Of a DNA stretch of 64,000 nt, positions 1-64,000 are shown one piece after another (the first letter of the stretch is position 1; every line of letters begins with the position of its first letter). Below the pieces are notes generated by a model that saw only the letters and a program-made list of their open reading frames with translations, was not told where the DNA came from and did not search any database. The stretch comes from Natrarchaeobius halalkaliphilus (lineage in GTDB: Archaea > Halobacteriota > Halobacteria > Halobacteriales > Natrialbaceae): contig NZ_REFY01000003.1 of the NCBI RefSeq assembly GCF_003841485.1, forward strand, positions 310,001 through 374,000, read 5' to 3'. Position numbers and translations under genes: made by a program.

Positions 1-1
1 C

Positions 2-1144
2 GTTTCACGCGAGGAAATTAGAGGGACGCTCCAGAACGACATGCTCAAGGAGTTTATCGCCCAGAAAGAGTGGGTGATTCCGCCCGAACCGTCGCTCGCG
101 GTCGTCACCGACACGGTCGAATTCGCCGCGGCGGAGACTCCGAAGTTCCATCCGGTCTCGGTTTCGGGCTATCACATCCGCGAGGCCGGTTCGACCGCCG
201 CACAGGAGGCCGCTTTTACGCTCGCGGACGGCTTTGCGTACGTCGAGGATTGTCTCGATCGCGGCCTCGACATCGACGAGTTCGCACCGCTGCTTTCGTT
301 TTTCTTTAACTCCCACAACTCGATCTTCGAGGAGATCGCGAAGTTTCGGGCCTCGCGTCGCGTCTACGCCCGCGTCATGGACGGGCGATACGGTGCCTCA
401 CAGCCTGAATCGAAGCGACTGAAGTTCCACACCCAGACCGCCGGCCAGTCCCTGACCGCCCAGCAGCCCCTGAACAACGTCGTTCGCGTCACAATCCAGG
501 CGCTCGCGGGCGTCCTCGGGGGAACGCAATCCCTCCACACCAACAGCTTCGACGAGGCGCTTGCACTTCCCACCGAAGAGGCGGTCCGAGTCGCCCTCAG
601 AACCCAACAGATCATCGCAGAGGAGTCCGGTGCGGCCGACATCGTCGACCCGATGGGCGGAAGCTTCGCGATCGAGGCGCTCACCGACGAGATGGATACC
701 GAGATCGAACGCTACCTCAAGGAGATCGAGGAACTCGGGAACGGCTCGATTCGCGATGGCGTCCTCGAAGGGATCGAGCAGGGCTACTTCCAGCGCGAGA
801 TTCAGGACGCGAGCTACGAGTACCAGCGGCGGGTCGAACGCGGCGAGGAGGTCGTCGTGGGCGTCAACGAGTACACGATCGAAGAGGACACCGCGCCGGA
901 GACCCACGAGATCGACGAGACGACCCGTGATCGACAGATAGAGCGCCTCGAGCGCGTCAAATCTGAACGCGACGGGGACGCCGTCGACGCGGCACTTTCG
1001 GCGCTGTCGAGTGCGATATCGACCGACGAAAACACGATGCCCTACATCGTGGATGCGGTGAAAGCGTACGCGACGATGGGCGAGATCATGGCGGAGTTCG
1101 AAGCGCACTTCGGCTCGTACCGAGAAGAACTCAGTCCCATCTAA
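2..1144 (+). CDS. mcmA1: Methylmalonyl-CoA mutase large (catalytic) subunit, 5'-truncated by the window edge
   Basis: The reading frame is open from base 2, so the gene starts outside the window; about 380 C-terminal residues are present. They resemble the second half of the TIM-barrel catalytic domain of B12-dependent acyl-CoA mutases (stretches QTAGQSLTAQQPLNN, GGTQSLHTNSFDEAL and VDPMGGS), followed by a helical C-terminus. The frame ends without a B12-binding Rossmann domain, as expected for archaeal mutases in which that domain is a separate protein; such a protein is encoded at 59907-60323. The complex interconverts (R)-methylmalonyl-CoA and succinyl-CoA and feeds propionyl-CoA carbon into the TCA cycle. 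A related mutase such as isobutyryl-CoA mutase cannot be excluded because the substrate-discriminating N-terminal part is missing. Confidence 0.93.
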   Translation, partial: VSREEIRGTLQNDMLKEFIAQKEWVIPPEPSLAVVTDTVEFAAAETPKFHPVSVSGYHIREAGSTAAQEAAFTLADGFAYVEDCLDRGLDIDEFAPLLSFFFNSHNSIFEEIAKFRASRRVYARVMDGRYGASQPESKRLKFHTQTAGQSLTAQQPLNNVVRVTIQALAGVLGGTQSLHTNSFDEALALPTEEAVRVALRTQQIIAEESGAADIVDPMGGSFAIEALTDEMDTEIERYLKEIEELGNGSIRDGVLEGIEQGYFQREIQDASYEYQRRVERGEEVVVGVNEYTIEEDTAPETHEIDETTRDRQIERLERVKSERDGDAVDAALSALSSAISTDENTMPYIVDAVKAYATMGEIMAEFEAHFGSYREELSPI

Positions 1145-1314
1145 AACCGGTTGGTGTCCATCGGGTGGCGTCGCTTTCTCCGATCCGTCAGGTTGTCCGG
1201 ATGGCCGGCCCGGCGACCTTACACGTTCCGGGCAAGCGCCGAAGTGGGTGTACGTCGAACCGGCACTGTCGATCGCTTGCACGGCGGTCCGAGCGGTCGA
1301 GGACGGAACTACCC

Positions 1315-2280
1315 ATGACCAACATCGGCTATCACGCCTCACACGAACAGTTCGCGCCGTCGAAACTCCTCGAGTTCGTAACGCTAGCTGACGAGTACGG
1401 GTTCGACGACGTGCTGGCGTCCGATCACTTCCATCCCTGGAGCGAGCGTCAGGGTGAGTCGGGATTCGTCTGGTCCTGGCTCGGTTCGGCAATGGAAGCG
1501 ACCACGATGACCTTCGGAACCGTCAACGCACCGGGCTATCGTTACCATCCCGCGATCGTCGCACAGGCCGCGGCGACGCTTCGGGAAACGTATCCGGAAC
1601 GCTTCTGGCTCGCCGTCGGGAGCGGCCAGTTGCTCAACGAAGGTATTACGGGCGGAAACTGGCCCACCAAGGCGGACCGAAACGAGCGCCTCGAGGAATC
1701 CGCACGGGTAATCCGTCGCCTCTGGGACGGCGAGGACGTCACGCACGACGGTCGAATCGACGTCGAACGGGCGACGCTCTATACGCGACCCGAAACGTCC
1801 CCCCCGCTGGTCGGTGCGGCGCTCTCCGAGGAGACCGCAGGCTGGCTCGGCGCTTGCGAGTGGACCGACGGACTGATCACGATCGCGACGCCGGATCACG
1901 AGGGCCTCGAGCGGCGGATCGACGCGTTTCGAGAGAACGCACCGGACGAACCGGTCTTCCTCAAGGTTCAGCTCTCGTATGCGACGGACGAGGAGACCGC
2001 ACTCGATGGAGCCTACGACCAGTGGCGAACGAACTGCATCCCCGGCTCCGTGACCCAGGAACTCCGGACCCCCGAGCAGTACGACGAGTTAGCCGAGAGG
2101 ACAAGCCGGGAACACGTAAGAGAGAACGTTCGCGTCTCGGCCGATCTCGATCGTCACCTCGAGTGGCTCCACGAGGATCTCTCCCTCGACGTCGACAAGC
2201 TGGTGTTACACAACGTCAACCGCGAACAGACGCGCTTCGTCGAAGACTTCGGTGAGACGGTGATCCCGGCGCTCGAGTGA
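1315..2280 (+). CDS. LLM-class flavin-dependent oxidoreductase (bacterial luciferase-like)
   Basis: The 321-residue product has the luciferase-like monooxygenase barrel: N-terminal GYHASHEQF, the DHFHPW motif near residue 42 and VGSGQLLNEGI in the flavin-binding region. It most resembles the luciferase-like subfamily annotated as flavinoid oxidoreductases (TIGR03557/TIGR03885 type). Whether it uses F420 or FMN cannot be decided from sequence, and its substrate is unknown. I chose the ATG at 1315; the frame is open further upstream, but that extension is arginine-rich and unlike a haloarchaeal protein. It follows the mutase gene by about 170 bp on the same strand. A second member of the family lies at 57239-58195. 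Confidence 0.85.
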   Translation: MTNIGYHASHEQFAPSKLLEFVTLADEYGFDDVLASDHFHPWSERQGESGFVWSWLGSAMEATTMTFGTVNAPGYRYHPAIVAQAAATLRETYPERFWLAVGSGQLLNEGITGGNWPTKADRNERLEESARVIRRLWDGEDVTHDGRIDVERATLYTRPETSPPLVGAALSEETAGWLGACEWTDGLITIATPDHEGLERRIDAFRENAPDEPVFLKVQLSYATDEETALDGAYDQWRTNCIPGSVTQELRTPEQYDELAERTSREHVRENVRVSADLDRHLEWLHEDLSLDVDKLVLHNVNREQTRFVEDFGETVIPALE

Positions 2281-2326
2281 CCTCGTATCGAAAGCGTCCG
2301 GTCGCTTTGAGACCGCCGCGTCGTTC

Positions 2327-2848
2327 TCAGGCCTGCGGTATCGTTCTCAGGCCTGTGGCGTCGGTCTCGGATCCGATCTCGAAGATCTCCTCGAACAGGC
2401 TGTCCGCGAGCCGATCGAGGTTCGCTTCGGCGTCGGCCGCATCCATCGAGTCGCTGACGCCGTGCCACTCGACCGAGAGCCGCGCGATTGGAACCACGGC
2501 GACGCCGCCGATGGTGACCGTTCCCGCCGTCGTCCTGATCGTCCACTCGGTTCGCATGCCTCCGGACGATCGCGTGACCGACTCGATCTCCCCGCCCGCT
2601 TCGACCCATCGTTCGACGAGTCCGTCGGTGATTCGTCGGAGCTTACGCTGGCCGAGGGCGTGAACGACGAGGCCACCCCCGGCGAGGATCCCGAACGCGA
2701 CGAGCGCGAACGCGATCCCACCGTAGGGGACGTTCAACGACGCCGCAAGGGCCGCTATCACTCCAACGAACCCCAGGATTCGAAGATCGAACGCGTTCGG
2801 AACCGTCCCGTTCCAGTCGGTTTCTCCGGTCTGCTGCTCGAGTTGCAC
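2327..2848 (-). CDS. Hypothetical protein with two N-terminal membrane segments
   Basis: About 173 residues. Two adjacent hydrophobic segments (ILGFVGVIAALAASL and IAFALVAFGILAGGGLVVHAL) are followed by a soluble C-terminal domain of about 100 residues with alternating beta-type and acidic helical character (EWTIRTTAGTVTIGG, DAEANLDRLADSLFEEI). I recognise no family. The GTG at 2848 is preferred because an upstream ATG at 2893 would add a basic tail (RRSPRKRH) out of keeping with the acidic remainder; the longer form remains possible. It is convergent with the flavin oxidoreductase 46 bp away. Confidence 0.6.
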   Translation of the reverse strand: MQLEQQTGETDWNGTVPNAFDLRILGFVGVIAALAASLNVPYGGIAFALVAFGILAGGGLVVHALGQRKLRRITDGLVERWVEAGGEIESVTRSSGGMRTEWTIRTTAGTVTIGGVAVVPIARLSVEWHGVSDSMDAADAEANLDRLADSLFEEIFEIGSETDATGLRTIPQA

Positions 2849-2935
2849 GTGCCGCTTTCGGGGTGACCTCCGGGTAGTCGTTGGCCTGTTCACGTGTGGC
2901 CTTTATCCGTGATGAGGTCCGGAGCCGATCCGCGG

Positions 2936-4063
2936 TCACTCGCCCTCGAGCAACTCGTCGTCTCCGTGTCTCGAACGGAGTTTCGCCAGGGATTCGCGCT
3001 GGGCCTCGAGTCGTGGCGTCGGGTCGTCGTAGACGTGCTCGAACAGTTCCTGTGGATCGGGATCGACGGACTCTGCGCGTTCGATCAGTTGCTCTATAGT
3101 GTCGTCGATCTCGGTTTCGATCGTTTCGATCCGATCCGCGTCGAGCAGTCCGCGATCTTCGAGGTAGGCCTCGAAGCGGTCGATCGGATCGCGCTCGCGC
3201 CAGCGTTCGACCGCGTCGTCGTCGCGATAGACGGACGGATCGTCGGCGGTCGTGTGAGCGCCAAAGCGGTACTGGACCGCCTCGATCAGCGTCGGGCGTG
3301 GGTTCTCCGACTCCGAATCGAGCGCCTTCGCTCGAGCCGCCGCCGTGACGACGTACGTCGCCAGCGGATCCATGCCGTCGACCTGTACCCCATCGAAGCC
3401 GTAGGCCGACGCCTTCTGAGCGAACGTATCGCTCGCAGTCTGGCGATCCTGTGGCATCGATATCGCCCACTGATTGTTGTTACAGAAAAAGAGCGTGGGT
3501 GTGTCGAAGACGCCGGCGATGTTCATCGCCTCGTGGAAGTCCCCCTCGGAGGTCGAGCCTTCCCCGAAGTGGACGACGGTCACGGCCTCGTCGTCGTTCA
3601 ACTTTTCCGCCCACGACCAGCCGACCGCGTGGGGAATGTGGGCTCCGATCGAGATGTTGAGCGGAAAGACGCTGACGTCGGCCAGCGCCGCGTTTCCGTC
3701 CTCGTGGCCCATCCAGTACAGCAGATACTCCCAGGGCAGCCCTCGAGCCACGACGGCTCCGTGCTCCCGGTACTGATACGAGATCATATCGTCCCCGGTC
3801 AGTGCGTAGGTGGACCCGATCTGTGATCCTTCCTGACCGGCAAGCGACGCGTACGTCCCCATCCGTCCCTGTCGCTGCAGGCTGATCATCCGTTCGTCGA
3901 AGCGTCGAGAGAACCGCATATCCCGATACATCGACCGAAGCGTCTCGTCCTCGAGATTCGGCTCGAGTTCGGATGCAACGACGGTCCCATCGGCGTCGAG
4001 TACACGAACGCAGTCGTCGGGTTCCCACTCGAGGAGGTCGTACTCGAGCACGTCCCGTGTCAT
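2936..4063 (-). CDS. pdhA: Thiamine pyrophosphate-dependent 2-oxo acid dehydrogenase E1 component, alpha subunit
   Basis: The 375-residue product matches E1-alpha of pyruvate or branched-chain 2-oxo acid dehydrogenase complexes. The TPP-binding motif runs from about residue 167 (GEGSTSEGDFHEAMN) to NNN at 195-197, and the SYQYREHGAVVARG segment near residue 95 is typical. The ATG at 4063 is preferred over one nine codons upstream because a TATA element sits 28 bp before it, as in leaderless haloarchaeal transcripts. No E1-beta or E2 gene lies in the window, so the partners must be elsewhere; an E3 is encoded at 29329-30765. Substrate is inferred only: pyruvate, branched-chain 2-oxo acids or 2-oxobutyrate are all plausible. 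Confidence 0.87.
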   Translation of the reverse strand: MTRDVLEYDLLEWEPDDCVRVLDADGTVVASELEPNLEDETLRSMYRDMRFSRRFDERMISLQRQGRMGTYASLAGQEGSQIGSTYALTGDDMISYQYREHGAVVARGLPWEYLLYWMGHEDGNAALADVSVFPLNISIGAHIPHAVGWSWAEKLNDDEAVTVVHFGEGSTSEGDFHEAMNIAGVFDTPTLFFCNNNQWAISMPQDRQTASDTFAQKASAYGFDGVQVDGMDPLATYVVTAAARAKALDSESENPRPTLIEAVQYRFGAHTTADDPSVYRDDDAVERWRERDPIDRFEAYLEDRGLLDADRIETIETEIDDTIEQLIERAESVDPDPQELFEHVYDDPTPRLEAQRESLAKLRSRHGDDELLEGE

Positions 4064-4085
4064 GACACTACCGTAGGGCTCGTGA

Positions 4086-4113
4086 CACATATACTGATCG
4101 TCTCGTGAGACGA
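4086..4113 (-). promoter_or_regulatory. Promoter and palindromic upstream site of the E1-alpha gene
   Basis: On the minus strand the sequence CAGTATATGTG (4086-4096) forms a TATA box centred 28 bp before the ATG at 4063. Directly upstream lies a perfect 16-bp palindrome, TCGTCTCGTGAGACGA (4098-4113), in the BRE/upstream-activator position. A transcription factor site is inferred; the cognate regulator is unknown. Confidence 0.45.
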
Positions 4114-4271
4114 CGACGAACGATGAATAGATATCTGAATACTGCTATATATCCAAACGTACCAGAATTCGAATTAATCAGCCTGGAGAGAATCCACGGG
4201 ATCGACGTAAGAACAATTCGGGCGTACTGAGAGAGATCCGACGACGTCAGTCGAGGGCCAGACGACGGCCG

Positions 4272-5885
4272 TTATCCGCGTGCAATCGGCTCCAGAGGGA
4301 CTGATCCGGCTGCGGACGCGCTCTCGTTCTGGCTGTAGGTCTCCTCGATGACGTAGCGCTGGCCGAGCATGGGGTCGAGCAGTCCGTCAACACCGCCACG
4401 GTCGTCTCGGAGAACCGGTGCGTCGTCGGTTTCGAGTTCGGATCCGGGGCCGGCCATGTAGTTGTCCACCGCCTCCTCGAGATCGACTTCGAGCGTTCGC
4501 GCATCGTTTCGTTCGGCCAGGTCGGCCTGCGTGAAGCCGGTTTCGTCGTTCGTCGCGACGAGCTGGACGTTCTGGACGGCACTCGAGTCCGACGTTCGAA
4601 AGCTGTAGACGTCCGGAAAGACGGTCTCCATCGTTCTGTACTGGGCGTGGTAGAACTCCGATCCAGCTCCGCTGGGAGAGGAGACGACGTTGGCGTGAAG
4701 GATTCCGTCGTCGCTCAACCGGTCGGAGACGAGCTCCATGAACTCGACGGTCGTCAGATGAAACGGAACCTGGTCGTGCTTGTAGGCGTCGAGGACGATC
4801 AGATCGTACGGCTCGTCTGTCGACTGGAGGAACTGGCGACCGTCCGCTGCGTGCACGTCTAGCTCATCGGTCGTTTCGAGGCCGAAGTACTCCTCTGCGG
4901 CGGCGGTCACCTCTGTATCGATCTCGACGACATCGACGGTGACGTCGTACCGTTCCTCGAAGTCTTGGGGACCGGTGTATCCGCCGCCGCCGACGAACAA
5001 CACCCTCTCGACGTCGTCTTCGTCCGCTGCCATGAGCATCGGCAGATGGAAGTACTTCGTGTAGGCAAACACGTGTCGATCGGGGTTCTCGAGATCTATC
5101 GCGCTGTGTCGAGAGCCGTCGAGGTACATCGTTCGAACGTCGCCGTCGTCGACGATCTCGAGTTGCTGGTGCGGGGTTCCGGTCTCGTGGACGACGTCCC
5201 CTCGATAGTCGAACGCGACGGGACCGCTGCCCGCGGCGACGACGAGCAACAGCGCGACGAACACGCTGGCAACTACGGATTTTCGTGACACCGATGGGAG
5301 CGTGAGGCCGACGGCCGTCGCGACCAACAGTAATCCGAAGATGAGTCCGATCTCTTCGATGGTCAGCGCGGGGATGAGAACGAACGTCGTCCCGGCGGAG
5401 CCGACGATGCTGCCGATCGTTCCGAGCGCGTAGACGTGACCCGACGCTTCGCCAGTTCCCTGTTTGCTCGAGAGTTCGGCGGCGTACGGGCTGATGAACC
5501 CGAGTAGATAGGTAGGCGGACCGAAGAGTGCGACGACTGCGGGGAGCGACGCGTACCGCGGTGGAAGCGCGAGCGTCGACGTCTGAGCGAGCAAGAGATC
5601 GCTCGCGTAGACGACCACCGCGACGTAGACCGCCGTCGCGAGCATTATCCATCCCATCTGGCGATCCGTCGCGCCGGCGGCTCGTTTCCCACCCTGCCAG
5701 TAACCCAGACTCAATGCGATGAGAAAGACGGTGAGGATGCCCCCGACCGTGTAGATGTGGCTTCCGAACTGCGGTGCCACGATTCGAACGGCCAGAATCT
5801 CGAGACCCATACTGGTGATCCCGGAGACGAATACCGCGATTTCCGGCTTCGTTGGTCGGTACGACACGAGCGACCGTCCGTCCAT
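4272..5885 (-). CDS. Membrane-anchored spermidine synthase-like protein
   Basis: The roughly 537-residue product has an N-terminal membrane domain of several hydrophobic helices (first about 220 residues, beginning EIAVFVSGITSMGLEILAVR) fused to a spermidine-synthase-type Rossmann fold. The SAM-type glycine motif VLFVGGGGYTGP and the DAYKHDQVPFH segment, where polyamine synthases carry the catalytic Asp, are both present. Fused transporter-like/aminopropyltransferase proteins are common in haloarchaea, and their substrate is generally unproven. The ATG at 5885 is used; a GTG at 5927 would add 14 residues. An AT-rich TATA-like element lies at 5972-5984. Confidence 0.78.
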   Translation of the reverse strand: MDGRSLVSYRPTKPEIAVFVSGITSMGLEILAVRIVAPQFGSHIYTVGGILTVFLIALSLGYWQGGKRAAGATDRQMGWIMLATAVYVAVVVYASDLLLAQTSTLALPPRYASLPAVVALFGPPTYLLGFISPYAAELSSKQGTGEASGHVYALGTIGSIVGSAGTTFVLIPALTIEEIGLIFGLLLVATAVGLTLPSVSRKSVVASVFVALLLVVAAGSGPVAFDYRGDVVHETGTPHQQLEIVDDGDVRTMYLDGSRHSAIDLENPDRHVFAYTKYFHLPMLMAADEDDVERVLFVGGGGYTGPQDFEERYDVTVDVVEIDTEVTAAAEEYFGLETTDELDVHAADGRQFLQSTDEPYDLIVLDAYKHDQVPFHLTTVEFMELVSDRLSDDGILHANVVSSPSGAGSEFYHAQYRTMETVFPDVYSFRTSDSSAVQNVQLVATNDETGFTQADLAERNDARTLEVDLEEAVDNYMAGPGSELETDDAPVLRDDRGGVDGLLDPMLGQRYVIEETYSQNESASAAGSVPLEPIARG

Positions 5886-6223
5886 ACCGTGACCAACCGT
5901 CGCCCGGTTGAGTACCTGTCGACTCACCGTGTACAGTTCATACGACAGTACGGATCTGACCTAACTGAGCCTATATATCTAAATTTTTTCTATCAAATAT
6001 ATATTTCAAATCTGGCTCTATCGTTCTGGTTGGGAGACGACTTCCCGCGGATCGCGTCACCACCGACGGACCGGACAGACGTCTGGATGATTCGCCCCCA
6101 CTTTACGAATGTACGCTTGTATATCCTGGCACCGTAGTACCACTCAAGTCGGGAAAATCGGTGTGTTGTGAGTTCGCTATCCCATCGGGACCGGACCAAT
6201 TCCTGGTCACAGAGCGGATCGGT

Positions 6224-6238
6224 TTCCCATATTGGGAA
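6224..6238. promoter_or_regulatory. Palindrome TTCCC-N5-GGGAA, candidate operator
   Basis: The 15-bp sequence TTCCCATATTGGGAA has perfect 5-bp arms. Its core CCCATATTGGGA recurs exactly at 6568-6579, and a related palindrome TTCCCACAATAGGGAA is found next to the IclR-type regulator gene at 37046-37061. Binding by that regulator is inference. Confidence 0.4.
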
Positions 6239-6560
6239 TAAGCTCAAACTGATCGACCCGTTTTCTTCGGTGTCCTGGAACGACTCGAAACCGTTTCAGT
6301 CTCATCTCCCGCTATCATAGCAGTGATTTCCGTTCTAAACCGTGTTCGACTTCGTGAACGATAGGATCTATCGCTATCGACGAGGTGCTATCCCCACTTT
6401 GAGGAATCGTATCTGGCGGTATTTTCGAGAAAGTTATCCGATTGGTCGAAAGAATCACGGATAGGTACTCGATAAATATTTTCATCTCCTAACTAGTAAA
6501 ATATTCCTATCCGTATTCGAACTCGATCGGTATAGTTCCAAAGTAGACATTTTTTGGCGG

Positions 6561-6583
6561 TGTGTTCCCCATATTGGGACACA
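6561..6583. promoter_or_regulatory. Second CCCATATTGGGA palindrome, candidate operator
   Basis: The sequence TGTGTTCCCCATATTGGGACACA carries inverted arms (TGTG/CACA and CCC/GGG) around the same core seen at 6224-6238. It lies in non-coding DNA about 190 bp beyond the 3' end of the first importer operon. No promoter or start codon follows directly, so its target is unclear. Confidence 0.35.
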
Positions 6584-6774
6584 AACTACGGGCGGGAACG
6601 GAAACGTGGCGGCGAAGATGATACGGAACGATATCACCGATGGAGCTTACGTCGCGGCGAAGGGACCGCGCATACGTCGCTGATCCAGTCGAGACTCTCG
6701 GATCGAGAAGGCATCTCTGAATATCGATGCTCTCTCGACGGTCCGGTAAAAAATTAGTATCTGGGTTGGACGGA

Positions 6775-7791
6775 TTACTTTGGTATCGTGTTCACCGTCT
6801 CCTCGTCGTAGAGCACACACCGAGCCTGTTGGCCTGCCTCCGTGGGATACATCGCTGGCTCCTCGGCGGTACACTCGTCCATCGCTTCAGGGCAGCGAGG
6901 CGCGAACCGACAGCCGGACGGCAGGTTCACCGGGTCAGGGATCTCTCCCTGTAACTCGACGGATTCACGTCTATCGTCCGGATCGACGGTCGGAGTGGAG
7001 CCGACCAGCGCCTTGGTGTAGGGATGTTGTGGATCGTTAATGACTTCGGTTGCTGATCCGACTTCGACGAGTTTTCCGAGGTACATGATACCAATTCTGT
7101 CACACATATGCTTCAACAGCGAGAGGTCGTGACTAATGTAGAGAATCGAGATTCCGAGTTCCTCTTGCAACCGGTCGAGTAGATCGAGGATGCTCGCTCT
7201 GACGCTCACGTCGAGCATACTCGCCGGTTCGTCGGCCAGGATGAACGATGGCTCAAGAATAATCGCTCGAGCGATACTCACACGCTGTCGTTCACCGCCG
7301 CTGAGCTCGGAGGGATACTCGTGCATGTACGCCTCTGGAGGATTCAGCCCGACGCTTTCGATCGTCTCGATGACCGTCTCCTCTCGCTCCTCTGCAGTGC
7401 CGATTTCGTGGACGTCCAGTGGTTCTTTGATCCAGTCGAAGACGCGGTACCGTGGATTGATCGACTCGTACGGGTTCTGTTGGATGATCTGTGCCTCGGT
7501 CCGAAAGTCCATTTCGTCGCGAACATCCGGGTCCGTCACGTCGCGGCCGTCGAAGCGGACCGATCCCGACGTCGGCTCCAGGAGGTGAAGAAGGGATTTC
7601 CCACACGTCGTTTTCCCGCACCCACTCTCGCCAGCCAGTCCGAATGACTCTCCCTCCGCGATGTCGAAGGAGACACCGTCGACGGCCTTTACGTACTCGA
7701 CCTCACCCCACCCGAAAAGGCGAGTGAACAGGTCTTCGTTCGACTTGAAGTGTTTCTTGAGGTCGGTGACTTCGATTTTTGGATCAATCAT
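6775..7791 (-). CDS. dppF: Dipeptide/oligopeptide-type ABC importer, ATP-binding protein (DppF/OppF type), system 1
   Basis: The 338-residue product is an OppF-type ATPase: Walker A GESGCGKTT, signature LSGGERQRV, Walker B ILADEP, and the C-terminal oligopeptide-ABC extension with CRFAPRCPEAMDEC, a cysteine motif linked to Fe-S binding in this subfamily. It powers uptake as a dimer with the DppD protein. The ATG at 7791 overlaps the end of dppD by 8 bp, so this is the last gene of a tightly packed dppB-C-D-F operon read on the minus strand. The matching solute-binding protein is probably the one at 13890-15614 (inference from proximity). Confidence 0.93.
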   Translation of the reverse strand: MIDPKIEVTDLKKHFKSNEDLFTRLFGWGEVEYVKAVDGVSFDIAEGESFGLAGESGCGKTTCGKSLLHLLEPTSGSVRFDGRDVTDPDVRDEMDFRTEAQIIQQNPYESINPRYRVFDWIKEPLDVHEIGTAEEREETVIETIESVGLNPPEAYMHEYPSELSGGERQRVSIARAIILEPSFILADEPASMLDVSVRASILDLLDRLQEELGISILYISHDLSLLKHMCDRIGIMYLGKLVEVGSATEVINDPQHPYTKALVGSTPTVDPDDRRESVELQGEIPDPVNLPSGCRFAPRCPEAMDECTAEEPAMYPTEAGQQARCVLYDEETVNTIPK

Positions 7792-8830
7792 TGGCTTCCT
7801 CCACCTGTAGGGCCGCATCGGTTTCGTCGTCCATCCAGGTCTCTTTTTGCTTTGCTTTCTCGGTCAACAGTTCCTGTTCGTCCGCTCTGTGGCACTCGAC
7901 GATGTGGCCGTCGTCGTACTCCGTCGGCTCCGGCGTGACGTCCCAGCACTCGTCTGTGGCGAACGGACAGCGTGGTGCAAAGCCACACCCCTCCTCGAGA
8001 TCGACGAGGTCCGGCGGCGTTCCGGGGATGGATATCAGGTCCTGATCGTCCTCTTCGATATCCGGGAAGGCGTTTCGAAGTCCCAGGGTGTAAGGGTGGC
8101 GGGGCTCTTTGATGATCGTCCCGACATCGGCGTGTTCGACGACACGCCCGCCGTACATCACGGCGATATCATCACAGATGTCGGAGACGACGGAGATGTC
8201 GTGCGTGATGAGGATGATGCTACTCTGGAACTCGGTCTGTAAGTCCCTGAGCGTCTGGAGAATCCGATCCTGAATCACGACGTCCAGTGCGGTCGTCGGC
8301 TCGTCAGCGATAATAAGGGATGGATCCAGACACAGCGCGAGTGCGATCATCGCTCGCTGGGCCATTCCACCCGAGAACTGGTGTGGGTAGTCGTCGATCC
8401 GGCCTGGATCGATACCGAGCTGTTCGAACAGCTCTCTCGCTCGTTCTCGAGCGTCGGCCTTCGAGACGTCTTCGTGCGTTCGGATCGCTTGAACGATCTG
8501 GTCACCGACCGTGTAGACCGGATCGAAACCGTTCATCGCGTTCTGGGGAACCATCGATATTTCGTCCCATCGCATCTCCTTTCGGAACGCTCTGTCGCTG
8601 AGTTCCGTCAGGTCGGTCCCCTTGTAGTCGATCTCGCCTTCGGGGACGTGACCGTTTTTCGCCAGCAAGCGAATAATCGCTTTGGCGAGCGTCGATTTCC
8701 CCGAACCGCTTTCACCGATCAGCCCCAGTATCTTGTCCTCCTCTAGGGAGATACTGACGCCGTTGACGGCTTTTACGGAGCCTCCATCCTCCATCTCGTA
8801 CTCTACGTGCAGGTCAGTTAGTTCTAACAT
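7784..8830 (-). CDS. dppD: Dipeptide/oligopeptide-type ABC importer, ATP-binding protein (DppD/OppD type), system 1
   Basis: The 348-residue product carries Walker [11 protein letters not shown]-loop region SMVPQNAMN, signature FSGGMAQRA, Walker [12 protein letters not shown] and the C-terminal oligopeptide motif [14 protein letters not shown]. The ATG at 8830 begins [11 protein letters not shown], the usual N-terminus of the family; the longer open frame overlaps dppC and is rejected. It begins 5 bp after the dppC stop codon and overlaps dppF, which supports one transcript. Its role is ATP hydrolysis at the cytoplasmic face of the importer. Confidence 0.93.
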
Positions 8831-8835
8831 TGGTA

Positions 8836-9765
8836 TCAGTGGCGAATTTCTGGGTTGGTTATCTCCTCTAGGGTCCGACCGATGAAGAACACCGATGAGA
8901 CGAGCAACATGATGCACACTCCCGCGGGAAGAACCCACCACCAGGCCTCACGAATCGCTCCGTGCGTGTACGCCTGATACATCATTCGACCCCAGGAGTA
9001 GACGTTCGGATCACCGAATCCGAGGAACGCGATGCTCGCCTCGTACATGATCGCGTACGCGACTGCAAACGCCATATACAGCACGGTTAGTGGAAGAACG
9101 TTCGGGAATACGTGGCGATAGAGGATGCGAAAGTCGCTTGCTCCGATCGCGTTCGCTGATTCGACGTACGGCCGTTGTTTCTGCGTGAGTACTTCGGATC
9201 GAACGACTCGTGCCGAGTCCCGCCAGAGGATCGCGGCGATGACCAGCATGATGTTGACGATGTTCGCACCGAAGATGAACACGAGAACGATCACGAACGG
9301 CAAGAACGGAAGGCCGTACGCGATGTCGACGATTCTCATCAGCAGGTCGTCGACCCAGCCACCGTAATACGCACTGAGTAGTCCGACGTTCGTTCCGATG
9401 AAAACGGCGATGAACGCCGCCAGGAATCCCACGAAGACGGAGACTCGAGAACTGATCAATACCTGTGAAAGGATATCCTGTCCGTGGTGTGTGGTTCCGA
9501 GAAGGTGGTCCGCAGACGGCCCGTCCAAACGTGCGAGCGATCCGTCACTTCGACGGTGGCGTTCACCGGGGTTGTACGGCGCGAGAATCGGCGCAAAGAC
9601 GGCGACGAAGATGAACGCGGTAAGCACGACGAGACCGAACTGTCCGAGGCGGTCCGACCGATACAGTTCGAACGCGGTCCGGAGGCCGTCTTTGAGTTGG
9701 CTGATCGCGCGGCTCGACGAGAGCCTCGATTCGACAGCAGTCGGGAGATGGTCTTTGACACTCAT
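8836..9765 (-). CDS. dppC: Dipeptide/oligopeptide-type ABC importer permease (DppC type), system 1
   Basis: The 309-residue product begins with a cytoplasmic stretch and a first hydrophobic helix (LVVLTAFIFVAVFAPILAPY), typical of DppC proteins. The HLLGTTHHGQDILSQV segment and the EAA-type coupling loop (ESANAIGASDFRILYRHVFPN) identify it as BPD-transport permease. Several further hydrophobic helices follow. It starts one base after the dppB stop codon. It forms the channel with DppB; the solute cannot be read from the sequence. Confidence 0.93.
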   Translation of the reverse strand: MSVKDHLPTAVESRLSSSRAISQLKDGLRTAFELYRSDRLGQFGLVVLTAFIFVAVFAPILAPYNPGERHRRSDGSLARLDGPSADHLLGTTHHGQDILSQVLISSRVSVFVGFLAAFIAVFIGTNVGLLSAYYGGWVDDLLMRIVDIAYGLPFLPFVIVLVFIFGANIVNIMLVIAAILWRDSARVVRSEVLTQKQRPYVESANAIGASDFRILYRHVFPNVLPLTVLYMAFAVAYAIMYEASIAFLGFGDPNVYSWGRMMYQAYTHGAIREAWWWVLPAGVCIMLLVSSVFFIGRTLEEITNPEIRH

Positions 9766-9766
9766 G

Positions 9767-10744
9767 TTAATCGTACCTCACTCGCGGGTCCAGATAGACG
9801 TACGCAAGGTCTGCGACGAAGTTCATCCATATCACGATGCTCCCCATCAGGAAGAAAATCGCCTGTGCGAGCGGATAATCGTTGTACGTCACGGATTCGA
9901 CCATTTCGCGACCCATGCCTGGCCAGCTAAAGACGGTCTCGATGACCAGCGATCCGCCGATCGACATGCCAACGACCAGCGCAACGACGGTCGTCATGGG
10001 GAGAATCGAGTTCCGAGCGGCGTGTTTGTACAGGATGATGTACTCCGGAATCCCTTCCGCTCGCTTTATCTGTATGAAGTCGGAGTTCAGGACGTTGATC
10101 ATGCTGCTTCGCATGAGCAGCGTCGGCGTCGCCATGTAGTAAATCACGCCGGTCAAGACGGGAAGGACGAGGTGGTGGGCGACACCCCAGTTGACGTATC
10201 GTCCGAGGAAGCTTTCGTATTCCATTCCCGGCGGTCGAATTCCACCGGACGGGAACCACCCCAGATAGAACGTAAACACCATCAATGTGAGAATACCGAT
10301 CCAGAACTCCGGTGACGAGCGGGCCACGAGCGTGACGATGATACCCGCCTTTTCCTTGCGAGTTCCTCGCACCCAGCCGATGAAGGCACCGACGGTGACG
10401 CCGATAACGTACGCGATCGAAAAGGCAAGTCCCATCAGGATAATCGTATTGAAGAATCGAACGACGAGAACGTCCCAGACGGGGACCCCGTGTCGAAATG
10501 ACTGACCCAGGTCTCCAGTGAGATACTGGGCCATGTACTCGACGTACTGAATGTGTAAGGGTTGGTCCAGCCCGTGACGGGCCAGTATTTCCTGGCGTTC
10601 TTGGGCGCTCAACCCTTCCTGAAGGTACATGGACGTCGGATCTCCTGGTGCGAGCCGAAACACGACGAACAGGAGTGTGAGAAACGCCCAGTACGTGACG
10701 ATTAGTTGACCAATACGGCGAACGACATACTTTTTAAGACTCAT
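9767..10744 (-). CDS. dppB: Dipeptide/oligopeptide-type ABC importer permease (DppB type), system 1
   Basis: The 325-residue product shows the DppB hallmarks: N-terminal VRRIGQLIVTYWAFLTLLFVVFRLAPGDP, the short ARHGLDQPLHIQY segment and the coupling loop IKRAEGIPEYIILYKHAARN, with about six hydrophobic helices. It is the first gene of the dppBCDF operon. A possible TATA (TAGTATAA, minus strand, about 10885) lies roughly 140 bp upstream, so the transcript may have a leader, unlike many neighbours. Confidence 0.93.
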   Translation of the reverse strand: MSLKKYVVRRIGQLIVTYWAFLTLLFVVFRLAPGDPTSMYLQEGLSAQERQEILARHGLDQPLHIQYVEYMAQYLTGDLGQSFRHGVPVWDVLVVRFFNTIILMGLAFSIAYVIGVTVGAFIGWVRGTRKEKAGIIVTLVARSSPEFWIGILTLMVFTFYLGWFPSGGIRPPGMEYESFLGRYVNWGVAHHLVLPVLTGVIYYMATPTLLMRSSMINVLNSDFIQIKRAEGIPEYIILYKHAARNSILPMTTVVALVVGMSIGGSLVIETVFSWPGMGREMVESVTYNDYPLAQAIFFLMGSIVIWMNFVADLAYVYLDPRVRYD

Positions 10745-11023
10745 TATTGTGCTCGTATTTTCCGTTCTGAGTAACTCGGTTTCTGTAGGTAGCGGCCATC
10801 TTTCACGCGTCTCGCTCGGATAGCGAGGAATTCAGTAGACTGCATTGTATTCCCACACCATATGCGTTTCTAAATCAATCCACTTATACTATGCGCCTTG
10901 TCCCGACTGACGTGCACAGACAACACGCTGGACTGTCCGATCAGGCCTGTTCGAATCCGGGACCGCACTGCCTCTGGTAGCCACTGGAAGTCGGTAAATA
11001 TTCGACAGAACGACGACCCCCTC
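10745..11023. other. Intergenic region upstream of the first importer operon
   Basis: This gap separates dppB from the palindromic repeat that follows. It contains the probable dppB promoter region (about 10880-10890) and a half-site-like TTCCCACACC (10849-10858) resembling the arms of the TTCCC palindromes elsewhere. I see no gene. A T-arm-like string near 10949 is not part of a tRNA. Confidence 0.45.
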
Positions 11024-11105
11024 ATACGGTTTACTGTAAATCATTGCCGGCGCACCCGTCGCCCGGGTCGCGGATGCGCCGGTAAATCGTTACAGTAATC
11101 CGTAT
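11024..11105. repeat. 82-bp palindromic repeat element, copy 1
   Basis: Almost the whole segment is one inverted repeat: the left end ATACGGTTTACTGTAAATC pairs with the reverse complement of the right end GTTACAGTAATCCGTAT, and the GC-rich middle continues the stem. The last base is the first base of the kinase stop codon (TGA read on the minus strand), so the element starts exactly at the 3' end of that gene. Copies of equal length and related sequence are at 55229-55310 and 30945-31025. It could act as a 3'-end hairpin or be a miniature mobile element. Confidence 0.85.
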
Positions 11106-12574
11106 CACTCGCTATCGATCGAGCCGAACTCAGCGACTGCGTGTTCCAACGCGCGATCCCATTCGCCGGTCCGACGTGGCTCGTAATACGCGAACTCGAT
11201 CCGTTCGTCGATGATCTCGCGGCCCTCGCTGTAGGACGCGATCTCGTCGGCCGCGTTCATCTGCGAGAGGAGATTTCCGATCGCCGTCGCTTCGACAGGA
11301 CCGGCCTCGACCCGAAAGCCAGTTGCCGACGCCACCATCTGACAGAACAGCTCGTTTTCGACGCCACCCCCGACCAGGTGGAGTCGATCCGTGTACGTTT
11401 CTGACGCAGCCATCAGCTGTTCGAGCGTTATTGCAGTCCTGATGGCGAGGCTCTCTAGCAAACAGCGAGTCACCTCGCCTTCGGACTCCGGGATCGGTTG
11501 CTCCGTCTCGGTACAGTACGTTCGGATCGCCTCGATGACGTTCCCCGTCGACTGTGCTTCGAAAAACAGGGGATCGGCCGTATCGACGATCGATCGGAAC
11601 GACTCACTATCGCGTGCGTGCTCGATCAGTTCGTCGTAGGCGTGGCGGCCTCCCTCCTCTCGCCACGTATCGCGGCAGTGCTCGAGGAGGCTAAACCCCG
11701 GGAGATTGCGCAGGTAGCGGATGCGTCCGTCGACGCTCAGCTCGTTCGAAGAGGGGACGTCGAACGCGGCGTCGTTGATCACCGGCTCCTCGAGTTCGAG
11801 GCCCGGGATAAACCACGAGCCGGTACAGAGAAAGCCGGGGCTCTCGGGAGTGAAAGGGATCGCCGCCATCGCCGCGGCCGTATCGTGGCTGGGAGCGAGA
11901 AGGATATCGACGTCGTCCGAAATCGACTCCGACAGTGACGGATCGACCGTCCCCACGTTCGTCCCGGCTTCGACAGGAGTCGGGAGCACGTCGATCGGAA
12001 GATCGAGTTCCGACAATAGCTCGGTTGCCCACTCCCGAGTTCGAATGTCCATCATTCGAAACGTCACGCCAAAGCTCGTTTCACACGTCGGCTTCGCACC
12101 TAATTCGTACGAGAGGAGCTGTGGGAGCGCTACCAACGTGTCCGCGCGTTCGAACAACTCCGGATGGGTCTGGTACTGATAGTAGTACGAACTCGGCAGG
12201 CCGTTATGTCCGGTCGATGAAAAGATATCCCTCCGAGCAACCGTCTCGAGCAACTCTTCGTCTTTCGAGTACAGCGACTGATCGAGGTAACAGTAGGGAT
12301 TCGCGAGGAGTTCCCCGTCCTCGAGCAGTCCGAAGTCACACGCCGTCGTATCGATCGCGAGTGAGTCGATCGACTCGCCATCCGCAACCACCGCCTCCAG
12401 CCCGGCCCGGATCTCCTGAGTCAGGTATTCGATATCCCAGACGAGCCGTCCGTCTTCGGTTTTCATGTTCGTTTCGAACCGGTGTGCTTCTTCGATTTCG
12501 ACTCCCTCGTCGACCGTCCCATAGTATACCTTCCCAGAACTGGATCCGATATCGACTGCGACACGGACAGACAT
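11105..12574 (-). CDS. Rhamnulokinase-like FGGY-family sugar kinase
   Basis: The 489-residue product has the two actin-like domains of FGGY kinases: N-terminal phosphate loop AVDIGSSSGKV, the TTACDFGLL stretch, the catalytic-base motif SHDTAAA (Asp about 231), and C-terminal HLVGGGVENELFCQM and GPVEATAIGN. The segment RYLRNLPGFSLLEHC is especially rhamnulokinase-like, so a ketose or polyol is the likely phosphate acceptor, though specificity is not proved. The ATG at 12574 (MSVRVAVDIG) is chosen over a frame opening 13 codons earlier. It follows the yjbQ gene by 70 bp and is probably cotranscribed with it; no sugar isomerase is nearby. Confidence 0.88.
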   Translation of the reverse strand: MSVRVAVDIGSSSGKVYYGTVDEGVEIEEAHRFETNMKTEDGRLVWDIEYLTQEIRAGLEAVVADGESIDSLAIDTTACDFGLLEDGELLANPYCYLDQSLYSKDEELLETVARRDIFSSTGHNGLPSSYYYQYQTHPELFERADTLVALPQLLSYELGAKPTCETSFGVTFRMMDIRTREWATELLSELDLPIDVLPTPVEAGTNVGTVDPSLSESISDDVDILLAPSHDTAAAMAAIPFTPESPGFLCTGSWFIPGLELEEPVINDAAFDVPSSNELSVDGRIRYLRNLPGFSLLEHCRDTWREEGGRHAYDELIEHARDSESFRSIVDTADPLFFEAQSTGNVIEAIRTYCTETEQPIPESEGEVTRCLLESLAIRTAITLEQLMAASETYTDRLHLVGGGVENELFCQMVASATGFRVEAGPVEATAIGNLLSQMNAADEIASYSEGREIIDERIEFAYYEPRRTGEWDRALEHAVAEFGSIDSE

Positions 12575-12644
12575 GGCTGGTTCCATGAACACCAGTAGTA
12601 TAACTATTCGCATTACCCGCCGGTGCTCGGACCGTCTGATTGGC

Positions 12645-13070
12645 CTATTCGAAGATGGTCACCTGGACCGTCCTCGTCGATGGACCGTCCGTATCGAAAC
12701 AGAGAACGTCCTCCCAGTTACCGAACCGGAGCGCCCCGTCCTCGAGTACGACGAAAACGGGCGTGTGGAGCATCGAACAGACGATGTGGGCGTGTGCGTT
12801 CAGCTGCGTCTCCGTCGCAACGTGGTGGCGATCGTGTAGATAGCCGTCCTCCGGGGGGACCAGTTCCTCGAAGTAACCGATAATGTCCTCTGTGAGGCGC
12901 TTTTCGTACTCGTTGGTGAAGAGCGCAACCGTGGTGTGTGGAGTCGAGACGAACACCAATCCGTTTTCAGCGCCCGACTCGGCCACTGCCTCCTCGACCA
13001 GATCCGTGATCGCCGTCAGTTCCCATCGATCCGTACTCGTCACCTCGAACGCGTGACTCTCGATTTCCAT
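12645..13070 (-). CDS. YjbQ/UPF0047 family protein
   Basis: The 141-residue product is a complete YjbQ-family single-domain protein, with the histidine-bearing motifs STPHTTVALFTNEYE and DRHHVATETQLNAHAH and the acidic GNWEDVLCFDTDG near the end. Members form trimers; some have weak thiamine-phosphate synthase activity, but the physiological role is unsettled. Here it heads a likely two-gene unit with the sugar kinase, which suggests a function in metabolite handling rather than thiamine synthesis (inference). A minus-strand TATA box (ATTTATTA, 13095-13102) lies about 28 bp before the ATG. Confidence 0.88.
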   Translation of the reverse strand: MEIESHAFEVTSTDRWELTAITDLVEEAVAESGAENGLVFVSTPHTTVALFTNEYEKRLTEDIIGYFEELVPPEDGYLHDRHHVATETQLNAHAHIVCSMLHTPVFVVLEDGALRFGNWEDVLCFDTDGPSTRTVQVTIFE

Positions 13071-13094
13071 TGACTAAACCATCATACGGCCGGC

Positions 13095-13201
13095 TAATAA
13101 ATGACGCGGGTCTCCGTCCCGGCGTGATCTCGAGGAAACGAAACGGTATCGGAGCGACGTCGGTCGCTCTATCCACGGAACTATTATGTAGCTAGTCTAC
13201 A
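13095..13201. promoter_or_regulatory. Divergent promoter region between yjbQ-kinase and the VOC gene
   Basis: The minus-strand TATA ATTTATTA (13095-13102) serves yjbQ and the plus-strand CTATTATG (13181-13188) serves the VOC gene, each about 28-30 bp from its start codon. The inverted repeat TGTAG-CTAGT-CTACA (13187-13201) overlaps the end of the plus-strand TATA region and would cover the start of transcription, a repressor-like position. The regulator is unknown. Confidence 0.45.
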
Positions 13202-13214
13202 AACGGAGAACGGT

Positions 13215-13709
13215 ATGACGGAACAAGAACCGTACCCGCGGAGTCTCGGACACATTGGAATCACCGTCGACGACATCGAGGAAGGAGTCGAATGGTACGA
13301 AAGCGTTCTCGGATTTACACACGTCATGGGCCCCGAGAAGATCCATGCGAACGAAGGCCACTTCGGAAAACTCGTCGCCGATGGGATGAGCGGCTTCGAG
13401 TGGATGAAAATCGCGCACATGGCCACGGGGAATCAGGTTGGAGTCGAACTCTTCGAGTACGATACGACGGAAGGTGAATCGAATCCGGAGATGATGACCC
13501 CCGGACTCAATCACATCTGCGTCCAGGATCCGAACATCGAAGAGCTCGCCGCTCGAATCGAGGAGACCGGCGGAACCCAGCTAAAAGACATCTGGAAGGT
13601 GTATCCGGACGAAGAGTACGAAATGACATACTGCGAGGACCCGTTCGGAAACTTCGTCGAAATCCACACGCATGGGTACGAGCACGGCCATGCGAACATG
13701 TCGTACTGA
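13215..13709 (+). CDS. VOC (glyoxalase/dioxygenase-superfamily) protein
   Basis: The 164-residue product has two beta-alpha-beta-beta-beta modules of the vicinal oxygen chelate fold. Candidate metal ligands are visible in LGHIGITV, in the VELFEYD strand, in GLNHICVQD and in GNFVEIHTH. It is distantly like lactoylglutathione lyases and methylmalonyl-CoA epimerases; neither activity is demonstrated by sequence alone. A GGAG sequence lies 5-6 bases before the ATG. It diverges from the yjbQ-kinase unit and precedes the solute-binding-protein operon, so a role in the same catabolic programme is likely, for example epimerising or detoxifying an aldehyde intermediate (inference). Confidence 0.82.
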   Translation: MTEQEPYPRSLGHIGITVDDIEEGVEWYESVLGFTHVMGPEKIHANEGHFGKLVADGMSGFEWMKIAHMATGNQVGVELFEYDTTEGESNPEMMTPGLNHICVQDPNIEELAARIEETGGTQLKDIWKVYPDEEYEMTYCEDPFGNFVEIHTHGYEHGHANMSY

Positions 13710-13889
13710 GGCTTTCCGGTGCTTTGCGGTCTAATAGTCACTGAATCGAAAGTAACGGCTATCATCTTCTCTGTACATCTTTGGACCGGAACGCATATAA
13801 TTTCACTCGATAAAGTATCAGAACTTATTTCAGAATATACAGCACAGTTACAATAGATTTAACTGATTGTGATGTTTTGACCGTACAGT

Positions 13890-15614
13890 ATGCGGCAAAG
13901 TGATACTCACGGGAAGGGTGCAGCGAGTTCGAGTCGACGATCGGTGCTCAAGGCAGCGGGTGCAACGGGTGTTGCAGCCGGTCTTGCGGGATGTTCAGGA
14001 TTCTTTGGCGGCGGCGGCGAAACCGCCGACGGAGACTACGGGATCGAATTCGTCGAGGATCCGGCCGGCGAACCGTGGGACGAAATCGATTACCTCACGA
14101 CACCGGAGGACACCAGTCCGATCCGGTACACGTACGCGAACCTTCACGCCGAGTATCTCGAGGAGATCGGCTTCGACGTCTCGGTTCGTGCACCGAGTAT
14201 TCCACAGTACGTCGACGACGGGTTCGTTCACCGCGACTTCGATATTTACGTCGTTCGTCAACTCGATGGATGGGATCCGGATCGATACCTTCACGATGCG
14301 TTTCACTCCTCTGCGCTCGCGGAGGGTGAAGTGAATATTTCCGGCTATGACAACCCCGACTACGACGAGATGGTCGACCAACAGCGCGGGGAAATCGACC
14401 TCGAGGCGCGTCAGAATCTGGTCTTCGAGATGCAAGAGCAGTTGATGGAAGAGCAGATCATCTCTCCGATCCTCGTCCAGAACCGGATCATGGCGTACAA
14501 CGCCGATCGGTACCAGAATGCGTACTCCGGTCCCGAAGAGGGGCTCGGGCGCTTCTGGAACGCACTCAGTATCGAGCCGACCGACGAGGGTGACGAATCG
14601 CTCGTCTACTCTCAGGTCAGCGATGTAAACACGCTGAACCCGCTCAGTGCGGAGCGGGTTCGCGTCGAGCGTAACATCATCAAGCTGATGTACGACCGAC
14701 TGATGCGCATCCCCGAGGAGGGTGTCGTGCCGGAACCGTGGATGGCCGAATCCGTCGAGTCGCCCGACGAGCTAACGACCGTCGTCACGCTTCGTGACGA
14801 CCTCGAGTGGCACGACGGTGAAGACGTGACCGCAGAGGACGTCCAATTTACGTTCGAGTACGGACAGGAGCACTCCTCTTCGATCGAGAGTACGCTCAGC
14901 CCGCTCGAGAGCATCGAAGTCGAGGACGATCTGACGGTCGTCTTCAACTTCGACGAGCCGATGGCGACGTTCCAGAGCTTCCTCGCTGGTCGGAACGGAT
15001 CGATCCTTCCACAGCACGTCTGGGAGGACGTTCCCGACTCCATCGACGCGGACACCGTTGGCGAGTGGACCAACACCGACGAACCCGTGGGAAGCGGTCC
15101 GTTCATGCTTACGAATTTCGAAGGTGGCGAAGAGCTCTCGCTCGAGCGTTTCGACGGATACTTCGAGCAGCCGAACATCGACGAAATCATTCGGATCGAG
15201 TCCGCCGATACGCGCGGCATGGTGAACGCACTCGAGGACGGAACATCGGATATGGTACCGTGGGAACTCGCACCCGAGGACGTGGATCGGTTCGACGACG
15301 ACGATTCGTTCCAGACCGTCGATGCGTTCATGACGTCGATCCACTACGCGTGTTACAACATGCGTCGTCATCCGTACGACATTACGGAGGTTCGACGAGG
15401 GCTCGCACACTGTATCCCGAAAGAAGAGGCGGTCGAAATCGCCACGGCCGGAACGGCGGAAGTGATTCAGGCACCGATTTCGCCCGCACTCGACGAGTGG
15501 TACCACGACGGCGTCGAACACTTCAACCTCGACCTCGAAGCCGCAGTCCAGGAGCTAGAGGAAGCCGGCTGTGAGTGGGATATGGACGGTCAGATCCACC
15601 TCCCACCACAGTAA
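13890..15614 (+). CDS. dppA: ABC importer solute-binding lipoprotein, SBP_bac_5 (DppA/OppA) type, apparently circularly permuted, system 1
   Basis: The 574-residue product starts with a Tat signal (RRSVLKAAG, residues 16-24) and lipobox LAGC with Cys35, so it should be anchored outside the membrane. The segment order is unusual. Residues about 52-226 resemble the C-terminal third of DppA-type proteins (EYLEEIGFDVSV, the GWDPD loop, NPDYDEMV, RQNLVFEMQEQLMEE). Residues about 237-574 resemble the N-terminal two thirds (DVNTLNPLS, WHDGEDVTAEDVQFTFE, VGSGPFML) and end at EEAGCEWDMDGQIHLPPQ, where a canonical protein continues into that C-terminal third. Joining the real end to residue 52 restores canonical order. 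The signal peptide, stop codon and frame look intact. The M20 and TIM-like genes follow on the same strand. Confidence 0.9.
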   Translation: MRQSDTHGKGAASSSRRSVLKAAGATGVAAGLAGCSGFFGGGGETADGDYGIEFVEDPAGEPWDEIDYLTTPEDTSPIRYTYANLHAEYLEEIGFDVSVRAPSIPQYVDDGFVHRDFDIYVVRQLDGWDPDRYLHDAFHSSALAEGEVNISGYDNPDYDEMVDQQRGEIDLEARQNLVFEMQEQLMEEQIISPILVQNRIMAYNADRYQNAYSGPEEGLGRFWNALSIEPTDEGDESLVYSQVSDVNTLNPLSAERVRVERNIIKLMYDRLMRIPEEGVVPEPWMAESVESPDELTTVVTLRDDLEWHDGEDVTAEDVQFTFEYGQEHSSSIESTLSPLESIEVEDDLTVVFNFDEPMATFQSFLAGRNGSILPQHVWEDVPDSIDADTVGEWTNTDEPVGSGPFMLTNFEGGEELSLERFDGYFEQPNIDEIIRIESADTRGMVNALEDGTSDMVPWELAPEDVDRFDDDDSFQTVDAFMTSIHYACYNMRRHPYDITEVRRGLAHCIPKEEAVEIATAGTAEVIQAPISPALDEWYHDGVEHFNLDLEAAVQELEEAGCEWDMDGQIHLPPQ

Positions 15615-15640
15615 GACCGGGATTCGACTTTAACGTCACT

Positions 15641-15690
15641 TCGCGTCCTCTCGCGTTCTCCGACCTCATCTCGCGTCTTTTCGCGTTCTC
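15641..15690 (+). repeat. Short decamer-periodic repeat downstream of the solute-binding protein gene
   Basis: The two 20-mers TCGCGTCCTCTCGCGTTCTC (15641-15660) and TCGCGTCTTTTCGCGTTCTC (15671-15690) differ at two positions, and each consists of two similar decamers. A weaker decamer separates them. The tract is pyrimidine-rich on the coding strand and begins 27 bp after the stop codon, so it may take part in transcript 3'-end formation (inference). Confidence 0.5.
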
Positions 15691-15793
15691 TCTTCGGGTA
15701 GTAAAAGGATTCGTCGACAGCGGACGACGGACAGTCCCCTCGAGCAGGAACGGAAGCTTAACTCGCCCCGAGTCGAAGGAGAGTCGAACACAG

Positions 15794-17089
15794 ATGCCCG
15801 AACCACAGATAGCCACGATCGACGTTCGTCGGCAGTTTCACGCGTACCCCGAGCCCTCGTGGTGTGAGTTCTACACGACGAGCCGACTGGTCGACTACGT
15901 CGAGTCCCTCGGCGTCGACGAGGTATTCGTCGGAGACGAGACCCTCGACGTAGACGAGCGGTTGGGCGTGCCCGACGAGTCGACGCTCGAGCACTGGTAC
16001 GACAACGCCGCCGCGATGGGAGCACGATCGGACGTTCTGGAATCGACCGCCGGAGGGAACACCGGTCTGGTCGCCGTCGTAGAGCGGGGTCCAGGTCCCG
16101 TCGTCGGCCTTCGGGTCGATATCGACGCGCTCCCGTTCGAGGAAGCGTCCGACTCGAGTCACACACCGGCGGCCGATGACTTTCGCTCGGAAAATACGGG
16201 CGTCATGCACGCGTGCGGCCACGACGGACATATGGCGATCGGACTCGGCGTCCTCGAAACACTGATGCACGAGGAGTTTTCCGGAACGCTGAAAGTGTTT
16301 TTCCAGCCCGCCGAGGAAGTTCTCGGCGGTGGACGGGCGATGGCCGCAACCCGTCACACCGCCGATCTCGACGCGTTCTTCGCCGTTCACCTCGGACTCG
16401 GTCATCCGACGGGCGAGATCGTGGGGGGAAGCGATAGGCCGCTTGCACTGCGACAGAGCCGTGCGACATTTCACGGGGAGTCTGCACACGCGGGGTTTGC
16501 ACCAAACGAGGGTCGAAACGCCATGCAAGCGATGAGTACGGCTATTCACAACCTGTACGGCATTCCCCGTCACGAGGACGACCTCACCCGAGTCAACGTC
16601 GGTCGTGCTCGAGCGGGAGCGGCGTCCAACGTCGTCGCCGATAGCGCAACGATCGATCTCGAGGTCCGGGCCGGAACGAACGACGTCCTCGACTACATGC
16701 TTTCCCACGTCGATCGCATGCTCGAGGCCGCTGCTTGCATGCACGACTGTTCGGTGTCGACGACGACCATCGGACGGGCACCGCGTGTCGACAGTGACGG
16801 CGTTCTCTCCGAGCTCGTCGCGGACGTCGCGAGTCGTCACCCGGGCGTCTCGTCGGTGAAACGCCACGCCCCGTTCGGTGCGAGCGAAGACACGACGTAC
16901 TTCATGCGACGGGTGCTCGAAAACGGCGGGAACGCGACGTACGTCATCGTCGGAACCGATCATCCGAGCGGGCATCACACGCCTCGGTTCGATATCGACG
17001 AGCGGAGCCTCGAGATCGGACGTGTGGTTCTCAGTGATGCGATTTTCCGGGTACTCACGGGCGAAAGGGCCCAGGACGACGACCTCTGA
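15794..17089 (+). CDS. M20-family amidohydrolase, AbgA-like
   Basis: The 431-residue product carries the M20 two-metal site: LRVDIDALP (Asp109/Asp111), the MHACGHDGH motif (His139, Cys141, His143) and QPAEEVLGGG (Glu174/Glu175), with a dimerisation domain inserted after about residue 210. The N-terminal stretch RRQFHAYPEPSWCEF and the EHWYDNAAAMG region resemble AbgA, a subunit of p-aminobenzoyl-glutamate hydrolase, more than plain hippurate-type aminoacylases. It should hydrolyse an amide bond, but the substrate is unknown. The ATG at 15794 is chosen; earlier frame is arginine-rich. It lies between the solute-binding protein gene and the TIM-like gene, 59 bp before the latter. Confidence 0.86.
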   Translation: MPEPQIATIDVRRQFHAYPEPSWCEFYTTSRLVDYVESLGVDEVFVGDETLDVDERLGVPDESTLEHWYDNAAAMGARSDVLESTAGGNTGLVAVVERGPGPVVGLRVDIDALPFEEASDSSHTPAADDFRSENTGVMHACGHDGHMAIGLGVLETLMHEEFSGTLKVFFQPAEEVLGGGRAMAATRHTADLDAFFAVHLGLGHPTGEIVGGSDRPLALRQSRATFHGESAHAGFAPNEGRNAMQAMSTAIHNLYGIPRHEDDLTRVNVGRARAGAASNVVADSATIDLEVRAGTNDVLDYMLSHVDRMLEAAACMHDCSVSTTTIGRAPRVDSDGVLSELVADVASRHPGVSSVKRHAPFGASEDTTYFMRRVLENGGNATYVIVGTDHPSGHHTPRFDIDERSLEIGRVVLSDAIFRVLTGERAQDDDL

Positions 17090-17148
17090 GAGGGCGTCTT
17101 CCCGATTCACTGGAAACGCTTTTGGTACAGTACGGTCCTACTGTAGGT

Positions 17149-17829
17149 GTGACACACACGTATCCGTACTTCGGCGTCAACTTCAAGGTGTATCCGAACA
17201 CGATCGGTGAGGGTGGACTCGAGCTGGCGAAAACGGTCGAACGAGTACACGAAGAGACCGGTGCGAACTTCGTCGTTACGCCACAGATCCCCGATCTCCG
17301 GTTGATCACCTCGGAAACGGATCTGACCGTCTCCTCGCCCCACGTCGATCCAGTTTCGCCCGGGCGAGGGATCGGAAAAGTACTTCCGGAGACGCTCGCG
17401 GATGCCGGGATCGCGGGAGCGACGATCAATCACGCCGAGAACCGCGATACGCTCACGGATATCGCGAAGAAAATCGACCGGTGCAACGAGGTCGGACTCG
17501 ATAGCTCCGTCTGCGTCGACAGCATCGAGATGGGGGAGGCCGTTGCGGCGTTCGATCCCGATGCACTCATCTACGAGAAACCGGAGGACATCTCGACCGA
17601 TCGGGCGATCACCACGACCCACCCGGAGCGGGTCGAACGCTTCGTCGAAATGATCGAGTCCACGAACCCCCGAACGAAGGTCCTCGTCGGCGGCGGCATC
17701 CGTACGGCAGAGCACGTCCGAGCGGCGTTCGAACTCGGTGCCGATGCAACCGGAGCGGCGTCCGCGATTTCGACGGCCGACGACCCCTACGAGCGACTAA
17801 CCGAAATCGCCGGTGCGCTCCCGGAGTAG
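17149..17829 (+). CDS. Triosephosphate isomerase family protein, divergent paralogue
   Basis: The 226-residue product has the short archaeal TIM layout. Substrate Asn11/Lys13 (NFKVYP), catalytic His95 (INHAENR) and catalytic Glu143 (IYEKPEDIST) are present, as is the phosphate-gripping GGGIRTAEHV near 181. Loop 6, usually close to EPPELIGTG in archaeal enzymes, reads EKPEDISTD, and the usual VCANN reads VCVDS, so the active-site lid is altered. Relatives act on triose phosphates, and some TpiA-like paralogues isomerise erythrulose phosphate. Its operon position after the amidohydrolase suggests a pathway-specific isomerase (inference). A GTG start at 17149 is assumed because an ATG-type start is absent and the upstream frame is short. 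Confidence 0.82.
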   Translation: MTHTYPYFGVNFKVYPNTIGEGGLELAKTVERVHEETGANFVVTPQIPDLRLITSETDLTVSSPHVDPVSPGRGIGKVLPETLADAGIAGATINHAENRDTLTDIAKKIDRCNEVGLDSSVCVDSIEMGEAVAAFDPDALIYEKPEDISTDRAITTTHPERVERFVEMIESTNPRTKVLVGGGIRTAEHVRAAFELGADATGAASAISTADDPYERLTEIAGALPE

Positions 17830-17975
17830 ATCACTGGCCACAATATCGACGGGGAGCGATAGGTGCGTAAATCGGTGCAGCCGTTACTATAACAGACGTT
17901 TCGCTTCGCCTCAGAGACGTCTCGTGACGATTCCTTCCGACGTCTGATAGCGCTTTGGAAGGCGAACGTAACCGG

Positions 17976-20084
17976 TTAGCTCTGGTCCTCGACGAGCACC
18001 TCGTTTAGCTCCTCCTGTCGATTCAGTACGTCGTCGATGTCCGTCTCTTTGTCGCTCATCACCGTTTCATCGAACAGGTGACACGACACGAGATGGCCGT
18101 CCGAAACCGACTGGGAAGCGGGCGGGGATCGTTCGCAGTCGGGCATCGCGTGAGGACACCGGCTGTGGAATCGACAGCCGGCTGGCGGATCGCTCGGATC
18201 GGGAAAGTCACCTTCCGGTTCGATTCGAGAGCTCTCGGCCCCCGGGATCGGTCTCGGAATGGACGACAGCAGAATTTCCGTGTAGGGATGATACGGCGGA
18301 TCGAACAGTTGGTCGACGGTCCCGATTTCGACGATCTCTCCGAGGTACATGACCGCGATTCGATCGGAGATGTGCTGAACGACGTTCAGGTCGTGAGCGA
18401 TGAAAAGGTACGATATGTCGTACTCCTGTTGAATGTCCATCAGGAGGTTCAGTATCTTCGCCTGAATGCTTACGTCGAGTGCGCTGACGGGCTCATCCGC
18501 GATGATGAAATCCGGATCGACGGCCAGCGCTCGAGCGATACCGATTCGTTGTTTCTGTCCGCCACTGAACTCGTGTGGGTATCTATCGAGGTGGCTTTCG
18601 TTCAGTCCCACCTCGCTCAACAGCTCTCGAACCCGTTCTTCTTTTTCGGTCTCAGAGTCGACGAGACCGTGGATCTCGAGCGGGCGGCCGATGATCTGTT
18701 TGATCGTCTTTCGCGGATTGAGACTCGAGAACGGGTCCTGAAAGATCACCTGAATGTTGGATCGTTCGCGCTTGAGCTGGCGTTTGCTCATCGCAGTCAG
18801 ATCTGAGCCGGCGTAAACGACCCGTCCGTCGTCCGGTTGATAGAGGTGAGCGAGAGTCTTGCCGAGCGTCGATTTCCCACACCCGCTTTCGCCAACCAAT
18901 CCCAGCGTTTCGCCGCGATTTATCGAGATATCGATGTCGTCGACGGCCCGAATCTGATCGCCGTGTCCGAGCAGTTCGTCGATCCATCCCGACGAGGTCG
19001 AGAAGTACTTGTGAACTCCTTCCGCGACGAGCAGCGGCTCCTGTTCCCGTTCGTCTCGACGGTCGTCGGAACGGTCGAGTTCGTCGTCGGACGAAAACTC
19101 CGGTGTGAGCGTGAGTTCGTCGGTTCGAATACACGCCGAGTGATGATCGTCGCCGGCCTTCTCGAGCGGCGGCTCGTCAGTGCGACACGCAGGCTTTTCG
19201 TACGGACAGCGGGTCCGGAACGAGCACCCGGAGGGCGTCTCGACCAGATCCGGCATCTGACCGGGGATCGTCGGTAGTCGCTCGCGCGGATCGTTGATCT
19301 TCGGGATCGCCTCGAGCAGCCCCTTCGTATAGGGGTGGCTCGTCTCCCGGAATATGCTGGAAACCGGACCGGTTTCGACCAGCGTTCCGGCGTACATCAC
19401 GCCGACGCGGTCGCACATCTGAGCGACGACACCCATGTTGTGCGTGATGAGCTGGACGGCGATATCGTTCTCTCGCTGGAGTTCCTGGAGCAAGCTCAGG
19501 ATCTCGGCCTGAATCGTGACGTCCAGTGCCGTGGTTGGCTCGTCTGCGATAATCAGGTCGGGCTCACAGGAGATCGCCATCGCGATCATCACGCGCTGGC
19601 GCATTCCACCACTGAGTTGATGTGGGAACTGATTCGCTCGCTCGCTGGCGTTTGGAATGCCGACCCGATCGAGCAGGTTCACGGTTCGTTCTCTGGCTTC
19701 AGCGTCGGTGGCGTCGGTGTGGTTTCGAATAACGTCGTCGATCTGGGTTCCGATAGTGAACGACGGATTGAGCGCACTCAACGCGTCCTGAAAGATGACT
19801 GCGATATCGTTTCCACGGATCGATCGCAGTTCGGATTCCGACAGCGAGAGGAGGTCAACACCGTCGAATCGGATCTCCCCGTCGGTTATCTGGCCCGGTG
19901 ACTGAATCAGGTCCAGCACTGAGAGTCCGGTCACCGATTTTCCCGCGCCGCTTTCTCCGACCACACCGTACACCTCACCGGGATAGATCTCGTAGCTGAC
20001 GCCATCGACTGCCTTGACAGTCCCTTCTTCCGTCTGAAACTCGGTGTGTAAGTTCCGAACCTCGAGCAGGGGTTCTCGGCTCAT
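17976..20084 (-). CDS. dppDF: Fused DppD-DppF ATP-binding protein of an oligopeptide-type ABC importer, system 2
   Basis: The 702-residue product joins two full ATPase domains. The first (about 1-330) has [28 protein letters not shown] and a [14 protein letters not shown] tail. After an acidic linker the second (about 345-700) has [29 protein letters not shown] and [14 protein letters not shown]. Both nucleotide sites look intact, so the single chain can replace the usual DppD/DppF pair. Its ATG overlaps the stop of dppC by 4 bp, so the two are cotranscribed on the minus strand. System 1 uses separate ATPases, showing the two importers are not a recent tandem duplication. Confidence 0.94.
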
Positions 20085-20989
20085 ATTCCACCCGTTGTAT
20101 CAGCATCGACATCCGTCTTCGGATCGAGCGCATCTCGAAGTCCGACGCCGAGGAACGTAAGTCCCAGGACGGTACTCATGATCGCGATCCCCGGAAAGAG
20201 GCTGATCCACGGAGCGGTCTGGAGATTTCGCTGTCCCTCGCTGATCATGACGCCCCACGTCGGGGTCGGCGGCTGTGCGCTCAGTCCGAGATACGACAGT
20301 CCGGCTTCTGCGAGGATCGAAAACGCGAAGATGATCGTTGCCTGAACCATCACTGCAGAAACCATATTCGGCAACATTTCACGGAACATGATGTTGAACG
20401 AGTGTTCTCCGTACGATTTCGCAGCAAGTACGTACTCCTCTTCTCTCACGGAGATCGCACTCCCTCTCGTGATCCGGGTCATGATCGGAGCGAACGCGAT
20501 TCCGAGTGCCAGAATAATCTGGTTGAGGCCGGGACCCAGAATCGCGACGACGATCAAGCCGAGGAGAATGTTCGGAAACGCAAAGAAGACGTCGACCGTC
20601 CGGCTAATCGCCTCGTCGACCCAGGAGCGATAGTAGCCGGCGACCAGTCCGGTGACGACTCCGGTGACGGTCGCGATCGTGACGACTAGGGCTGCGACAC
20701 GGAGGCTAATTCGTGTTCCGTACAACACTCGAGAGAAGACGTCGCGACCGTATCGATCCGTCCCGAACGGGTGCTCGAGCGACGGTGCCAGTAGCCGTCG
20801 AGCGCCGTCCGTCGATCCCGGATCGTACGGCATGATAAGTGGCGCAACGATCGCAACGATAACGTAGATGATGGTAAAGTAGAGCCCGAACATCGCCAGC
20901 GTGTTTCGTCTGAATCGGGCGTAGATCCGCCGATAACGCGTATGTTCCTCGAGAAAGTTGTGAAAATACGTATGAACGAACGAGATCAT
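20081..20989 (-). CDS. dppC: Oligopeptide-type ABC importer permease (DppC type), system 2
   Basis: The 302-residue product is a BPD-transport permease of DppC type: one N-terminal helix (MFGLYFTIIYVIVAIVAPLI), the HPFGTDRYGRDVFSRV segment and the coupling loop AAKSYGEHSFNIMFREMLPN, followed by more hydrophobic helices. It is divergent from the DppB gene and overlaps the fused ATPase gene by 4 bp. A minus-strand TATA (GCTATATATTACT, 21008-21020) lies about 25 bp before the ATG, so the transcript is probably nearly leaderless. Confidence 0.93.
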   Translation of the reverse strand: MISFVHTYFHNFLEEHTRYRRIYARFRRNTLAMFGLYFTIIYVIVAIVAPLIMPYDPGSTDGARRLLAPSLEHPFGTDRYGRDVFSRVLYGTRISLRVAALVVTIATVTGVVTGLVAGYYRSWVDEAISRTVDVFFAFPNILLGLIVVAILGPGLNQIILALGIAFAPIMTRITRGSAISVREEEYVLAAKSYGEHSFNIMFREMLPNMVSAVMVQATIIFAFSILAEAGLSYLGLSAQPPTPTWGVMISEGQRNLQTAPWISLFPGIAIMSTVLGLTFLGVGLRDALDPKTDVDADTTGGI

Positions 20990-21007
20990 AGGAGGAGTTT
21001 TAAACCG

Positions 21008-21054
21008 AGTAATATATAGCTATCGATGGCAACAGTACCGGAACTGTTTTATTA
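21008..21054. promoter_or_regulatory. Back-to-back promoters with shared inverted repeat for importer system 2
   Basis: The minus-strand TATA GCTATATATTACT (21008-21020) is 25 bp from the dppC start, and the plus-strand TATA TTTTATTA (21047-21054) is 29 bp from the dppB start. Between them lies AACAGT-N6-ACTGTT (21031-21048), whose right arm touches the plus-strand TATA. This position allows one regulator to control both arms of the importer operons. The regulator is unknown. Confidence 0.5.
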
Positions 21055-21078
21055 GCGCAGGAACGCTACTTTCGTCAG

Positions 21079-22026
21079 ATGAGTTGGAGCCAGTACGCGA
21101 TAAAACGTACCCTGTCCAGTCTATTCGTTCTGTTCGGTGCGTCGGTCGTCATTTTCTCTATCGTTCGGTTGATCCCCGGCGACCCGGCGCAAGTCTTACT
21201 GGGTGATACTGCACGCGAAGCACAACTCGAGGTCGTTCGTCGCGAACTCGGCCTCCATCGACCGGTCTGGGAGCAGTATTTCATCTGGTTGTCCGACGTT
21301 CTCACGCTCGACCTCGGTCGGAGCTACATGAACAATCAGTTGATAACCGAGCTCATCGCGATCCGTTATCCGCGTTCGCTTCAGCTGGCGATATTCACGA
21401 TGATCTTTGCGTCGATGATCGGGATTCCACTCGCCATCTGGGGTGCCAGCAACCGAAACAGCTCCAGAGATTACCTCGCGTTGTTTTTCTCCCAGTTCGG
21501 CGTCTCGATTCCGAGTTTCTTTCTCGGCGTCGTCCTCATCCTGCTCTTTGCGAACTACATTCCGCTCTTTCCGCCGTCGGGATACATGTCATTCTTCGAT
21601 CACCCACTCGGTAACGTCGTCCACCTCTTCTTGCCAGTCGTGACACTCACGGTGATCAACGCCGCGATCATCACGCGCTATTTGCGTTCGGAAATGCTCG
21701 AAAACCTGAACTCCGAGTACGTTCAGACCGCTCGAGCGTACGGGCACTCCGAGCGACGGATCATTCTGAAATACGTCGCGAAGAACGCGATGATCCCGAC
21801 GATAACGGTCATCGGGATCCAGTTCGGCGGAATCATCGGCGGCGTGGTCATCATCGAGGAAGTGTTTTCCTACCCGGGAATCGGGCTGTTGCTTCTCGAT
21901 TCGATTCTGCGACGCGATTACCCTGTGATTCAGATCTCGTTGCTGGCCATCGCTGCGACGTTTATCTTCGTCAATTTGATCGTCGACCTGATATACGGCT
22001 ATCTCGATCCGCGGATCAGACATTAG
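21079..22026 (+). CDS. dppB: Oligopeptide-type ABC importer permease (DppB type), system 2
   Basis: The 315-residue product has the DppB N-terminus (VIFSIVRLIPGDPAQVLLG), the RRELGLHRPVWEQYFIWL segment and the coupling loop TARAYGHSERRIILKYVAKN, with about six hydrophobic helices. It is encoded on the opposite strand from its DppC and ATPase partners and 163 bp before the solute-binding protein gene on the same strand. The importer is therefore built from two divergent transcripts. Confidence 0.93.
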   Translation: MSWSQYAIKRTLSSLFVLFGASVVIFSIVRLIPGDPAQVLLGDTAREAQLEVVRRELGLHRPVWEQYFIWLSDVLTLDLGRSYMNNQLITELIAIRYPRSLQLAIFTMIFASMIGIPLAIWGASNRNSSRDYLALFFSQFGVSIPSFFLGVVLILLFANYIPLFPPSGYMSFFDHPLGNVVHLFLPVVTLTVINAAIITRYLRSEMLENLNSEYVQTARAYGHSERRIILKYVAKNAMIPTITVIGIQFGGIIGGVVIIEEVFSYPGIGLLLLDSILRRDYPVIQISLLAIAATFIFVNLIVDLIYGYLDPRIRH

Positions 22027-22189
22027 CGTCCCGTCGTCGCCACGGACACACTCGACTGGGCTCACAGATTCCACCCACAAGGCGCCATCGACGAAGGTCG
22101 ATAATACGTATATTTCGTCCCGGTGACAGCTGAAGGGGACAGGTACACTTATCTGGTTCGTCCCACATCGTCCACCGGTAGGGAATAAC

Positions 22190-23803
22190 ATGAAGTCAGA
22201 GAATACAGTAACAGAACTGAACAGGCGTCAGGCGCTTACCCTCCTCGGTGGGGCAGGTAGCGCTGCGATGCTCGCAGGGTGTCAGGACGTCGGTGATGAC
22301 GGCGACGATGACAGCTCCACGCTGCACGTCCAACTTGGTGGCTCGCTCGACTCGCTCGATCCACAGTTAGCGGGATTGCGAAACACGCAGGTCGTCGTCA
22401 ACAGGGTCGTCGAAAAGCTGTTCGAACCGGATATCGAGATGGAGATGGAACCGGTGCTCGCAGAAGGATACGAGCTGACCGACGACGGCGGCTCCGTGAT
22501 TATTCAGCTTCGGGACGGCGTGATGTTCCATCCGCCGTACGAGCGAGAGATGGTCGCTGAAGACGTCGTCTACAACTTCGATCGGGTCTCGGATCCGGAT
22601 ACCGGCTCACCGCGTCAGGACAACTTCGACAATCTCGAAGACTGGTACGCAGAAGGCGATTACGAACTTCGAATCGACTTCGAAGAGCCCGAAGCGGCGC
22701 TCGAAGCGACGCTTGCGAACACTGGAATGCACGTTCTGTCTCCGGACGCACTCGAGGAGGAGGGCGATGCCTCGAGTCACCCGGTGGGGACCGGACCGTT
22801 CGTGTTCGAGGAGTGGGTTACCCGGGACCACATCCACCTCGTCGCTCACGACGACTACCGGGTCGACGGTGTTCCCGGCGTCGAAGAAGTCTATTTCAGG
22901 CCGATCGAGGAACCTGCGACGGCGATTACGGAAATTCAGGAAGGGGAGATCGAAATGCTTCACGACGTGCCACTCGACAACGCCGGCCAACTCGAGGACG
23001 ACGACGATATCCAGGTGCAGTTCGTCGAAGCGCCGGACCTGCGGTTCCGGATGATGGTCAACGCCTCCGACAACGAAATCGACGGCCGCGCACCCGGCGC
23101 ACCGACCCAGAGTCAGAACATCCGTCAGGCGATTGCAGAGGCAATCAACCAGCCCGACTTCGTCGAGATTGCAGCGGGAGGACACGCGGACGTTGGGCAG
23201 ACGGTCTATCCGGAAGATAACGTCTGGGGAGTCGACTACCAGCCGTTCAGCGTCGAAGCCGATCCCGACCGGGCGCAGGAGCTGATCGAGGAGTCCGACT
23301 TCGACGCGCCGGTCGAATTGACCATGATCTCCGCGTCCGACGAAGACGACCTTCGAACCCTCGGCCAACTCGCTCAAGATCAGTTGAACGACGCCGGTTT
23401 CGAGGTCAACCTCGAGGAGATGGAGGTCGCCTCGTGGGTCGAACGGCTGAACGCCTTCGAGTGGGACATCACTCCGAACCACGGCTCACACAGCCCGGAC
23501 CCCGCCCTGAAGCGCTTCGAGCGAATGTTCTGGACGGACGAGGAGAACGTGCCGTACTACGAGAGTCCCGACTCGAACGCCGACCGCGTCTTCGAAATCT
23601 TCGAGGAAGACAGTAGCGAACTTTCACAGGACGAACGATACGAACTGTACGCCGAATTCCAGCGCCTTCTCTGTGACGACGCCGTGTATCTCATCTGTTG
23701 TCATCCACAGAACGCACACGCGCTGCGAACGTACGTCGAGGACTTCGAGATCCACCCGATGGACATGTACTTCCCGATCCACAACGCCCGTCTCGAGCAG
23801 TAG
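22190..23803 (+). CDS. dppA: ABC importer solute-binding lipoprotein, SBP_bac_5 type, system 2
   Basis: The 537-residue product has a Tat signal (NRRQALTLLGG) and lipobox LAGC with Cys31. Its segments are in canonical DppA order: DSLDPQ near the N-terminus, MVAEDVVYNFDRV, the VGTGPFVFEEW motif, then the C-terminal lobe with LNDAGFEVNLEEME and the terminal domain around YAEFQRLLCDDAVYLI. It therefore serves as an in-window control for the permuted protein at 13890-15614. The ligand could be a peptide, oligosaccharide or other polar solute; this family is broad and the pocket cannot be read from sequence. Confidence 0.93.
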   Translation: MKSENTVTELNRRQALTLLGGAGSAAMLAGCQDVGDDGDDDSSTLHVQLGGSLDSLDPQLAGLRNTQVVVNRVVEKLFEPDIEMEMEPVLAEGYELTDDGGSVIIQLRDGVMFHPPYEREMVAEDVVYNFDRVSDPDTGSPRQDNFDNLEDWYAEGDYELRIDFEEPEAALEATLANTGMHVLSPDALEEEGDASSHPVGTGPFVFEEWVTRDHIHLVAHDDYRVDGVPGVEEVYFRPIEEPATAITEIQEGEIEMLHDVPLDNAGQLEDDDDIQVQFVEAPDLRFRMMVNASDNEIDGRAPGAPTQSQNIRQAIAEAINQPDFVEIAAGGHADVGQTVYPEDNVWGVDYQPFSVEADPDRAQELIEESDFDAPVELTMISASDEDDLRTLGQLAQDQLNDAGFEVNLEEMEVASWVERLNAFEWDITPNHGSHSPDPALKRFERMFWTDEENVPYYESPDSNADRVFEIFEEDSSELSQDERYELYAEFQRLLCDDAVYLICCHPQNAHALRTYVEDFEIHPMDMYFPIHNARLEQ

Positions 23804-23839
23804 TCGGACCGCTTGCCGAAACCATATTTGACTCGGTTT

Positions 23840-24673
23840 TCAGTTCCGCTCGTCGTTCCAGGGTGCAAATTCGAAATCGATGATCCGTTGTTCCTGGTCG
23901 ATACTATCGATCGTGTCGATATCTTCGTCGTCTAACTCGAGACGGATCGCCTCTGCGTTTTCGCGACGGTGCGTTTCGCTGCTCGCCTTCGGAACCGGGA
24001 CGACGTCCTTTTGGGCCATCCACGCGAGACTGACCTGGGCCGGAGAAACATCGTGTTTCGCCGCGACTGAAGCGAGTTCGGGTACGTCTCCGACGCGTCC
24101 ACGGATCAGCGGCGAATAGGCGACCATTCGGTGGTCGTGTCTCTCCGCGTACTCGCGAAGCTCGGTCTGCTGTAACAGCGGGTGAAGTTCGACCTGATGG
24201 GCGACGATCGGTGGTTCGAGCAGATCGCGTGCTTCGTCGAGCAGCGCCGGCGTGAAATTGCTCACTCCGACGTTCGCGACGACGCCCCTGTCGTGGAGTT
24301 CGTTGAACGCTCGCAACGTCCCTTCGGGATCGTAGGTCCCGGCTGGCCAGTGGACGTACAGCAGATCGATCTGCTCGAGTCCGAGGTCCTCGAGACTCTG
24401 CTCGACCGACTCGAGTGCGTCCTCGTACTCGGCGCGTTGATAGTGAACTTTCGTCGCGACGAAGAGGTCGTCTCGGGGGACGGTCGACCGTTCGATAGCG
24501 GCTCCGACGCACGGCTCCGTCCCGTATATCTGGGCGGTGTCGATGTGTCGATAGCCGATTTCGATGGCGTTCGTGACCGTCTCGACGCAGGCCTCGAAGT
24601 CGACCTCGAAGTCGTCCTCGAGTGCGGTATTCTGGTCCGTTCCGAGTCCGATCGGCGGAATATCTGGTGTCAT
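23840..24673 (-). CDS. Aldo/keto reductase
   Basis: The 277-residue product contains the complete aldo/keto reductase tetrad: Asp and Tyr in HIDTAQIYGTE, Lys in FVATKV and His in LYVHWP. GVSNF and the NADPH-binding tail VPVPKASSETHRRENAEA are also present. It should reduce an aldehyde or ketone with NADPH, or oxidise an alcohol. It is the first of three neighbouring minus-strand enzymes (reductase, aldolase, aldehyde dehydrogenase) that could process the fragments of an aldol cleavage. It is convergent with the second solute-binding protein gene, 36 bp away. Confidence 0.9.
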   Translation of the reverse strand: MTPDIPPIGLGTDQNTALEDDFEVDFEACVETVTNAIEIGYRHIDTAQIYGTEPCVGAAIERSTVPRDDLFVATKVHYQRAEYEDALESVEQSLEDLGLEQIDLLYVHWPAGTYDPEGTLRAFNELHDRGVVANVGVSNFTPALLDEARDLLEPPIVAHQVELHPLLQQTELREYAERHDHRMVAYSPLIRGRVGDVPELASVAAKHDVSPAQVSLAWMAQKDVVPVPKASSETHRRENAEAIRLELDDEDIDTIDSIDQEQRIIDFEFAPWNDERN

Positions 24674-24802
24674 CGATAATAGCGCTCGTCTCGGTAGTGT
24701 TCGTCCTGCTACCAGTAGATTTCGATTACCCGATTGACAGAATCGCAGATGACTCGATCGGTTCGTCGAAACGGTACAGCCTCGATCCGCGTCAGTTCAC
24801 GG

Positions 24803-25594
24803 TCAGTGGAGGTGGTCGGCGGCGTCCTGGACCGACGCGTCCTCGTGGACGATCGATTTGATCGCGGCGATCATGCCGGCCGGGTCGTCGTGTTTCCAGA
24901 TCGTTCGGCCGAACATGACGCCGTGTATACCCGCGTCCATTCCGGATCGGACCATCTCGAGGACCGCCGCGTCGTCGTCCTGTGCGGGTCCACCGGCGAT
25001 GTACATCGGTACCGGTGCGTCTTCAGCGATCGGTGCGAAGGACTCTGGATCGCCGGTGTACGGACTCTTCAAGATGTCGGCTCCGATTTCGAAACCGATC
25101 CGATTCGCGTGAGCCAGATACTCCGCGTCGAGTTCGTCTTCCGCCCGCTGTCCCCACAGCGTCGGTTCGACGACCGAGTCGATCCCGTACGCGCGTGCGG
25201 TTTCCGAGACCTCGCTGATGAGTTGCAGATTGTTCGCGAGGACGTCGGGATCTTCCCGACCGAAGACGAGTGCCGTTTTGATCGCGTCGACGCCGACGCG
25301 CGCCGCCTCCTCGACGCTGAATGCCTGGTGGTGGATTTCGGCGTTCTCTCGATCGCCGGGGAGCGTCGAGTCGACCGGCTGATCGACGGTTCCGACCGTG
25401 ACGAGGTCCGGATGCTCGGACAGCAGCGAGTCGAACCGTCGAAGGAAGGGAATTCCGGCAAGGATGCCGTCGGGATTTCCCTCGAGAACCGTCTGAAGGG
25501 TCGCTTCCGGGTCTTCAAAGCGCTCTAGTCGGCCGTGACTCAGTCCGTGGTCGATTGCGACGATGACGGCGTTCCCCGTACTCGTAGGTAACAT
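24803..25594 (-). CDS. Class I aldolase of the DeoC/FbaB family
   Basis: The 263-residue product resembles archaeal-type class I fructose-bisphosphate aldolases and relatives such as LsrF. Visible features are AIDHGLSHG near residue 15, the Schiff-base lysine in GADILKSPYTGD (Lys176), and the C-terminal phosphate-binding IAGGPAQDDD and GVMFGRTIWKHDDP. The substrate could be a ketose 1-phosphate or bisphosphate; this family also includes thiolase-like members, so exact chemistry is open. The ATG at 25594 is preferred over a GTG 20 codons upstream because the next residues match the usual N-terminus. It is placed to cleave the product of the FGGY kinase (inference). Confidence 0.83.
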   Translation of the reverse strand: MLPTSTGNAVIVAIDHGLSHGRLERFEDPEATLQTVLEGNPDGILAGIPFLRRFDSLLSEHPDLVTVGTVDQPVDSTLPGDRENAEIHHQAFSVEEAARVGVDAIKTALVFGREDPDVLANNLQLISEVSETARAYGIDSVVEPTLWGQRAEDELDAEYLAHANRIGFEIGADILKSPYTGDPESFAPIAEDAPVPMYIAGGPAQDDDAAVLEMVRSGMDAGIHGVMFGRTIWKHDDPAGMIAAIKSIVHEDASVQDAADHLH

Positions 25595-25756
25595 TTGGTA
25601 TCCGTTTCGTCCTGTTCTCGCTAACGACGAAAAAGCTTCCGATGCGACCGTCACGAGGGCGAGTACGACGTTCGAGGACGGAATCTGGGCGCGTCGACGC
25701 TCGAGTAAGATGGGTGTCGACGACGGCGTCTCGGCCGTCTCGAGTTCCGGTCTCGA

Positions 25757-27280
25757 TTAGACCGGTTCGTCGGAGATGTTGATCGTCTTCGTCTGCGTGT
25801 AGGCCGTAAGCGTCTCGAGGGCTCGCTCTCGGCCGATCCCTGACTGTTTGTACCCGCCAAACGGCATCCCCTGTGGGAAGTCGTTGTACTGGTTGACCCA
25901 GACGGTTCCGGCCTCTATGTCCTTCGCCGCGGTCTGTGCGTCAGTGATGTCGGAGGCGATGACGCCGGCGGCGAGTCCGTGATCGACATCGTTGGCCAGC
26001 TCGATCATCTCGTCGTAATCGGACCAGGAAAACGCCCGGAGGACGGGTCCGAAGATCTCCTCCTGGACGGCCCGGTGATCGTGGTCGATCTCGTTGATGA
26101 CCGTCGGCAGGACGAACTGACCGTCACCGAGGGACTCGTCGTCGGGGACCGACCCACCCGTCACGACGTTCGCGTCGTCGCCGGTGGCGGCCGCGATGAA
26201 CTCGAGCGTCCGGTCGCGCTGGGCAGCGCTGACCTTCGGGCCGATGGCCGTCGACTCCAGAAGTGGATCGCCGGGACGGTACTCCGTCGCAACCTCGGAC
26301 AGCGCTTCGAGCACGTCGGTTTCGATCGCTTCGTGGACGAAGAGGCGGCTTCCGGCACAGCAGTTCTCCCCGGTGCTGGTGAAGATCGCACCGGCGGCGA
26401 TCTCCGCTGCCCGCTGTGGATCGGCGTCGGGGAAGACGACGATCGGGCTGTTCCCGCCGAGTTCGAGCGAGATGTCGGTGACGTTCTCGGCGGCGCTCTT
26501 CATGACGGTTTTTCCGACGGCGGTCGATCCAGTGAACGCCAGCTTGTCGATATCGGGGCTGCTCGTGAGTGCGGCGCCCGTCGGTTCGCCGCGACCGGTG
26601 ACGACGTTGACGACGCCGTCCGGAAGGAGGTCTTCGATCTCTTCGAGGAACGCGAGGATCGAGATCGGGGTCTGTTCGGCCGGTTTGAGAACGACCGTGT
26701 TGCCCGCAGCCAGCGCGGGTGCGAGTTTCCAGGAGGCCTGGGCGATCGGGTAGTTCCAGGGAATAATCGCCCCCACGACGCCGTGGGGCTCTCGGACGGT
26801 CATCACGGTTTTGGTGCCCTCGCTCGGGATCGTCGTTCCGTGATTGGCCTGGGTCATCCCGGCGAAGTACCGGTACTGTTCCGCGGTCCGTTCCATATCC
26901 CAGTGGGCGTCACCGATCGGCATGCCGTTGTTGAGCGTCTCGATCGTGGCGAGTCGCTCCGTTGCGTCTTCGATCCGATCCGCGATCTCGTTTAAGATGT
27001 TCCGTCGTTCGGTCGCGGAGTACTCGGACCACGTCTCCTCGTAGGCTCGTCTGGCGGCGTCGACAGCCTCGTCGACGTCCGCCTCCCCGGCCTCGGGCAC
27101 CGTCGCGATCGTCCGTCCCGTCGTCGGATTGCTCGTTTCGAAGGTCGATCCGGACGTTCCCTCGACCCACTCCCCTCCGATGAACAGTCGTGGCGTCCAC
27201 TCGAGATACTCGGCTTCGGCTCGCTCGTGGCGCTCTAAGACGTCGGATTTCGTCTCGCGTACTGATTTGTCCGAGGACAT
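25757..27280 (-). CDS. NAD(P)-dependent aldehyde dehydrogenase
   Basis: The 507-residue product is a full-length ALDH-superfamily enzyme: IIPWNYPIAQ, the KPAEQTP cofactor lysine (about 199), FTGSTAVGK, general-base Glu273 in LELGGNSP, nucleophile Cys307 in GENCCAGSR, and EEIFGPV. Similarity is to the betaine/lactaldehyde/general aldehyde group, which does not fix the substrate. Within this cluster it probably oxidises the aldehyde released by the aldolase (lactaldehyde, glycolaldehyde or similar; inference). Its promoter shares an 11-bp core with that of the SHMT gene. Confidence 0.93.
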   Translation of the reverse strand: MSSDKSVRETKSDVLERHERAEAEYLEWTPRLFIGGEWVEGTSGSTFETSNPTTGRTIATVPEAGEADVDEAVDAARRAYEETWSEYSATERRNILNEIADRIEDATERLATIETLNNGMPIGDAHWDMERTAEQYRYFAGMTQANHGTTIPSEGTKTVMTVREPHGVVGAIIPWNYPIAQASWKLAPALAAGNTVVLKPAEQTPISILAFLEEIEDLLPDGVVNVVTGRGEPTGAALTSSPDIDKLAFTGSTAVGKTVMKSAAENVTDISLELGGNSPIVVFPDADPQRAAEIAAGAIFTSTGENCCAGSRLFVHEAIETDVLEALSEVATEYRPGDPLLESTAIGPKVSAAQRDRTLEFIAAATGDDANVVTGGSVPDDESLGDGQFVLPTVINEIDHDHRAVQEEIFGPVLRAFSWSDYDEMIELANDVDHGLAAGVIASDITDAQTAAKDIEAGTVWVNQYNDFPQGMPFGGYKQSGIGRERALETLTAYTQTKTINISDEPV

Positions 27281-27303
27281 ACCCCACGCTATACAGTATA
27301 CTT

Positions 27304-27314
27304 ACAAATATCTT
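27304..27314 (-). promoter_or_regulatory. Core promoter of the aldehyde dehydrogenase gene
   Basis: The minus-strand sequence AAGATATTTGT occupies the TATA position, 24-34 bp before the ATG at 27280. The identical 11-mer is found at 28723-28733 at nearly the same distance from the SHMT start codon. Confidence 0.5.
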
Positions 27315-27447
27315 ATCCCGGCCGTCGGATCGACTGCCGCGAGATCGACCGAGTGACACGCCACCCGTTTCCACTTCCTTTCAGCGCCGTCGCGAACCGT
27401 CTCCCAGAGAGTCACCGGGGTTCCGGTGGTCAGACGATTCCGGGCGA

Positions 27448-28698
27448 TCACCGATAGATGGGATACACCGTACAGAGCGAGTCGACTTCTTCGGCTACCG
27501 TCGCCGCCAGCTCCTCGTCGTCGGGAGTATCGAGCAACTCGACGATGTGCGTCGCGACGGTTTCGATCTCGTCTCGTCCGAATCCACGAGTCGTCACGGC
27601 GGCGGTCCCGATCCGAATACCGCTCGTGACGAACGGCGAGCGCGATTCGCCCGGGACGGTGTTCTTGTTGACCGTGATCCCGACCGACTCGAGGGCGGTT
27701 TCGGCCTCCTCTCCGGTCAGGTTCGGGTGGGAATCGCGCAGGTCGACGAGGAGCAGGTGCTTGTCGGTTCCACCGCTTACGACGGAAAGACCGTGTTCGA
27801 CGAACACGTCGGCCATCGCCTTCGCGTTCGCGACGACCCGTTCTGCGTATCGCTCGAACGCCGGCTCCGTGGCCTCTCCGAACCCGACCGCTTTTCCCGC
27901 GATGTTGTGCATGAGCGGCCCGCCCTGTCCACCGGGGAAGATCGCCCTGTCGATTTCCTCTCCGTACGCATCGCTCGTCATGATGAATCCGCCCCGGCCC
28001 GCCCGGATCGTCTTGTGCGTGCTTCCGGTGACGAAATCCGCAACGCCGACGGGGTTGTCGTGGACTCCGGCGGCGATCAGGCCGGTGACGTGAGCGATAT
28101 CCGCCATATGGTAGGCGTCGACCGCGTCGGCGATCGCCGCGATCCGATCGAACTCGAATTCGCGCGGATACGCCGAGGAACCACTGACGATCAGCGCTGG
28201 ATCGCACTCCTCGGCCAGGGTCGCGAGCTCGTCGTAGTCGATGTATCCCGTCTCGGGATCGACGCCGTACTGCGTGACGTCGTAGAGCTGACCGGAGAAG
28301 TTGACGTGATGGCCGTGCGAGAGGTGACCGCCGTGGTTCAGGTCGAGTGAAAGGATTCGATCACCCGGCTCCAACGTCGCGAAGTAGACGCCCATGTTCG
28401 CCTGCGTACCGCTGTGGGGCTGGACGTTGACGTGCTCCGCACCGAACAGGGTTTTCGCCCGATCGATCGCGAGCTGCTCGACCCGGTCGACGTGTTCACA
28501 CCCGCCGTAGTACCTCGCACCGGGATACCCTTCGGCGTACTTGTTCGTGAGGACGCTCCCCTGTGCCTCGAGAACGGCCTCGGAAACGTGGTTTTCGGAG
28601 GCGATCAACTCGAGGGTGTTCTCTTGGCGCCTGCGTTCGTTTCGAATCGCGTCGAAGACTTCCGGATCCGTCGCTGTAAGCGCATCGCTATCCACCAT
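27448..28698 (-). CDS. glyA: Serine hydroxymethyltransferase
   Basis: The 416-residue product is a fold-type I PLP enzyme with NTLELIASENHVS, the YPGARYYGG motif, the HYGDHHV-like region and the PLP-lysine motif GSTHKTIRAGRGG. It interconverts serine and glycine with transfer of a one-carbon unit to tetrahydrofolate and can split some beta-hydroxy amino acids. The ATG at 28698 is chosen (MVDSDALTATDPEVF); a TATA element lies about 30 bp upstream. It begins the serine/glycine/threonine module of the window and probably works with the glycine cleavage system encoded nearby. Confidence 0.95.
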   Translation of the reverse strand: MVDSDALTATDPEVFDAIRNERRRQENTLELIASENHVSEAVLEAQGSVLTNKYAEGYPGARYYGGCEHVDRVEQLAIDRAKTLFGAEHVNVQPHSGTQANMGVYFATLEPGDRILSLDLNHGGHLSHGHHVNFSGQLYDVTQYGVDPETGYIDYDELATLAEECDPALIVSGSSAYPREFEFDRIAAIADAVDAYHMADIAHVTGLIAAGVHDNPVGVADFVTGSTHKTIRAGRGGFIMTSDAYGEEIDRAIFPGGQGGPLMHNIAGKAVGFGEATEPAFERYAERVVANAKAMADVFVEHGLSVVSGGTDKHLLLVDLRDSHPNLTGEEAETALESVGITVNKNTVPGESRSPFVTSGIRIGTAAVTTRGFGRDEIETVATHIVELLDTPDDEELAATVAEEVDSLCTVYPIYR

Positions 28699-28722
28699 GA
28701 TGGTAGTCGATGACGTGACACG

Positions 28723-28733
28723 ACAAATATCTT
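28723..28733 (-). promoter_or_regulatory. Core promoter of the SHMT gene
   Basis: The minus-strand sequence AAGATATTTGT lies 25-35 bp before the ATG at 28698 and is identical to the element in front of the aldehyde dehydrogenase gene at 27304-27314, which suggests matched promoter strength or common control. Confidence 0.5.
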
Positions 28734-28871
28734 GCGCTGACCGTTTCCGCCAGCCGTCCCACAGAAATCCCTCCAGCTGTCCCACGGACGTTTCTCCGAT
28801 TGGTCCTCAGAATTCGGTCGCACGCGTGGAGACCAGAACCCATATGTCCCGTTCAACTGTACTGATTCTCG

Positions 28872-29252
28872 ATGCCTCGAATCATCTCGACCGACGACGC
28901 ACCGGCCGCGGTCGGCGCGTACAGTCAGGGAACGACGAACGGCCAGCTCGTGTTCACGGCGGGTCAGATACCGGCGACGCCCGACGGCGAGATTCTGGCC
29001 GATGAACCGATCGGAACGCAGACCGAACGATCACTCGAGAACGTCGAAGCCGTTCTCGAGGCGGAAGGGGTCGGACTCGAGAACGTCCTCAAAGTCACCG
29101 TCTTTCTCGACGATATCGACGATTTCGAGGAGATGAACGACGTCTACAGCGAGTACTTCGAGTCCGATCCACCGGCTCGAAGCGCACTCGAGGTTGCAAA
29201 CCTGCCGAAAGGAGTCGGAATCGAAATCGAAGCGATCGCAGCACACGAGTAA
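28872..29252 (+). CDS. ridA: RidA family enamine/imine deaminase
   Basis: The 126-residue product is a typical Rid protein with GAYSQGTTNGQLVFTAGQIP near the N-terminus, TERSLENVEAVLEAEG in the middle and the conserved arginine in PARSALEVANLP. RidA proteins hydrolyse reactive enamines such as 2-aminocrotonate and 2-aminoacrylate released by threonine/serine dehydratases. The threonine ammonia-lyase gene at 35541-36770 is in the same module, a functional fit known from bacteria. A TATA-like CCATATG lies about 28 bp upstream. It diverges from the SHMT gene. Confidence 0.92.
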   Translation: MPRIISTDDAPAAVGAYSQGTTNGQLVFTAGQIPATPDGEILADEPIGTQTERSLENVEAVLEAEGVGLENVLKVTVFLDDIDDFEEMNDVYSEYFESDPPARSALEVANLPKGVGIEIEAIAAHE

Positions 29253-29328
29253 CGAAGATTCGCGTTTCGGGCGCGAGAACGCCTTTCGGCCGCGATTGTC
29301 GTCGTTTTACGGAATCACTCCAGAGCGC

Positions 29329-30765
29329 TCAGATCGTGTGAATCGCGCCGCCGCCGATGTCGAGTGCGGCCTCCTCGATTCCTTCGGAAAGCGTTGGATG
29401 GGCGTACACCGCCGCGGTGAGTTCGGAGACGGTGAGCTCGTTCGCGACTGCGAGGCCGATGGTCGCGACGAGTTCCGAGGCTTCCGGGCCGACGATCTGG
29501 CCGCCGAGGATTCGTTCGGACGAGTTATCCGCGACTATCCGGATGAAGCCGTCGCCGGCGTTCGACGTCAGGGCACGGCCGTTCGCCCGGAACGGGAACG
29601 TACCCGTTACGGGATCGTGGCCTCGATCGGCGGCGGCCGCTCCCGTGAGTCCGACGGTCGCGATCTCCGGATCGGTAAAGACGACGGACGGAATCGCGGC
29701 CGCCGCTCCGATCGGCTCGCCGGTCGCGATCGACTCGACGACCAGCGTCCCCTCTTCGCTCGCTGCGTGTGCGAGCAACGGTTCGCCGGCGACGTCTCCG
29801 ATCGCGAACACGCGGTCGTTCGACGTCTCGAAGCGATTCGGCCCCTCGACGAATCCGTTCGAATCGAGATCGATACCCGCGTTCTCGAGGGCCAGCGAGT
29901 CGGTGACGGGTTCGCGACCGACGGCAACCAACACGGCGTCACCGGCGATCGAGTCGGCTCCGTCGTCCGGCGGTCCGTCTCCGATCGTATCGAGATCCAC
30001 CCGGACGGAGCCGTCCTGGCGCTGGGTCCAGCCCGCCGCGGCTCGTTCGAACACGAAGTCGATTCCGAGGTCAGCCGCGTTGCGCTCGACCGGCTCGGTC
30101 AGCTCCTCGTCGTATCTGGGCAACATTCCCTCGAGCGCTTCGACGACGGTCACGTCCACGCCGAGTTTCGCAACGGCCATCGAGAGCTCCATTCCGATGT
30201 AGCCCGCCCCGACCACGACGAGTCGATCCGGCAGCTCGGCGAGTTCGAGTGCCTGTTTGGCGTCCAGTATCGGCTCGTCTTCGTAGGAAAAGCCCGGTAG
30301 CTCGATCGCACGACTTCCCGTCGCGACGATCGCCCGGTCGAAGCGGATCCGCTCGTCGTCGCCGTCCGCTCCAGCGACCGAGACGGATTTCTCGTCCTCG
30401 AACGTCGCCTCGCCCTCGAGGAGCGTGACGTCGTTTCGATCACAGAGCATCTCGACGCCTTTGGTCAGTCGACGGACGTTTCGGTCCTTCCACCGACGGA
30501 TCTCCGTGACGTCCACGCTGACGTCGGCGTGGACGCCGATCCGGTCGGCCTCTCGAGCGGTGTTCGCGACGTCGGCCGCGTGAATAATCGCCTTCGAGGG
30601 GATACAGCCGTGATTGAGACAGGTTCCCCCGGCGCTGTTTCGCTCGACGAGCGTCACGTCGAGGCCCAGTTGTCCGGCTCGAATCGCGGCGACGTAGCCG
30701 GCCGGCCCAGCGCCGATAACGAGCAGTTCCGTCTCGGTCGTCGGTGTCGTACTGTTCGGTGTCAT
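29329..30765 (-). CDS. lpdA: Dihydrolipoyl dehydrogenase (E3 / L-protein)
   Basis: The 478-residue product has the FAD motif LLVIGAGPAGYVAA, the redox disulfide GGTCLNHGCIPSK, the NAD motif VVGAGYIGMEL, the second FAD motif FAIGDVAGEPLLAH and the C-terminal dimer-interface HAHPTLSE-type stretch (YAHPTLSEGIEEA). It reoxidises dihydrolipoyl groups on GcvH or on E2 of 2-oxo acid dehydrogenases. It is downstream of gcvT-gcvH-gcvPA-gcvPB on the same strand after a 259-bp spacer rich in hairpins, so it may be expressed with the glycine cleavage system as its L-protein and may also serve the orphan E1-alpha complex. Confidence 0.93.
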   Translation of the reverse strand: MTPNSTTPTTETELLVIGAGPAGYVAAIRAGQLGLDVTLVERNSAGGTCLNHGCIPSKAIIHAADVANTAREADRIGVHADVSVDVTEIRRWKDRNVRRLTKGVEMLCDRNDVTLLEGEATFEDEKSVSVAGADGDDERIRFDRAIVATGSRAIELPGFSYEDEPILDAKQALELAELPDRLVVVGAGYIGMELSMAVAKLGVDVTVVEALEGMLPRYDEELTEPVERNAADLGIDFVFERAAAGWTQRQDGSVRVDLDTIGDGPPDDGADSIAGDAVLVAVGREPVTDSLALENAGIDLDSNGFVEGPNRFETSNDRVFAIGDVAGEPLLAHAASEEGTLVVESIATGEPIGAAAAIPSVVFTDPEIATVGLTGAAAADRGHDPVTGTFPFRANGRALTSNAGDGFIRIVADNSSERILGGQIVGPEASELVATIGLAVANELTVSELTAAVYAHPTLSEGIEEAALDIGGGAIHTI

Positions 30766-30865
30766 ACTATCGTTCGGTTACTCATCCGTCTCGATCGGAT
30801 GGTCGGAGAGCCACCGTGTCGAAGGTTCCAGGACAACGGGTTTCGTTCCCCGAGGTTCCCGGGAT

Positions 30866-30894
30866 AACGGGTTGTGGCTCTCGGACAACCCGTT
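30866..30894. repeat. Perfect 10-bp stem hairpin in the gcvPB-lpdA spacer
   Basis: AACGGGTTGT (30866-30875) and ACAACCCGTT (30885-30894) form a perfect inverted repeat around a 9-base loop. It lies within the spacer between gcvPB and lpdA and could act as a processing or termination structure. A second, shorter inverted repeat GACCGT-N6-ACGGTC is at 30925-30942. Confidence 0.6.
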
Positions 30895-30944
30895 GCGTGT
30901 TCGTCCGGCGATTCGACGAGCGGTGACCGTCTCGAAACGGTCTC

Positions 30945-31025
30945 GTAGGGACTGTTGCAAATCGTTTCCGGAGAAACCACGGACGAGTCGTGGCTTCACC
31001 GGTAAACCGTAACAACGTTCCCGAT
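30945..31025. repeat. 81-bp palindromic repeat element, copy 2 (divergent)
   Basis: This segment is an imperfect inverted repeat with stem parts AATCGTTTCCGGAGAAACCACG and its partner CGTGGCTTCACCGGTAAACCG, spaced as in the copies at 11024-11105 and 55229-55310. About 17 of its first 27 bases agree with copy 1. As in the other copies, its outer edge coincides with the TGA stop codon of a minus-strand gene, here gcvPB. Confidence 0.65.
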
Positions 31026-32455
31026 CAGCTATCGTCCAGTTGCTGCCAGGAGAGACGCGGGTTCCGGGCCGCGCTCGTCTGGTCGATCCGGCCCGCCGAC
31101 GTCTGTCGTGGCGCGTTCTCGAGTTCCGAGACGTCGTCGGTACTGGCCGCGGCGAAGGCATCGGCCAGCTGATCGAGCGTCGCTTTGCTCTCGGCTTCGG
31201 TCGGCTCGGTCATGAGCGCCTCGGTGACGTTCTCGGGCCACTTCGTCGTCGGCGGGTGAACGCCGTAATCGAGCATTCGCTTGGCGAAATCCGCGGCGTC
31301 CCTGTCGCCCGCGCTGGCGACGAACTCGTGGTGGAACGGCTCGAAGGGAATCTCGAGGTCGATCTGCGAGGCGAGGTAGTTCGCGTTGAGCACGGCCTTG
31401 GCGCTCGCGTCGCGAAGTCCGTCCCCGCCGAGACGTCTGATGTAAGCGTGGGCCTTGAGCAGGACGAGCCAGTTGCCCATCGCGCCGTGGACCTTTCCGA
31501 TCGTCTCGTCGGGTTCGAATAGCTCGTATTCGCCGTCGTTCTCGCGAACCTGCGGCGTGGGGAGGAACGGCGCGAGCCGTTCGCAGACGCCGACTGGACC
31601 CGCGCCGGGACCGCCGCCGCCGTGGGGCGTCGCGAACGTCTTGTGAACGTTGTAGTGCATGATGTCGAAGCCCATGTCGCCGGGTCGAGCGCGTCCGAGC
31701 AGCGCGTTCAGGTTCGCGCCGTCGTAGTACATCAGGCCGCCGGCGTCGTGGACGATCGTCGCAATCTCCTCGATGTTTCGCTCGAAGAGTCCGAGCGTGT
31801 TCGGGTTCGTCAGCATGAGCGCGGCGGTCGACTCCCCGACGGCAGCCGACAGCGCCTCGAGATCGACCCGTCCGTCCTCGTTTTCGGGCAGTTCGACGAC
31901 GTCGTAGCCGGCCATCGCGGCGCTTGCGAAGTTGGTCCCGTGTGCGCTCGTGGGGACGATCACTTCCGATCGGTGATCGCCCTCGTCGTTGGCTTCGTGA
32001 TAGGCCTTCGCGACGAGAATGCCGGCGAATTCGCCTGCGGCACCCGCGGGCGGCTGGAGCGTGACGGCGTCCATGCCGCCGATTCGTCCGAGGTACTCCT
32101 GAAGTTCGTGGTAGATCTGGAGCGTCCCCTGGACGCTGTCTTCCTCGCGGTCCGGGTGGACCGCAGCCGACGGTAGCGACGCGACGTCCTCGGTGAACTT
32201 CGGATTGTACTTCATCGTACAGGAGCCGAGTGGGTACGGCCCGCTGTCGATTCCGTAGTTCATCTGTGAGAGTCGCGTGTAGTGACGCGCCAGTTCCGGC
32301 TCGGAGAGTTCGGGTAACTCGAGTGAGTCCCGCGTGAGGTGGTCGGGGAGGTCGGTGCCGTCCACCTCGACGGTATCCATGTTTCGCTCGGAGAGCAGGG
32401 GCTCATAGCCCGCTGAATCGCTGTCGTTCCAGATCGTCTGGGTGTGGTGTTGCAT
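31025..32455 (-). CDS. gcvPB: Glycine dehydrogenase (aminomethyl-transferring), subunit 2 (P-protein beta part)
   Basis: The 476-residue product matches the C-terminal half of single-chain P-protein, the usual split arrangement in archaea. It carries the PLP lysine in HYNVHKTFATPHGGGGPG and the early GSCTMKYNP and AHGTNFASAAMAGY segments. With GcvPA it decarboxylates glycine and loads the aminomethyl group onto lipoyl-GcvH. The ATG at 32455 shares one base with the gcvPA stop codon, which signals translational coupling; a longer frame upstream is rejected because it lies inside gcvPA. The stop codon coincides with the outer edge of palindromic repeat copy 2. Confidence 0.95.
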   Translation of the reverse strand: MQHHTQTIWNDSDSAGYEPLLSERNMDTVEVDGTDLPDHLTRDSLELPELSEPELARHYTRLSQMNYGIDSGPYPLGSCTMKYNPKFTEDVASLPSAAVHPDREEDSVQGTLQIYHELQEYLGRIGGMDAVTLQPPAGAAGEFAGILVAKAYHEANDEGDHRSEVIVPTSAHGTNFASAAMAGYDVVELPENEDGRVDLEALSAAVGESTAALMLTNPNTLGLFERNIEEIATIVHDAGGLMYYDGANLNALLGRARPGDMGFDIMHYNVHKTFATPHGGGGPGAGPVGVCERLAPFLPTPQVRENDGEYELFEPDETIGKVHGAMGNWLVLLKAHAYIRRLGGDGLRDASAKAVLNANYLASQIDLEIPFEPFHHEFVASAGDRDAADFAKRMLDYGVHPPTTKWPENVTEALMTEPTEAESKATLDQLADAFAAASTDDVSELENAPRQTSAGRIDQTSAARNPRLSWQQLDDS

Positions 32456-33822
32456 TAGCTGAGCACCTCCTCGAAGGCCGCGGTCAGTTCGTCGATCCGA
32501 TGTTCGTTGACGTCGCTGACACAGAGCTGGATCGTCCCTTCGTCTATCGCGTGAACCGCGAACCCGTCGGCCGAAAGCGCCTCGACGACGGCGTCCGCGT
32601 CGTCGACGTGCGCCCGGAACTCTCGGAAGTGATGTCGATCGCGAACGGGAGCGGAGACGCCGTCGATTTCGTCGAGCCTGGTCGCGGTCCGTTCGGCCAG
32701 GTTGTGACACTGCTCTGCCAGCGACACGAGCCCGGACGGCCCGAGCGAGGCGGCGTGAATCGACGTCCGCAGGGCGACCCAGGCCTGGTTGGTACAGATG
32801 TTGCTCGTGGCTCGCTCACGACGGATGTGCTGTTCGCGCGTCTGGAGCGTCAGCGTGAACGCGCGGTTGCCGTCGGCGTCTTCTGATGCGCCGACAAGTC
32901 GCCCCGGTACCTGCCGGAGGTACTCTTTGCGGCAGGCAAACAGGCCGAGTCCCATACCGTAGCTCGCCGGCATGCCGAGAACGCTCGCGTCACCGATCAC
33001 GACGTCGACGCCGACCGACGCCGGCGACCGCAAGAGCGAGAGCGCCACGGGGTCGGAGCCCAGGCAGAACATCGCGTCGTGGTCGTCGACGAGGCCGCCG
33101 ATCTCTTCTAGGTGTTCTTCGATGACGCCCTCGGTCGTCGGACTCTCGAGGTAGGCCATCACCACGTCGTCGTCGATGGCTCGCTCGATGGCGTCCGGTG
33201 TCGTCACACCCTCTTCAGTTCGAACCTCCTCGACGGTGAGGCCCGCACCTTCGACGTAGTTCTCGAGGACGTCCCGCCGTTCCGAACGGAGGTAGTCGGG
33301 CACGAGGACGCGAGAGCCGCTCGTCGATCGAACGCGATCGGCCAGCGTCGCGGCCTCACCGAGTGCCGTCGAGGCGTCGTACATCGAGCAGTTCGCGATC
33401 TCGAGGCCCGTCAGTTCGACGAGCATGGACTGGTACTCGAAGAGCACCTGGAGAAATCCCTGCGTGACCTCCGGCTGATACTGCGTGTACGACGTGATGA
33501 ACTCGGATCTGAGCGAGATGTGGTCGACGAGCGAGGGGATGTGATGCGAGTAGTGTCCCCTGCCGAGAAACTCGACGGCGTCGTCGTTCCGAGCGAGCGT
33601 TTCCGTCAGTTCGCGGGTGACGGTCTGTTCGGTGGCTGCGTCGATGTCGAACTCGCCGTCGAATCGTATCGAAGCGTCGATGTCGAACAACTCGTCGGCA
33701 TCGTCGACGCCGACGGCCTCGAGCATCGCCTCCACCTCGTCGTCGGTGTGGGGCGCAAACGGCGTCCCCTTCCGCTCGTCGTCTGTGCGTGTCATGGTCG
33801 TGAGTTCAAGATTTCCGCTCAT
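32455..33822 (-). CDS. gcvPA: Glycine dehydrogenase (aminomethyl-transferring), subunit 1 (P-protein alpha part)
   Basis: The 455-residue product resembles the N-terminal half of P-protein: [14 protein letters not shown] near the start, [27 protein letters not shown] and [12 protein letters not shown]. It lacks the PLP lysine, as expected, and forms the heterodimer with GcvPB. The ATG at 33822 starts 5 bp after the gcvH stop codon; an ATG nine codons later (33795) is an equally possible start. Gene order T-H-PA-PB is compact and without promoters between genes. Confidence 0.95.
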
Positions 33823-33827
33823 CGTCT

Positions 33828-34202
33828 TCAGATCTGCTCGCTGTACTCGTCCGCATCGAGCAGGTGATCGACGGTGTCAGTCGTCTCGAGTTCGATCATC
33901 CAGCCGTCTCCGAACGGGTCCTCGTTGATCAGTTCGGGCCGGTCGATGATCTCGTCGTTCGTTTCGGTGACCGTTCCTGCCACGGGAACGTAGACGTCCG
34001 AAACGGCCTTGATACTCTCGACGAGTCCGAACTCGTCACCGCGTTCTAGGGTCTCTCCCTCCGATGGGAGCTCGACGAAGACGATGTCACCCAGTTCGTC
34101 CTGTGCGAAGTCCGTAATACCGATACGGACCGCGCCGTCTCCTTCGTCCACCCATTCGTGTGATTCTTCGTACAGCAGTTCGTCGGGAATCGTAAATTCC
34201 AT
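33828..34202 (-). CDS. gcvH: Glycine cleavage system H protein
   Basis: The 124-residue acidic product is a complete H-protein with N-terminal [29 protein letters not shown] and the lipoylation motif [10 protein letters not shown] with acceptor Lys65. It carries the aminomethyl group between the P-, T- and L-proteins in the cytoplasm. Its gene begins 2 bp after gcvT and is followed 5 bp later by gcvPA. Confidence 0.97.
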
Positions 34203-34204
34203 TC

Positions 34205-35317
34205 TTAGTCCTCCGTGGTCTCTGGTTCGAGCGATTCCAGGAATCGCTGATCGATGATCGTTGCCTCGACGGTTCTATTCCTGACTTCGACGTCGACCGA
34301 CGTGCCCTCGTCGGCGTACGACGAATCGACGTATCCGAGCGCGATCGGCCGTTCGAACGTCGGACTCAGCGTCCCGCTCGTGACGTGACCGATCTCGTTA
34401 CCGTCGACTTCGATCGGATAGCCGGTTCGGGCGATCGATCGTCCCTCGACGCGAAGGCCGACCAGCGTCTCGTCGACGCCGTTTTCGTTCTGTTCGCGCA
34501 GGGATTCCTGTCCGACGAACTCCGGCTTCTCGAGGTCGACGACGAACCCGAGTCCGGCCTCGAGCGGTGTTCGGGGTTCGGTCTCCGGATCGAAGTCCTG
34601 GCCGGACAGCAACAGTCCGGCCTCGAGTCGAAGCGTGTTCCGAGCGCCGAGCCCGCAGGGTTGAACGCCGTCGAACGCGTTCCAGACCGCGGTCGATTCT
34701 GCGGACGGGAAGAAGATTTCGACCCCGTCCTCGCCGGTGTATCCGGTTCGTGCGACGAGACAGTCCACGCCGTCGATCTCCGTGCGCATCGAGGAAAACC
34801 TGGAGAGATCCGCAACCGAACCCGTGCCAATCGAATCGACCGTCTCGATGGCGCCGGGGCCCTGGATAGCGACCAGTCCCGTCTCCATCGTCCGATCCTC
34901 GACGGTGACCGACAGCTCGCGTCTCGAGGCCGTTGAAGACCATCGATCGACCATCTGTGTCCCGTGGCCCGCGTTCGGAACGAACAGATAGCCCTCCCGA
35001 TCGGGGTATCGATAGATGACGATGTCATCGATAATGACGCCGTCACTGTCGAGAATGCACGAATACTGTGCGTCGCCGTCCTCCAGCGTTCGAACGTCGT
35101 TCGTCGTCAGGATATTCATCAGTTCGGTCGCATCCGGTCCACTGACCGAGACCTCGCTCATGTGACTGACGTCGAAGATTCCGACCGCGTTCCGGACGGC
35201 AGCATGCTCGGTTCGAATAGAGTCGAACGTGACTGGCATCTCCCACCCGCCGAAGTCGGTGAAGTCCGCTCCAGCGGACTGATGAACCTGCGAAAGTGGC
35301 GGCTTTTGTAACGACAC
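34205..35317 (-). CDS. gcvT: Glycine cleavage system aminomethyltransferase (T-protein)
   Basis: The 370-residue product has the T-protein features [29 protein letters not shown], the [13 protein letters not shown] motif and the C-terminal barrel. It releases ammonia and forms methylene-tetrahydrofolate from the aminomethyl-H-protein. A GTG at 35317 is chosen as the start: the following MSLQKPPL is the usual N-terminus, and a TATA element is centred 27 bp upstream. A longer open frame reaching 35410 would run through that promoter and is rejected. This is the first gene of the gcvT-H-PA-PB operon. Confidence 0.94.
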
Positions 35318-35337
35318 ATCTACTTCATACCGGTAGC

Positions 35338-35350
35338 CGATTAAATAGAT
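35338..35350 (-). promoter_or_regulatory. Promoter of the glycine cleavage operon
   Basis: On the minus strand the sequence ATCTATTTAATCG holds a TATTTAA box centred about 27 bp before the GTG start of gcvT, implying a leaderless or nearly leaderless transcript. The tandem repeat at 35471-35547 is about 120-200 bp further upstream. Confidence 0.6.
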
Positions 35351-35470
35351 TTCCCTGTGTGCGAGATATGGGACGGTCACCACGGTGTCCCACTGATCGA
35401 CGGAAGTCATCGCGGGCTACTGGCCGTCAGTACATCAGCCGACCGCACGGCCCACGCGCGGGCGAACACT

Positions 35471-35547
35471 CACCCCATCGGTTCAGTACCACCCCATCGG
35501 TTCAGTACCACCCCATCGGTTCAGTACCCGCATTCGGAATTCAGTAC
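35471..35547. repeat. 19-bp direct repeat, three exact copies plus one degenerate, overlapping the ilvA stop codon
   Basis: Three exact copies of CACCCCATCGGTTCAGTAC occupy 35471-35489, 35490-35508 and 35509-35527 with no spacer. A fourth, diverged unit (35528-35547) ends in the same TTCAGTAC and contains the stop codon of the threonine ammonia-lyase gene. Read in that gene's direction, each unit begins GTACTGA, repeating its last codon and stop. The array is also 150 bp upstream of the gcvT start. There are no spacers, so it is not a CRISPR. Confidence 0.9.
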
Positions 35548-36770
35548 TCGCCCTCGCCACAGGTGCGCACGTCGTATCCCATCTCTCGAATCGACTCGAC
35601 GATTCGCTCCGTCTGATCGGATCCACTCGTCTCGATTCGAAACTGGAGATACGCGTCCCCGACGTCCAGGTCTTTGGCCGAGCGTTCGTGACTCACGTCG
35701 GAAATGTTCGCGCCGTGGTCGCCAATGGCCTCCGAAATCCGGTTCATCTCTCCCGGTTGGTCGACGATCTGGACCCGCAACCGGACGAGTTGGTCTCGGT
35801 GTGTGAGTCCGTGCGTGAGTACCGTCTGAAGATCGGTCATGCTCAGATTGCCACCACAGAGCAGCGGGACGACGACCTCTCCCTCGACGTCTAGCTGACC
35901 ACTACGGAGCGCTGCCACGGAGATCGCCCCTGCCCCTTCGACCATCTGTTTGGTTCGCTCGAGCAAGAACAACACGCTCTCTGCGATTTCGGTATCCGTA
36001 ACGGTGATGACGTCGTCGACGTACTCCGTGATGAGCTGGTAGGTCAGATCGGAGATTCCGCCGGTCGCGATCCCGTCTGCGATCGTCTGTACCGACTCTC
36101 GAGTCCGTGGAGCACCCGCTTCGAGGCTCTCTGGAACGGTCGCGGCTCCGTCGGCCTGAACGCCGATTATTCGGGTTTCCGGCGAACGCTCACCGATCGC
36201 GGTCGCGATTCCGCCGATCAGTCCGCCGCCACCGATCGGGACGATCACGGTATCGACGTCTGGAACCTGCTCGATGATCTCCAGCCCGAGCGTTCCCTGT
36301 CCGGCGACGATGTCCGGATCGTCGTAGGCGTGGACGAAGACGCTATCGTCGTCGGCGATCGACTTCGCATAGCCCATCGCGTCGCGAAACGTCTTTCCGT
36401 GAAGGTCGACCGTCCCACCGTACCCCTTCGTTGCGTCGATCTTCGCTTGCGGTGCGTTCTTCGGCATCACGATCGTCGAGTCCAGACCGGCTTTCGTCGC
36501 GGCGAGTGCAACACCCTGTGCGTGGTTTCCCGCACTCGCCGCGATGACGTCCGTCCGGTCGGTGCCGGACTCGGTGAGCTTCGTCAGCTTGTTGTACGCA
36601 CCTCGCGTCTTGAACGAACCGGTTCGCTGGAGGTGTTCCATCTTGAGCCGAACGTCCGCTCCGACCTCCGAATCGAGCGTTCGACTCGTCTCGATCGGCG
36701 TCACGCGAACGACGTCGTCGTCGTCACATCGGTTCTGAGCCCGTCGAATGTCGGATATAGTCACGGTCAT
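35541..36770 (-). CDS. ilvA: Threonine ammonia-lyase (threonine dehydratase) with C-terminal ACT domain
   Basis: The 409-residue product has the fold-type II PLP domain: PLP-lysine region LQRTGSFKTRGAYNKL, ASAGNHAQGVA and the glycine-rich phosphate loop IVPIGGGGLIGGIA. An ACT regulatory domain follows from about residue 330 (VQIVDQPGEMNRISEAIGD). It converts threonine to 2-oxobutyrate and ammonia and may also deaminate serine. The single ACT domain is typical of the shorter, TdcB-like or archaeal form, so the role may be catabolic, biosynthetic for isoleucine, or both. The next genes in the same direction are the glycine cleavage operon, and RidA is nearby to handle the enamine intermediate. 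Confidence 0.94.
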   Translation of the reverse strand: MTVTISDIRRAQNRCDDDDVVRVTPIETSRTLDSEVGADVRLKMEHLQRTGSFKTRGAYNKLTKLTESGTDRTDVIAASAGNHAQGVALAATKAGLDSTIVMPKNAPQAKIDATKGYGGTVDLHGKTFRDAMGYAKSIADDDSVFVHAYDDPDIVAGQGTLGLEIIEQVPDVDTVIVPIGGGGLIGGIATAIGERSPETRIIGVQADGAATVPESLEAGAPRTRESVQTIADGIATGGISDLTYQLITEYVDDVITVTDTEIAESVLFLLERTKQMVEGAGAISVAALRSGQLDVEGEVVVPLLCGGNLSMTDLQTVLTHGLTHRDQLVRLRVQIVDQPGEMNRISEAIGDHGANISDVSHERSAKDLDVGDAYLQFRIETSGSDQTERIVESIREMGYDVRTCGEGEY

Positions 36771-37045
36771 ATCTCTGAGTTACTCGCAGTTGTACACCAT
36801 CCCAGTGGGCCGCCCGAGCGTGGGATCTGGCGCGGTTCACACCGACCGCCCACCAGTCCTCGTTCGAGGTGTTCCTCTGGAGGATATCCCCTCAGTCCTA
36901 TTATAGCTACGGGTACGATAGCCATCGCAGGCGAGGGGACGCGCGATCCACGAGCGCTGCGACCAGCCGATAAACCGTCGTGATCGCCAGTGTAGCTCAG
37001 TCTCGGAGCCGTCCGCCCTCGATCGAACCGACCGAACACGCGTTA

Positions 37046-37061
37046 TTCCCACAATAGGGAA
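37046..37061. promoter_or_regulatory. Palindrome TTCCC-N6-GGGAA, candidate IclR operator
   Basis: TTCCCACAATAGGGAA has perfect 5-bp arms. A related TCCCCACAATCGGAA is at 37221-37235, closer to the regulator promoter, and two CCCATATTGGGA palindromes lie at 6224-6238 and 6561-6583. Proximity to the IclR-type gene suggests autoregulation (inference). Confidence 0.45.
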
Positions 37062-37220
37062 ACTATTTGATCGACGAATATGATTCCCCAAGGAGATAGT
37101 TAATAAATACGGTGTAGAATTGATTGCCGACCAGTGAATGACTATTATCCAGAAAGAGTGGATATTTCACGAAATAGCAAACCTATTCTGCGCTATCGTA
37201 CTATTCATTCATATTAGTAA

Positions 37221-37235
37221 TCCCCACAATCGGAA
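37221..37235. promoter_or_regulatory. Degenerate TCCCC-ACAAT-CGGAA site upstream of the IclR-type gene
   Basis: TCCCCACAATCGGAA shares CCCACAAT with the palindrome at 37046-37061 and lies about 45 bp upstream of the TATA element of the regulator gene, a position suited to autoregulation. Confidence 0.35.
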
Positions 37236-37307
37236 CCGGGCTCCGGTGACGATCTCGAGTCCTCGAGTTCAGGTAACTTTATAGGAGAGATTATCCACAC
37301 TAGAGCT

Positions 37308-38066
37308 ATGAGCGCCACCGACGGTGGGGACACGCGAAAGACCACGAAAACTTCACTCGCCGTAGTCGAGGCAATCAACGAACTCGATGGCGCGACGCTG
37401 TCGGAACTGGCGGATCACACCGGTCTCGCGACCAGTACGCTGCATACCCATCTCCGAACGCTCGAGGAGACGGAGTACGTCACTCGGATCGACAATACTT
37501 ATCAGCTCGGGTTGAAACTTTTCTACCTTGGGGAAAACGCCCGGCGGCGGGACTCGAGATACACCCTGGCGAAAGAGAAAGCGTTCCGGCTGGCAAATCA
37601 GGTGAGCGAGGAGGTGAACTTCGCGGTCGAGGAGTACGGTCGGTCGATCATGCTGTTCGACGAGACGCCGTCGCCGTCGGATACCGGCTTTCAGGTCGGT
37701 CGGTACTTCCACATGCACAGTTCTGCCAGCGGGAAAGCGATGCTCGCTGAGTATTCCGAACAGCGCGTCGACGAGATTATCGACAAGTGGGGGTTGCCGA
37801 AGTACACCGAGAACACGATTACCGACATAGACGAACTCCGGGGCGAACTCGAGACGATCCGGGAGCAGGGGTATGCGGTAAATCAACAGGAGGAACTGGA
37901 AGGTCTTCATTCGGTCGCGATGGTGATCAACAACCCCGACGGCTCGGTGTTTGGCTCGCTGGACGTTTCGGGGCCGCCGTACCGGCTGCCGGAAGACCAC
38001 GAAATCGCAGCCCAGCTTCAGCCGGTCGTCGAGGAACTCGAATCCGAGCTGGAAGACGCCGGTTGA
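37308..38066 (+). CDS. IclR-family transcriptional regulator
   Basis: The 252-residue product has an N-terminal winged helix-turn-helix (about 15-75, with TLSELADHTGLATSTLHTHLRTL) and a C-terminal IclR effector domain (about 85-250) with SSASGKAMLAEYSEQRVDEII and HSVAMVINNPDGSVFGSLDVSGP. Haloarchaeal IclR proteins often control sugar or amino-acid catabolism as activators or repressors. It sits at the right end of the catabolic island, divergent from ilvA, and its own upstream region carries candidate operators similar to those at the left end. Its effector may be a pathway metabolite (inference). Confidence 0.93.
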   Translation: MSATDGGDTRKTTKTSLAVVEAINELDGATLSELADHTGLATSTLHTHLRTLEETEYVTRIDNTYQLGLKLFYLGENARRRDSRYTLAKEKAFRLANQVSEEVNFAVEEYGRSIMLFDETPSPSDTGFQVGRYFHMHSSASGKAMLAEYSEQRVDEIIDKWGLPKYTENTITDIDELRGELETIREQGYAVNQQEELEGLHSVAMVINNPDGSVFGSLDVSGPPYRLPEDHEIAAQLQPVVEELESELEDAG

Positions 38067-38738
38067 CTGCGGCCCGCGAGTGTCACTCGAGCGCGTCAGT
38101 ATACAACCGTACATTCGTAATAGAAGCAACGAGCACCGATCGTGTTCCGATAGAATCACGCATACATATTTACTCAACAGGTATTATATATATGTTATAT
38201 CTTGCGCATCCCCATCGCTCGATACCGGAGACCGAGACCGTGAAATGTGATGTGAACTACTCAGAACTGATGGTACAAAAGAAGTCCAAATCGCGTTTAA
38301 TGCATCGTGTTATTGAGATACAAGCTTCAGTCACGATAATATCCCGTCAATCGTCCATATATTTCTCGAGTTCGCGTACCGTCCTCGTGGTTTGGCGATT
38401 CTACAGCACACGTGTGTTCGATCTCGTAAGGTCTATAACAGCCGTTCCAGGCGGTATGTCCGTCTTATGGAACTACGACTCCAACAGACGGTGGCTGAAC
38501 AAAGTGGCGTGGATCGGTTCCGCTGGAATACCATCAGCCTGGAACTCCTCGTTCCGAACCGTCATATCGATCGAACGTGGGCGATCGAGATCAAGTCTAA
38601 ATAAATAGGAATTCCCAATAATATCTGAATTATTATCATTATACGGGCTGATTGGTCTCAGTATACACAGTCAGTTCTTCGACGGTTTCCTCGTATACGC
38701 GTCGGCGTGACAAAAAGCGGACCCGCACTCGAGCGATC
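38067..38738. other. Gene-free AT-rich intergenic region at the right border of the island
   Basis: About 670 bp with TATA-like runs (for example TATTATATATATGTTATA near 38181-38198), one open frame of about 70 codons near 38392-38604 without haloarchaeal composition, and a half-site-like AATTCCCAATAATA near 38611. No recognisable gene, repeat or RNA. Together with the similar stretch at 5886-6774 it brackets the lower-GC region. Confidence 0.5.
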
Positions 38739-39932
38739 TCAGTTGGTCGTGATGACTTCGATCACGTCGCGCGGTTCGACCTCGTAGTCCTTCCCCAACT
38801 GTCGGTTGGATCGACAGTCGATGGCGTGGAGGAAGCCGTCACCGATGTCAGAGTGGAGGCTGTAGGCGAAATCCTCGGCGGTAGCGTTCGGCGGGACCAG
38901 ATAACAGTCGGGGAGGACCTCGCCGCGTTCGTTTCCGAGCCCGTTCGCGCCGCCGGGGAACACCGGTTTCACGCCCAGAACGTCGAACAAGGCCGTCTCG
39001 AGGGCCGCCTGGACGCCGGTCGCGCCGTACGTCGCGAGGAACTCTCGGATTTGCTCGAGTCCCTGGGTCTGTTCGCCCGAAACGTCGCCCGTAATCTCGA
39101 AGTCCGAATCGCCGGGCCGGTAGTCGACGACGCCGGCCTTGTCGGCGGATTTCAGTGCCTTCTCGGCGTGGGCGCTACAGGGGACGATCGTCAGGTGATC
39201 GTAGTCGGAGTCGGACGTGATCTCCTCGTAGTTTTCCTGGGCCTCGGTCGTGTCCATCTTGTTTGCGGCGATCACCATCGGCTTGGTTTCGGTTCGAATT
39301 TCCCGGGCGAGGGCGAGTTTCGCCTCCGGGTCCCACTCCTCGGGGTCGAAGCCGACGTCGGTTCGACGGATGAGGCGCTTGATCTCGTCTTCGTTCGTCT
39401 TGAAGGCGCTCATCTGCGTTGCGAGTTCCTCCTCGATGGCGTCGTCTTCGGTGGTGTAACCCGACTCGTAGCGTTCGATCCCTTTCTCTAAGACGCCGAG
39501 GTACCACTGGTCGAGTTCTTCCTCCAGAAAGGCGATATCGTCGCGCGGATCGTGATCCTCGGTTGGTTCACCCTCGAGATCGGTTTCACCGGAAAAGTCG
39601 ACGACGTGAATGAGAACGTCGGTTTCGTTCAGATCCGAGAGGAACTGGTTTCCGAGGCCGTTCCCTTCGTGTGCGCCGGGGATTAACCCGGCGACGTCGA
39701 CGAGTTTCGTGGGGACGAATCGGGTGCCGTCGTCGCAGTAGCCGACGTTCGGCGTACACTGCTCGTCGAACTCGGGCGCTGCACACTCGACGCGGACGTA
39801 GGCCTCACCGACGCTGGGATCGATCGTCGTGAACGGGTAGGCCCCTTCGGGAACGTCGTTCATCGTCGCCGCATTGAAAAAGGAGGACTTGCCGACGGAC
39901 GGTTTGCCGACGAGTCCGATTCGATGACTCAT
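38739..39932 (-). CDS. ychF: YchF-family translation-associated ATPase/GTPase
   Basis: The 397-residue product has G1 GLVGKPSVGKSSFFNAA, G3 DVAGLIPGAHEGNGLG, and the NKMD-type G4 (AANKMD), followed by a C-terminal TGS-like domain (DCRSNRQLGKDYEVEPRDVIEV). It is a complete archaeal member of the Obg-related P-loop family, which binds ribosomes and in bacteria hydrolyses ATP. It is a housekeeping gene and marks the return to core chromosome to the right of the island. Confidence 0.93.
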   Translation of the reverse strand: MSHRIGLVGKPSVGKSSFFNAATMNDVPEGAYPFTTIDPSVGEAYVRVECAAPEFDEQCTPNVGYCDDGTRFVPTKLVDVAGLIPGAHEGNGLGNQFLSDLNETDVLIHVVDFSGETDLEGEPTEDHDPRDDIAFLEEELDQWYLGVLEKGIERYESGYTTEDDAIEEELATQMSAFKTNEDEIKRLIRRTDVGFDPEEWDPEAKLALAREIRTETKPMVIAANKMDTTEAQENYEEITSDSDYDHLTIVPCSAHAEKALKSADKAGVVDYRPGDSDFEITGDVSGEQTQGLEQIREFLATYGATGVQAALETALFDVLGVKPVFPGGANGLGNERGEVLPDCYLVPPNATAEDFAYSLHSDIGDGFLHAIDCRSNRQLGKDYEVEPRDVIEVITTN

Positions 39933-40123
39933 TGCTCACGTTCTGCGAGGGGGACCTATACGGGTTACTGTCTTCGCCTCCAGTGCGGCGTGTTCACTCC
40001 CCACGCTCGGATTCGAACGGAGGGCGCGGACGAATTCGCTCTATAATCTATCGACCCTCCGTACTGTAATCAGATCGTGACAGTCAGGCGGACGTATTTA
40101 TAACAGTTCGTGGAGGTACCGGT

Positions 40124-40432
40124 ATGGACTCGAACGGTGATCCAACTCCCGGATCGGTCGTCGCGGGGCTACACCCTCGTTTCGCAGCCGGTGGCCGCGA
40201 ACACGTCAGCGAGAACGAAGACTCGAGCGACGAACTCGATGCCGGCGTCGTCCGCTGTGGAACGTGCGGATCGACGATCGGGCTACGAGAGTATCGACTG
40301 ACCGTGATCGTTAGCGAGGACTCGACAGCGATCGAACACCACTACTGCAGCGACACCTGTCTTCCCGACCGGGGAGAGAGTGAGCGAGCGGACCGATCGT
40401 CGTCGTCAGAGGACTGGTCGTACTGTCGGTAA
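40124..40432 (+). CDS. Small hypothetical protein with two CxxC-type motifs
   Basis: The 102-residue acidic product has a putative zinc-binding region formed by RCGTCGSTIG and HYCSDTCLP, about 30 residues apart. The ends are serine- and acid-rich and probably disordered. I recognise no named family; similar small zinc-finger proteins are frequent in haloarchaea. Expression is supported by a TATA box (TATTTATAA, 40095-40103) about 25 bp upstream and a GGAGGT near the ATG. Confidence 0.75.
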   Translation: MDSNGDPTPGSVVAGLHPRFAAGGREHVSENEDSSDELDAGVVRCGTCGSTIGLREYRLTVIVSEDSTAIEHHYCSDTCLPDRGESERADRSSSSEDWSYCR

Positions 40433-40493
40433 TCCCGCGGAGCTGATCGGTCGTCGGGGTCCGTGAAACCGGCCGACAGCCGCGATCGGCGCG

Positions 40494-40772
40494 CTATCCA
40501 ACGATCGCGCTCCAGCTCCAGCCGGCGATGGCGATGACGACGACAGCGAGGATCGCGAACACGCCCCACTGTTGTCCCTCCGTCCCAACTACCGGGGCGA
40601 AGAGATCGACGAGTCCCGTCGCCTGCAGTAGTCCGACGGCGAGCAACAGCGCCGCCAGTATCGAGACGACGGCGATGGCGATCCAGTTGCGGGCCATCCA
40701 GCGCCCCTCGCGCTCGGCTTCTTCTCTGTCCGTGGTCGGTTTCTCGGTCGGCTCTCGATCTGGTTCGGACAT
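40494..40772 (-). CDS. Small membrane protein with two transmembrane segments
   Basis: The 92-residue product has a charged N-terminal tail (about 25 residues), then hydrophobic segments WIAIAVVSILAALLLAVGLL and WGVFAILAVVVIAIAGWSW separated by a short loop. No family is recognised. It lies 90 bp downstream of the GGR-family gene in the same direction. Confidence 0.65.
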   Translation of the reverse strand: MSEPDREPTEKPTTDREEAEREGRWMARNWIAIAVVSILAALLLAVGLLQATGLVDLFAPVVGTEGQQWGVFAILAVVVIAIAGWSWSAIVG

Positions 40773-40862
40773 GCAAAGAGCTAGCGGGGAAGCGGAGGAA
40801 ACGGTTCTACCTGCAGGTTCCGGCCGCGGGGTCTCGGTCGCACACTCGACTCGGCTACGATT

Positions 40863-42350
40863 TCAGTACTTGTAGTCGCCAGGGGAGAGATCGAGAGCGT
40901 CGTAAAATTCCCGATCGATTCGGTCGCGTTCGGAGAGCCAGTCCTCGAAGGTCGAACGCTCTTCCGGATAGGCTTCGTACTGGTTTTCGTACGCAGAGAC
41001 GTAGGTCCGCGTCGTTCTGACGGAGCGAACGGCCTCGTATAGCTCACCCGTGCCCACGTCGAGCGCGTCGAAGCTGCCCCTCCGATACTCCGAAACGAAA
41101 TTCTTGAGGACCCCGGTCCCCACGAGGGCCTTGCTTTTGAGACTGTCCACTTTCGTGGAGGTGCCGACGATTTCCCGAAGCTCCCGTTCGGGAAGCAACG
41201 CGGTGACGGCCCGGAGAACGTTCACCTCGATGGAACTCGCGGCGACGTTGTAGGCGTCCCACGAGGCGAGTTTCGCCGCCTCTCCGTGTTCGCGGTACAG
41301 AAAGCGATTGTGCTCCCAGAGCCCGCTCTCGGAGACGTCCCCGTCTTCGATGGCCTGTGCGGCTGCGCGCCCGGCGGAGTACCCCGAGTACGCCGCGCCG
41401 CGGATTCCTTTGCCCGTGATCGGATGCGTCGTCCCCGCCGCGCCGCCCGCGGCCAGGTAGCCGGGAGCGACCATCGAATCCAGCGGCCGACGAAGCGCGA
41501 TCGCCGCCCCAAGCTTGTTTTTCCTCTCGAACCGGTCGGAGACCGTTGCATCCTGGTATTCGGGCCGGTTTTCGATGTCGCGGCGCAGGCGGTCCGCGAG
41601 CGGGATCGGCTCCGTGTTCATCTGGAAGCCAAGGCCGACGTTGATTTCCGTCGGCGTACGCGGGAAGTACCAGATGTACCCCATCCGTTCTAGGGGTTTG
41701 CCGACGATGGCGTTGTGATACTCCACCGGTTTTTCAGTCTCGATGATTTCGCGGTAGGCCGACCCGAAGTGTGTGTAGTGGGGCACCTCGAACGTCGGAT
41801 CACCGGACGTATCGAGTCCCTCGAAATCGATCATGTCCTGCAGGATCGACTGTGCGCCTGCGGCGTCGATCAACACGTCACACTCGTAGCTCACCGGATC
41901 GCCGTTTCGAATCGCGTCGACTCCGGTGACGCGATCGGTCTGGATCACCTCGTTGACCACCGTATCGTAGTGTTGCTCTGCTCCCCGGTCGGCCGCCTGC
42001 TCAAGAAGGCGCTGCCCGAACTCGTAGCGATCGATGACGTTGCTCCCCGTCTCGTAGGGCAGTACCTTCCGCACGCCGAGTTCCTCGTCCCAAAACTCGA
42101 TCTGATCGATGTTGTTGTCGACGAGGACGGACTCGTCGCCTGCGATCGCGTCCATGTCGATCGGACCGGGATAGTTCTTCGGATTCCGAGGGCTCTTCAT
42201 CGCGTCGCCACAGGCGATAAAACCACCCTCCTCGCGGGGTTTTCGCTCGAGTTGGACGACGTCGATTCCCTCGGCCGCCGCCGTTGCCGCCGCGAAACAG
42301 CCCGCTACCCCTCCCCCGACGACGACCACGCCGTACTGATTGCGCACCAT
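40863..42350 (-). CDS. Geranylgeranyl-reductase-family FAD-dependent oxidoreductase
   Basis: The 495-residue product starts with the FAD dinucleotide motif VVVVGGGVAGCFAAATA and carries GFIACGDAMKSP, YIWYFPRTPTEINVGLG and AAGTTHPITGKGIRGAAYSG, as seen in the digeranylgeranylglycerophospholipid/geranylgeranyl reductase family. In archaea these saturate isoprenoid chains of membrane lipids, quinones or related molecules. The exact substrate is unknown, since haloarchaea encode several paralogues. The FAD and substrate domains look full length. Confidence 0.86.
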   Translation of the reverse strand: MVRNQYGVVVVGGGVAGCFAAATAAAEGIDVVQLERKPREEGGFIACGDAMKSPRNPKNYPGPIDMDAIAGDESVLVDNNIDQIEFWDEELGVRKVLPYETGSNVIDRYEFGQRLLEQAADRGAEQHYDTVVNEVIQTDRVTGVDAIRNGDPVSYECDVLIDAAGAQSILQDMIDFEGLDTSGDPTFEVPHYTHFGSAYREIIETEKPVEYHNAIVGKPLERMGYIWYFPRTPTEINVGLGFQMNTEPIPLADRLRRDIENRPEYQDATVSDRFERKNKLGAAIALRRPLDSMVAPGYLAAGGAAGTTHPITGKGIRGAAYSGYSAGRAAAQAIEDGDVSESGLWEHNRFLYREHGEAAKLASWDAYNVAASSIEVNVLRAVTALLPERELREIVGTSTKVDSLKSKALVGTGVLKNFVSEYRRGSFDALDVGTGELYEAVRSVRTTRTYVSAYENQYEAYPEERSTFEDWLSERDRIDREFYDALDLSPGDYKY

Positions 42351-42428
42351 TGGGTACCGATCGTGTTTTGGGAAATACGGAACGTAACTCTTGCTCTTGG
42401 GGTGGTACCCCCGCAGTGAGTCGGTCGC

Positions 42429-43538
42429 TCACTCGAGGACGTCAGCGAGCGCGTCCATCGTCCGGTCGACTCGCTCGAGACGCGCGTTGTGACCCATGTG
42501 TCCGATCCGGAGGACGTCGTCCGCGAGCTCCCCGAGACCCGTTGCGAGGACGATTCCGTGCTCGTCGAGCATCGCCCGCTGGAGCGCTTCGGCCCGCCCG
42601 TCGACTGTGAGCGCCGTCACGGTCGGTGAGGAGTCCGCCGCATCGTCGGGGTACGTCTCGAGGCCGAGCGCCGCGGCCCGTTCTCGACAGCGCGTTGCCG
42701 CCGTCTCGTGGCGCTCGAAGACGGAGTCGATTCCCTCCTCGAGCACCAGATCGGCGGCGGCGTCGAGGCCGGCGAGGTTCGACGTGAGGTGGGTGTACGG
42801 GAACCACTCGTCGTCGACGGCGCCCCGCCAGGGCTCGAGATTCGTGTAGAAGGAGTCGGTTTCGACGGCTTCGATGCGGTTCCAGGCCCGCTCGCTGACC
42901 GAACACACCGTGAGTCCCGGCGGCGCGCTGAAACACTTCTGGCTCGCGCCGAGACAGATGTCGATCTTCTCGGCGGGAACGGGCGTTCCCCCGAGCGAGG
43001 AGACCGCATCGACGATCGAGAGAACGCCGTGGTCGTCGAGAACGTCGAGGATCGGCTCGAGGTCGTTCAGCGTTCCCGTCGGCGTCTCGCAGTGGACCAT
43101 CGTGGCGACATCGTACTCGCCGTCTTCGAGTTCGCTCGCGATGACGTCGGCCGCAAGTGTTTCTCGGGGCGAGACGCCGCAAATGAGTGCCTCCGCGCCG
43201 GTCGCCTCGACGAACTCCGCGAACCCGTCGCCGTACAACCCGTTCGACAGACACAGCACGCGGTCGTCGGGTCCCACCAGCGAGTCGACGGCCGCCTCGA
43301 GGCCGAGGATTCCCTCGCCGCCGAGAACCAGCAGGTCCAGCTCCGAGTCGGGGCCGCGGTCGACGGCCTCGCTCGAATCCGCCCGAAAGATCGCTTCGAG
43401 CTTCGCCGTCAGTTCCCGGTACTCCTCGAAGAATTCGGGCTCAACGTCGGGGTTCGGCATCGGTTCGGCCATCCGGTCGCGAACTGCTTCGGGGACCTCG
43501 GTCGGTCCCGGCGTCATCCGCAATCGATCGGTCGTCAT
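42429..43538 (-). CDS. Class V aminotransferase (alanine/serine-glyoxylate aminotransferase-like)
   Basis: The 369-residue product is a fold-type I PLP enzyme of the alanine-glyoxylate/serine-glyoxylate group: N-terminal MTPGPTEVPEAV, VHCETPTGTLNDLEPI, DAVSSLGGTPV and the PLP lysine in LGASQKCFSAPPG. The ATG at 43538 (MTTDRLRMTPG) is chosen over a longer arginine-rich frame. It may transaminate glyoxylate to glycine, which would connect to SHMT and glycine cleavage, or act with another amino donor; sequence does not decide. It is 78 bp upstream of the GGR-family gene in the same direction. Confidence 0.88.
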   Translation of the reverse strand: MTTDRLRMTPGPTEVPEAVRDRMAEPMPNPDVEPEFFEEYRELTAKLEAIFRADSSEAVDRGPDSELDLLVLGGEGILGLEAAVDSLVGPDDRVLCLSNGLYGDGFAEFVEATGAEALICGVSPRETLAADVIASELEDGEYDVATMVHCETPTGTLNDLEPILDVLDDHGVLSIVDAVSSLGGTPVPAEKIDICLGASQKCFSAPPGLTVCSVSERAWNRIEAVETDSFYTNLEPWRGAVDDEWFPYTHLTSNLAGLDAAADLVLEEGIDSVFERHETAATRCRERAAALGLETYPDDAADSSPTVTALTVDGRAEALQRAMLDEHGIVLATGLGELADDVLRIGHMGHNARLERVDRTMDALADVLE

Positions 43539-43632
43539 ACTGCAATCGGAGGCCGCCGTGACGATAAATCCCAGAGACCGACCATGACGGCGCATCCCGT
43601 CGTCGCATCGGCTACAGCGACCGGGGTTTCCC

Positions 43633-44286
43633 TCACCGTCGACGAAGCGTACCCCGGACGAACGGTCGCACGGGAAAGATTCCGAACCTCAGCCGCTCGA
43701 TTTCGACGACGGAGAAGGCGTCGTGGGAGACGAACCGGGGGATCGTCTCGCGGTTCAACTGACAGCCACCAGCTGCCCGCTTCCAGAGCGGATTCAGAAG
43801 GTCCTGTCCCGACCCGCGCCAGCCGTCGGCGCGAACGTGCTCCAGAAACCGGAACTCGCCCCCGGGTTTCAAGACGCGAGCGGCCTCCGCGAGCGCGGCG
43901 TCGGGGTCCTCGATGGTACAGAAAACGAGCGAAGCGAGGACGACGTCGACGCTCTCGTCGGGGTAGGGAAGCGACTCGGCGCGGGCGCTCCGGAGGTCGA
44001 CCGGGAATCCGCGCTCGCGGGCGGCGCTCTCCGCTCGAGTTCGCATGTGCGGGTCGGGTTCGATCGCGTGGTACTCGATGTCCGTCCCGGCGGCGGCCGC
44101 GTACGGGAACATCGCGCCGTCGCCGGCCCCGATCTCGAGGACGCGACCGGAGAGCGCTCGCGTGAGATACTCCCGGTGCGATCGGAGGAGCCACGACTGG
44201 GGAACCCGATCGTAGATCGCGGCGAAGACGGGATGTGAGATCTCGCGGTCGTCTCGAGGCGTCTCCTGCGTGCTCCGTTCGCTCAT
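43633..44286 (-). CDS. Class I SAM-dependent methyltransferase (Methyltransf_11 type)
   Basis: The 217-residue product has the SAM motif VLEIGAGDGAMFPYAA, the acidic residue in YHAIEPDPHM, the DVVLASLVFCTIEDP motif and VLKPGGEFRFLEHV, typical of small-molecule methyltransferases. A tail with CQLNRETIP resembles METTL7/phospholipid-type relatives. The ATG at 44286 is chosen; a longer open frame upstream runs through the presumed promoter. Substrate unknown. Confidence 0.85.
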   Translation of the reverse strand: MSERSTQETPRDDREISHPVFAAIYDRVPQSWLLRSHREYLTRALSGRVLEIGAGDGAMFPYAAAAGTDIEYHAIEPDPHMRTRAESAARERGFPVDLRSARAESLPYPDESVDVVLASLVFCTIEDPDAALAEAARVLKPGGEFRFLEHVRADGWRGSGQDLLNPLWKRAAGGCQLNRETIPRFVSHDAFSVVEIERLRFGIFPVRPFVRGTLRRR

Positions 44287-44344
44287 AGGTGAGCTATCCG
44301 CCCGCGGCGGGTAATCGTTTCCCCGTGCGGTCCTGATCGGTATC

Positions 44345-44361
44345 ACTTTGAAAATCAAAGT
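44345..44361. promoter_or_regulatory. Inverted repeat ACTTTG-AAAAT-CAAAGT between divergent genes
   Basis: Perfect 6-bp arms around AAAAT, flanked by near-symmetric TATC/TATA. It is centred about 65 bp upstream of the methyltransferase start and about 165 bp upstream of the phosphoribosyltransferase start, and a TATA-like ACTATATAG (44385-44393) follows on the plus side. A dimeric regulator site is inferred. Confidence 0.4.
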
Positions 44362-44518
44362 ATAGGGATAGAGTGACCAGAGAGACTATATAGAGGATTT
44401 GACCGGCTTTGCTTTCCTTCGAATTCGTACGCGGTCCGATATCCATCACCGCCGGTGTGCCACGGCGGCCGTCGTGTGCTACCCAAATCCATAGTAGCTG
44501 GCGGTCGTATCGGACGCC

Positions 44519-45142
44519 ATGTTCGAGGACAGAGCGGACGCCGGCGACCGACTCGCGGCGGAACTCGAGCGACGCGGCCTCGAGGCCGACGTCGTCCTCG
44601 GGATCCCGCGCGGCGCGTTGCCCGTGGCAAAACCGGTCGCGAACGCGCTCGAGGCCGACCTGGATATCGTGGTCGCACGAAAGATGGGGGCACCGGGTAA
44701 CCCCGAACTCGCCCTCGGTGCGGTCGCGAGCGACGGCACCGTCTGGCGAAACGACGCGCTCATCGATCAACTGGACGTCTCGGAGGCGTACGTAGAGGAC
44801 GTCCGGACGATGGAGGCCGACAACGCTCGGGAAAAGCTGGCGCGGTACCGCGAGACGGACGAACTACCCGATCTCGCGGGTGCTCGAGTGGTCGTCGTCG
44901 ACGACGGCGTCGCGACCGGCGCGACGGCGACGGCCTGCCTTCGACAGATACGCGAGGCCGACGCGGCGTCGCTCGTGCTGGCGGTACCCGTCGGTTCGCC
45001 CAGCGCCGTCGACTCGCTGAGGAGCGAAGCCGACGACGTCGTCGCGCTTCGAACGCCGGAGAACTTCCGCGCGGTCGGGCAGTTCTATCGAACCTTTGGA
45101 CAGGTGAGCGACGCGGACGCGATCGACTACCTCGAGAGCTGA
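44519..45142 (+). CDS. Phosphoribosyltransferase-domain protein
   Basis: The 207-residue product has the PRPP-binding motif VVVVDDGVATGATATA, N-terminal VVLGIPRGALPVAKPVA and the flexible-loop region ARKMGAPGNPELALGAV. It is of the type found as stand-alone or erythromycin-esterase-fused PRT proteins; the nucleobase or other acceptor is not evident, and some members may not be true transferases. It diverges from the methyltransferase gene and is convergent with gdh. Confidence 0.84.
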   Translation: MFEDRADAGDRLAAELERRGLEADVVLGIPRGALPVAKPVANALEADLDIVVARKMGAPGNPELALGAVASDGTVWRNDALIDQLDVSEAYVEDVRTMEADNAREKLARYRETDELPDLAGARVVVVDDGVATGATATACLRQIREADAASLVLAVPVGSPSAVDSLRSEADDVVALRTPENFRAVGQFYRTFGQVSDADAIDYLES

Positions 45143-45197
45143 TCGAAACGGGACTGTCGTCCACGGGATCGGTTTCGCCCGTCCCATCGAGCCCGTC

Positions 45198-46511
45198 TCA
45201 GGGCCAGAGCCCACGCATTTCGTGGGCTTCGTCGATTCGCGAGAGGGCAACGACGTACGCGCCGTCGCGCCAGGTGACGTCGCGGCGGTCGACTTCCTCG
45301 CGAACGACGTTCCAGGCGCGGACCATCTCCGACTCGAGTTCCGTGGTGACCTCCTCCAGCGTCCACCGCCGGCGGTTGATATCCTGGAGCCACTCGAAGT
45401 AGCTGACCGTCACGCCGCCGGCGTTGGCGAGGATGTCCGGAATCACCGGAATCTCGCGCTCTTCGAAGATTGCACTCGCGGCGAACGTCGTCGGGCCGTT
45501 CGCGCCCTCGACGACGAGGTCCGCTCGGACGTCGTCCGCGTTGTCCGCGGTGAGGACGTTGCCGACGGCCGCCGGGATCAGAACGTCGACGTCCAGTGCG
45601 AGCAGTTCCTCGTTCGAAAGCCGAGTCACGTCGCTGTTCTCGGTGGCGTAGCGCGTGACCGCCTCGGGTTCTTCGTCGTGACCGGGGATCGCCCCGACGT
45701 CGAACCCGTCCGCATCGTAGATCGCGCCGTTGACGTCGCTGATGGAGACGATCGTCGCCCCCCACTCCTGGAGCAGGCGAGCGGCGTTCGCACCGACGCT
45801 GCCGAAGCCCTGGACCGCGACGGTCGTCTCCGAGAGGGGCCGGTCGTAGTAGTCACAGGTCTCACGCGTGACGATGGCGACGCTCCGTCCCGGCGCTTCT
45901 TCCCGGCCGTGTGAGCCGCCGATGACCGGCGGCTTGCCGGTGACGACGCCGGGGATGGTTTCGCCCTCTTGCATGCTGTAGGCGTCCATGATCCAGGCCA
46001 TCGTCTGTGGGTCCGTTCCCATATCCGGTGCGGGAATGTCCCTCGTCGGTCCGATCACGTCTCGGATCTCCTGGGTGAACCGCCGGGTGAGTCGCTCGCG
46101 TTCGCCCTCGCTGAGCGATTTAGGATCGACGACGATCCCCCCTTTGGCCCCGCCGAAGGGGAGATCCATCACGGCACACTTCCAGGTCATCCACATCGAT
46201 AGCCCGACGCATTCGTCTCGAGTGACGTCGGGGTGGTACCGGAGCCCGCCTTTGTAGGGACCCCGAACGCTGTCGTGTTGGGCACGGTAGCCCGTAAACA
46301 TCTCGACGGTTCCGTCGTCGCGTTCGAGCGGGACCGTCACCTCGTGGACCGTCGTCGGATGGCGGAGTCGCTCGCGGACGGCGTCTCCGAGTTCGAGGTG
46401 TGAACTGCCCCGAGAAAGCTGTCGTCGCGCGGTCTCGAGGGCGCTTTCGGCCGCTCCGTTCGAAGAGCGCCGTTGCTCTTTTGCCGGAGGAGACTGCTGA
46501 TCCGATTCCAT
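45198..46511 (-). CDS. gdhB: Glutamate dehydrogenase (Glu/Leu/Phe/Val family)
   Basis: The 437-residue product has the catalytic region [20 protein letters not shown], the [13 protein letters not shown] hinge and the dinucleotide motif [15 protein letters not shown]. The fold-typical C-terminus ([19 protein letters not shown]) is complete. It interconverts glutamate and 2-oxoglutarate plus ammonia and so can assimilate the ammonia released by glycine and threonine breakdown. Haloarchaea often have several paralogues; cofactor preference is not clear. The ATG at 46511 lies 2 bp after the stop of a tiny zinc-ribbon gene, so the two are cotranscribed. Confidence 0.93.
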
Positions 46512-46513
46512 CG

Positions 46514-46654
46514 CTACTCGATCGGTGTCCGTCGATTACGCATGTCCGCGCCGCATTTCGGGCACGAACCCGGCGCCGTGGCGTGGACGACGGTTCCACA
46601 ACTGAAGCACTCGTACGCTGATTCCGCCTCGGGATCGAGTTGAACGTCTTTCAT
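46514..46654 (-). CDS. 46-residue rubrerythrin-like zinc-ribbon protein
   Basis: Reading the minus strand from the ATG at 46654 gives a 46-residue protein with two CxxC knuckles, [10 protein letters not shown] and [13 protein letters not shown], 12 residues apart: a rubredoxin/rubrerythrin-like zinc ribbon common as a stand-alone small protein in haloarchaea. It ends with TAG at 46514, only 2 bp before the gdhB start codon, so it is the first gene of a two-gene operon. Function is unknown; control of or partnership with the dehydrogenase is inference. AT-rich TATA-like sequence lies around 46690-46715. Confidence 0.82.
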
Positions 46655-46766
46655 GGGTACTACGACGAGCGAATCGGAAGCGATGTTCGTCGCATTTAGG
46701 AATATTAGGTATATTATGATGAGACTGTCCGTTCACTATCTAGCGTTAGATAATCAGACCGGTTCA

Positions 46767-49751
46767 CTATTCAACCCTACTTGCGATCGTCGCCTCGACG
46801 CCGATCTCTTCGAAGAGCAACTCGAGGAGCTTTCGTTCGACGGTCCGGACGTGGCGATAGAACGCGGCCGGAGAGATCTCGAGCGCCTCCGCGACGTCCT
46901 CGCCCGAGCACCCTCGCGGCGACTCGAAGTAGCCGCTGTAGTATGCGAGTTGGACGACCTCGAGCTGTCGGTCCGTCAGCCGCTCGATCACCTTCGACCG
47001 AACGTCCTGCGACGTCGCCCGGTCGACGGACTGCTTCGACCTGAGGTCGGCGTTCGAAAAGCACCGCGAGACGAGATCCGCACTCCCCCTGTCGTCGACC
47101 GCGCTCGGAACGTCGACGACGACTCGCGTGCTCGACGGCGTCGCGTCGACGCGTTGCAACACGATGCCGTGATCTGCGAGACGAAGCGCGAGAAACGGCG
47201 GTGACAGCAGGAGGCGGACCGTCCCACCGCCCGTGGTGGTACCCTCACCGGCGGCGTCCGGTCGGCCGCCGCTGACGATCTGGGCGTCCTCGACGGCGAC
47301 GAGCTCTCTCGCCGCGTCGACGACGGTCGAGACGGGCGCTCCCTCGACGGTGGCGAAGACGGTTGCGCCGCCCTCGTGCTGGCGAACGCCGCCGTCGAAG
47401 GAGATCGTACAACCGGACCGCTCGGCCAGCCGCGAGAAGACGAAGCTCTCGTCGGCGACGTCGAACTCGAGGCGCGTTCGCGAACTCGAAAGCAGCGCGG
47501 TCTTCCGTTCGACCGCCGCGACCGCGGATGCGATCGTCTCGCCCAGCTCCTCGAAGACGGCTCGAGTGACCTCGCCGAACGCGTCCGGACGGTCGGCGTA
47601 GACTGTCAGGACCCCGTAGGTGAACTCGTCGTAGGACAGCGATACGGCGAGTGCGGACTGGTACTCGCGGGCGAGCGCCTCCCTTCGCCAGCGATCTGCG
47701 CGCAGCCCGTCGGCGACGTTCCCAACGCTAGTGACTCCGCCGCCGATCGCCGACCTGACCGCTGGCTCGCGGCCCGCCGCCGAGATCTCGGAGCCCGACC
47801 GAAGGTCGTCCTGGCTGGCGATCGAAAGCGAGACGCTGTCGAGATACTCCTTTCCGCGGCTCGTTCCGCCGTGAGCGCGGGGCTCTAAGCGTTCGGTGGC
47901 GGTGTCGATCGTTCCGATCCAGGCGAACGAAAACCGATCGGCCGTCGTCAGCCGTTCACAGACGGCCCGTTCGATCTCGGCTCGAGTCTCGGCCCGGACG
48001 AGCGCGCCGTCGATCTCGCGAATGAGTTCGTTGATCCGGTTGAGCCGGGAGAGCTGCCGGTTCCGTCGCTTGAGCTCACGGTCTCGTTCGCGCAGCGTTC
48101 GATCCCGCTCGACGCGATCGAGGGCGGCTTCGGCCGTGGCCGCGAGGAGATCGGTCAACTCCCGGGAGAGCTCGTCGAACTCCTCAGCGTTCGCGGATCC
48201 GGCGACGAACACCCCGTGGTCACCCAGCGGAACGAACGCCGCACTCCGGACGTCACTCGTCGGGTCCCCCTCCATCGGTGATCCGGCCGTTCCGAGGAAC
48301 CGGCTCTCGCCCGCGACGAAGACCTCGCTCGGAACGGTCCCGTCTCCGGTGTGGTGCGTCGAGAGCGGGCCGTGGAGCGACGCCATTCCCGGCGAGCGAG
48401 CGGCCGGCCGCAACACGTTTTCGTCCGTATCGAACAGGTAGGCGGCGCTCGCATCGAGGTCGAGCACGTCCGTCGCGTCCTCGACGACGAGGCTCGCGAT
48501 CTCCTGGTCGGTTTCCGCGTACAGCAGTTCTCGCGTCGATCGGTGAAGCGCCGTCAGTGCCTCCTCGCGTCGCTTTCGCTTCGTGATGTCTCGACAGCTA
48601 TAAAGCGTCGTTCCGTCCTGAATCGACACCTGCCTGACGTTGACCAGCAGGGTGTGCTCTCGTCCCGCCTTGTCGGTCGCCGTACACTCGATGTTGGTCA
48701 GAACGCCCGCCGCGGCGAGTTCGTCCGGATCGAAAAGCGCGGGCTCGAGTAACTCGTCGATCGTCTCCATCTCGCGAATCTCGTCGTCGTCGTAGCCGAA
48801 GATGAAGTGGACGTTCGGGCAGACGTACGTGAACCCACCGTCGTCGTCGGTGACGAGGACCGTATCGGTCATGTTGTTGAGCGTCACCCGGTGAAGCTCC
48901 TCCGAGTCGCGTAGTTCGGCTTCGAGGCGCGCCCGATCGGTGCCGTCGACCGCCCGCGCGAGCAGCGAAACGACGGCTCCAGACTCGTCGCGAACGGGCC
49001 GGATCGTCACCTCGAGTATCCCCGAGTCGTCACGGTCCGGCGTCGAGCGCCGGAGGTCCCGACGGACGACGTCGCCGCCGGCCGCCGCCTCGACCGCATC
49101 GGTGATCGTCCCTCGTCGCTCACGGCCGTCCTCCCACCAGGGAATCCGTTCGAACGAACGACCGCGGAGGTCGCCCGGGTCCACACGGAGCGTCTCGTGG
49201 ACCGCCTCGTTCGCTCGCTCGACGACCCCATCCGGATCGAGCAGCCACCAGTACGTCTCCGGATCGTCGAACAGTGCGGAGAACCCGCGTGCCCGCGACC
49301 GGCACAGGTGTCGTTCTCGCCCGTCCTCGATCGCCCGTTCGACGGCCCCCTCGAGATCGTCAGCACGTCGATCCGCGGGAACGTAGGCCGCTACTCCGGC
49401 GGCGACCGACTCGCTCGCCAGCAGTTCATCGCCCGCAGCCGGCGCGAACACCACCGGGACGCACGGCCGACGATCGCGGATCGTCTCGAGCAGCTCGAGG
49501 CCGCTTCCGTCCTCGATGTGGTGGGCCGCCACGACGCAGCCGACCGACCGGTCGAAAGCCGTCACGGCGTAGTCGGCCGTTCGGTCTGAAAGCTCCTCGA
49601 GCGCCCCGTCCACGCTCGAGACGGCGGTCACGGTCCCGACGAGTCCGCCCCCGGTTTCGCCGTCGAGAACGTTCGAGATGGGCGTCACGTTTTCGTCCGC
49701 GTCACCCTCGACGACGAGGAGATGTACGTCGCGGATCGGTGCCGGTTCCAT
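46767..49751 (-). CDS. Bacterio-opsin activator-like sensor-regulator (receiver-like, PAS, GAF, HTH_10)
   Basis: The 994-residue soluble product has, in order: an N-terminal receiver-like domain (about 8-145), PAS (about 160-270), a second PAS (about 285-395, with TYVCPNVHFIFGYDDDEI and CRDITKRKRREE), GAF (about 400-545), a second GAF (about 580-735), a Bat-associated domain (about 745-890) and a C-terminal HTH_10 (about 930-985) with LTDRQLEVVQLAYYSGYFESP and SGEDVAEALEISPAAFYRHV. It should sense small ligands, redox or light-linked signals and activate transcription. Targets are unknown; bop-like genes are absent here. The receiver lacks an obvious canonical phospho-Asp motif, so it may be degenerate. 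Confidence 0.92.
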   Translation of the reverse strand: MEPAPIRDVHLLVVEGDADENVTPISNVLDGETGGGLVGTVTAVSSVDGALEELSDRTADYAVTAFDRSVGCVVAAHHIEDGSGLELLETIRDRRPCVPVVFAPAAGDELLASESVAAGVAAYVPADRRADDLEGAVERAIEDGRERHLCRSRARGFSALFDDPETYWWLLDPDGVVERANEAVHETLRVDPGDLRGRSFERIPWWEDGRERRGTITDAVEAAAGGDVVRRDLRRSTPDRDDSGILEVTIRPVRDESGAVVSLLARAVDGTDRARLEAELRDSEELHRVTLNNMTDTVLVTDDDGGFTYVCPNVHFIFGYDDDEIREMETIDELLEPALFDPDELAAAGVLTNIECTATDKAGREHTLLVNVRQVSIQDGTTLYSCRDITKRKRREEALTALHRSTRELLYAETDQEIASLVVEDATDVLDLDASAAYLFDTDENVLRPAARSPGMASLHGPLSTHHTGDGTVPSEVFVAGESRFLGTAGSPMEGDPTSDVRSAAFVPLGDHGVFVAGSANAEEFDELSRELTDLLAATAEAALDRVERDRTLRERDRELKRRNRQLSRLNRINELIREIDGALVRAETRAEIERAVCERLTTADRFSFAWIGTIDTATERLEPRAHGGTSRGKEYLDSVSLSIASQDDLRSGSEISAAGREPAVRSAIGGGVTSVGNVADGLRADRWRREALAREYQSALAVSLSYDEFTYGVLTVYADRPDAFGEVTRAVFEELGETIASAVAAVERKTALLSSSRTRLEFDVADESFVFSRLAERSGCTISFDGGVRQHEGGATVFATVEGAPVSTVVDAARELVAVEDAQIVSGGRPDAAGEGTTTGGGTVRLLLSPPFLALRLADHGIVLQRVDATPSSTRVVVDVPSAVDDRGSADLVSRCFSNADLRSKQSVDRATSQDVRSKVIERLTDRQLEVVQLAYYSGYFESPRGCSGEDVAEALEISPAAFYRHVRTVERKLLELLFEEIGVEATIASRVE

Positions 49752-49801
49752 TCGGCGGCTCTACAGCGTCGGCACCATAGAATCCATCGGTCTCGAGACC
49801 A

Positions 49802-50530
49802 TCACGCCTCGCCGTAGACCGGGACCGCTGCACCGCTCGTCACGGACGCGCCGTCGCTACAGAGAAACGCCATGACGTCCGCGATCTCGCCGGGATCGAC
49901 CCACTCGTCGTGATCCGAGTCGGGCATCATCTCTCGATTCATCGGCGTATCGATCACGCTCGGCATCACGCAGTTTGCCCGGACCGTCCCCCGGTTTTCG
50001 GCGGCGATCGTCTCCGTCAACAGCCGGATTCCGGCTTTCGTGATCCGGTACGGACCGTCGCCTTCCCCACCCTCGAGCGAGGAGCGAGCGCTGACGCTGA
50101 CGATCGATCCCGCCGACTCCTGTAGGTGTGAGAGCGCGTGTTTCGATGCGAGAAACGCCGTCGTCAGATTGACGTCGACCAGCATCTCGAACTCCTCGAG
50201 GTCGGTCTCCGCGATCGGATCGCCGCCCCGCCAGGTGCCGGCGATGTTGAGAAGGTGATCGATTCGGCCGTGATCGTCGACGATCTCTGAGACGACCGAC
50301 TCGACGTCCCCTTCGTCCGTCAGGTCGGCTTCGTAGAACTCGGTATCCGGTCCGAGATCGTCCTCGAGCAGGCTCTCGTCGTCATCGGGAGCGACCACGT
50401 CGACGGCACAAACCGTTGCGCCAGCCGATCGAAACCGATCGAGGGCGGCACTCCCGAGCGCTCCACTCGCTCCGGTAACGATCGCGACGGATCCGTCGAA
50501 GTCGACGTCGAACGCGTTCACTGCGGACAT
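49802..50530 (-). CDS. Short-chain dehydrogenase/reductase
   Basis: The 242-residue product has the cofactor motif VTGASGALGSAA, the NIAG motif (LLNIAGTW), catalytic Ser in VSVSARSS and YRITKAG (Tyr-x-x-x-Lys). The acidic residue after beta-2 (VDVVAPDD) suggests NAD rather than NADP. The ATG at 50530 is used because the extra 16 codons upstream have no homologous counterpart. Substrate unknown. It is downstream of a response-regulator gene in the same direction. Confidence 0.88.
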   Translation of the reverse strand: MSAVNAFDVDFDGSVAIVTGASGALGSAALDRFRSAGATVCAVDVVAPDDDESLLEDDLGPDTEFYEADLTDEGDVESVVSEIVDDHGRIDHLLNIAGTWRGGDPIAETDLEEFEMLVDVNLTTAFLASKHALSHLQESAGSIVSVSARSSLEGGEGDGPYRITKAGIRLLTETIAAENRGTVRANCVMPSVIDTPMNREMMPDSDHDEWVDPGEIADVMAFLCSDGASVTSGAAVPVYGEA

Positions 50531-50603
50531 ACGACACACTGCGACGGCCGAACGGATCAATTGCGGGGCTGCGTTCACCGGGACGCGACGATCGGAACGC
50601 CGC

Positions 50604-51098
50604 TCAGGGAACGCTCGATGGCAGGCTCGCTCGTTCGAACCAGAACGCGACGACGGCGTCCGCGATCGCGGCGTACTCGTCGGGATCGGTTGGCTTCGTG
50701 AGATAGGCGTTCGCCGCGAGTTCGTAACTCTCGAGGACGTCCTCGGAAGCGGTCGAACTCGTCAACACTAGCACGGGCAGGCGCGTGAACGCAGAATCGG
50801 CCTTGATCGTTCTCAGGAACTCGAAGCCGTCCATTCCCGGCATGTTGAGATCGAGCAAGACGAGGTCCGGGACGGTGGCCGGATCCTCGTCGCGCCGCTT
50901 CCGGAGCACCTCGAGCGCCTCGTCTCCGCTGGTCGTGACCGACAGCGTGACCTCGTTCGAGTGCGCCTCGAACGCCTCCTCCGTGAGCCGTGCATCTCCC
51001 GGGTTATCCTCGACGAGCAGGATGTCGATCGGCGCTTCGATGCGACTGTTCACCGATCGGTCACCCCGATCGACATCGGTGGAGGGAACTGCGATCAA
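50604..51098 (-). CDS. Stand-alone response regulator receiver (Rcp1-like)
   Basis: The 164-residue product is a single receiver domain: acidic pair in LLVEDNPGD (about 30-31), phospho-acceptor Asp83 in LLDLNMPGMDG, Ser/Thr in LTSSTASED and Lys135 in LTKPTDP. There is no output domain, so it acts through a partner histidine kinase or protein, which is not in the window. A GTG 15 codons downstream (51053) is a possible alternative start. Confidence 0.9.
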   Translation of the reverse strand: MIAVPSTDVDRGDRSVNSRIEAPIDILLVEDNPGDARLTEEAFEAHSNEVTLSVTTSGDEALEVLRKRRDEDPATVPDLVLLDLNMPGMDGFEFLRTIKADSAFTRLPVLVLTSSTASEDVLESYELAANAYLTKPTDPDEYAAIADAVVAFWFERASLPSSVP

Positions 51099-51279
51099 TC
51101 ATTGGACAACGTAACCGTGTGGGTGTAGTTCCCTCGTCGGTTTAAACGTACGTACTACAGTATTTGGAACCGGCCACCGTCGACGCGGAAACTGCCCGTC
51201 GAGGCGAACCCGGCGATCGCATCCGTTCTCGAGAGCCGTCCGACATTATAAGCGTTCTCGAGCACATGATACGGATCGA

Positions 51280-51939
51280 ATGCGTCTGATCGCCCATCGA
51301 GGATTCGCCGCAACCGCACCCGAGAACACGATCGCCGCCGTGAAATCGGCCGCCGAACACGCTGACGCCGTCGAGTTCGACGTCCGGCGATGCGGTTCCG
51401 GCGAACTCGTCGTGATCCACGACGAAACCCTAGAGCGCGTCACCGGGAGTGAGGGGACAGTCGCAGACAGCAGCCTGGAGGAGCTGAGGACCAGATCGGT
51501 CCTCGGCTCCGGCGAGCGAATCCCGACCCTAGAAGAGATGCTCGCCGTCGTTCCCACGGACACCGAGATCAATCTCGAGATGAAAGATCACGACATCGCA
51601 GCCGACGTCCTCGAGGCCCTGGAGGGCGTAGATAACCGCGTCGTCGTCACCTCCTTCCTCTCCCCCGAGCTTCGAACGATCACCGACCTCGATCGTTCAC
51701 AGCCGACCGGACTGCTCGTCAACCGCCGACTCGAGACGCCCGTGACGACGGCGGTCGAACTCGGCTGTGACGTCATCGGTGCGAACTACTGGCGCTGTCT
51801 GGGGACCCGGCTCGTGCCCCGAGCGAAGTCCGTCGACCTCGAGATTCACGCGTGGTCGATCGAGCGACGCCTGACGGCGATAGTGCTCGGACTGCGCGGC
51901 GTCGACTGCGTCTCTGCGGACCGGCCGATTCGGATCTAG
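51280..51939 (+). CDS. Glycerophosphodiester phosphodiesterase
   Basis: The 219-residue product is a GDPD TIM-barrel enzyme with the catalytic and metal residues in IAHRGFAATAPENT, VEFDVR and VVIHDETLERVT, INLEMK, and WSIERRLTA. No signal peptide is present, so it is cytoplasmic. It hydrolyses glycerophosphodiesters to glycerol phosphate and alcohol. It is convergent with the dUTPase-fold gene 4 bp away. Confidence 0.92.
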   Translation: MRLIAHRGFAATAPENTIAAVKSAAEHADAVEFDVRRCGSGELVVIHDETLERVTGSEGTVADSSLEELRTRSVLGSGERIPTLEEMLAVVPTDTEINLEMKDHDIAADVLEALEGVDNRVVVTSFLSPELRTITDLDRSQPTGLLVNRRLETPVTTAVELGCDVIGANYWRCLGTRLVPRAKSVDLEIHAWSIERRLTAIVLGLRGVDCVSADRPIRI

Positions 51940-51943
51940 CCGG

Positions 51944-52402
51944 TCACCGGTTCTCGGACGGCTCGGGAGAATCGGTCGAGACCAGCGTCGATATTCGGGC
52001 GTTTTCTTTGATCTTCACCCCGCCGCCGGCAACCGAGATCGGAACCAGCGGGAGGTGTGACGCGACCAGCATCGACGGATGGGAGACGCCTCGAGCCAGC
52101 AGCTCGTTCCGGGGCTGAAGTTGCAGCGTCCGTTCGGCGTCCGTCAGAAACTCGTTGTGCTGGACGACGTACTGGCCACCTTCGAGTTCCCACCAGCCGA
52201 ACTCGTCGTCGGGACTGCGAAGCGACGTCGGGACGGGTTCGAGGTCGGCGTCCTCGAGTTCGTCGCCGCCGAAATCGATACGCCCCGGAGCGGCGACCTC
52301 GTAGATGGCACTTACCGTCAGATCGATACCGTGTTCGTGAACCTGGGTCGGCTCGTACACCAGATTATCGATACACTCGACGAGGGGATGTTCGGCGGAC
52401 AT
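51944..52402 (-). CDS. dCTP deaminase/dUTPase-fold protein
   Basis: The 152-residue product resembles the trimeric dCTP deaminase/dUTPase family: VHEHGIDLTVSAIYEV near the N-terminus, QYVVQHNEFL in the middle and LQPRNELLARGV where Dcd enzymes have an RSS-type motif. Here the two serines are replaced (RNEL), and the catalytic glutamate segment of deaminases is not obvious, so catalysis is uncertain. The ATG at 52402 (MSAEHPLVECID) is preferred over one ten codons upstream. Confidence 0.7.
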   Translation of the reverse strand: MSAEHPLVECIDNLVYEPTQVHEHGIDLTVSAIYEVAAPGRIDFGGDELEDADLEPVPTSLRSPDDEFGWWELEGGQYVVQHNEFLTDAERTLQLQPRNELLARGVSHPSMLVASHLPLVPISVAGGGVKIKENARISTLVSTDSPEPSENR

Positions 52403-52515
52403 TTCGATCGGACGAACGGTTCGAAGCGTCAAAAAGAATGCTCTCTCGCCCGTGAACTCGAGGGCGGAGTTCGATCGATCGGGACCGCTATGGTGGTGGC
52501 ACGTAACTGGAACCC

Positions 52516-53205
52516 ATGGACGTACTCTCCGACGATATCGTTCGATTCATCAGCGCGATCGGCCCCGAACCGGACGCCACCCTCCGCGAGATGGGCGAGT
52601 ACGCGCGTAGCGAGGGGTTCCCGTTCGTCGGCCCGGAGGTCGGTGGGTTTCTCCGGTTCGTTGCACGCGTGAGCGACGCCCGGCGCGTCTTCGAGTTCGG
52701 CTCCGGGTTTGGCTACTCGGCGTACTGGCTCGCCGGTGCGGTGCCCGAAGACGGCGAGATCGTCCTCACCGAAGTCGACGACGACGAACTCGAGCTGGCT
52801 CGAGCGCACCTGGCGGACGGAGGGTACGACGATCGTGCCCGCTACGAGCTGGGAGACGCGATGGACACGATCGAACGATACGACGGGCCGTTCGATGTCG
52901 TCCTGATCGACCACCAGAAACACCGGTACGCTGACGCATTCGAGGCCGTCCGGCCGAAGGTTCCGGTGGGCGGCGTCGTCGTCGCTGACAACGCGATCAC
53001 GGCGGGTCCCATCGAGTTCGAGACGCTCCTCGAAATTCTCGAGGCCGAAGGGAGCGCCGACGGCGACCCCGATCCGATCCAGCGGGCGAACGAATACACT
53101 CGCGGGATCGCGGATTACCTCGGACGCGTTATCGACGATCCCGCGTTCGAGACGATCGTGTTGCCCCTCGGCGAAGGCATCGCCGTCAGTTACCGCGTCG
53201 AATAA
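52516..53205 (+). CDS. O-methyltransferase (class I, catechol-type)
   Basis: The 229-residue product has the SAM motif VFEFGSGFGYSAYWLA, the acidic residue in VLTEVDDDELE, the metal-type DVVLIDHQKHRYADAF and VVVADNAIT of the caffeoyl-CoA/catechol O-methyltransferase family. The acceptor is unknown. Its 3' end overlaps the convergent membrane-protein gene by 16 bp. Confidence 0.89.
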   Translation: MDVLSDDIVRFISAIGPEPDATLREMGEYARSEGFPFVGPEVGGFLRFVARVSDARRVFEFGSGFGYSAYWLAGAVPEDGEIVLTEVDDDELELARAHLADGGYDDRARYELGDAMDTIERYDGPFDVVLIDHQKHRYADAFEAVRPKVPVGGVVVADNAITAGPIEFETLLEILEAEGSADGDPDPIQRANEYTRGIADYLGRVIDDPAFETIVLPLGEGIAVSYRVE

Positions 53206-53648
53206 TCGGAACTCTCTCCGTCGAGGATCTGCTCCTCGGGTATCTCGGACGTACTGGCAGAGCCGAGCTCGCGGAATCCGAGGAACACCGTAGTCGAAGC
53301 GGCCGAAAACAGCGTCCCCCACGTGATCGCAGTCAGCGAGAGCGAAAGCGCCTCGGACGGGCCAGGAACGGCCGCTATGACCGCGTCGGGTCCGATGGCG
53401 TACAGTCCGGCGACGGCCAGGAACGCGACCCACAGCGCGAACGACAGCCGGGCCAGTTCCGGCCGGGAAATCGTCGTTACGAACCGTGCAGCGAGGTAGA
53501 CGCCGACGACGGCAACGCCGGTGGTCCCGATGGTCGCCGCGAGGCCGGCGGCGCCACCGTTGGCGATGCCGGCAACGGCGAAACAGGCGAACGAGGCGGC
53601 GAGTGTCGGCCAGTTTGAGCGGAGTGATCTCGGAATCACGTCGGACAC
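53190..53648 (-). CDS. Hypothetical membrane protein
   Basis: The 152-residue product has four hydrophobic segments (around TLAASFACFAVAGIANGG, TIGTTGVAVVGVYLAARF, LSFALWVAFLAVAGLYA and SLTAITWGTLFSAASTTVFL) and an acidic cytoplasmic tail. It is widely of haloarchaeal type but has no family I can name. It overlaps the O-methyltransferase 3' end by 16 bp on the opposite strand. Confidence 0.65.
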   Translation of the reverse strand: MSDVIPRSLRSNWPTLAASFACFAVAGIANGGAAGLAATIGTTGVAVVGVYLAARFVTTISRPELARLSFALWVAFLAVAGLYAIGPDAVIAAVPGPSEALSLSLTAITWGTLFSAASTTVFLGFRELGSASTSEIPEEQILDGESSDYSTR

Positions 53649-53761
53649 GTGTTTGCTGGCACCTGTCCCCGGTTGATTATATAGTTGTTGGCTGGCGACC
53701 GATCCTCCGCCGAGATGGCGACCGATCCACCGTCAGGAGTATAATGACCGCCAGGAACTGA

Positions 53762-54538
53762 TCACTGCGGAGAATTCAGTCGCGACCTCGGCATCAGGTC
53801 GTCGAAAGGCTGGTCGTCCATCCACTCGATCAACGCGACCAGCTGGTCGGCCGCGGCCTCGAACAGTCGTTCTCCGATCTCGGGCGTGGCGTCGGTTTGG
53901 TCCCCGAAAACGCCGTTCGAGCTGTTTTCGATCGAATCGTAAAACGTCGTCGCCCCGTGGACGCGCTCGCTGTCGTAGTCGAAGACGGCACCTCCATCGC
54001 GGGCTTCCTCGAGGCGTCCCTCACGAACGAGGTCGCGGGCGATGTGCATGATCATCGCTGTCTCTTTTGGTCCTCCGTGGGGACCGGGCGTTTCGAAGAC
54101 GTCCTCGATCAGATCCGGAATCGATTCGTCCCACATCCACTCGATCGCAAACGCCGTCTCGTCGTCACGGAGTCGCCGGCCGACCTCGCGGAGATGGGGG
54201 ACGTTACCACCGTGTGCGTTGACGTAGACGATCCGATCGATTCCGTGATAGGAGAGGTTTCTCGAGAAGCTCTCGACGTAGTCACGAAAGACCGGCGGTT
54301 CGACCCACATCGTCCCGGGAAACTGTCGGTGGTGTGCGCTGACGCCGATCGGAATCACCGGTGTACAGAGATGGCCCGTTCGGTCGGTCGCCGCGCGGGC
54401 AAGGCTCTCCGCGATCAGGTGATCCGTTCCTTCCGGGAGATGCGGGCCGTGCTGTTCGGTCGATCCGAGCGGAACGACGGCGAGGGACTCGTCGGCGCCG
54501 TCGACGAGGTCGGGCCAGCTTCGGTGTGGGAGATACAT
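53762..54538 (-). CDS. Creatininase-family metal-dependent amidohydrolase
   Basis: The 258-residue product carries the creatininase-family metal site: VVPLGSTEQHGPHLP, GTDHLIAE, VYVNAHGGN and PGPHGGPKETAMIM. The family includes creatininase and the archaeal formamide hydrolase ArfB of riboflavin/F420 biosynthesis, as well as many of unknown substrate. I cannot assign one. It diverges from nikR, whose start is about 155 bp away. Confidence 0.87.
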   Translation of the reverse strand: MYLPHRSWPDLVDGADESLAVVPLGSTEQHGPHLPEGTDHLIAESLARAATDRTGHLCTPVIPIGVSAHHRQFPGTMWVEPPVFRDYVESFSRNLSYHGIDRIVYVNAHGGNVPHLREVGRRLRDDETAFAIEWMWDESIPDLIEDVFETPGPHGGPKETAMIMHIARDLVREGRLEEARDGGAVFDYDSERVHGATTFYDSIENSSNGVFGDQTDATPEIGERLFEAAADQLVALIEWMDDQPFDDLMPRSRLNSPQ

Positions 54539-54664
54539 ACATCACGCTTGGAGGCCAGGTGCAAAACGGTGTATGGCCGATCCAGCGAGTACGCCCGCTG
54601 AACGACGTCGAACCGGTGAATTTTGCCTGTGCCTGCTCGCAGGAAACCCGATGGATGATAAGGC

Positions 54665-54676
54665 TTAATATATTTT
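54665..54676 (+). promoter_or_regulatory. Promoter of nikR
   Basis: TTAATATATTTT provides a TATA element centred about 24 bp before the ATG at 54694, so the transcript is probably leaderless. No obvious long-dyad NikR operator is visible here. Confidence 0.5.
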
Positions 54677-54693
54677 GACCACCGAGTTATTAC

Positions 54694-55122
54694 ATGGCAG
54701 TCGTAAGCGTCTCGATGCCGGACGAGCTTCTCGATCGACTCGACGAGTTCGCACAGGAACACGGCTACACGGGCCGGAGCGAGGTCGTCAGAGAGGCCTC
54801 GAGAAACCTCCTCGGTGAGTTCGAGGACACCCGTCTCGAGGAGAGAGATCTGATGGGGATCGTCACGGTACTGTTCGATTACGAGACGACCAGCGTCGAA
54901 GAACAGATGATGCACCTGCGTCACGAGCACGAGGAGCTGGTCGCCTCGAACTTCCACAGCCACGTCGGTGACCACTACTGTATGGAGCTGTTCGTCCTCG
55001 AGGGACAACTCGAGGACATCTCGACGTTCGTCGGCAAGATCAGGGCCACGAAAGACGCACTCACCGTCGACTACTCCGTTATTCCGGTCGACGACTTCGA
55101 TCCGATTTCACAGGGACGGTGA
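54694..55122 (+). CDS. nikR: Nickel-responsive regulator NikR
   Basis: The 142-residue product has a ribbon-helix-helix N-terminus ([34 protein letters not shown]) and an ACT-like nickel-binding domain. The ligands match the E. coli pattern: His77 (HLRHEH), His88 and His90 (NFHSH), and Cys96 (HYC). It should repress nickel uptake or nickel-dependent genes when nickel is plentiful. No nickel transporter, urease or hydrogenase gene is found in the window, so its target is elsewhere or is one of the neighbours. Confidence 0.93.
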
Positions 55123-55228
55123 ACTGCCCCGGGGTCAAGCCCCGAGGCGCTCGTCTTGCTCATCCGTAGATTTTCGATGCGAATTTTTCCTCGCACTGCG
55201 CCGACCTCACACCGTTCGCTCCGACCTC

Positions 55229-55310
55229 ATACGGTCTACTGTAAGTCGTTACCGGAGCGACCGCAGGATGGCTCGCGGTCGCTCCGGTGAAAAGTCACAG
55301 CAAACCGTAT
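55229..55310. repeat. 82-bp palindromic repeat element, copy 3
   Basis: The ends ATACGGTCTACTGTAAGTCG and the complement of CACAGCAAACCGTAT match copy 1, and the middle GAGCGACCGC...GCGGTCGCTC forms a long perfect stem. The length equals copy 1 (82 bp). Its final base is the first base of the TGA stop codon of the ABC permease gene read on the minus strand. It lies in the gap between nikR and that gene. Confidence 0.85.
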
Positions 55311-56083
55311 CAGTCCGTTCGCGGGATCGATCGCGCGCCGAGTGCGAACGCGACTCCGGCGAGTACAGCCAGGACCACGAGGTTCGCAAGCACGGGATCG
55401 ATTCCGACACCGTTCGGAGCGGCCGCATCCGGATCGGTCGCCGCCCGGACGCCGCGAGCGAAGTACGTAAGCGGCGAGAGTCCGACCAGGGGCTCGAACC
55501 AGTCGGGAAGCTGCTCGAGTGCGATGAACGTCTCGGAGAGAAAGAGCAACGGAAGCCCGATCGCGTTGCTCGCGGCGACCGCCCCGTCGCGGGAGTCGGT
55601 GTAGCTCCCCAGCATCGCACCCACGCCACAGAAACAGACCACGCCGAGGAGGACGTACGGAACGAGAAGGGGCGAGAAAACGATCTCCGCACCCGTCAGG
55701 GCGATCACGAGCGCGAGGATGAGCAGGCTCGCGAGTCCGATGATCACCGCGTTGACGAGCGTCTGGGCGAAAAGCCACTCGAGGCGGGTGAGCGGCGTCG
55801 TCGCGAGCTTTTCGAAGCGATTGCCTTCGCGATGGCGGGCGACCTCGCTTCCCATCCGAGACAGCGGCGTAAAGAGGACGACGACGGCGAGATATCCGGG
55901 GACGTAGTACGCCGCCGGCTCCGCGAACAGACCGCCGCCGGTCGGGTCAGTTCGGATCAGCGCGCCGAAGATGACGATGAGAATCACCGGGAAGAAGAAC
56001 GTGAAAAAGACCGCCGTTCGTCGGCGAACGAACGACCGCCACCCGGCGGTCGCTTCCGACCGAACTCGTCCGACCCGACTCAC
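55310..56083 (-). CDS. ABC-2 type transporter permease
   Basis: The 257-residue product has an N-terminal cytoplasmic helix followed by six hydrophobic segments, beginning VFFTFFFPVILIVIFGALI, and the ABC-2 pattern GNRFEKLATTPLTRLEW. It forms an exporter with the adjoining ATPase; the two genes overlap by 4 bp. The last codon merges with palindromic repeat copy 3. Confidence 0.9.
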   Translation of the reverse strand: MSRVGRVRSEATAGWRSFVRRRTAVFFTFFFPVILIVIFGALIRTDPTGGGLFAEPAAYYVPGYLAVVVLFTPLSRMGSEVARHREGNRFEKLATTPLTRLEWLFAQTLVNAVIIGLASLLILALVIALTGAEIVFSPLLVPYVLLGVVCFCGVGAMLGSYTDSRDGAVAASNAIGLPLLFLSETFIALEQLPDWFEPLVGLSPLTYFARGVRAATDPDAAAPNGVGIDPVLANLVVLAVLAGVAFALGARSIPRTD

Positions 56084-57105
56084 GCGGTTTCACCTCGTTG
56101 CGTACCGCCGCCGTCGCCGTCCGCCGGATCAGTTCCCTCGGGCTCACCGCCGGAGCGGGTTCCGGGTCGACCCGTTCGACTCCGCTCCGTCTCGGCTGCG
56201 AGCTCGAGGTAGACGTCGTCGAGATCAGGTTCGGCCCAGCTCAGGCCGGTATACTCGATGCCGTGGCTCTCGAGTTCGTCGACGACCGATCCGACGGCTG
56301 TGGCTTCGACGTCGGAGACGACCACGGCACCGCTCGCGCTCGAGGTGGGGCCACCGCGTCGATGCCGTACGGGTCGCTCGACGGGATACTCGAGGAAATC
56401 GAACGCGGCCGGATCGGCGCTCGTCTCGATCGTCACGCGACTCGAGCCGCCGTATTCGCGGACGAGTTCCGCCGGGGGGCCGCGAGCGACGAGCGAACCG
56501 TCGGCAAGTAAGCCGACCCGATCGGCTAGCCGTTCGGCCTCGGCCATATCGTGCGTCGTAAGAACGACGGTCGTCCCGGTCGCGGCGAGGTCCTCGATCA
56601 ACCGCCACACGGTCCGTCGACCGGCGGGATCGATTCCGGTCGTCGGCTCGTCGAGAAAAAGGACGTCGGGATCGTTGACCAGCGTCGAGCCGACGCAGAC
56701 GCGTCGCTGCTGGCCGCCCGAGAGATTCTCGTAGGCCGTCCCGCCTGCATCGCTCAGGCCAACGGCCGCGAGGACGTCGTCGGGGTCGCGGGGGGTGGCA
56801 TAGAGGTTTCCGTAGTACGAGAGCAACTCGCGAGCGGTGAGGCGATCCGGTGGCGAAAACGCCTGTGGCAACGCTCCGAGTCGATTGCGGTCGACGGTCG
56901 TCGGGGACGTCTCGAGGATGCGGACGGTCCCCGAATCGAGATCGGTCGTGCCCGTCAGCGCACGGACCAGCGTGGTCTTTCCGGCTCCGTTCGGTCCGAT
57001 CAGCGCGAATACCTCGCCGCGTTCGACGGCCAGGGAGGCCCCCGAAAGCGCGACCGTCTCGCCGTACGTTTTCTCGACCCCTGTCGCCTCGACGACGGCT
57101 TCCAT
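56080..57105 (-). CDS. ABC-2 type transporter ATP-binding protein
   Basis: The 341-residue product has Walker A GPNGAGKTT, signature LSGGQQRRV, Walker B VLFLDEPTTGID and the H-loop THDMAEA. A C-terminal region of about 100 residues is typical of export ATPases, and its last 35 residues are Gly/Glu/Arg-rich and probably disordered. The substrate could be a drug, lipid or polysaccharide; this is unknown. It is divergent from the flavin oxidoreductase gene at 57239. Confidence 0.92.
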   Translation of the reverse strand: MEAVVEATGVEKTYGETVALSGASLAVERGEVFALIGPNGAGKTTLVRALTGTTDLDSGTVRILETSPTTVDRNRLGALPQAFSPPDRLTARELLSYYGNLYATPRDPDDVLAAVGLSDAGGTAYENLSGGQQRRVCVGSTLVNDPDVLFLDEPTTGIDPAGRRTVWRLIEDLAATGTTVVLTTHDMAEAERLADRVGLLADGSLVARGPPAELVREYGGSSRVTIETSADPAAFDFLEYPVERPVRHRRGGPTSSASGAVVVSDVEATAVGSVVDELESHGIEYTGLSWAEPDLDDVYLELAAETERSRTGRPGTRSGGEPEGTDPADGDGGGTQRGETA

Positions 57106-57238
57106 ACCGTCGAGTACCGACCCGGTCCGGGTAAGGGGTTCGATTCGGCCGTGGGCGGTCCGTCTCGGTAGCCGGACCGTCGCCGCTCTTGCCGTCGCAG
57201 GCCCAACCGTTACCGACCGGCTCGTGATAGGCGAACGA

Positions 57239-58195
57239 GTGACTCAGCTTGGTTACACGCTCTCGAGTGAAGAACACGGACCGATGGAGCTCGTCGAGAA
57301 CGCTCGACGAGCCGAAGCTGCCGGCTTCGACTTCGTCTCGATCTCGGATCACTTTCACCCCTGGATCTCGGCACAGGGGGAGTCGCCGTTCGTCTGGTCG
57401 ACGCTCGGCGCGATCGCCGCCGCGACGGACGAGATCGACGTCGGCGTCGGCGTCACCTGCCCCACGATGCGGATCCACCCGCTCAACGTCGCACACGCGG
57501 TCGCCACCGTGGACGAAATGCTGGACGATCGGTTTACGTTCGGCGTCGGGACCGGCGAGAATCTGAACGAACACGTCGTCGGCCACCGATGGCCCGAACA
57601 CGACGTTCGCCTCGAGATGCTCGAAGAGGCGATGGCCGTCATGCGATCGCTGTGGACCGGCGAGACGATCAGTCACCGAGGCGAGTACTACACGGTCGAA
57701 AACGCCCGGCTCTATACGGTTCCGGACGACCAGCCGACGACGATCGCGAGCGCCTTCGGGCCACGGACCGCCGAGTGGGCCGCCGAATACGGCGACGGAA
57801 TCTGGTGTTCGGGGCCACAGACTGAGATCGTCGATATCTACGAGGACGCCGGTGGCGAGGGGCCGCGATACACGCAGGTCCACTGTTGTTACGCCGAAAC
57901 CGAAGCCGAGGCGATCGACACCGTCCTCAAGTACTGGCCCAATGGCTCGTTGCCGGGCGAGCTCGCACAAGAGTTGCCAACCCCTGCACATTTCGAGCAG
58001 GCTGCATCGATGGTCGACCGCGAGGACGTTGGGGCGTCTGGGACGATCACTGATCCGGATCCGACAGCACACGTCGAGGGTATCCAGGAGGCGATCGACG
58101 CCGGCTACGATCACGTCTACGTTCACCAGATCGGCCCCGATCAGGCGGAACTCCTCGAGTTCTACGAGGAAGATGTGTTGCCGTCCTTCGAGTGA
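57239..58195 (+). CDS. LLM-class flavin-dependent oxidoreductase (TIGR03557-like)
   Basis: The product of about 318 residues has the luciferase-like barrel: TQLGYTLSSEEHGP at the start, SDHFHPW, GVGTGENLNEHVVG and WAAEYGDGIW, in close accord with F420-type G6PDH-related enzymes of the TIGR03557 group. Cofactor and substrate are not provable. The GTG at 57239 is chosen because MTQLGYTL is the usual N-terminus; a GTG at 57224 is an alternative. It is homologous to the protein at 1315-2280, with which it shares DHFHPW and the NLNE/LLNE-type flavin motif. Confidence 0.86.
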   Translation: MTQLGYTLSSEEHGPMELVENARRAEAAGFDFVSISDHFHPWISAQGESPFVWSTLGAIAAATDEIDVGVGVTCPTMRIHPLNVAHAVATVDEMLDDRFTFGVGTGENLNEHVVGHRWPEHDVRLEMLEEAMAVMRSLWTGETISHRGEYYTVENARLYTVPDDQPTTIASAFGPRTAEWAAEYGDGIWCSGPQTEIVDIYEDAGGEGPRYTQVHCCYAETEAEAIDTVLKYWPNGSLPGELAQELPTPAHFEQAASMVDREDVGASGTITDPDPTAHVEGIQEAIDAGYDHVYVHQIGPDQAELLEFYEEDVLPSFE

Positions 58196-58317
58196 GAACC
58201 GCGAGCGGAACGATCGCAACGGTCGGATCCGGACAGCAACGGCCCCATTCCAGTGAATCACTGTGGTCCGGGTCGCTGGCCTTTTGTCGTCCCGTCACGG
58301 ACTCGAGAGCGAACACC

Positions 58318-58995
58318 GTGGCACTCCTCGTGACCGCGCTCGCGGGGGTCGTCTTCGGACTCGCCCTCGCCGCACCGCCCGGACCGATGAACGCGATCAT
58401 TGCCGAAGAGAGCGTCGTCAGCGGCTGGCGGGCGGGGTTCAGAGCGGGCCTCGGCGCGATGGTCGCGGACGTGCTGTTTTTCGTTCTCACCCTGGCCGGC
58501 GTCGTCACCGTCATCGACCGATACCAGGTCGTTCGACCGGCCCTCTACCTCGCCGGTGGACTCTTGATGCTCTACTTCGCCGTCGGCGCGATCAGGGCGG
58601 CCCGATCCGCAGCCTCGTTCACGGGCGACGGCCAGCGCGCGTCGAAGGGATTTCGTAAAACGTTCGCGCTTTCGCTGACCAATCCGTACCAGATCGGGTT
58701 CTGGCTCACCGTCGGCGTCGGGTTGCTCGAGTCGGGCAGCCTGGACGTCCTCTCGTACGTTCCTGCGGCTGGCGATGGTCTCGCTGGCCTGCTTGTCGTC
58801 CAGACCGGCTCACCTGCGCTCCTGTTCGGCTTCTTCGCCGGGATCGGACTCTGGATCGTTACCTACCCCGCAACACTGGTGTCGATCGGTCGTCGAGTCG
58901 ATCGGTTCGCTCCCGCGGTTTCCGCCCTCAGCGCGGTCGTTCTGGCGGGGTTCGGACTGGTGTTCTTCGTGGTGGGAGTGGGTCAGATCGGTTGA
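58318..58995 (+). CDS. LysE-family amino-acid exporter-like membrane protein
   Basis: The product of about 225 residues has a GTG start at 58318 and six hydrophobic segments. It carries the LysE/RhtB features AAPPGPMNAI near the N-terminus and LTNPYQIGFWL in the middle. It may export an amino acid or related solute; the substrate is unknown. It begins about 120 bp after the flavin oxidoreductase gene in the same direction. Confidence 0.85.
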   Translation: MALLVTALAGVVFGLALAAPPGPMNAIIAEESVVSGWRAGFRAGLGAMVADVLFFVLTLAGVVTVIDRYQVVRPALYLAGGLLMLYFAVGAIRAARSAASFTGDGQRASKGFRKTFALSLTNPYQIGFWLTVGVGLLESGSLDVLSYVPAAGDGLAGLLVVQTGSPALLFGFFAGIGLWIVTYPATLVSIGRRVDRFAPAVSALSAVVLAGFGLVFFVVGVGQIG

Positions 58996-59013
58996 TCGGG
59001 GGGGCTCGAATCG

Positions 59014-59685
59014 TCAGCCCATGCCGGCGATTTCGTCCTCGAGCCACTCCTGAAACCATTTAACGCGTTTGAGGCGCTGGTGAGCGATGCTCTCTGCAGT
59101 GTCGCTTTCGACGCGCGAGGCGGCGTCGTAGCCACGATCGAGAACGCGCTCGACCATCTCGTCTGCGTCCATGTGCGTTCGGGCTTCGTACCCCATGCGC
59201 AACAGCATCAGCGCCGTTCCGTTCGCACCGATCTTGTCGAGGAGATCCGCCTCGATGAGAGACTGCGTCTCGAGCGACAGGTCCTCCAGATCCCCCCGGT
59301 AAGAGTGGTGTTCGATCGCGCGACACACCTGATGAATGAACGATTCGGGATACTCCGAGCGCGATTCGAGATACTCGCGGGCGATCCGAGCGCCAGCTTC
59401 GGCGTGAAGTTCCTGGTCGGTCTCGAGTTTCGCGACGTCGTGAAAGAGCGCAGCGACGCGAGTCACATCGACGTCTGCGCCCTCCTTGTTGGCGATCTCT
59501 TCAGCGAGATCGACCACGTTCAGGATGTGGTTGTGGCGGTACTCAGCGGAGTGCCACGGATACCACCGCATTCGCCCACCCTCCTCTTCTTTTTCCACGC
59601 TGGCCGAGAGGTACTCGAAGACGAACCCTTTCATCTCCTCGAACTCGACGTCGGGTACCCTGTTCTCTTTTATTTCGACGCCCAC
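59014..59685 (-). CDS. HD-domain metal-dependent phosphohydrolase
   Basis: The 223-residue product has the HD motif ALFHDVAKLETD and upstream histidine in YRHNHILNVVDLA, plus EHHSYRG, all consistent with an active HD domain. A possible phosphate monoester or nucleotide is the substrate, but no specific role is known. A GTG at 59685 is chosen because GGAGGGA lies 6 bases upstream; an ATG at 59634 and a longer frame to 59886 are less well supported. Confidence 0.84.
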   Translation of the reverse strand: MGVEIKENRVPDVEFEEMKGFVFEYLSASVEKEEEGGRMRWYPWHSAEYRHNHILNVVDLAEEIANKEGADVDVTRVAALFHDVAKLETDQELHAEAGARIAREYLESRSEYPESFIHQVCRAIEHHSYRGDLEDLSLETQSLIEADLLDKIGANGTALMLLRMGYEARTHMDADEMVERVLDRGYDAASRVESDTAESIAHQRLKRVKWFQEWLEDEIAGMG

Positions 59686-59906
59686 GAGAGATCCCTCCGC
59701 AATAGACGAACGATAGTCATTGAGTGAATGTTCGGGAGTTTCGCTCTTTAGCCTTTGGTTCGCCGTACTGACCAGTTCGACGACCGTCACGAAAAGGCGA
59801 CCGTTCGTGCGACGTGAACTATGGAGCGCTCGCTCGTTACTATCCCCTCGAAGTGTCGCGGAAACACCACCGGTAAAACCAAACATACACCGACGGAAAT
59901 AGGGGT

Positions 59907-60323
59907 ATGGTCAGTACGCAGGAGGGACGATCGATCAGGTGTCTCGTCTCGAAAGTGGGGCTCGACGGTCACGACCGCGGCGCACACGTCATCGCTCGAG
60001 CCTTCCGGGACGCCGGCTTCGAAGTCATTTACTCCGGTCTGCACAAGGCACCCGAGGAGATCGTTCAGGCGGCGGTCCAGGAGGACGTCGACGTGCTCGG
60101 AATCTCTATTCTTTCTGGTGCCCACGACACGCTCGTCCCGAAGATCATGGACGGGTTAGCGGAGTACGACGCCAAAGACGACACTCTCGTCCTCGTCGGC
60201 GGGGTCATCCCCGACGAGGACCGCCAGGAACTCAGGGACGCCGGCGTCGCGGCGATCTTCGGTCCAGGGACGTCGATCGAGGAGACGATCGAGTTCGTCC
60301 GCGAGAACGCACCCGAACGATGA
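59907..60323 (+). CDS. mcmA2: Methylmalonyl-CoA mutase small (B12-binding) subunit
   Basis: The 138-residue product is a complete cobalamin-binding Rossmann domain with the Dx-H-xxG motif (LDGHDRGAHV, His22 the lower axial cobalt ligand), the SILSGAH segment and the GPGTSIEE end. With the large subunit at 2-1144 it forms the split mutase. Its 3' end overlaps meaB (ATGA), so the subunit and its chaperone are translated together. Confidence 0.94.
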   Translation: MVSTQEGRSIRCLVSKVGLDGHDRGAHVIARAFRDAGFEVIYSGLHKAPEEIVQAAVQEDVDVLGISILSGAHDTLVPKIMDGLAEYDAKDDTLVLVGGVIPDEDRQELRDAGVAAIFGPGTSIEETIEFVRENAPER

Positions 60324-61423
60324 GTCCCGACGACGACTCGCTGATCGCGGAGCTACTGGCGGGCAAACACCGCGCTCTGGCCCGCGTCATCTCGAAGATC
60401 GAGGACCGCTCGCCGGGGTACAGAGACCTCGTCTCCGCCCTCTACGAGCACACCGGCGGGGCCGACGTGATCGGAATCACGGGAAGCCCCGGTGCGGGAA
60501 AATCCACGCTCGTCGACAAGCTCGCACAACGCTATCGCGACCGGGACGAGACGGTCGGCATCATCGCGATCGATCCGTCCTCACCGTTTACCGGCGGTGC
60601 CGTACTCGGAGATCGCATCCGAATGGCCTCAGCCGTCGGAGACATGGACGTCTTCGTGCGCTCGATGAGCGCGCGCGGAACTCTGGGCGGGCTTTCGACC
60701 GCCACGATGGACGCCGTCACCGCCATGGACGCCTTCGGGAAGGACAAGATCATCGTCGAGACCGTCGGTGCGGGCCAGAACGAGATCGACGTCGTCAGGG
60801 CAGCCGAGACCGTTGCAGTCCTCGTCCCGCCGGGATCTGGCGATTCGATTCAGACGCTCAAAGCAGGAATCCTCGAGATCGCGGACGTCTTCGTCGTCAA
60901 CAAGGCCGATCGCGACGGAGCCGATCGAACCGTCCAGGAGCTTCGGGAGATGATCGAACTCGAGTCGGGACACGGGTTCGAAACCGCAGGTCATCACGGT
61001 TCGAACTCGACGAGAAACCGTCACGGGACAGTGCTCGACGAGGGTCGCGGTGGCGCAGACGACGGCGACCGGGACGCGAGCCAGCAACGGTGGCGGCCGC
61101 CGATCGTCGAAACCGTCGCCACCACGGGCGAGGGCGTCGACTCGTTCATCGGGGAACTCGGCGCTCATCGAGAGTTCCTCGAGCGCTCCGGCGAGGGCGT
61201 CGAGAAGGCACGCAAGCGACACGCCGAAGAGATTCGAACGCTGCTTCGAGAGGACCTCAACGCCACCCTCGAGACCGAACTCGATCGGTCTGGAGGCGTC
61301 GAGACTCTCGCGGAGACAGTACGGCGCGGCGAGACCGATCCCTACACCGTCGCAGATGAGGTACTGGCACCCGTCACGGACTGTCTCGAGGAACTCGACG
61401 CGGACGAGAGCGACTGCGAGTAG
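60320..61423 (+). CDS. meaB: Methylmalonyl-CoA mutase-associated GTPase MeaB/ArgK
   Basis: The 367-residue product has P-loop GITGSPGAGKST, IAIDPSSPFTGGAVLGDRIRM, the VETVGAGQNEIDV switch and NKADRDG (G4), typical of the G3E MeaB family that loads and protects the mutase. Between about residues 217 and 257 there is a Gly/His/Asp/Arg-rich insertion not usual in MeaB, probably a disordered loop. The ATG overlaps the mcmA2 stop by 4 bp, indicating coupling. Confidence 0.93.
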   Translation: MSPDDDSLIAELLAGKHRALARVISKIEDRSPGYRDLVSALYEHTGGADVIGITGSPGAGKSTLVDKLAQRYRDRDETVGIIAIDPSSPFTGGAVLGDRIRMASAVGDMDVFVRSMSARGTLGGLSTATMDAVTAMDAFGKDKIIVETVGAGQNEIDVVRAAETVAVLVPPGSGDSIQTLKAGILEIADVFVVNKADRDGADRTVQELREMIELESGHGFETAGHHGSNSTRNRHGTVLDEGRGGADDGDRDASQQRWRPPIVETVATTGEGVDSFIGELGAHREFLERSGEGVEKARKRHAEEIRTLLREDLNATLETELDRSGGVETLAETVRRGETDPYTVADEVLAPVTDCLEELDADESDCE

Positions 61424-61507
61424 GGCGGGAACCCGAGAAATCACTCGGATCGGAGACGCATACATCGTAACCCCAGGTCTAAGACTGTCGCCGGTGTAGG
61501 AGACGGT

Positions 61508-62458
61508 ATGAACGCGCGAACAGTCCTCGGTGTCGCCGCCGGAATCGTCGGTGGCGCGGCCCTCAGTAACCGATTGCTCGCGAACCGCGCCGGCGGTCTC
61601 GAGAGTCGACTGCCGGGTGTCGAGCGGAACTATCGGTGGCGGGGCATCGATATCGAGTACACCGTCGCCGGCGAACCCACCGATCCGGACATGCTGTTGC
61701 TCCACGGAATCCACGCGGGGGCCAGCAGCGACGAGTTCGAACCGGTGTTCGAGCGGCTGGCAGATCAGTACCACGTCATCGCCGTGGATCTCCCCGGGTT
61801 TGCACGATCCGAACGGCCGCCGCTGGTGTACTCACCGACGCTGTACGCCGACTTCGTTCGCGACTTCGCAAGCGACGTGACCGATGAACCGATCGTGGTC
61901 GCCTCCTCACTCACCGGCTCGTTCGCCGTCGACGCGGCCGACGAAACGACGTTCGACTCGCTCGTGTTGATCTGTCCGACCGACGAAACCCGTGACGAAC
62001 GGCCGCGGCTTCGGTCGCTCCTGCGAACGCCGCTCGTCGGAACGACGCTCTACAACGCACTCGCCAGCAAACCCTCGATAGAATACTTCTACGATCGCGA
62101 CGGCTACTACGACAGCGACCGACTCGAGACGGAGACGATCGATTACGCCTGGCGCAGTGCCCACCAGCCCGGCGCTCGGTACGCTCCCGCCTCCTTCGTC
62201 GCCGGCTCACTCGACCCCGATTTCGATCTCGCGACGAAGCTCGCCTCCCTCGAGACGCCGACGACGCTGGTCTGGGGCCGAGACGCCGAACTCGTTTCGC
62301 TTCGAGACGGTCGCGATCTCGCGGAGGCCGCCGACCTCGAACTGGTCGTCATCGACTACGCGACGCAGTTGCCACACGTCGAACATCCCGAGAAATTCGC
62401 CGAGTACCTCTCCGCAGAACTCGTTCACAGCGATCTCGAGTCCGGCCGGGACGAGTAG
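61508..62458 (+). CDS. Alpha/beta hydrolase with N-terminal hydrophobic segment
   Basis: The 316-residue product begins with a weak hydrophobic segment (TVLGVAAGIVGGAALS), possibly a membrane anchor or signal. It continues as an alpha/beta hydrolase: LLLHGIHAG oxyanion region, nucleophile-elbow position VVASSLTGSF (AxSxxG rather than GxSxG), acid in WGRDAEL and His in LPHVEHPE. Substrate unknown. The gene follows meaB by 84 bp, on the same strand. Confidence 0.82.
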   Translation: MNARTVLGVAAGIVGGAALSNRLLANRAGGLESRLPGVERNYRWRGIDIEYTVAGEPTDPDMLLLHGIHAGASSDEFEPVFERLADQYHVIAVDLPGFARSERPPLVYSPTLYADFVRDFASDVTDEPIVVASSLTGSFAVDAADETTFDSLVLICPTDETRDERPRLRSLLRTPLVGTTLYNALASKPSIEYFYDRDGYYDSDRLETETIDYAWRSAHQPGARYAPASFVAGSLDPDFDLATKLASLETPTTLVWGRDAELVSLRDGRDLAEAADLELVVIDYATQLPHVEHPEKFAEYLSAELVHSDLESGRDE

Positions 62459-62465
62459 TGACCAG

Positions 62466-62873
62466 TCACCGCACCAGCGGATCGAACCCGATTACCCGTT
62501 CGCCAGTCGTCTGCGAGACGGTGATCTCGAGTTCGACCTCGAGGCCGTCCTCGACGACATCCGGATCCGTACCGACGACTTGGCCGGTAATTCTGACCGG
62601 ACCGAAATCCGCGATGGCCGTCGCGTAGGGTGCGTCGTCCTCGAAGGCGGGCGTCGGAACGTGCGTGACGGTGTACGTCTCGACCGTTCCGGTTTCGGGC
62701 ACGTCGACGCGCTCTAGGTCCGTCAGGCCGCACTCGGGACAGACCCGCCGCGGTGGCAAGGACCCGTGTCCGTCAGGACACTCGAGATAGTACGCCGTCC
62801 CCTCCTCTGCGGCGTCGACCCAGTCGTCGAAGCCGGCGTCCTGGACGCCCTCTGACTCGCCGCTGTCGCTCAC
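62466..62873 (-). CDS. Zn-ribbon/OB-fold protein (DUF35), thiolase partner
   Basis: The 135-residue product has a rubredoxin-like zinc ribbon (YYLECPDGHGSL and RRVCPECGL) followed by an OB-fold domain (TVTHVPTPAFEDD, GPVRITGQVVG). Such proteins act with SCP2-type thiolases in acyl-CoA metabolism and stabilise the intermediate transfer. It overlaps the thiolase gene by 4 bp on the same strand. Confidence 0.88.
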   Translation of the reverse strand: MSDSGESEGVQDAGFDDWVDAAEEGTAYYLECPDGHGSLPPRRVCPECGLTDLERVDVPETGTVETYTVTHVPTPAFEDDAPYATAIADFGPVRITGQVVGTDPDVVEDGLEVELEITVSQTTGERVIGFDPLVR

Positions 62874-64000
62874 GGGATCACCTCCAGTACGTGAACGGTC
62901 GCACTGGCAACCGTTCCGCCTGCGTTGTGGGCCACGCCGGTGGTCGCACCCTCGACGAACTCGCTGTTGGGGTGTGTGCCGGCCAAAAGGGCCGCGATCT
63001 CGGCAATTTGAGACGCGCCGGTGGCACCGACGGGGTGTCCTTTCGCTTTCAACCCTCCCGAGAGGTTGACCGGGGTGTCGCCGTCCGCGGTCGTGCGCCC
63101 GTCTCGAGCCGCCGAAATTCCCTCACCGACACTCTCGAGACCGAGCGCCTCGATCGCGAGGACCTCCGCGATGGTAAAGCAGTCGTGGACCTCCGCAACG
63201 TCGACGTCGCCCGCGTCGACGCCGGCATCGGCGTACGCCTCCTCGCTCGCCTCGCTGGCTGCGGGCGAACGCGCGAGATAGTCGCGATCGTGGAGGGCCA
63301 TTCGGTCGCCGCCCTGTCCCGTTCCCGTGATCGCGACCGGGGCCTCGAGGCCGTGTTCCTCGGCGTAGGCCTCGCTCGTCAACACGAGTGCGGCCGCGCC
63401 GTCGGAGATCGGACAGGAATCGTAGAGACCGAGCGGCGAGGACACCTGCGGGGCCTCGAGGACGTCTTCTACCGTAATTTCGCTCCGGTACTGTGCCTTC
63501 TCGTTGGGCAGCGCGTTCTCGTGATTTTTGACCGCGACGTGGGCCAGTCCCTCGCGGTCGCCGCCGTACTCCGCGAAGTAAGCCTGTGCCATCAGCGCGT
63601 ATGCCCCGGGAAACGTCATCCCTGCGCGGACTTCCCAGAGGTCGTCGGCGGCGATGGCCAGCGCCTCGGTCGCGCCAGCGGTTCCGAGGTTCGTCATCCG
63701 TTCGGTACCGCCGACGAGGACGACGTCGGCCTCGCCGTTTCGAATCCGGAAGACGGCGTCTCTGACCGCAACGCCGCTCGAGGCGCACGCGGATTCGTAC
63801 CTGGTTGCGGGTGCTCGGACGCCTGCTGCCTCGGCCATCAGCGGCCCCTGGTGGCCCTGGTGCTCGGAGAGTTCGCCCATGAAATTCCCGTAGAAGACGG
63901 CTTCGACGTCCTCGCGTTCGACACCGCTGTCTTCGAACGCAATCGTACTCGCCTCGGCAAAGAGGTCTCGGCCAGTCCGTTCGGGAACGTTTCCGAACGG
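62870..64000 (-). CDS. Thiolase (SCP2-type acetyl-CoA acetyltransferase), 5'-truncated by the window edge
   Basis: The reading frame is open to the last base of the window (the first visible codons give PFGNVPERTGRDLFAEA), so the N-terminus is missing. It has the nucleophile region YESACASSGVAV, a HDCFTIAEVLAIEALG motif and GGLKAKGHPVGATG, as in archaeal SCP2/acetyl-CoA C-acetyltransferase thiolases. It probably acts in acyl-CoA metabolism or mevalonate-type condensation with the DUF35 partner. An internal ATG at 63880 is not the start. Confidence 0.9.
   Translation of the reverse strand, partial: PFGNVPERTGRDLFAEASTIAFEDSGVEREDVEAVFYGNFMGELSEHQGHQGPLMAEAAGVRAPATRYESACASSGVAVRDAVFRIRNGEADVVLVGGTERMTNLGTAGATEALAIAADDLWEVRAGMTFPGAYALMAQAYFAEYGGDREGLAHVAVKNHENALPNEKAQYRSEITVEDVLEAPQVSSPLGLYDSCPISDGAAALVLTSEAYAEEHGLEAPVAITGTGQGGDRMALHDRDYLARSPAASEASEEAYADAGVDAGDVDVAEVHDCFTIAEVLAIEALGLESVGEGISAARDGRTTADGDTPVNLSGGLKAKGHPVGATGASQIAEIAALLAGTHPNSEFVEGATTGVAHNAGGTVASATVHVLEVIP

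Follow-up and report, generated by a model that had tools for sequence, protein, structure and literature searches.

A predicted circular permutation in a family 5 solute-binding lipoprotein of Natrarchaeobius halalkaliphilus and in its archaeal and bacterial relatives

To our knowledge, natural circular permutations are uncommon. The closest described case is TpMglB-2 (Tp0684) of Treponema pallidum, a circularly permuted, glucose-binding Type I lipoprotein proposed as 'Type Ic', in which the first three strands of the N-lobe have moved to the C-terminus and a fourth hinge crossing is found; its structure has been solved, ligand binding is kept and the permutation is present in many relatives (PMC4990184). 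The protein described here resembles it as a predicted natural circular permutation of a lipid-anchored ABC solute-binding protein (SBP), however TpMglB-2 has the Type I (cluster B) fold, whereas the present protein belongs to a Type II, cluster C family and is predicted to be cut in lobe II. Its matches in Pfam and in phmmer searches of PDB sequences were to family 5 exclusively, with none to the Type I, MglB-like fold of the Type Ic SBPs. With the SBP_bac_5 proteins (PF00496; cluster C/Type II) DppA, OppA and AppA it shares sequence family, motifs and length, and it would differ from these canonical proteins in its swapped blocks, its joined native termini and its new termini in lobe II. Other haloarchaeal SBPs are likewise secreted by way of a twin-arginine (Tat) signal and lipobox, and DppBCDF-type transporter operons are a further feature in common. 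No description of permuted Type II, cluster C, SBP_bac_5 or DppA proteins was found in the open PMC literature, as distinct from subscription papers and preprints, and permuted family 5 SBPs, across two domains of life, appear to be unreported. One paper that pairs 'circularly permuted' with 'dppA' concerns transcript processing and cites permuted ribosomal RNA.

The window, the whole 64,000-nucleotide stretch of N. halalkaliphilus DNA that was analysed, contains the gene among the features collected in Table 1. The frame is intact from its ATG to its TAA, and the N-terminus of the encoded protein, MRQSDTHGKGAASSSRRSVLKAAGATGVAAGLAGC (SRRSVLK...LAGC), carries a lipobox preceded by a twin-arginine signal, in agreement with the original prediction, made from the sequence without database searches, that frame, stop codon and secretion signal were all intact. 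Behind the signal, lipobox and tether lie the native C-terminal third, a joint of seven residues and the native N-terminal two thirds. The junction reads ...GRFWNALSIE-PTDEGDE-SLVYSQVSDVNTLNP..., for comparison with mature E. coli DppA, which starts with KTLVYCSEGS and ends with ...HHFENVSIE. The stretch SIEPTDEGDES had already been taken for a linker without a frameshift, and the joint can now be narrowed to P230-E236; its counterpart is an HMM-unaligned gap of 4-9 amino acids in most close relatives, and longer elsewhere. The permuted chain starts just ahead of the strand EIDYLTTPED and ends just past the helix and strand DLEAAVQELEEAGCEWDMDGQIHL, the new termini corresponding to approximately residues 341-355 in the mature DppA of E. 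coli, a region that we place in the lobe opposite the native termini.

Table 1. Features of the predicted permuted SBP gene and its surroundings, in positions of the window.
Feature	Position	Strand	Evidence
Predicted circularly permuted family 5 solute-binding lipoprotein, 574 aa	13890..15614	+	Pfam, PDB matches, orthologues L009/L010
Twin-arginine signal with lipobox SRRSVLKAAGATGVAAGLAGC, residues 15-35	13932..13994	+	Sequence pattern
Native C-terminal block, residues 62-229, now first; terminal strand NALSIE	14073..14576	+	phmmer, profile stretches
Joint PTDEGDE, residues 230-236, from native C-terminus to native N-terminus	14577..14597	+	Sequence
Native N-terminal and middle blocks, residues 237-574, now second; start SLVYSQVSDV	14598..15611	+	Pfam, PDB
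New C-terminus past helix LDLEAAVQELEEAGCEW and strand DGQIHL	15528..15611	+	Profile, block-HMM and DppA comparison
DppB/OppB-type permease, likely partner	9767..10744	-	NCBIfam, best Opp2B 244 bits; conserved in two relatives
DppC/OppC-type permease, likely partner	8836..9765	-	NCBIfam, best Opp4C 260 bits; conserved
DppD/OppD-type ATPase, likely partner	7784..8878	-	NCBIfam; conserved
DppF/OppF-type ATPase, likely partner	6775..7791	-	NCBIfam; conserved
M20-type amidohydrolase just downstream	15794..17089	+	TIGR01891, 263 bits (cut-off 153.75); conserved in both relatives
Canonical-order SBP of the second transporter, internal control	22190..23803	+	Pfam, residues 85-439 = profile 1-353

Pfam analysis aligns residues 281-569 of the protein with positions 2-286 of the 368 in the PF00496 profile, at a score of 207.2 bits against a curated cut-off of 32.4, and the final 80 profile positions are absent from its C-terminal end. 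The second SBP of the window, which serves as an internal control, follows the profile in the normal order (Table 1), as had been claimed for it. In phmmer searches against PDB sequences, residues 237-562 match 19-337 of 5isu and residues 91-208 match 365-478 of the same protein, in reversed order, and the matches to 3t66 and 5u4o show the same reversal. A profile (A1) built from 20 permuted relatives matched AppA (1xoc) in two stretches, 22-345 (i-E 3e-66) and 360-500 (i-E 3e-18), again reversed, and among the listed solved structures none matched the whole of this profile collinearly. These searches confirm the C-terminal motifs that had been placed at residues 52-226 or thereabouts, in a block now refined to approximately 62-229, and the N-terminal and middle motifs placed at approximately 237-574. 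The expectation that the SBP_bac_5 profile would yield two reversed hits held for two permuted paralogues encoded by this genome, in which a second Pfam stretch (profile 279-362 and 287-360) lies upstream of the first (2-286 and 1-286), but not for the window protein itself, where the second stretch is sub-threshold. No single collinear hit was found, and the PDB matches rule out that residues 52-226 belong to another domain family.

The canonical succession of N-terminal, middle and C-terminal blocks expected of SBP_bac_5 is thus not followed; two homologous blocks, swapped, span nearly the whole domain, the native termini appear to be joined in an order common to the orthologues, and the cut appears to fall after a helix and strand. 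With both blocks drawn from one family and their order shared by relatives, the circular permutation first proposed stands: on this sequence evidence, the window protein is a family 5 (DppA/OppA, SBP_bac_5) SBP in circularly permuted form, and it very probably serves a dipeptide/oligopeptide-type ABC importer as a working receptor lipoprotein.

Far from being a local oddity, the window protein belongs to a family that is large and old. Five of the nine SBP_bac_5 genes in its genome have the permuted pattern by Pfam and block HMMs, including two in which Pfam detects the missing profile end upstream. Full-length collinear matches at E < 1e-60 were found in 30 of the 125 genomes of the organism's family, and 231 of 292 haloarchaeal genomes pass the same threshold with the permuted profile, some of the lower-ranked of which may do so with canonical partial matches; among the matches listed for the 292 genomes, all were full-length or nearly so, and collinear. 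With the end of the Pfam match taken as a proxy for permutation, a count by hand in 29 haloarchaeal genomes gave heaps of approximately 84 matches ending at position 326 or above (canonical), 44 at 276-297 and 12 at 257-262, and by this proxy about 40% of the family 5 SBPs in these genomes look permuted. Two block HMMs sorted an SBP set into 59 permuted and 39 canonical proteins. In archaea of the phylum beyond the haloarchaea, most SBPs match the N block only and are canonical; permuted SBPs are present outside the haloarchaea in the f15 family. The bacterial distribution was sampled from plasmids, which carry permuted SBPs in Roseomonas, Nitratireductor, Ketogulonicigenium, Neorhizobium, Microvirga and Maritalea. 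Where an annotation of these plasmid proteins exists, it is plain 'ABC transporter substrate-binding protein', and annotation gives no hint of the permutation because the Pfam matches stop early. No relatives were found in the viral contigs searched.

The permuted proteins fall into two breakpoint classes. In type A, which holds most of them and the window protein, the C-terminal end lies past the 'EEAG' helix of lobe II; in type B (L005, L130, L132-L136 and L145) and in L150-L152, this helix stands at the N-terminus and the cut falls approximately 30 residues earlier, a difference reflected in Pfam matches that stop near 286 or near 260. For phylogenetic analysis, the proteins were split into their two blocks, each of which was aligned and concatenated in canonical order. 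The main type A clade contains haloarchaeal and alphaproteobacterial proteins and is separated by canonical proteins from type B and f15, and at least three or four clades are candidates for independent permutation, namely type A with the window protein, B/A2, B2/B3 and f15. Bacterial sequences nest inside a mainly haloarchaeal clade, suggesting gene transfer between domains of life.

A single clade for all permuted proteins was not rejected in the first set (AU test, p 0.148), but was rejected once more type B members had been included (p 0.0125), and more strongly with further groups (p 0.0014); types A and B as one clade gave p 0.055. The free tree of the last and widest set requires four changes of order, and the single-origin topology is absent from all bootstrap trees, although further sequences entered the sets when the first tree was already known. 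These values bear on the possibility that the permutation arose once, that the separating canonical proteins are misplaced by long branches and that the breakpoint classes are later shifts of the helix, a history that seems rather unlikely given the wider sampling. It is favoured by the two higher p values, by branches that are indeed long, and by the sister clades A2 and B, which carry the helix at opposite ends; breakpoints can therefore shift, and breakpoint class alone is ruled out as proof of separate origins. Repeated origin of the permutation is likely, though not proven, given the long branches and sets that were assembled step by step. With modest confidence, we favour several independent permutations at or beside the same lobe II helix, extending to about 40% of the haloarchaeal family, and a transfer to the alphaproteobacteria.

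On sequence grounds, the permuted chain would fold into the usual two-lobed family 5 shape, since the native termini would be two strands of lobe I that can be joined by a short turn and the new ends would sit in a surface loop of lobe II; AlphaFold2 gave a pLDDT of only 33 for the window protein, both with one sequence and with three. Ligand capture and delivery to the permease would proceed as in DppA, and with the new termini in lobe II, the lipid tether would leave that lobe instead of lobe I. A twin-arginine (RR) and lipobox pattern is present in 66 of 69 permuted archaeal entries outside f15 and in none of the six alphaproteobacterial ones, five of which have no lipobox pattern and so look soluble and periplasmic. 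That the permutation is an adaptation to anchoring, the tether on the other lobe causing the receptor to sit or dock differently on the permease, is doubtful in view of these bacterial proteins, which are permuted all the same, and of the canonical lipoprotein SBPs that function in the same cells; anchoring alone cannot explain the topology when most bacterial members lack a lipobox. The idea, comparable to one raised for TpMglB-2 (PMC4990184), draws support from the haloarchaeal permuted members, which are lipoproteins, and from one f15 member whose PGF-CTERM-like anchor is C-terminal and, the chain being permuted, would likewise leave lobe II. A PGF-CTERM-like tail, presumably an anchor at the new C-terminus, was observed in the permuted, non-haloarchaeal protein L107 (G501:C2:103915-105396).

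The textbook route to circular permutation is tandem duplication followed by trimming of both ends, and such a duplication-and-trimming route is plausible here. Most likely, an SBP gene would have been duplicated in tandem and in frame, after which the first copy would have lost its N-terminal block while keeping the signal peptide and the second copy its C-terminal block, an event that probably occurred more than once in the family, at or near one loop. A protein of 1197 amino acids in haloarchaeon G126 (L155; G126:C1:2362140-2365730, - strand) joins two complete canonical SBP_bac_5 modules head to tail in one reading frame, with 69% identity between them. Unlike the window protein, L155 has two family 5 modules per chain, both complete and canonical, and it belongs to another subfamily than the permuted clades; between its outer ends, the C1-N2 part shows exactly the order of the permuted proteins, which indicates that the intermediate state is viable. 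Among 145 genomes searched, the fused form was found in G126 only, the other matches (four genomes) being single modules. G126 also encodes a single-module paralogue elsewhere in its genome, 74% identical to the second copy of L155. In the set of 59 permuted and 39 canonical proteins, the block HMMs found no protein with two copies of one block, and no duplicated-block intermediate was found with them inside the permuted clades.

On the descent of both blocks from one ancestral gene, trees built from the separate blocks broadly agree, with a weak signal in the C block. Both keep type B and f15 as clades and put the window protein with the same relatives, and L124, which ranks first among canonical proteins for the N block, is second best for the C block. 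This agreement makes it improbable that the gene is a chimera, with the C-terminal piece of one SBP gene fused ahead of the N-terminal piece from another, even though the blocks are in principle separable evolutionary units, SBP genes are numerous and sometimes adjacent, and the tree of the C block alone recovers the main permuted group less cleanly (two changes).

Two genomes of Natrarchaeobius chitinivorans encode full-length collinear orthologues with the identical block order, L009 and L010 (84% and 83% identity), in the same gene neighbourhood as in the window. Against these two orthologues, dN/dS is 0.12 and 0.10 for the whole gene and 0.05-0.06 for the moved block, and the permuted gene is under strong purifying selection. 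An assembly error, frameshift or pseudogene can be dismissed with near certainty, since the orthologues keep order, neighbourhood and low dN/dS, and the permuted order is repeated in independent assemblies and many collinear homologues. At the L010 locus, a TIM-like gene directly adjoins an aldo/keto reductase gene, and the whole second (canonical) transporter (17976-23803 in the window) is absent.

The Dpp/Opp-type set of two permeases and two ATPases (6775-10744) contains no further SBP gene and is a conserved neighbour of the permuted gene at both L009 and L010; the canonical SBP goes with its own transporter set (17976-22026). The permuted SBP and dppBCDF are both retained in the flank retrieved for L010, in which the genes of the second transporter were not found, supporting their pairing. 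Judged from the neighbourhood, dppBC-dppDF is the most likely partner of the permuted SBP, however these genes are encoded on the opposite strand, and three others separate them from it. Complete SBP-B-C-D-F operons with a permuted SBP occur in Halalkalicoccus, Roseomonas, Ketogulonicigenium, Nitratireductor and Maritalea. In alphaproteobacteria and Halalkalicoccus (L077-L079, L128 and L080), the operons often adjoin M20/M28 peptidase, hydantoinase/oxoprolinase or creatininase genes. The ATPase of the second transporter in the window (17976-20084) is a single DppD-DppF-like fusion of 702 amino acids, in place of the separate genes of the first. Candidate ligands of the permuted SBP are peptides, acylated amino acids and sugars, as the M20-type amidohydrolase gene follows it and a rhamnulokinase-like gene lies nearby. 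The latter (11105-12577) encodes an FGGY kinase with a score of 327 bits, below the NCBIfam cut-off of 528; it is conserved beside the permuted SBP and transporter, and hints at a deoxy-sugar pathway.

The permutation concerns a major class of nutrient receptors in two domains of life. The presence of canonical and permuted SBPs in one genome, the several permuted clades and the fused double SBP make the origin of permutations testable, and the same material makes it testable whether the lobe that bears the tether matters for docking to the permease. The cut in lobe II is a possible opening site in family 5 SBPs for biosensor design. If true, the independent permutations would mean that one topology evolved repeatedly at a single site.
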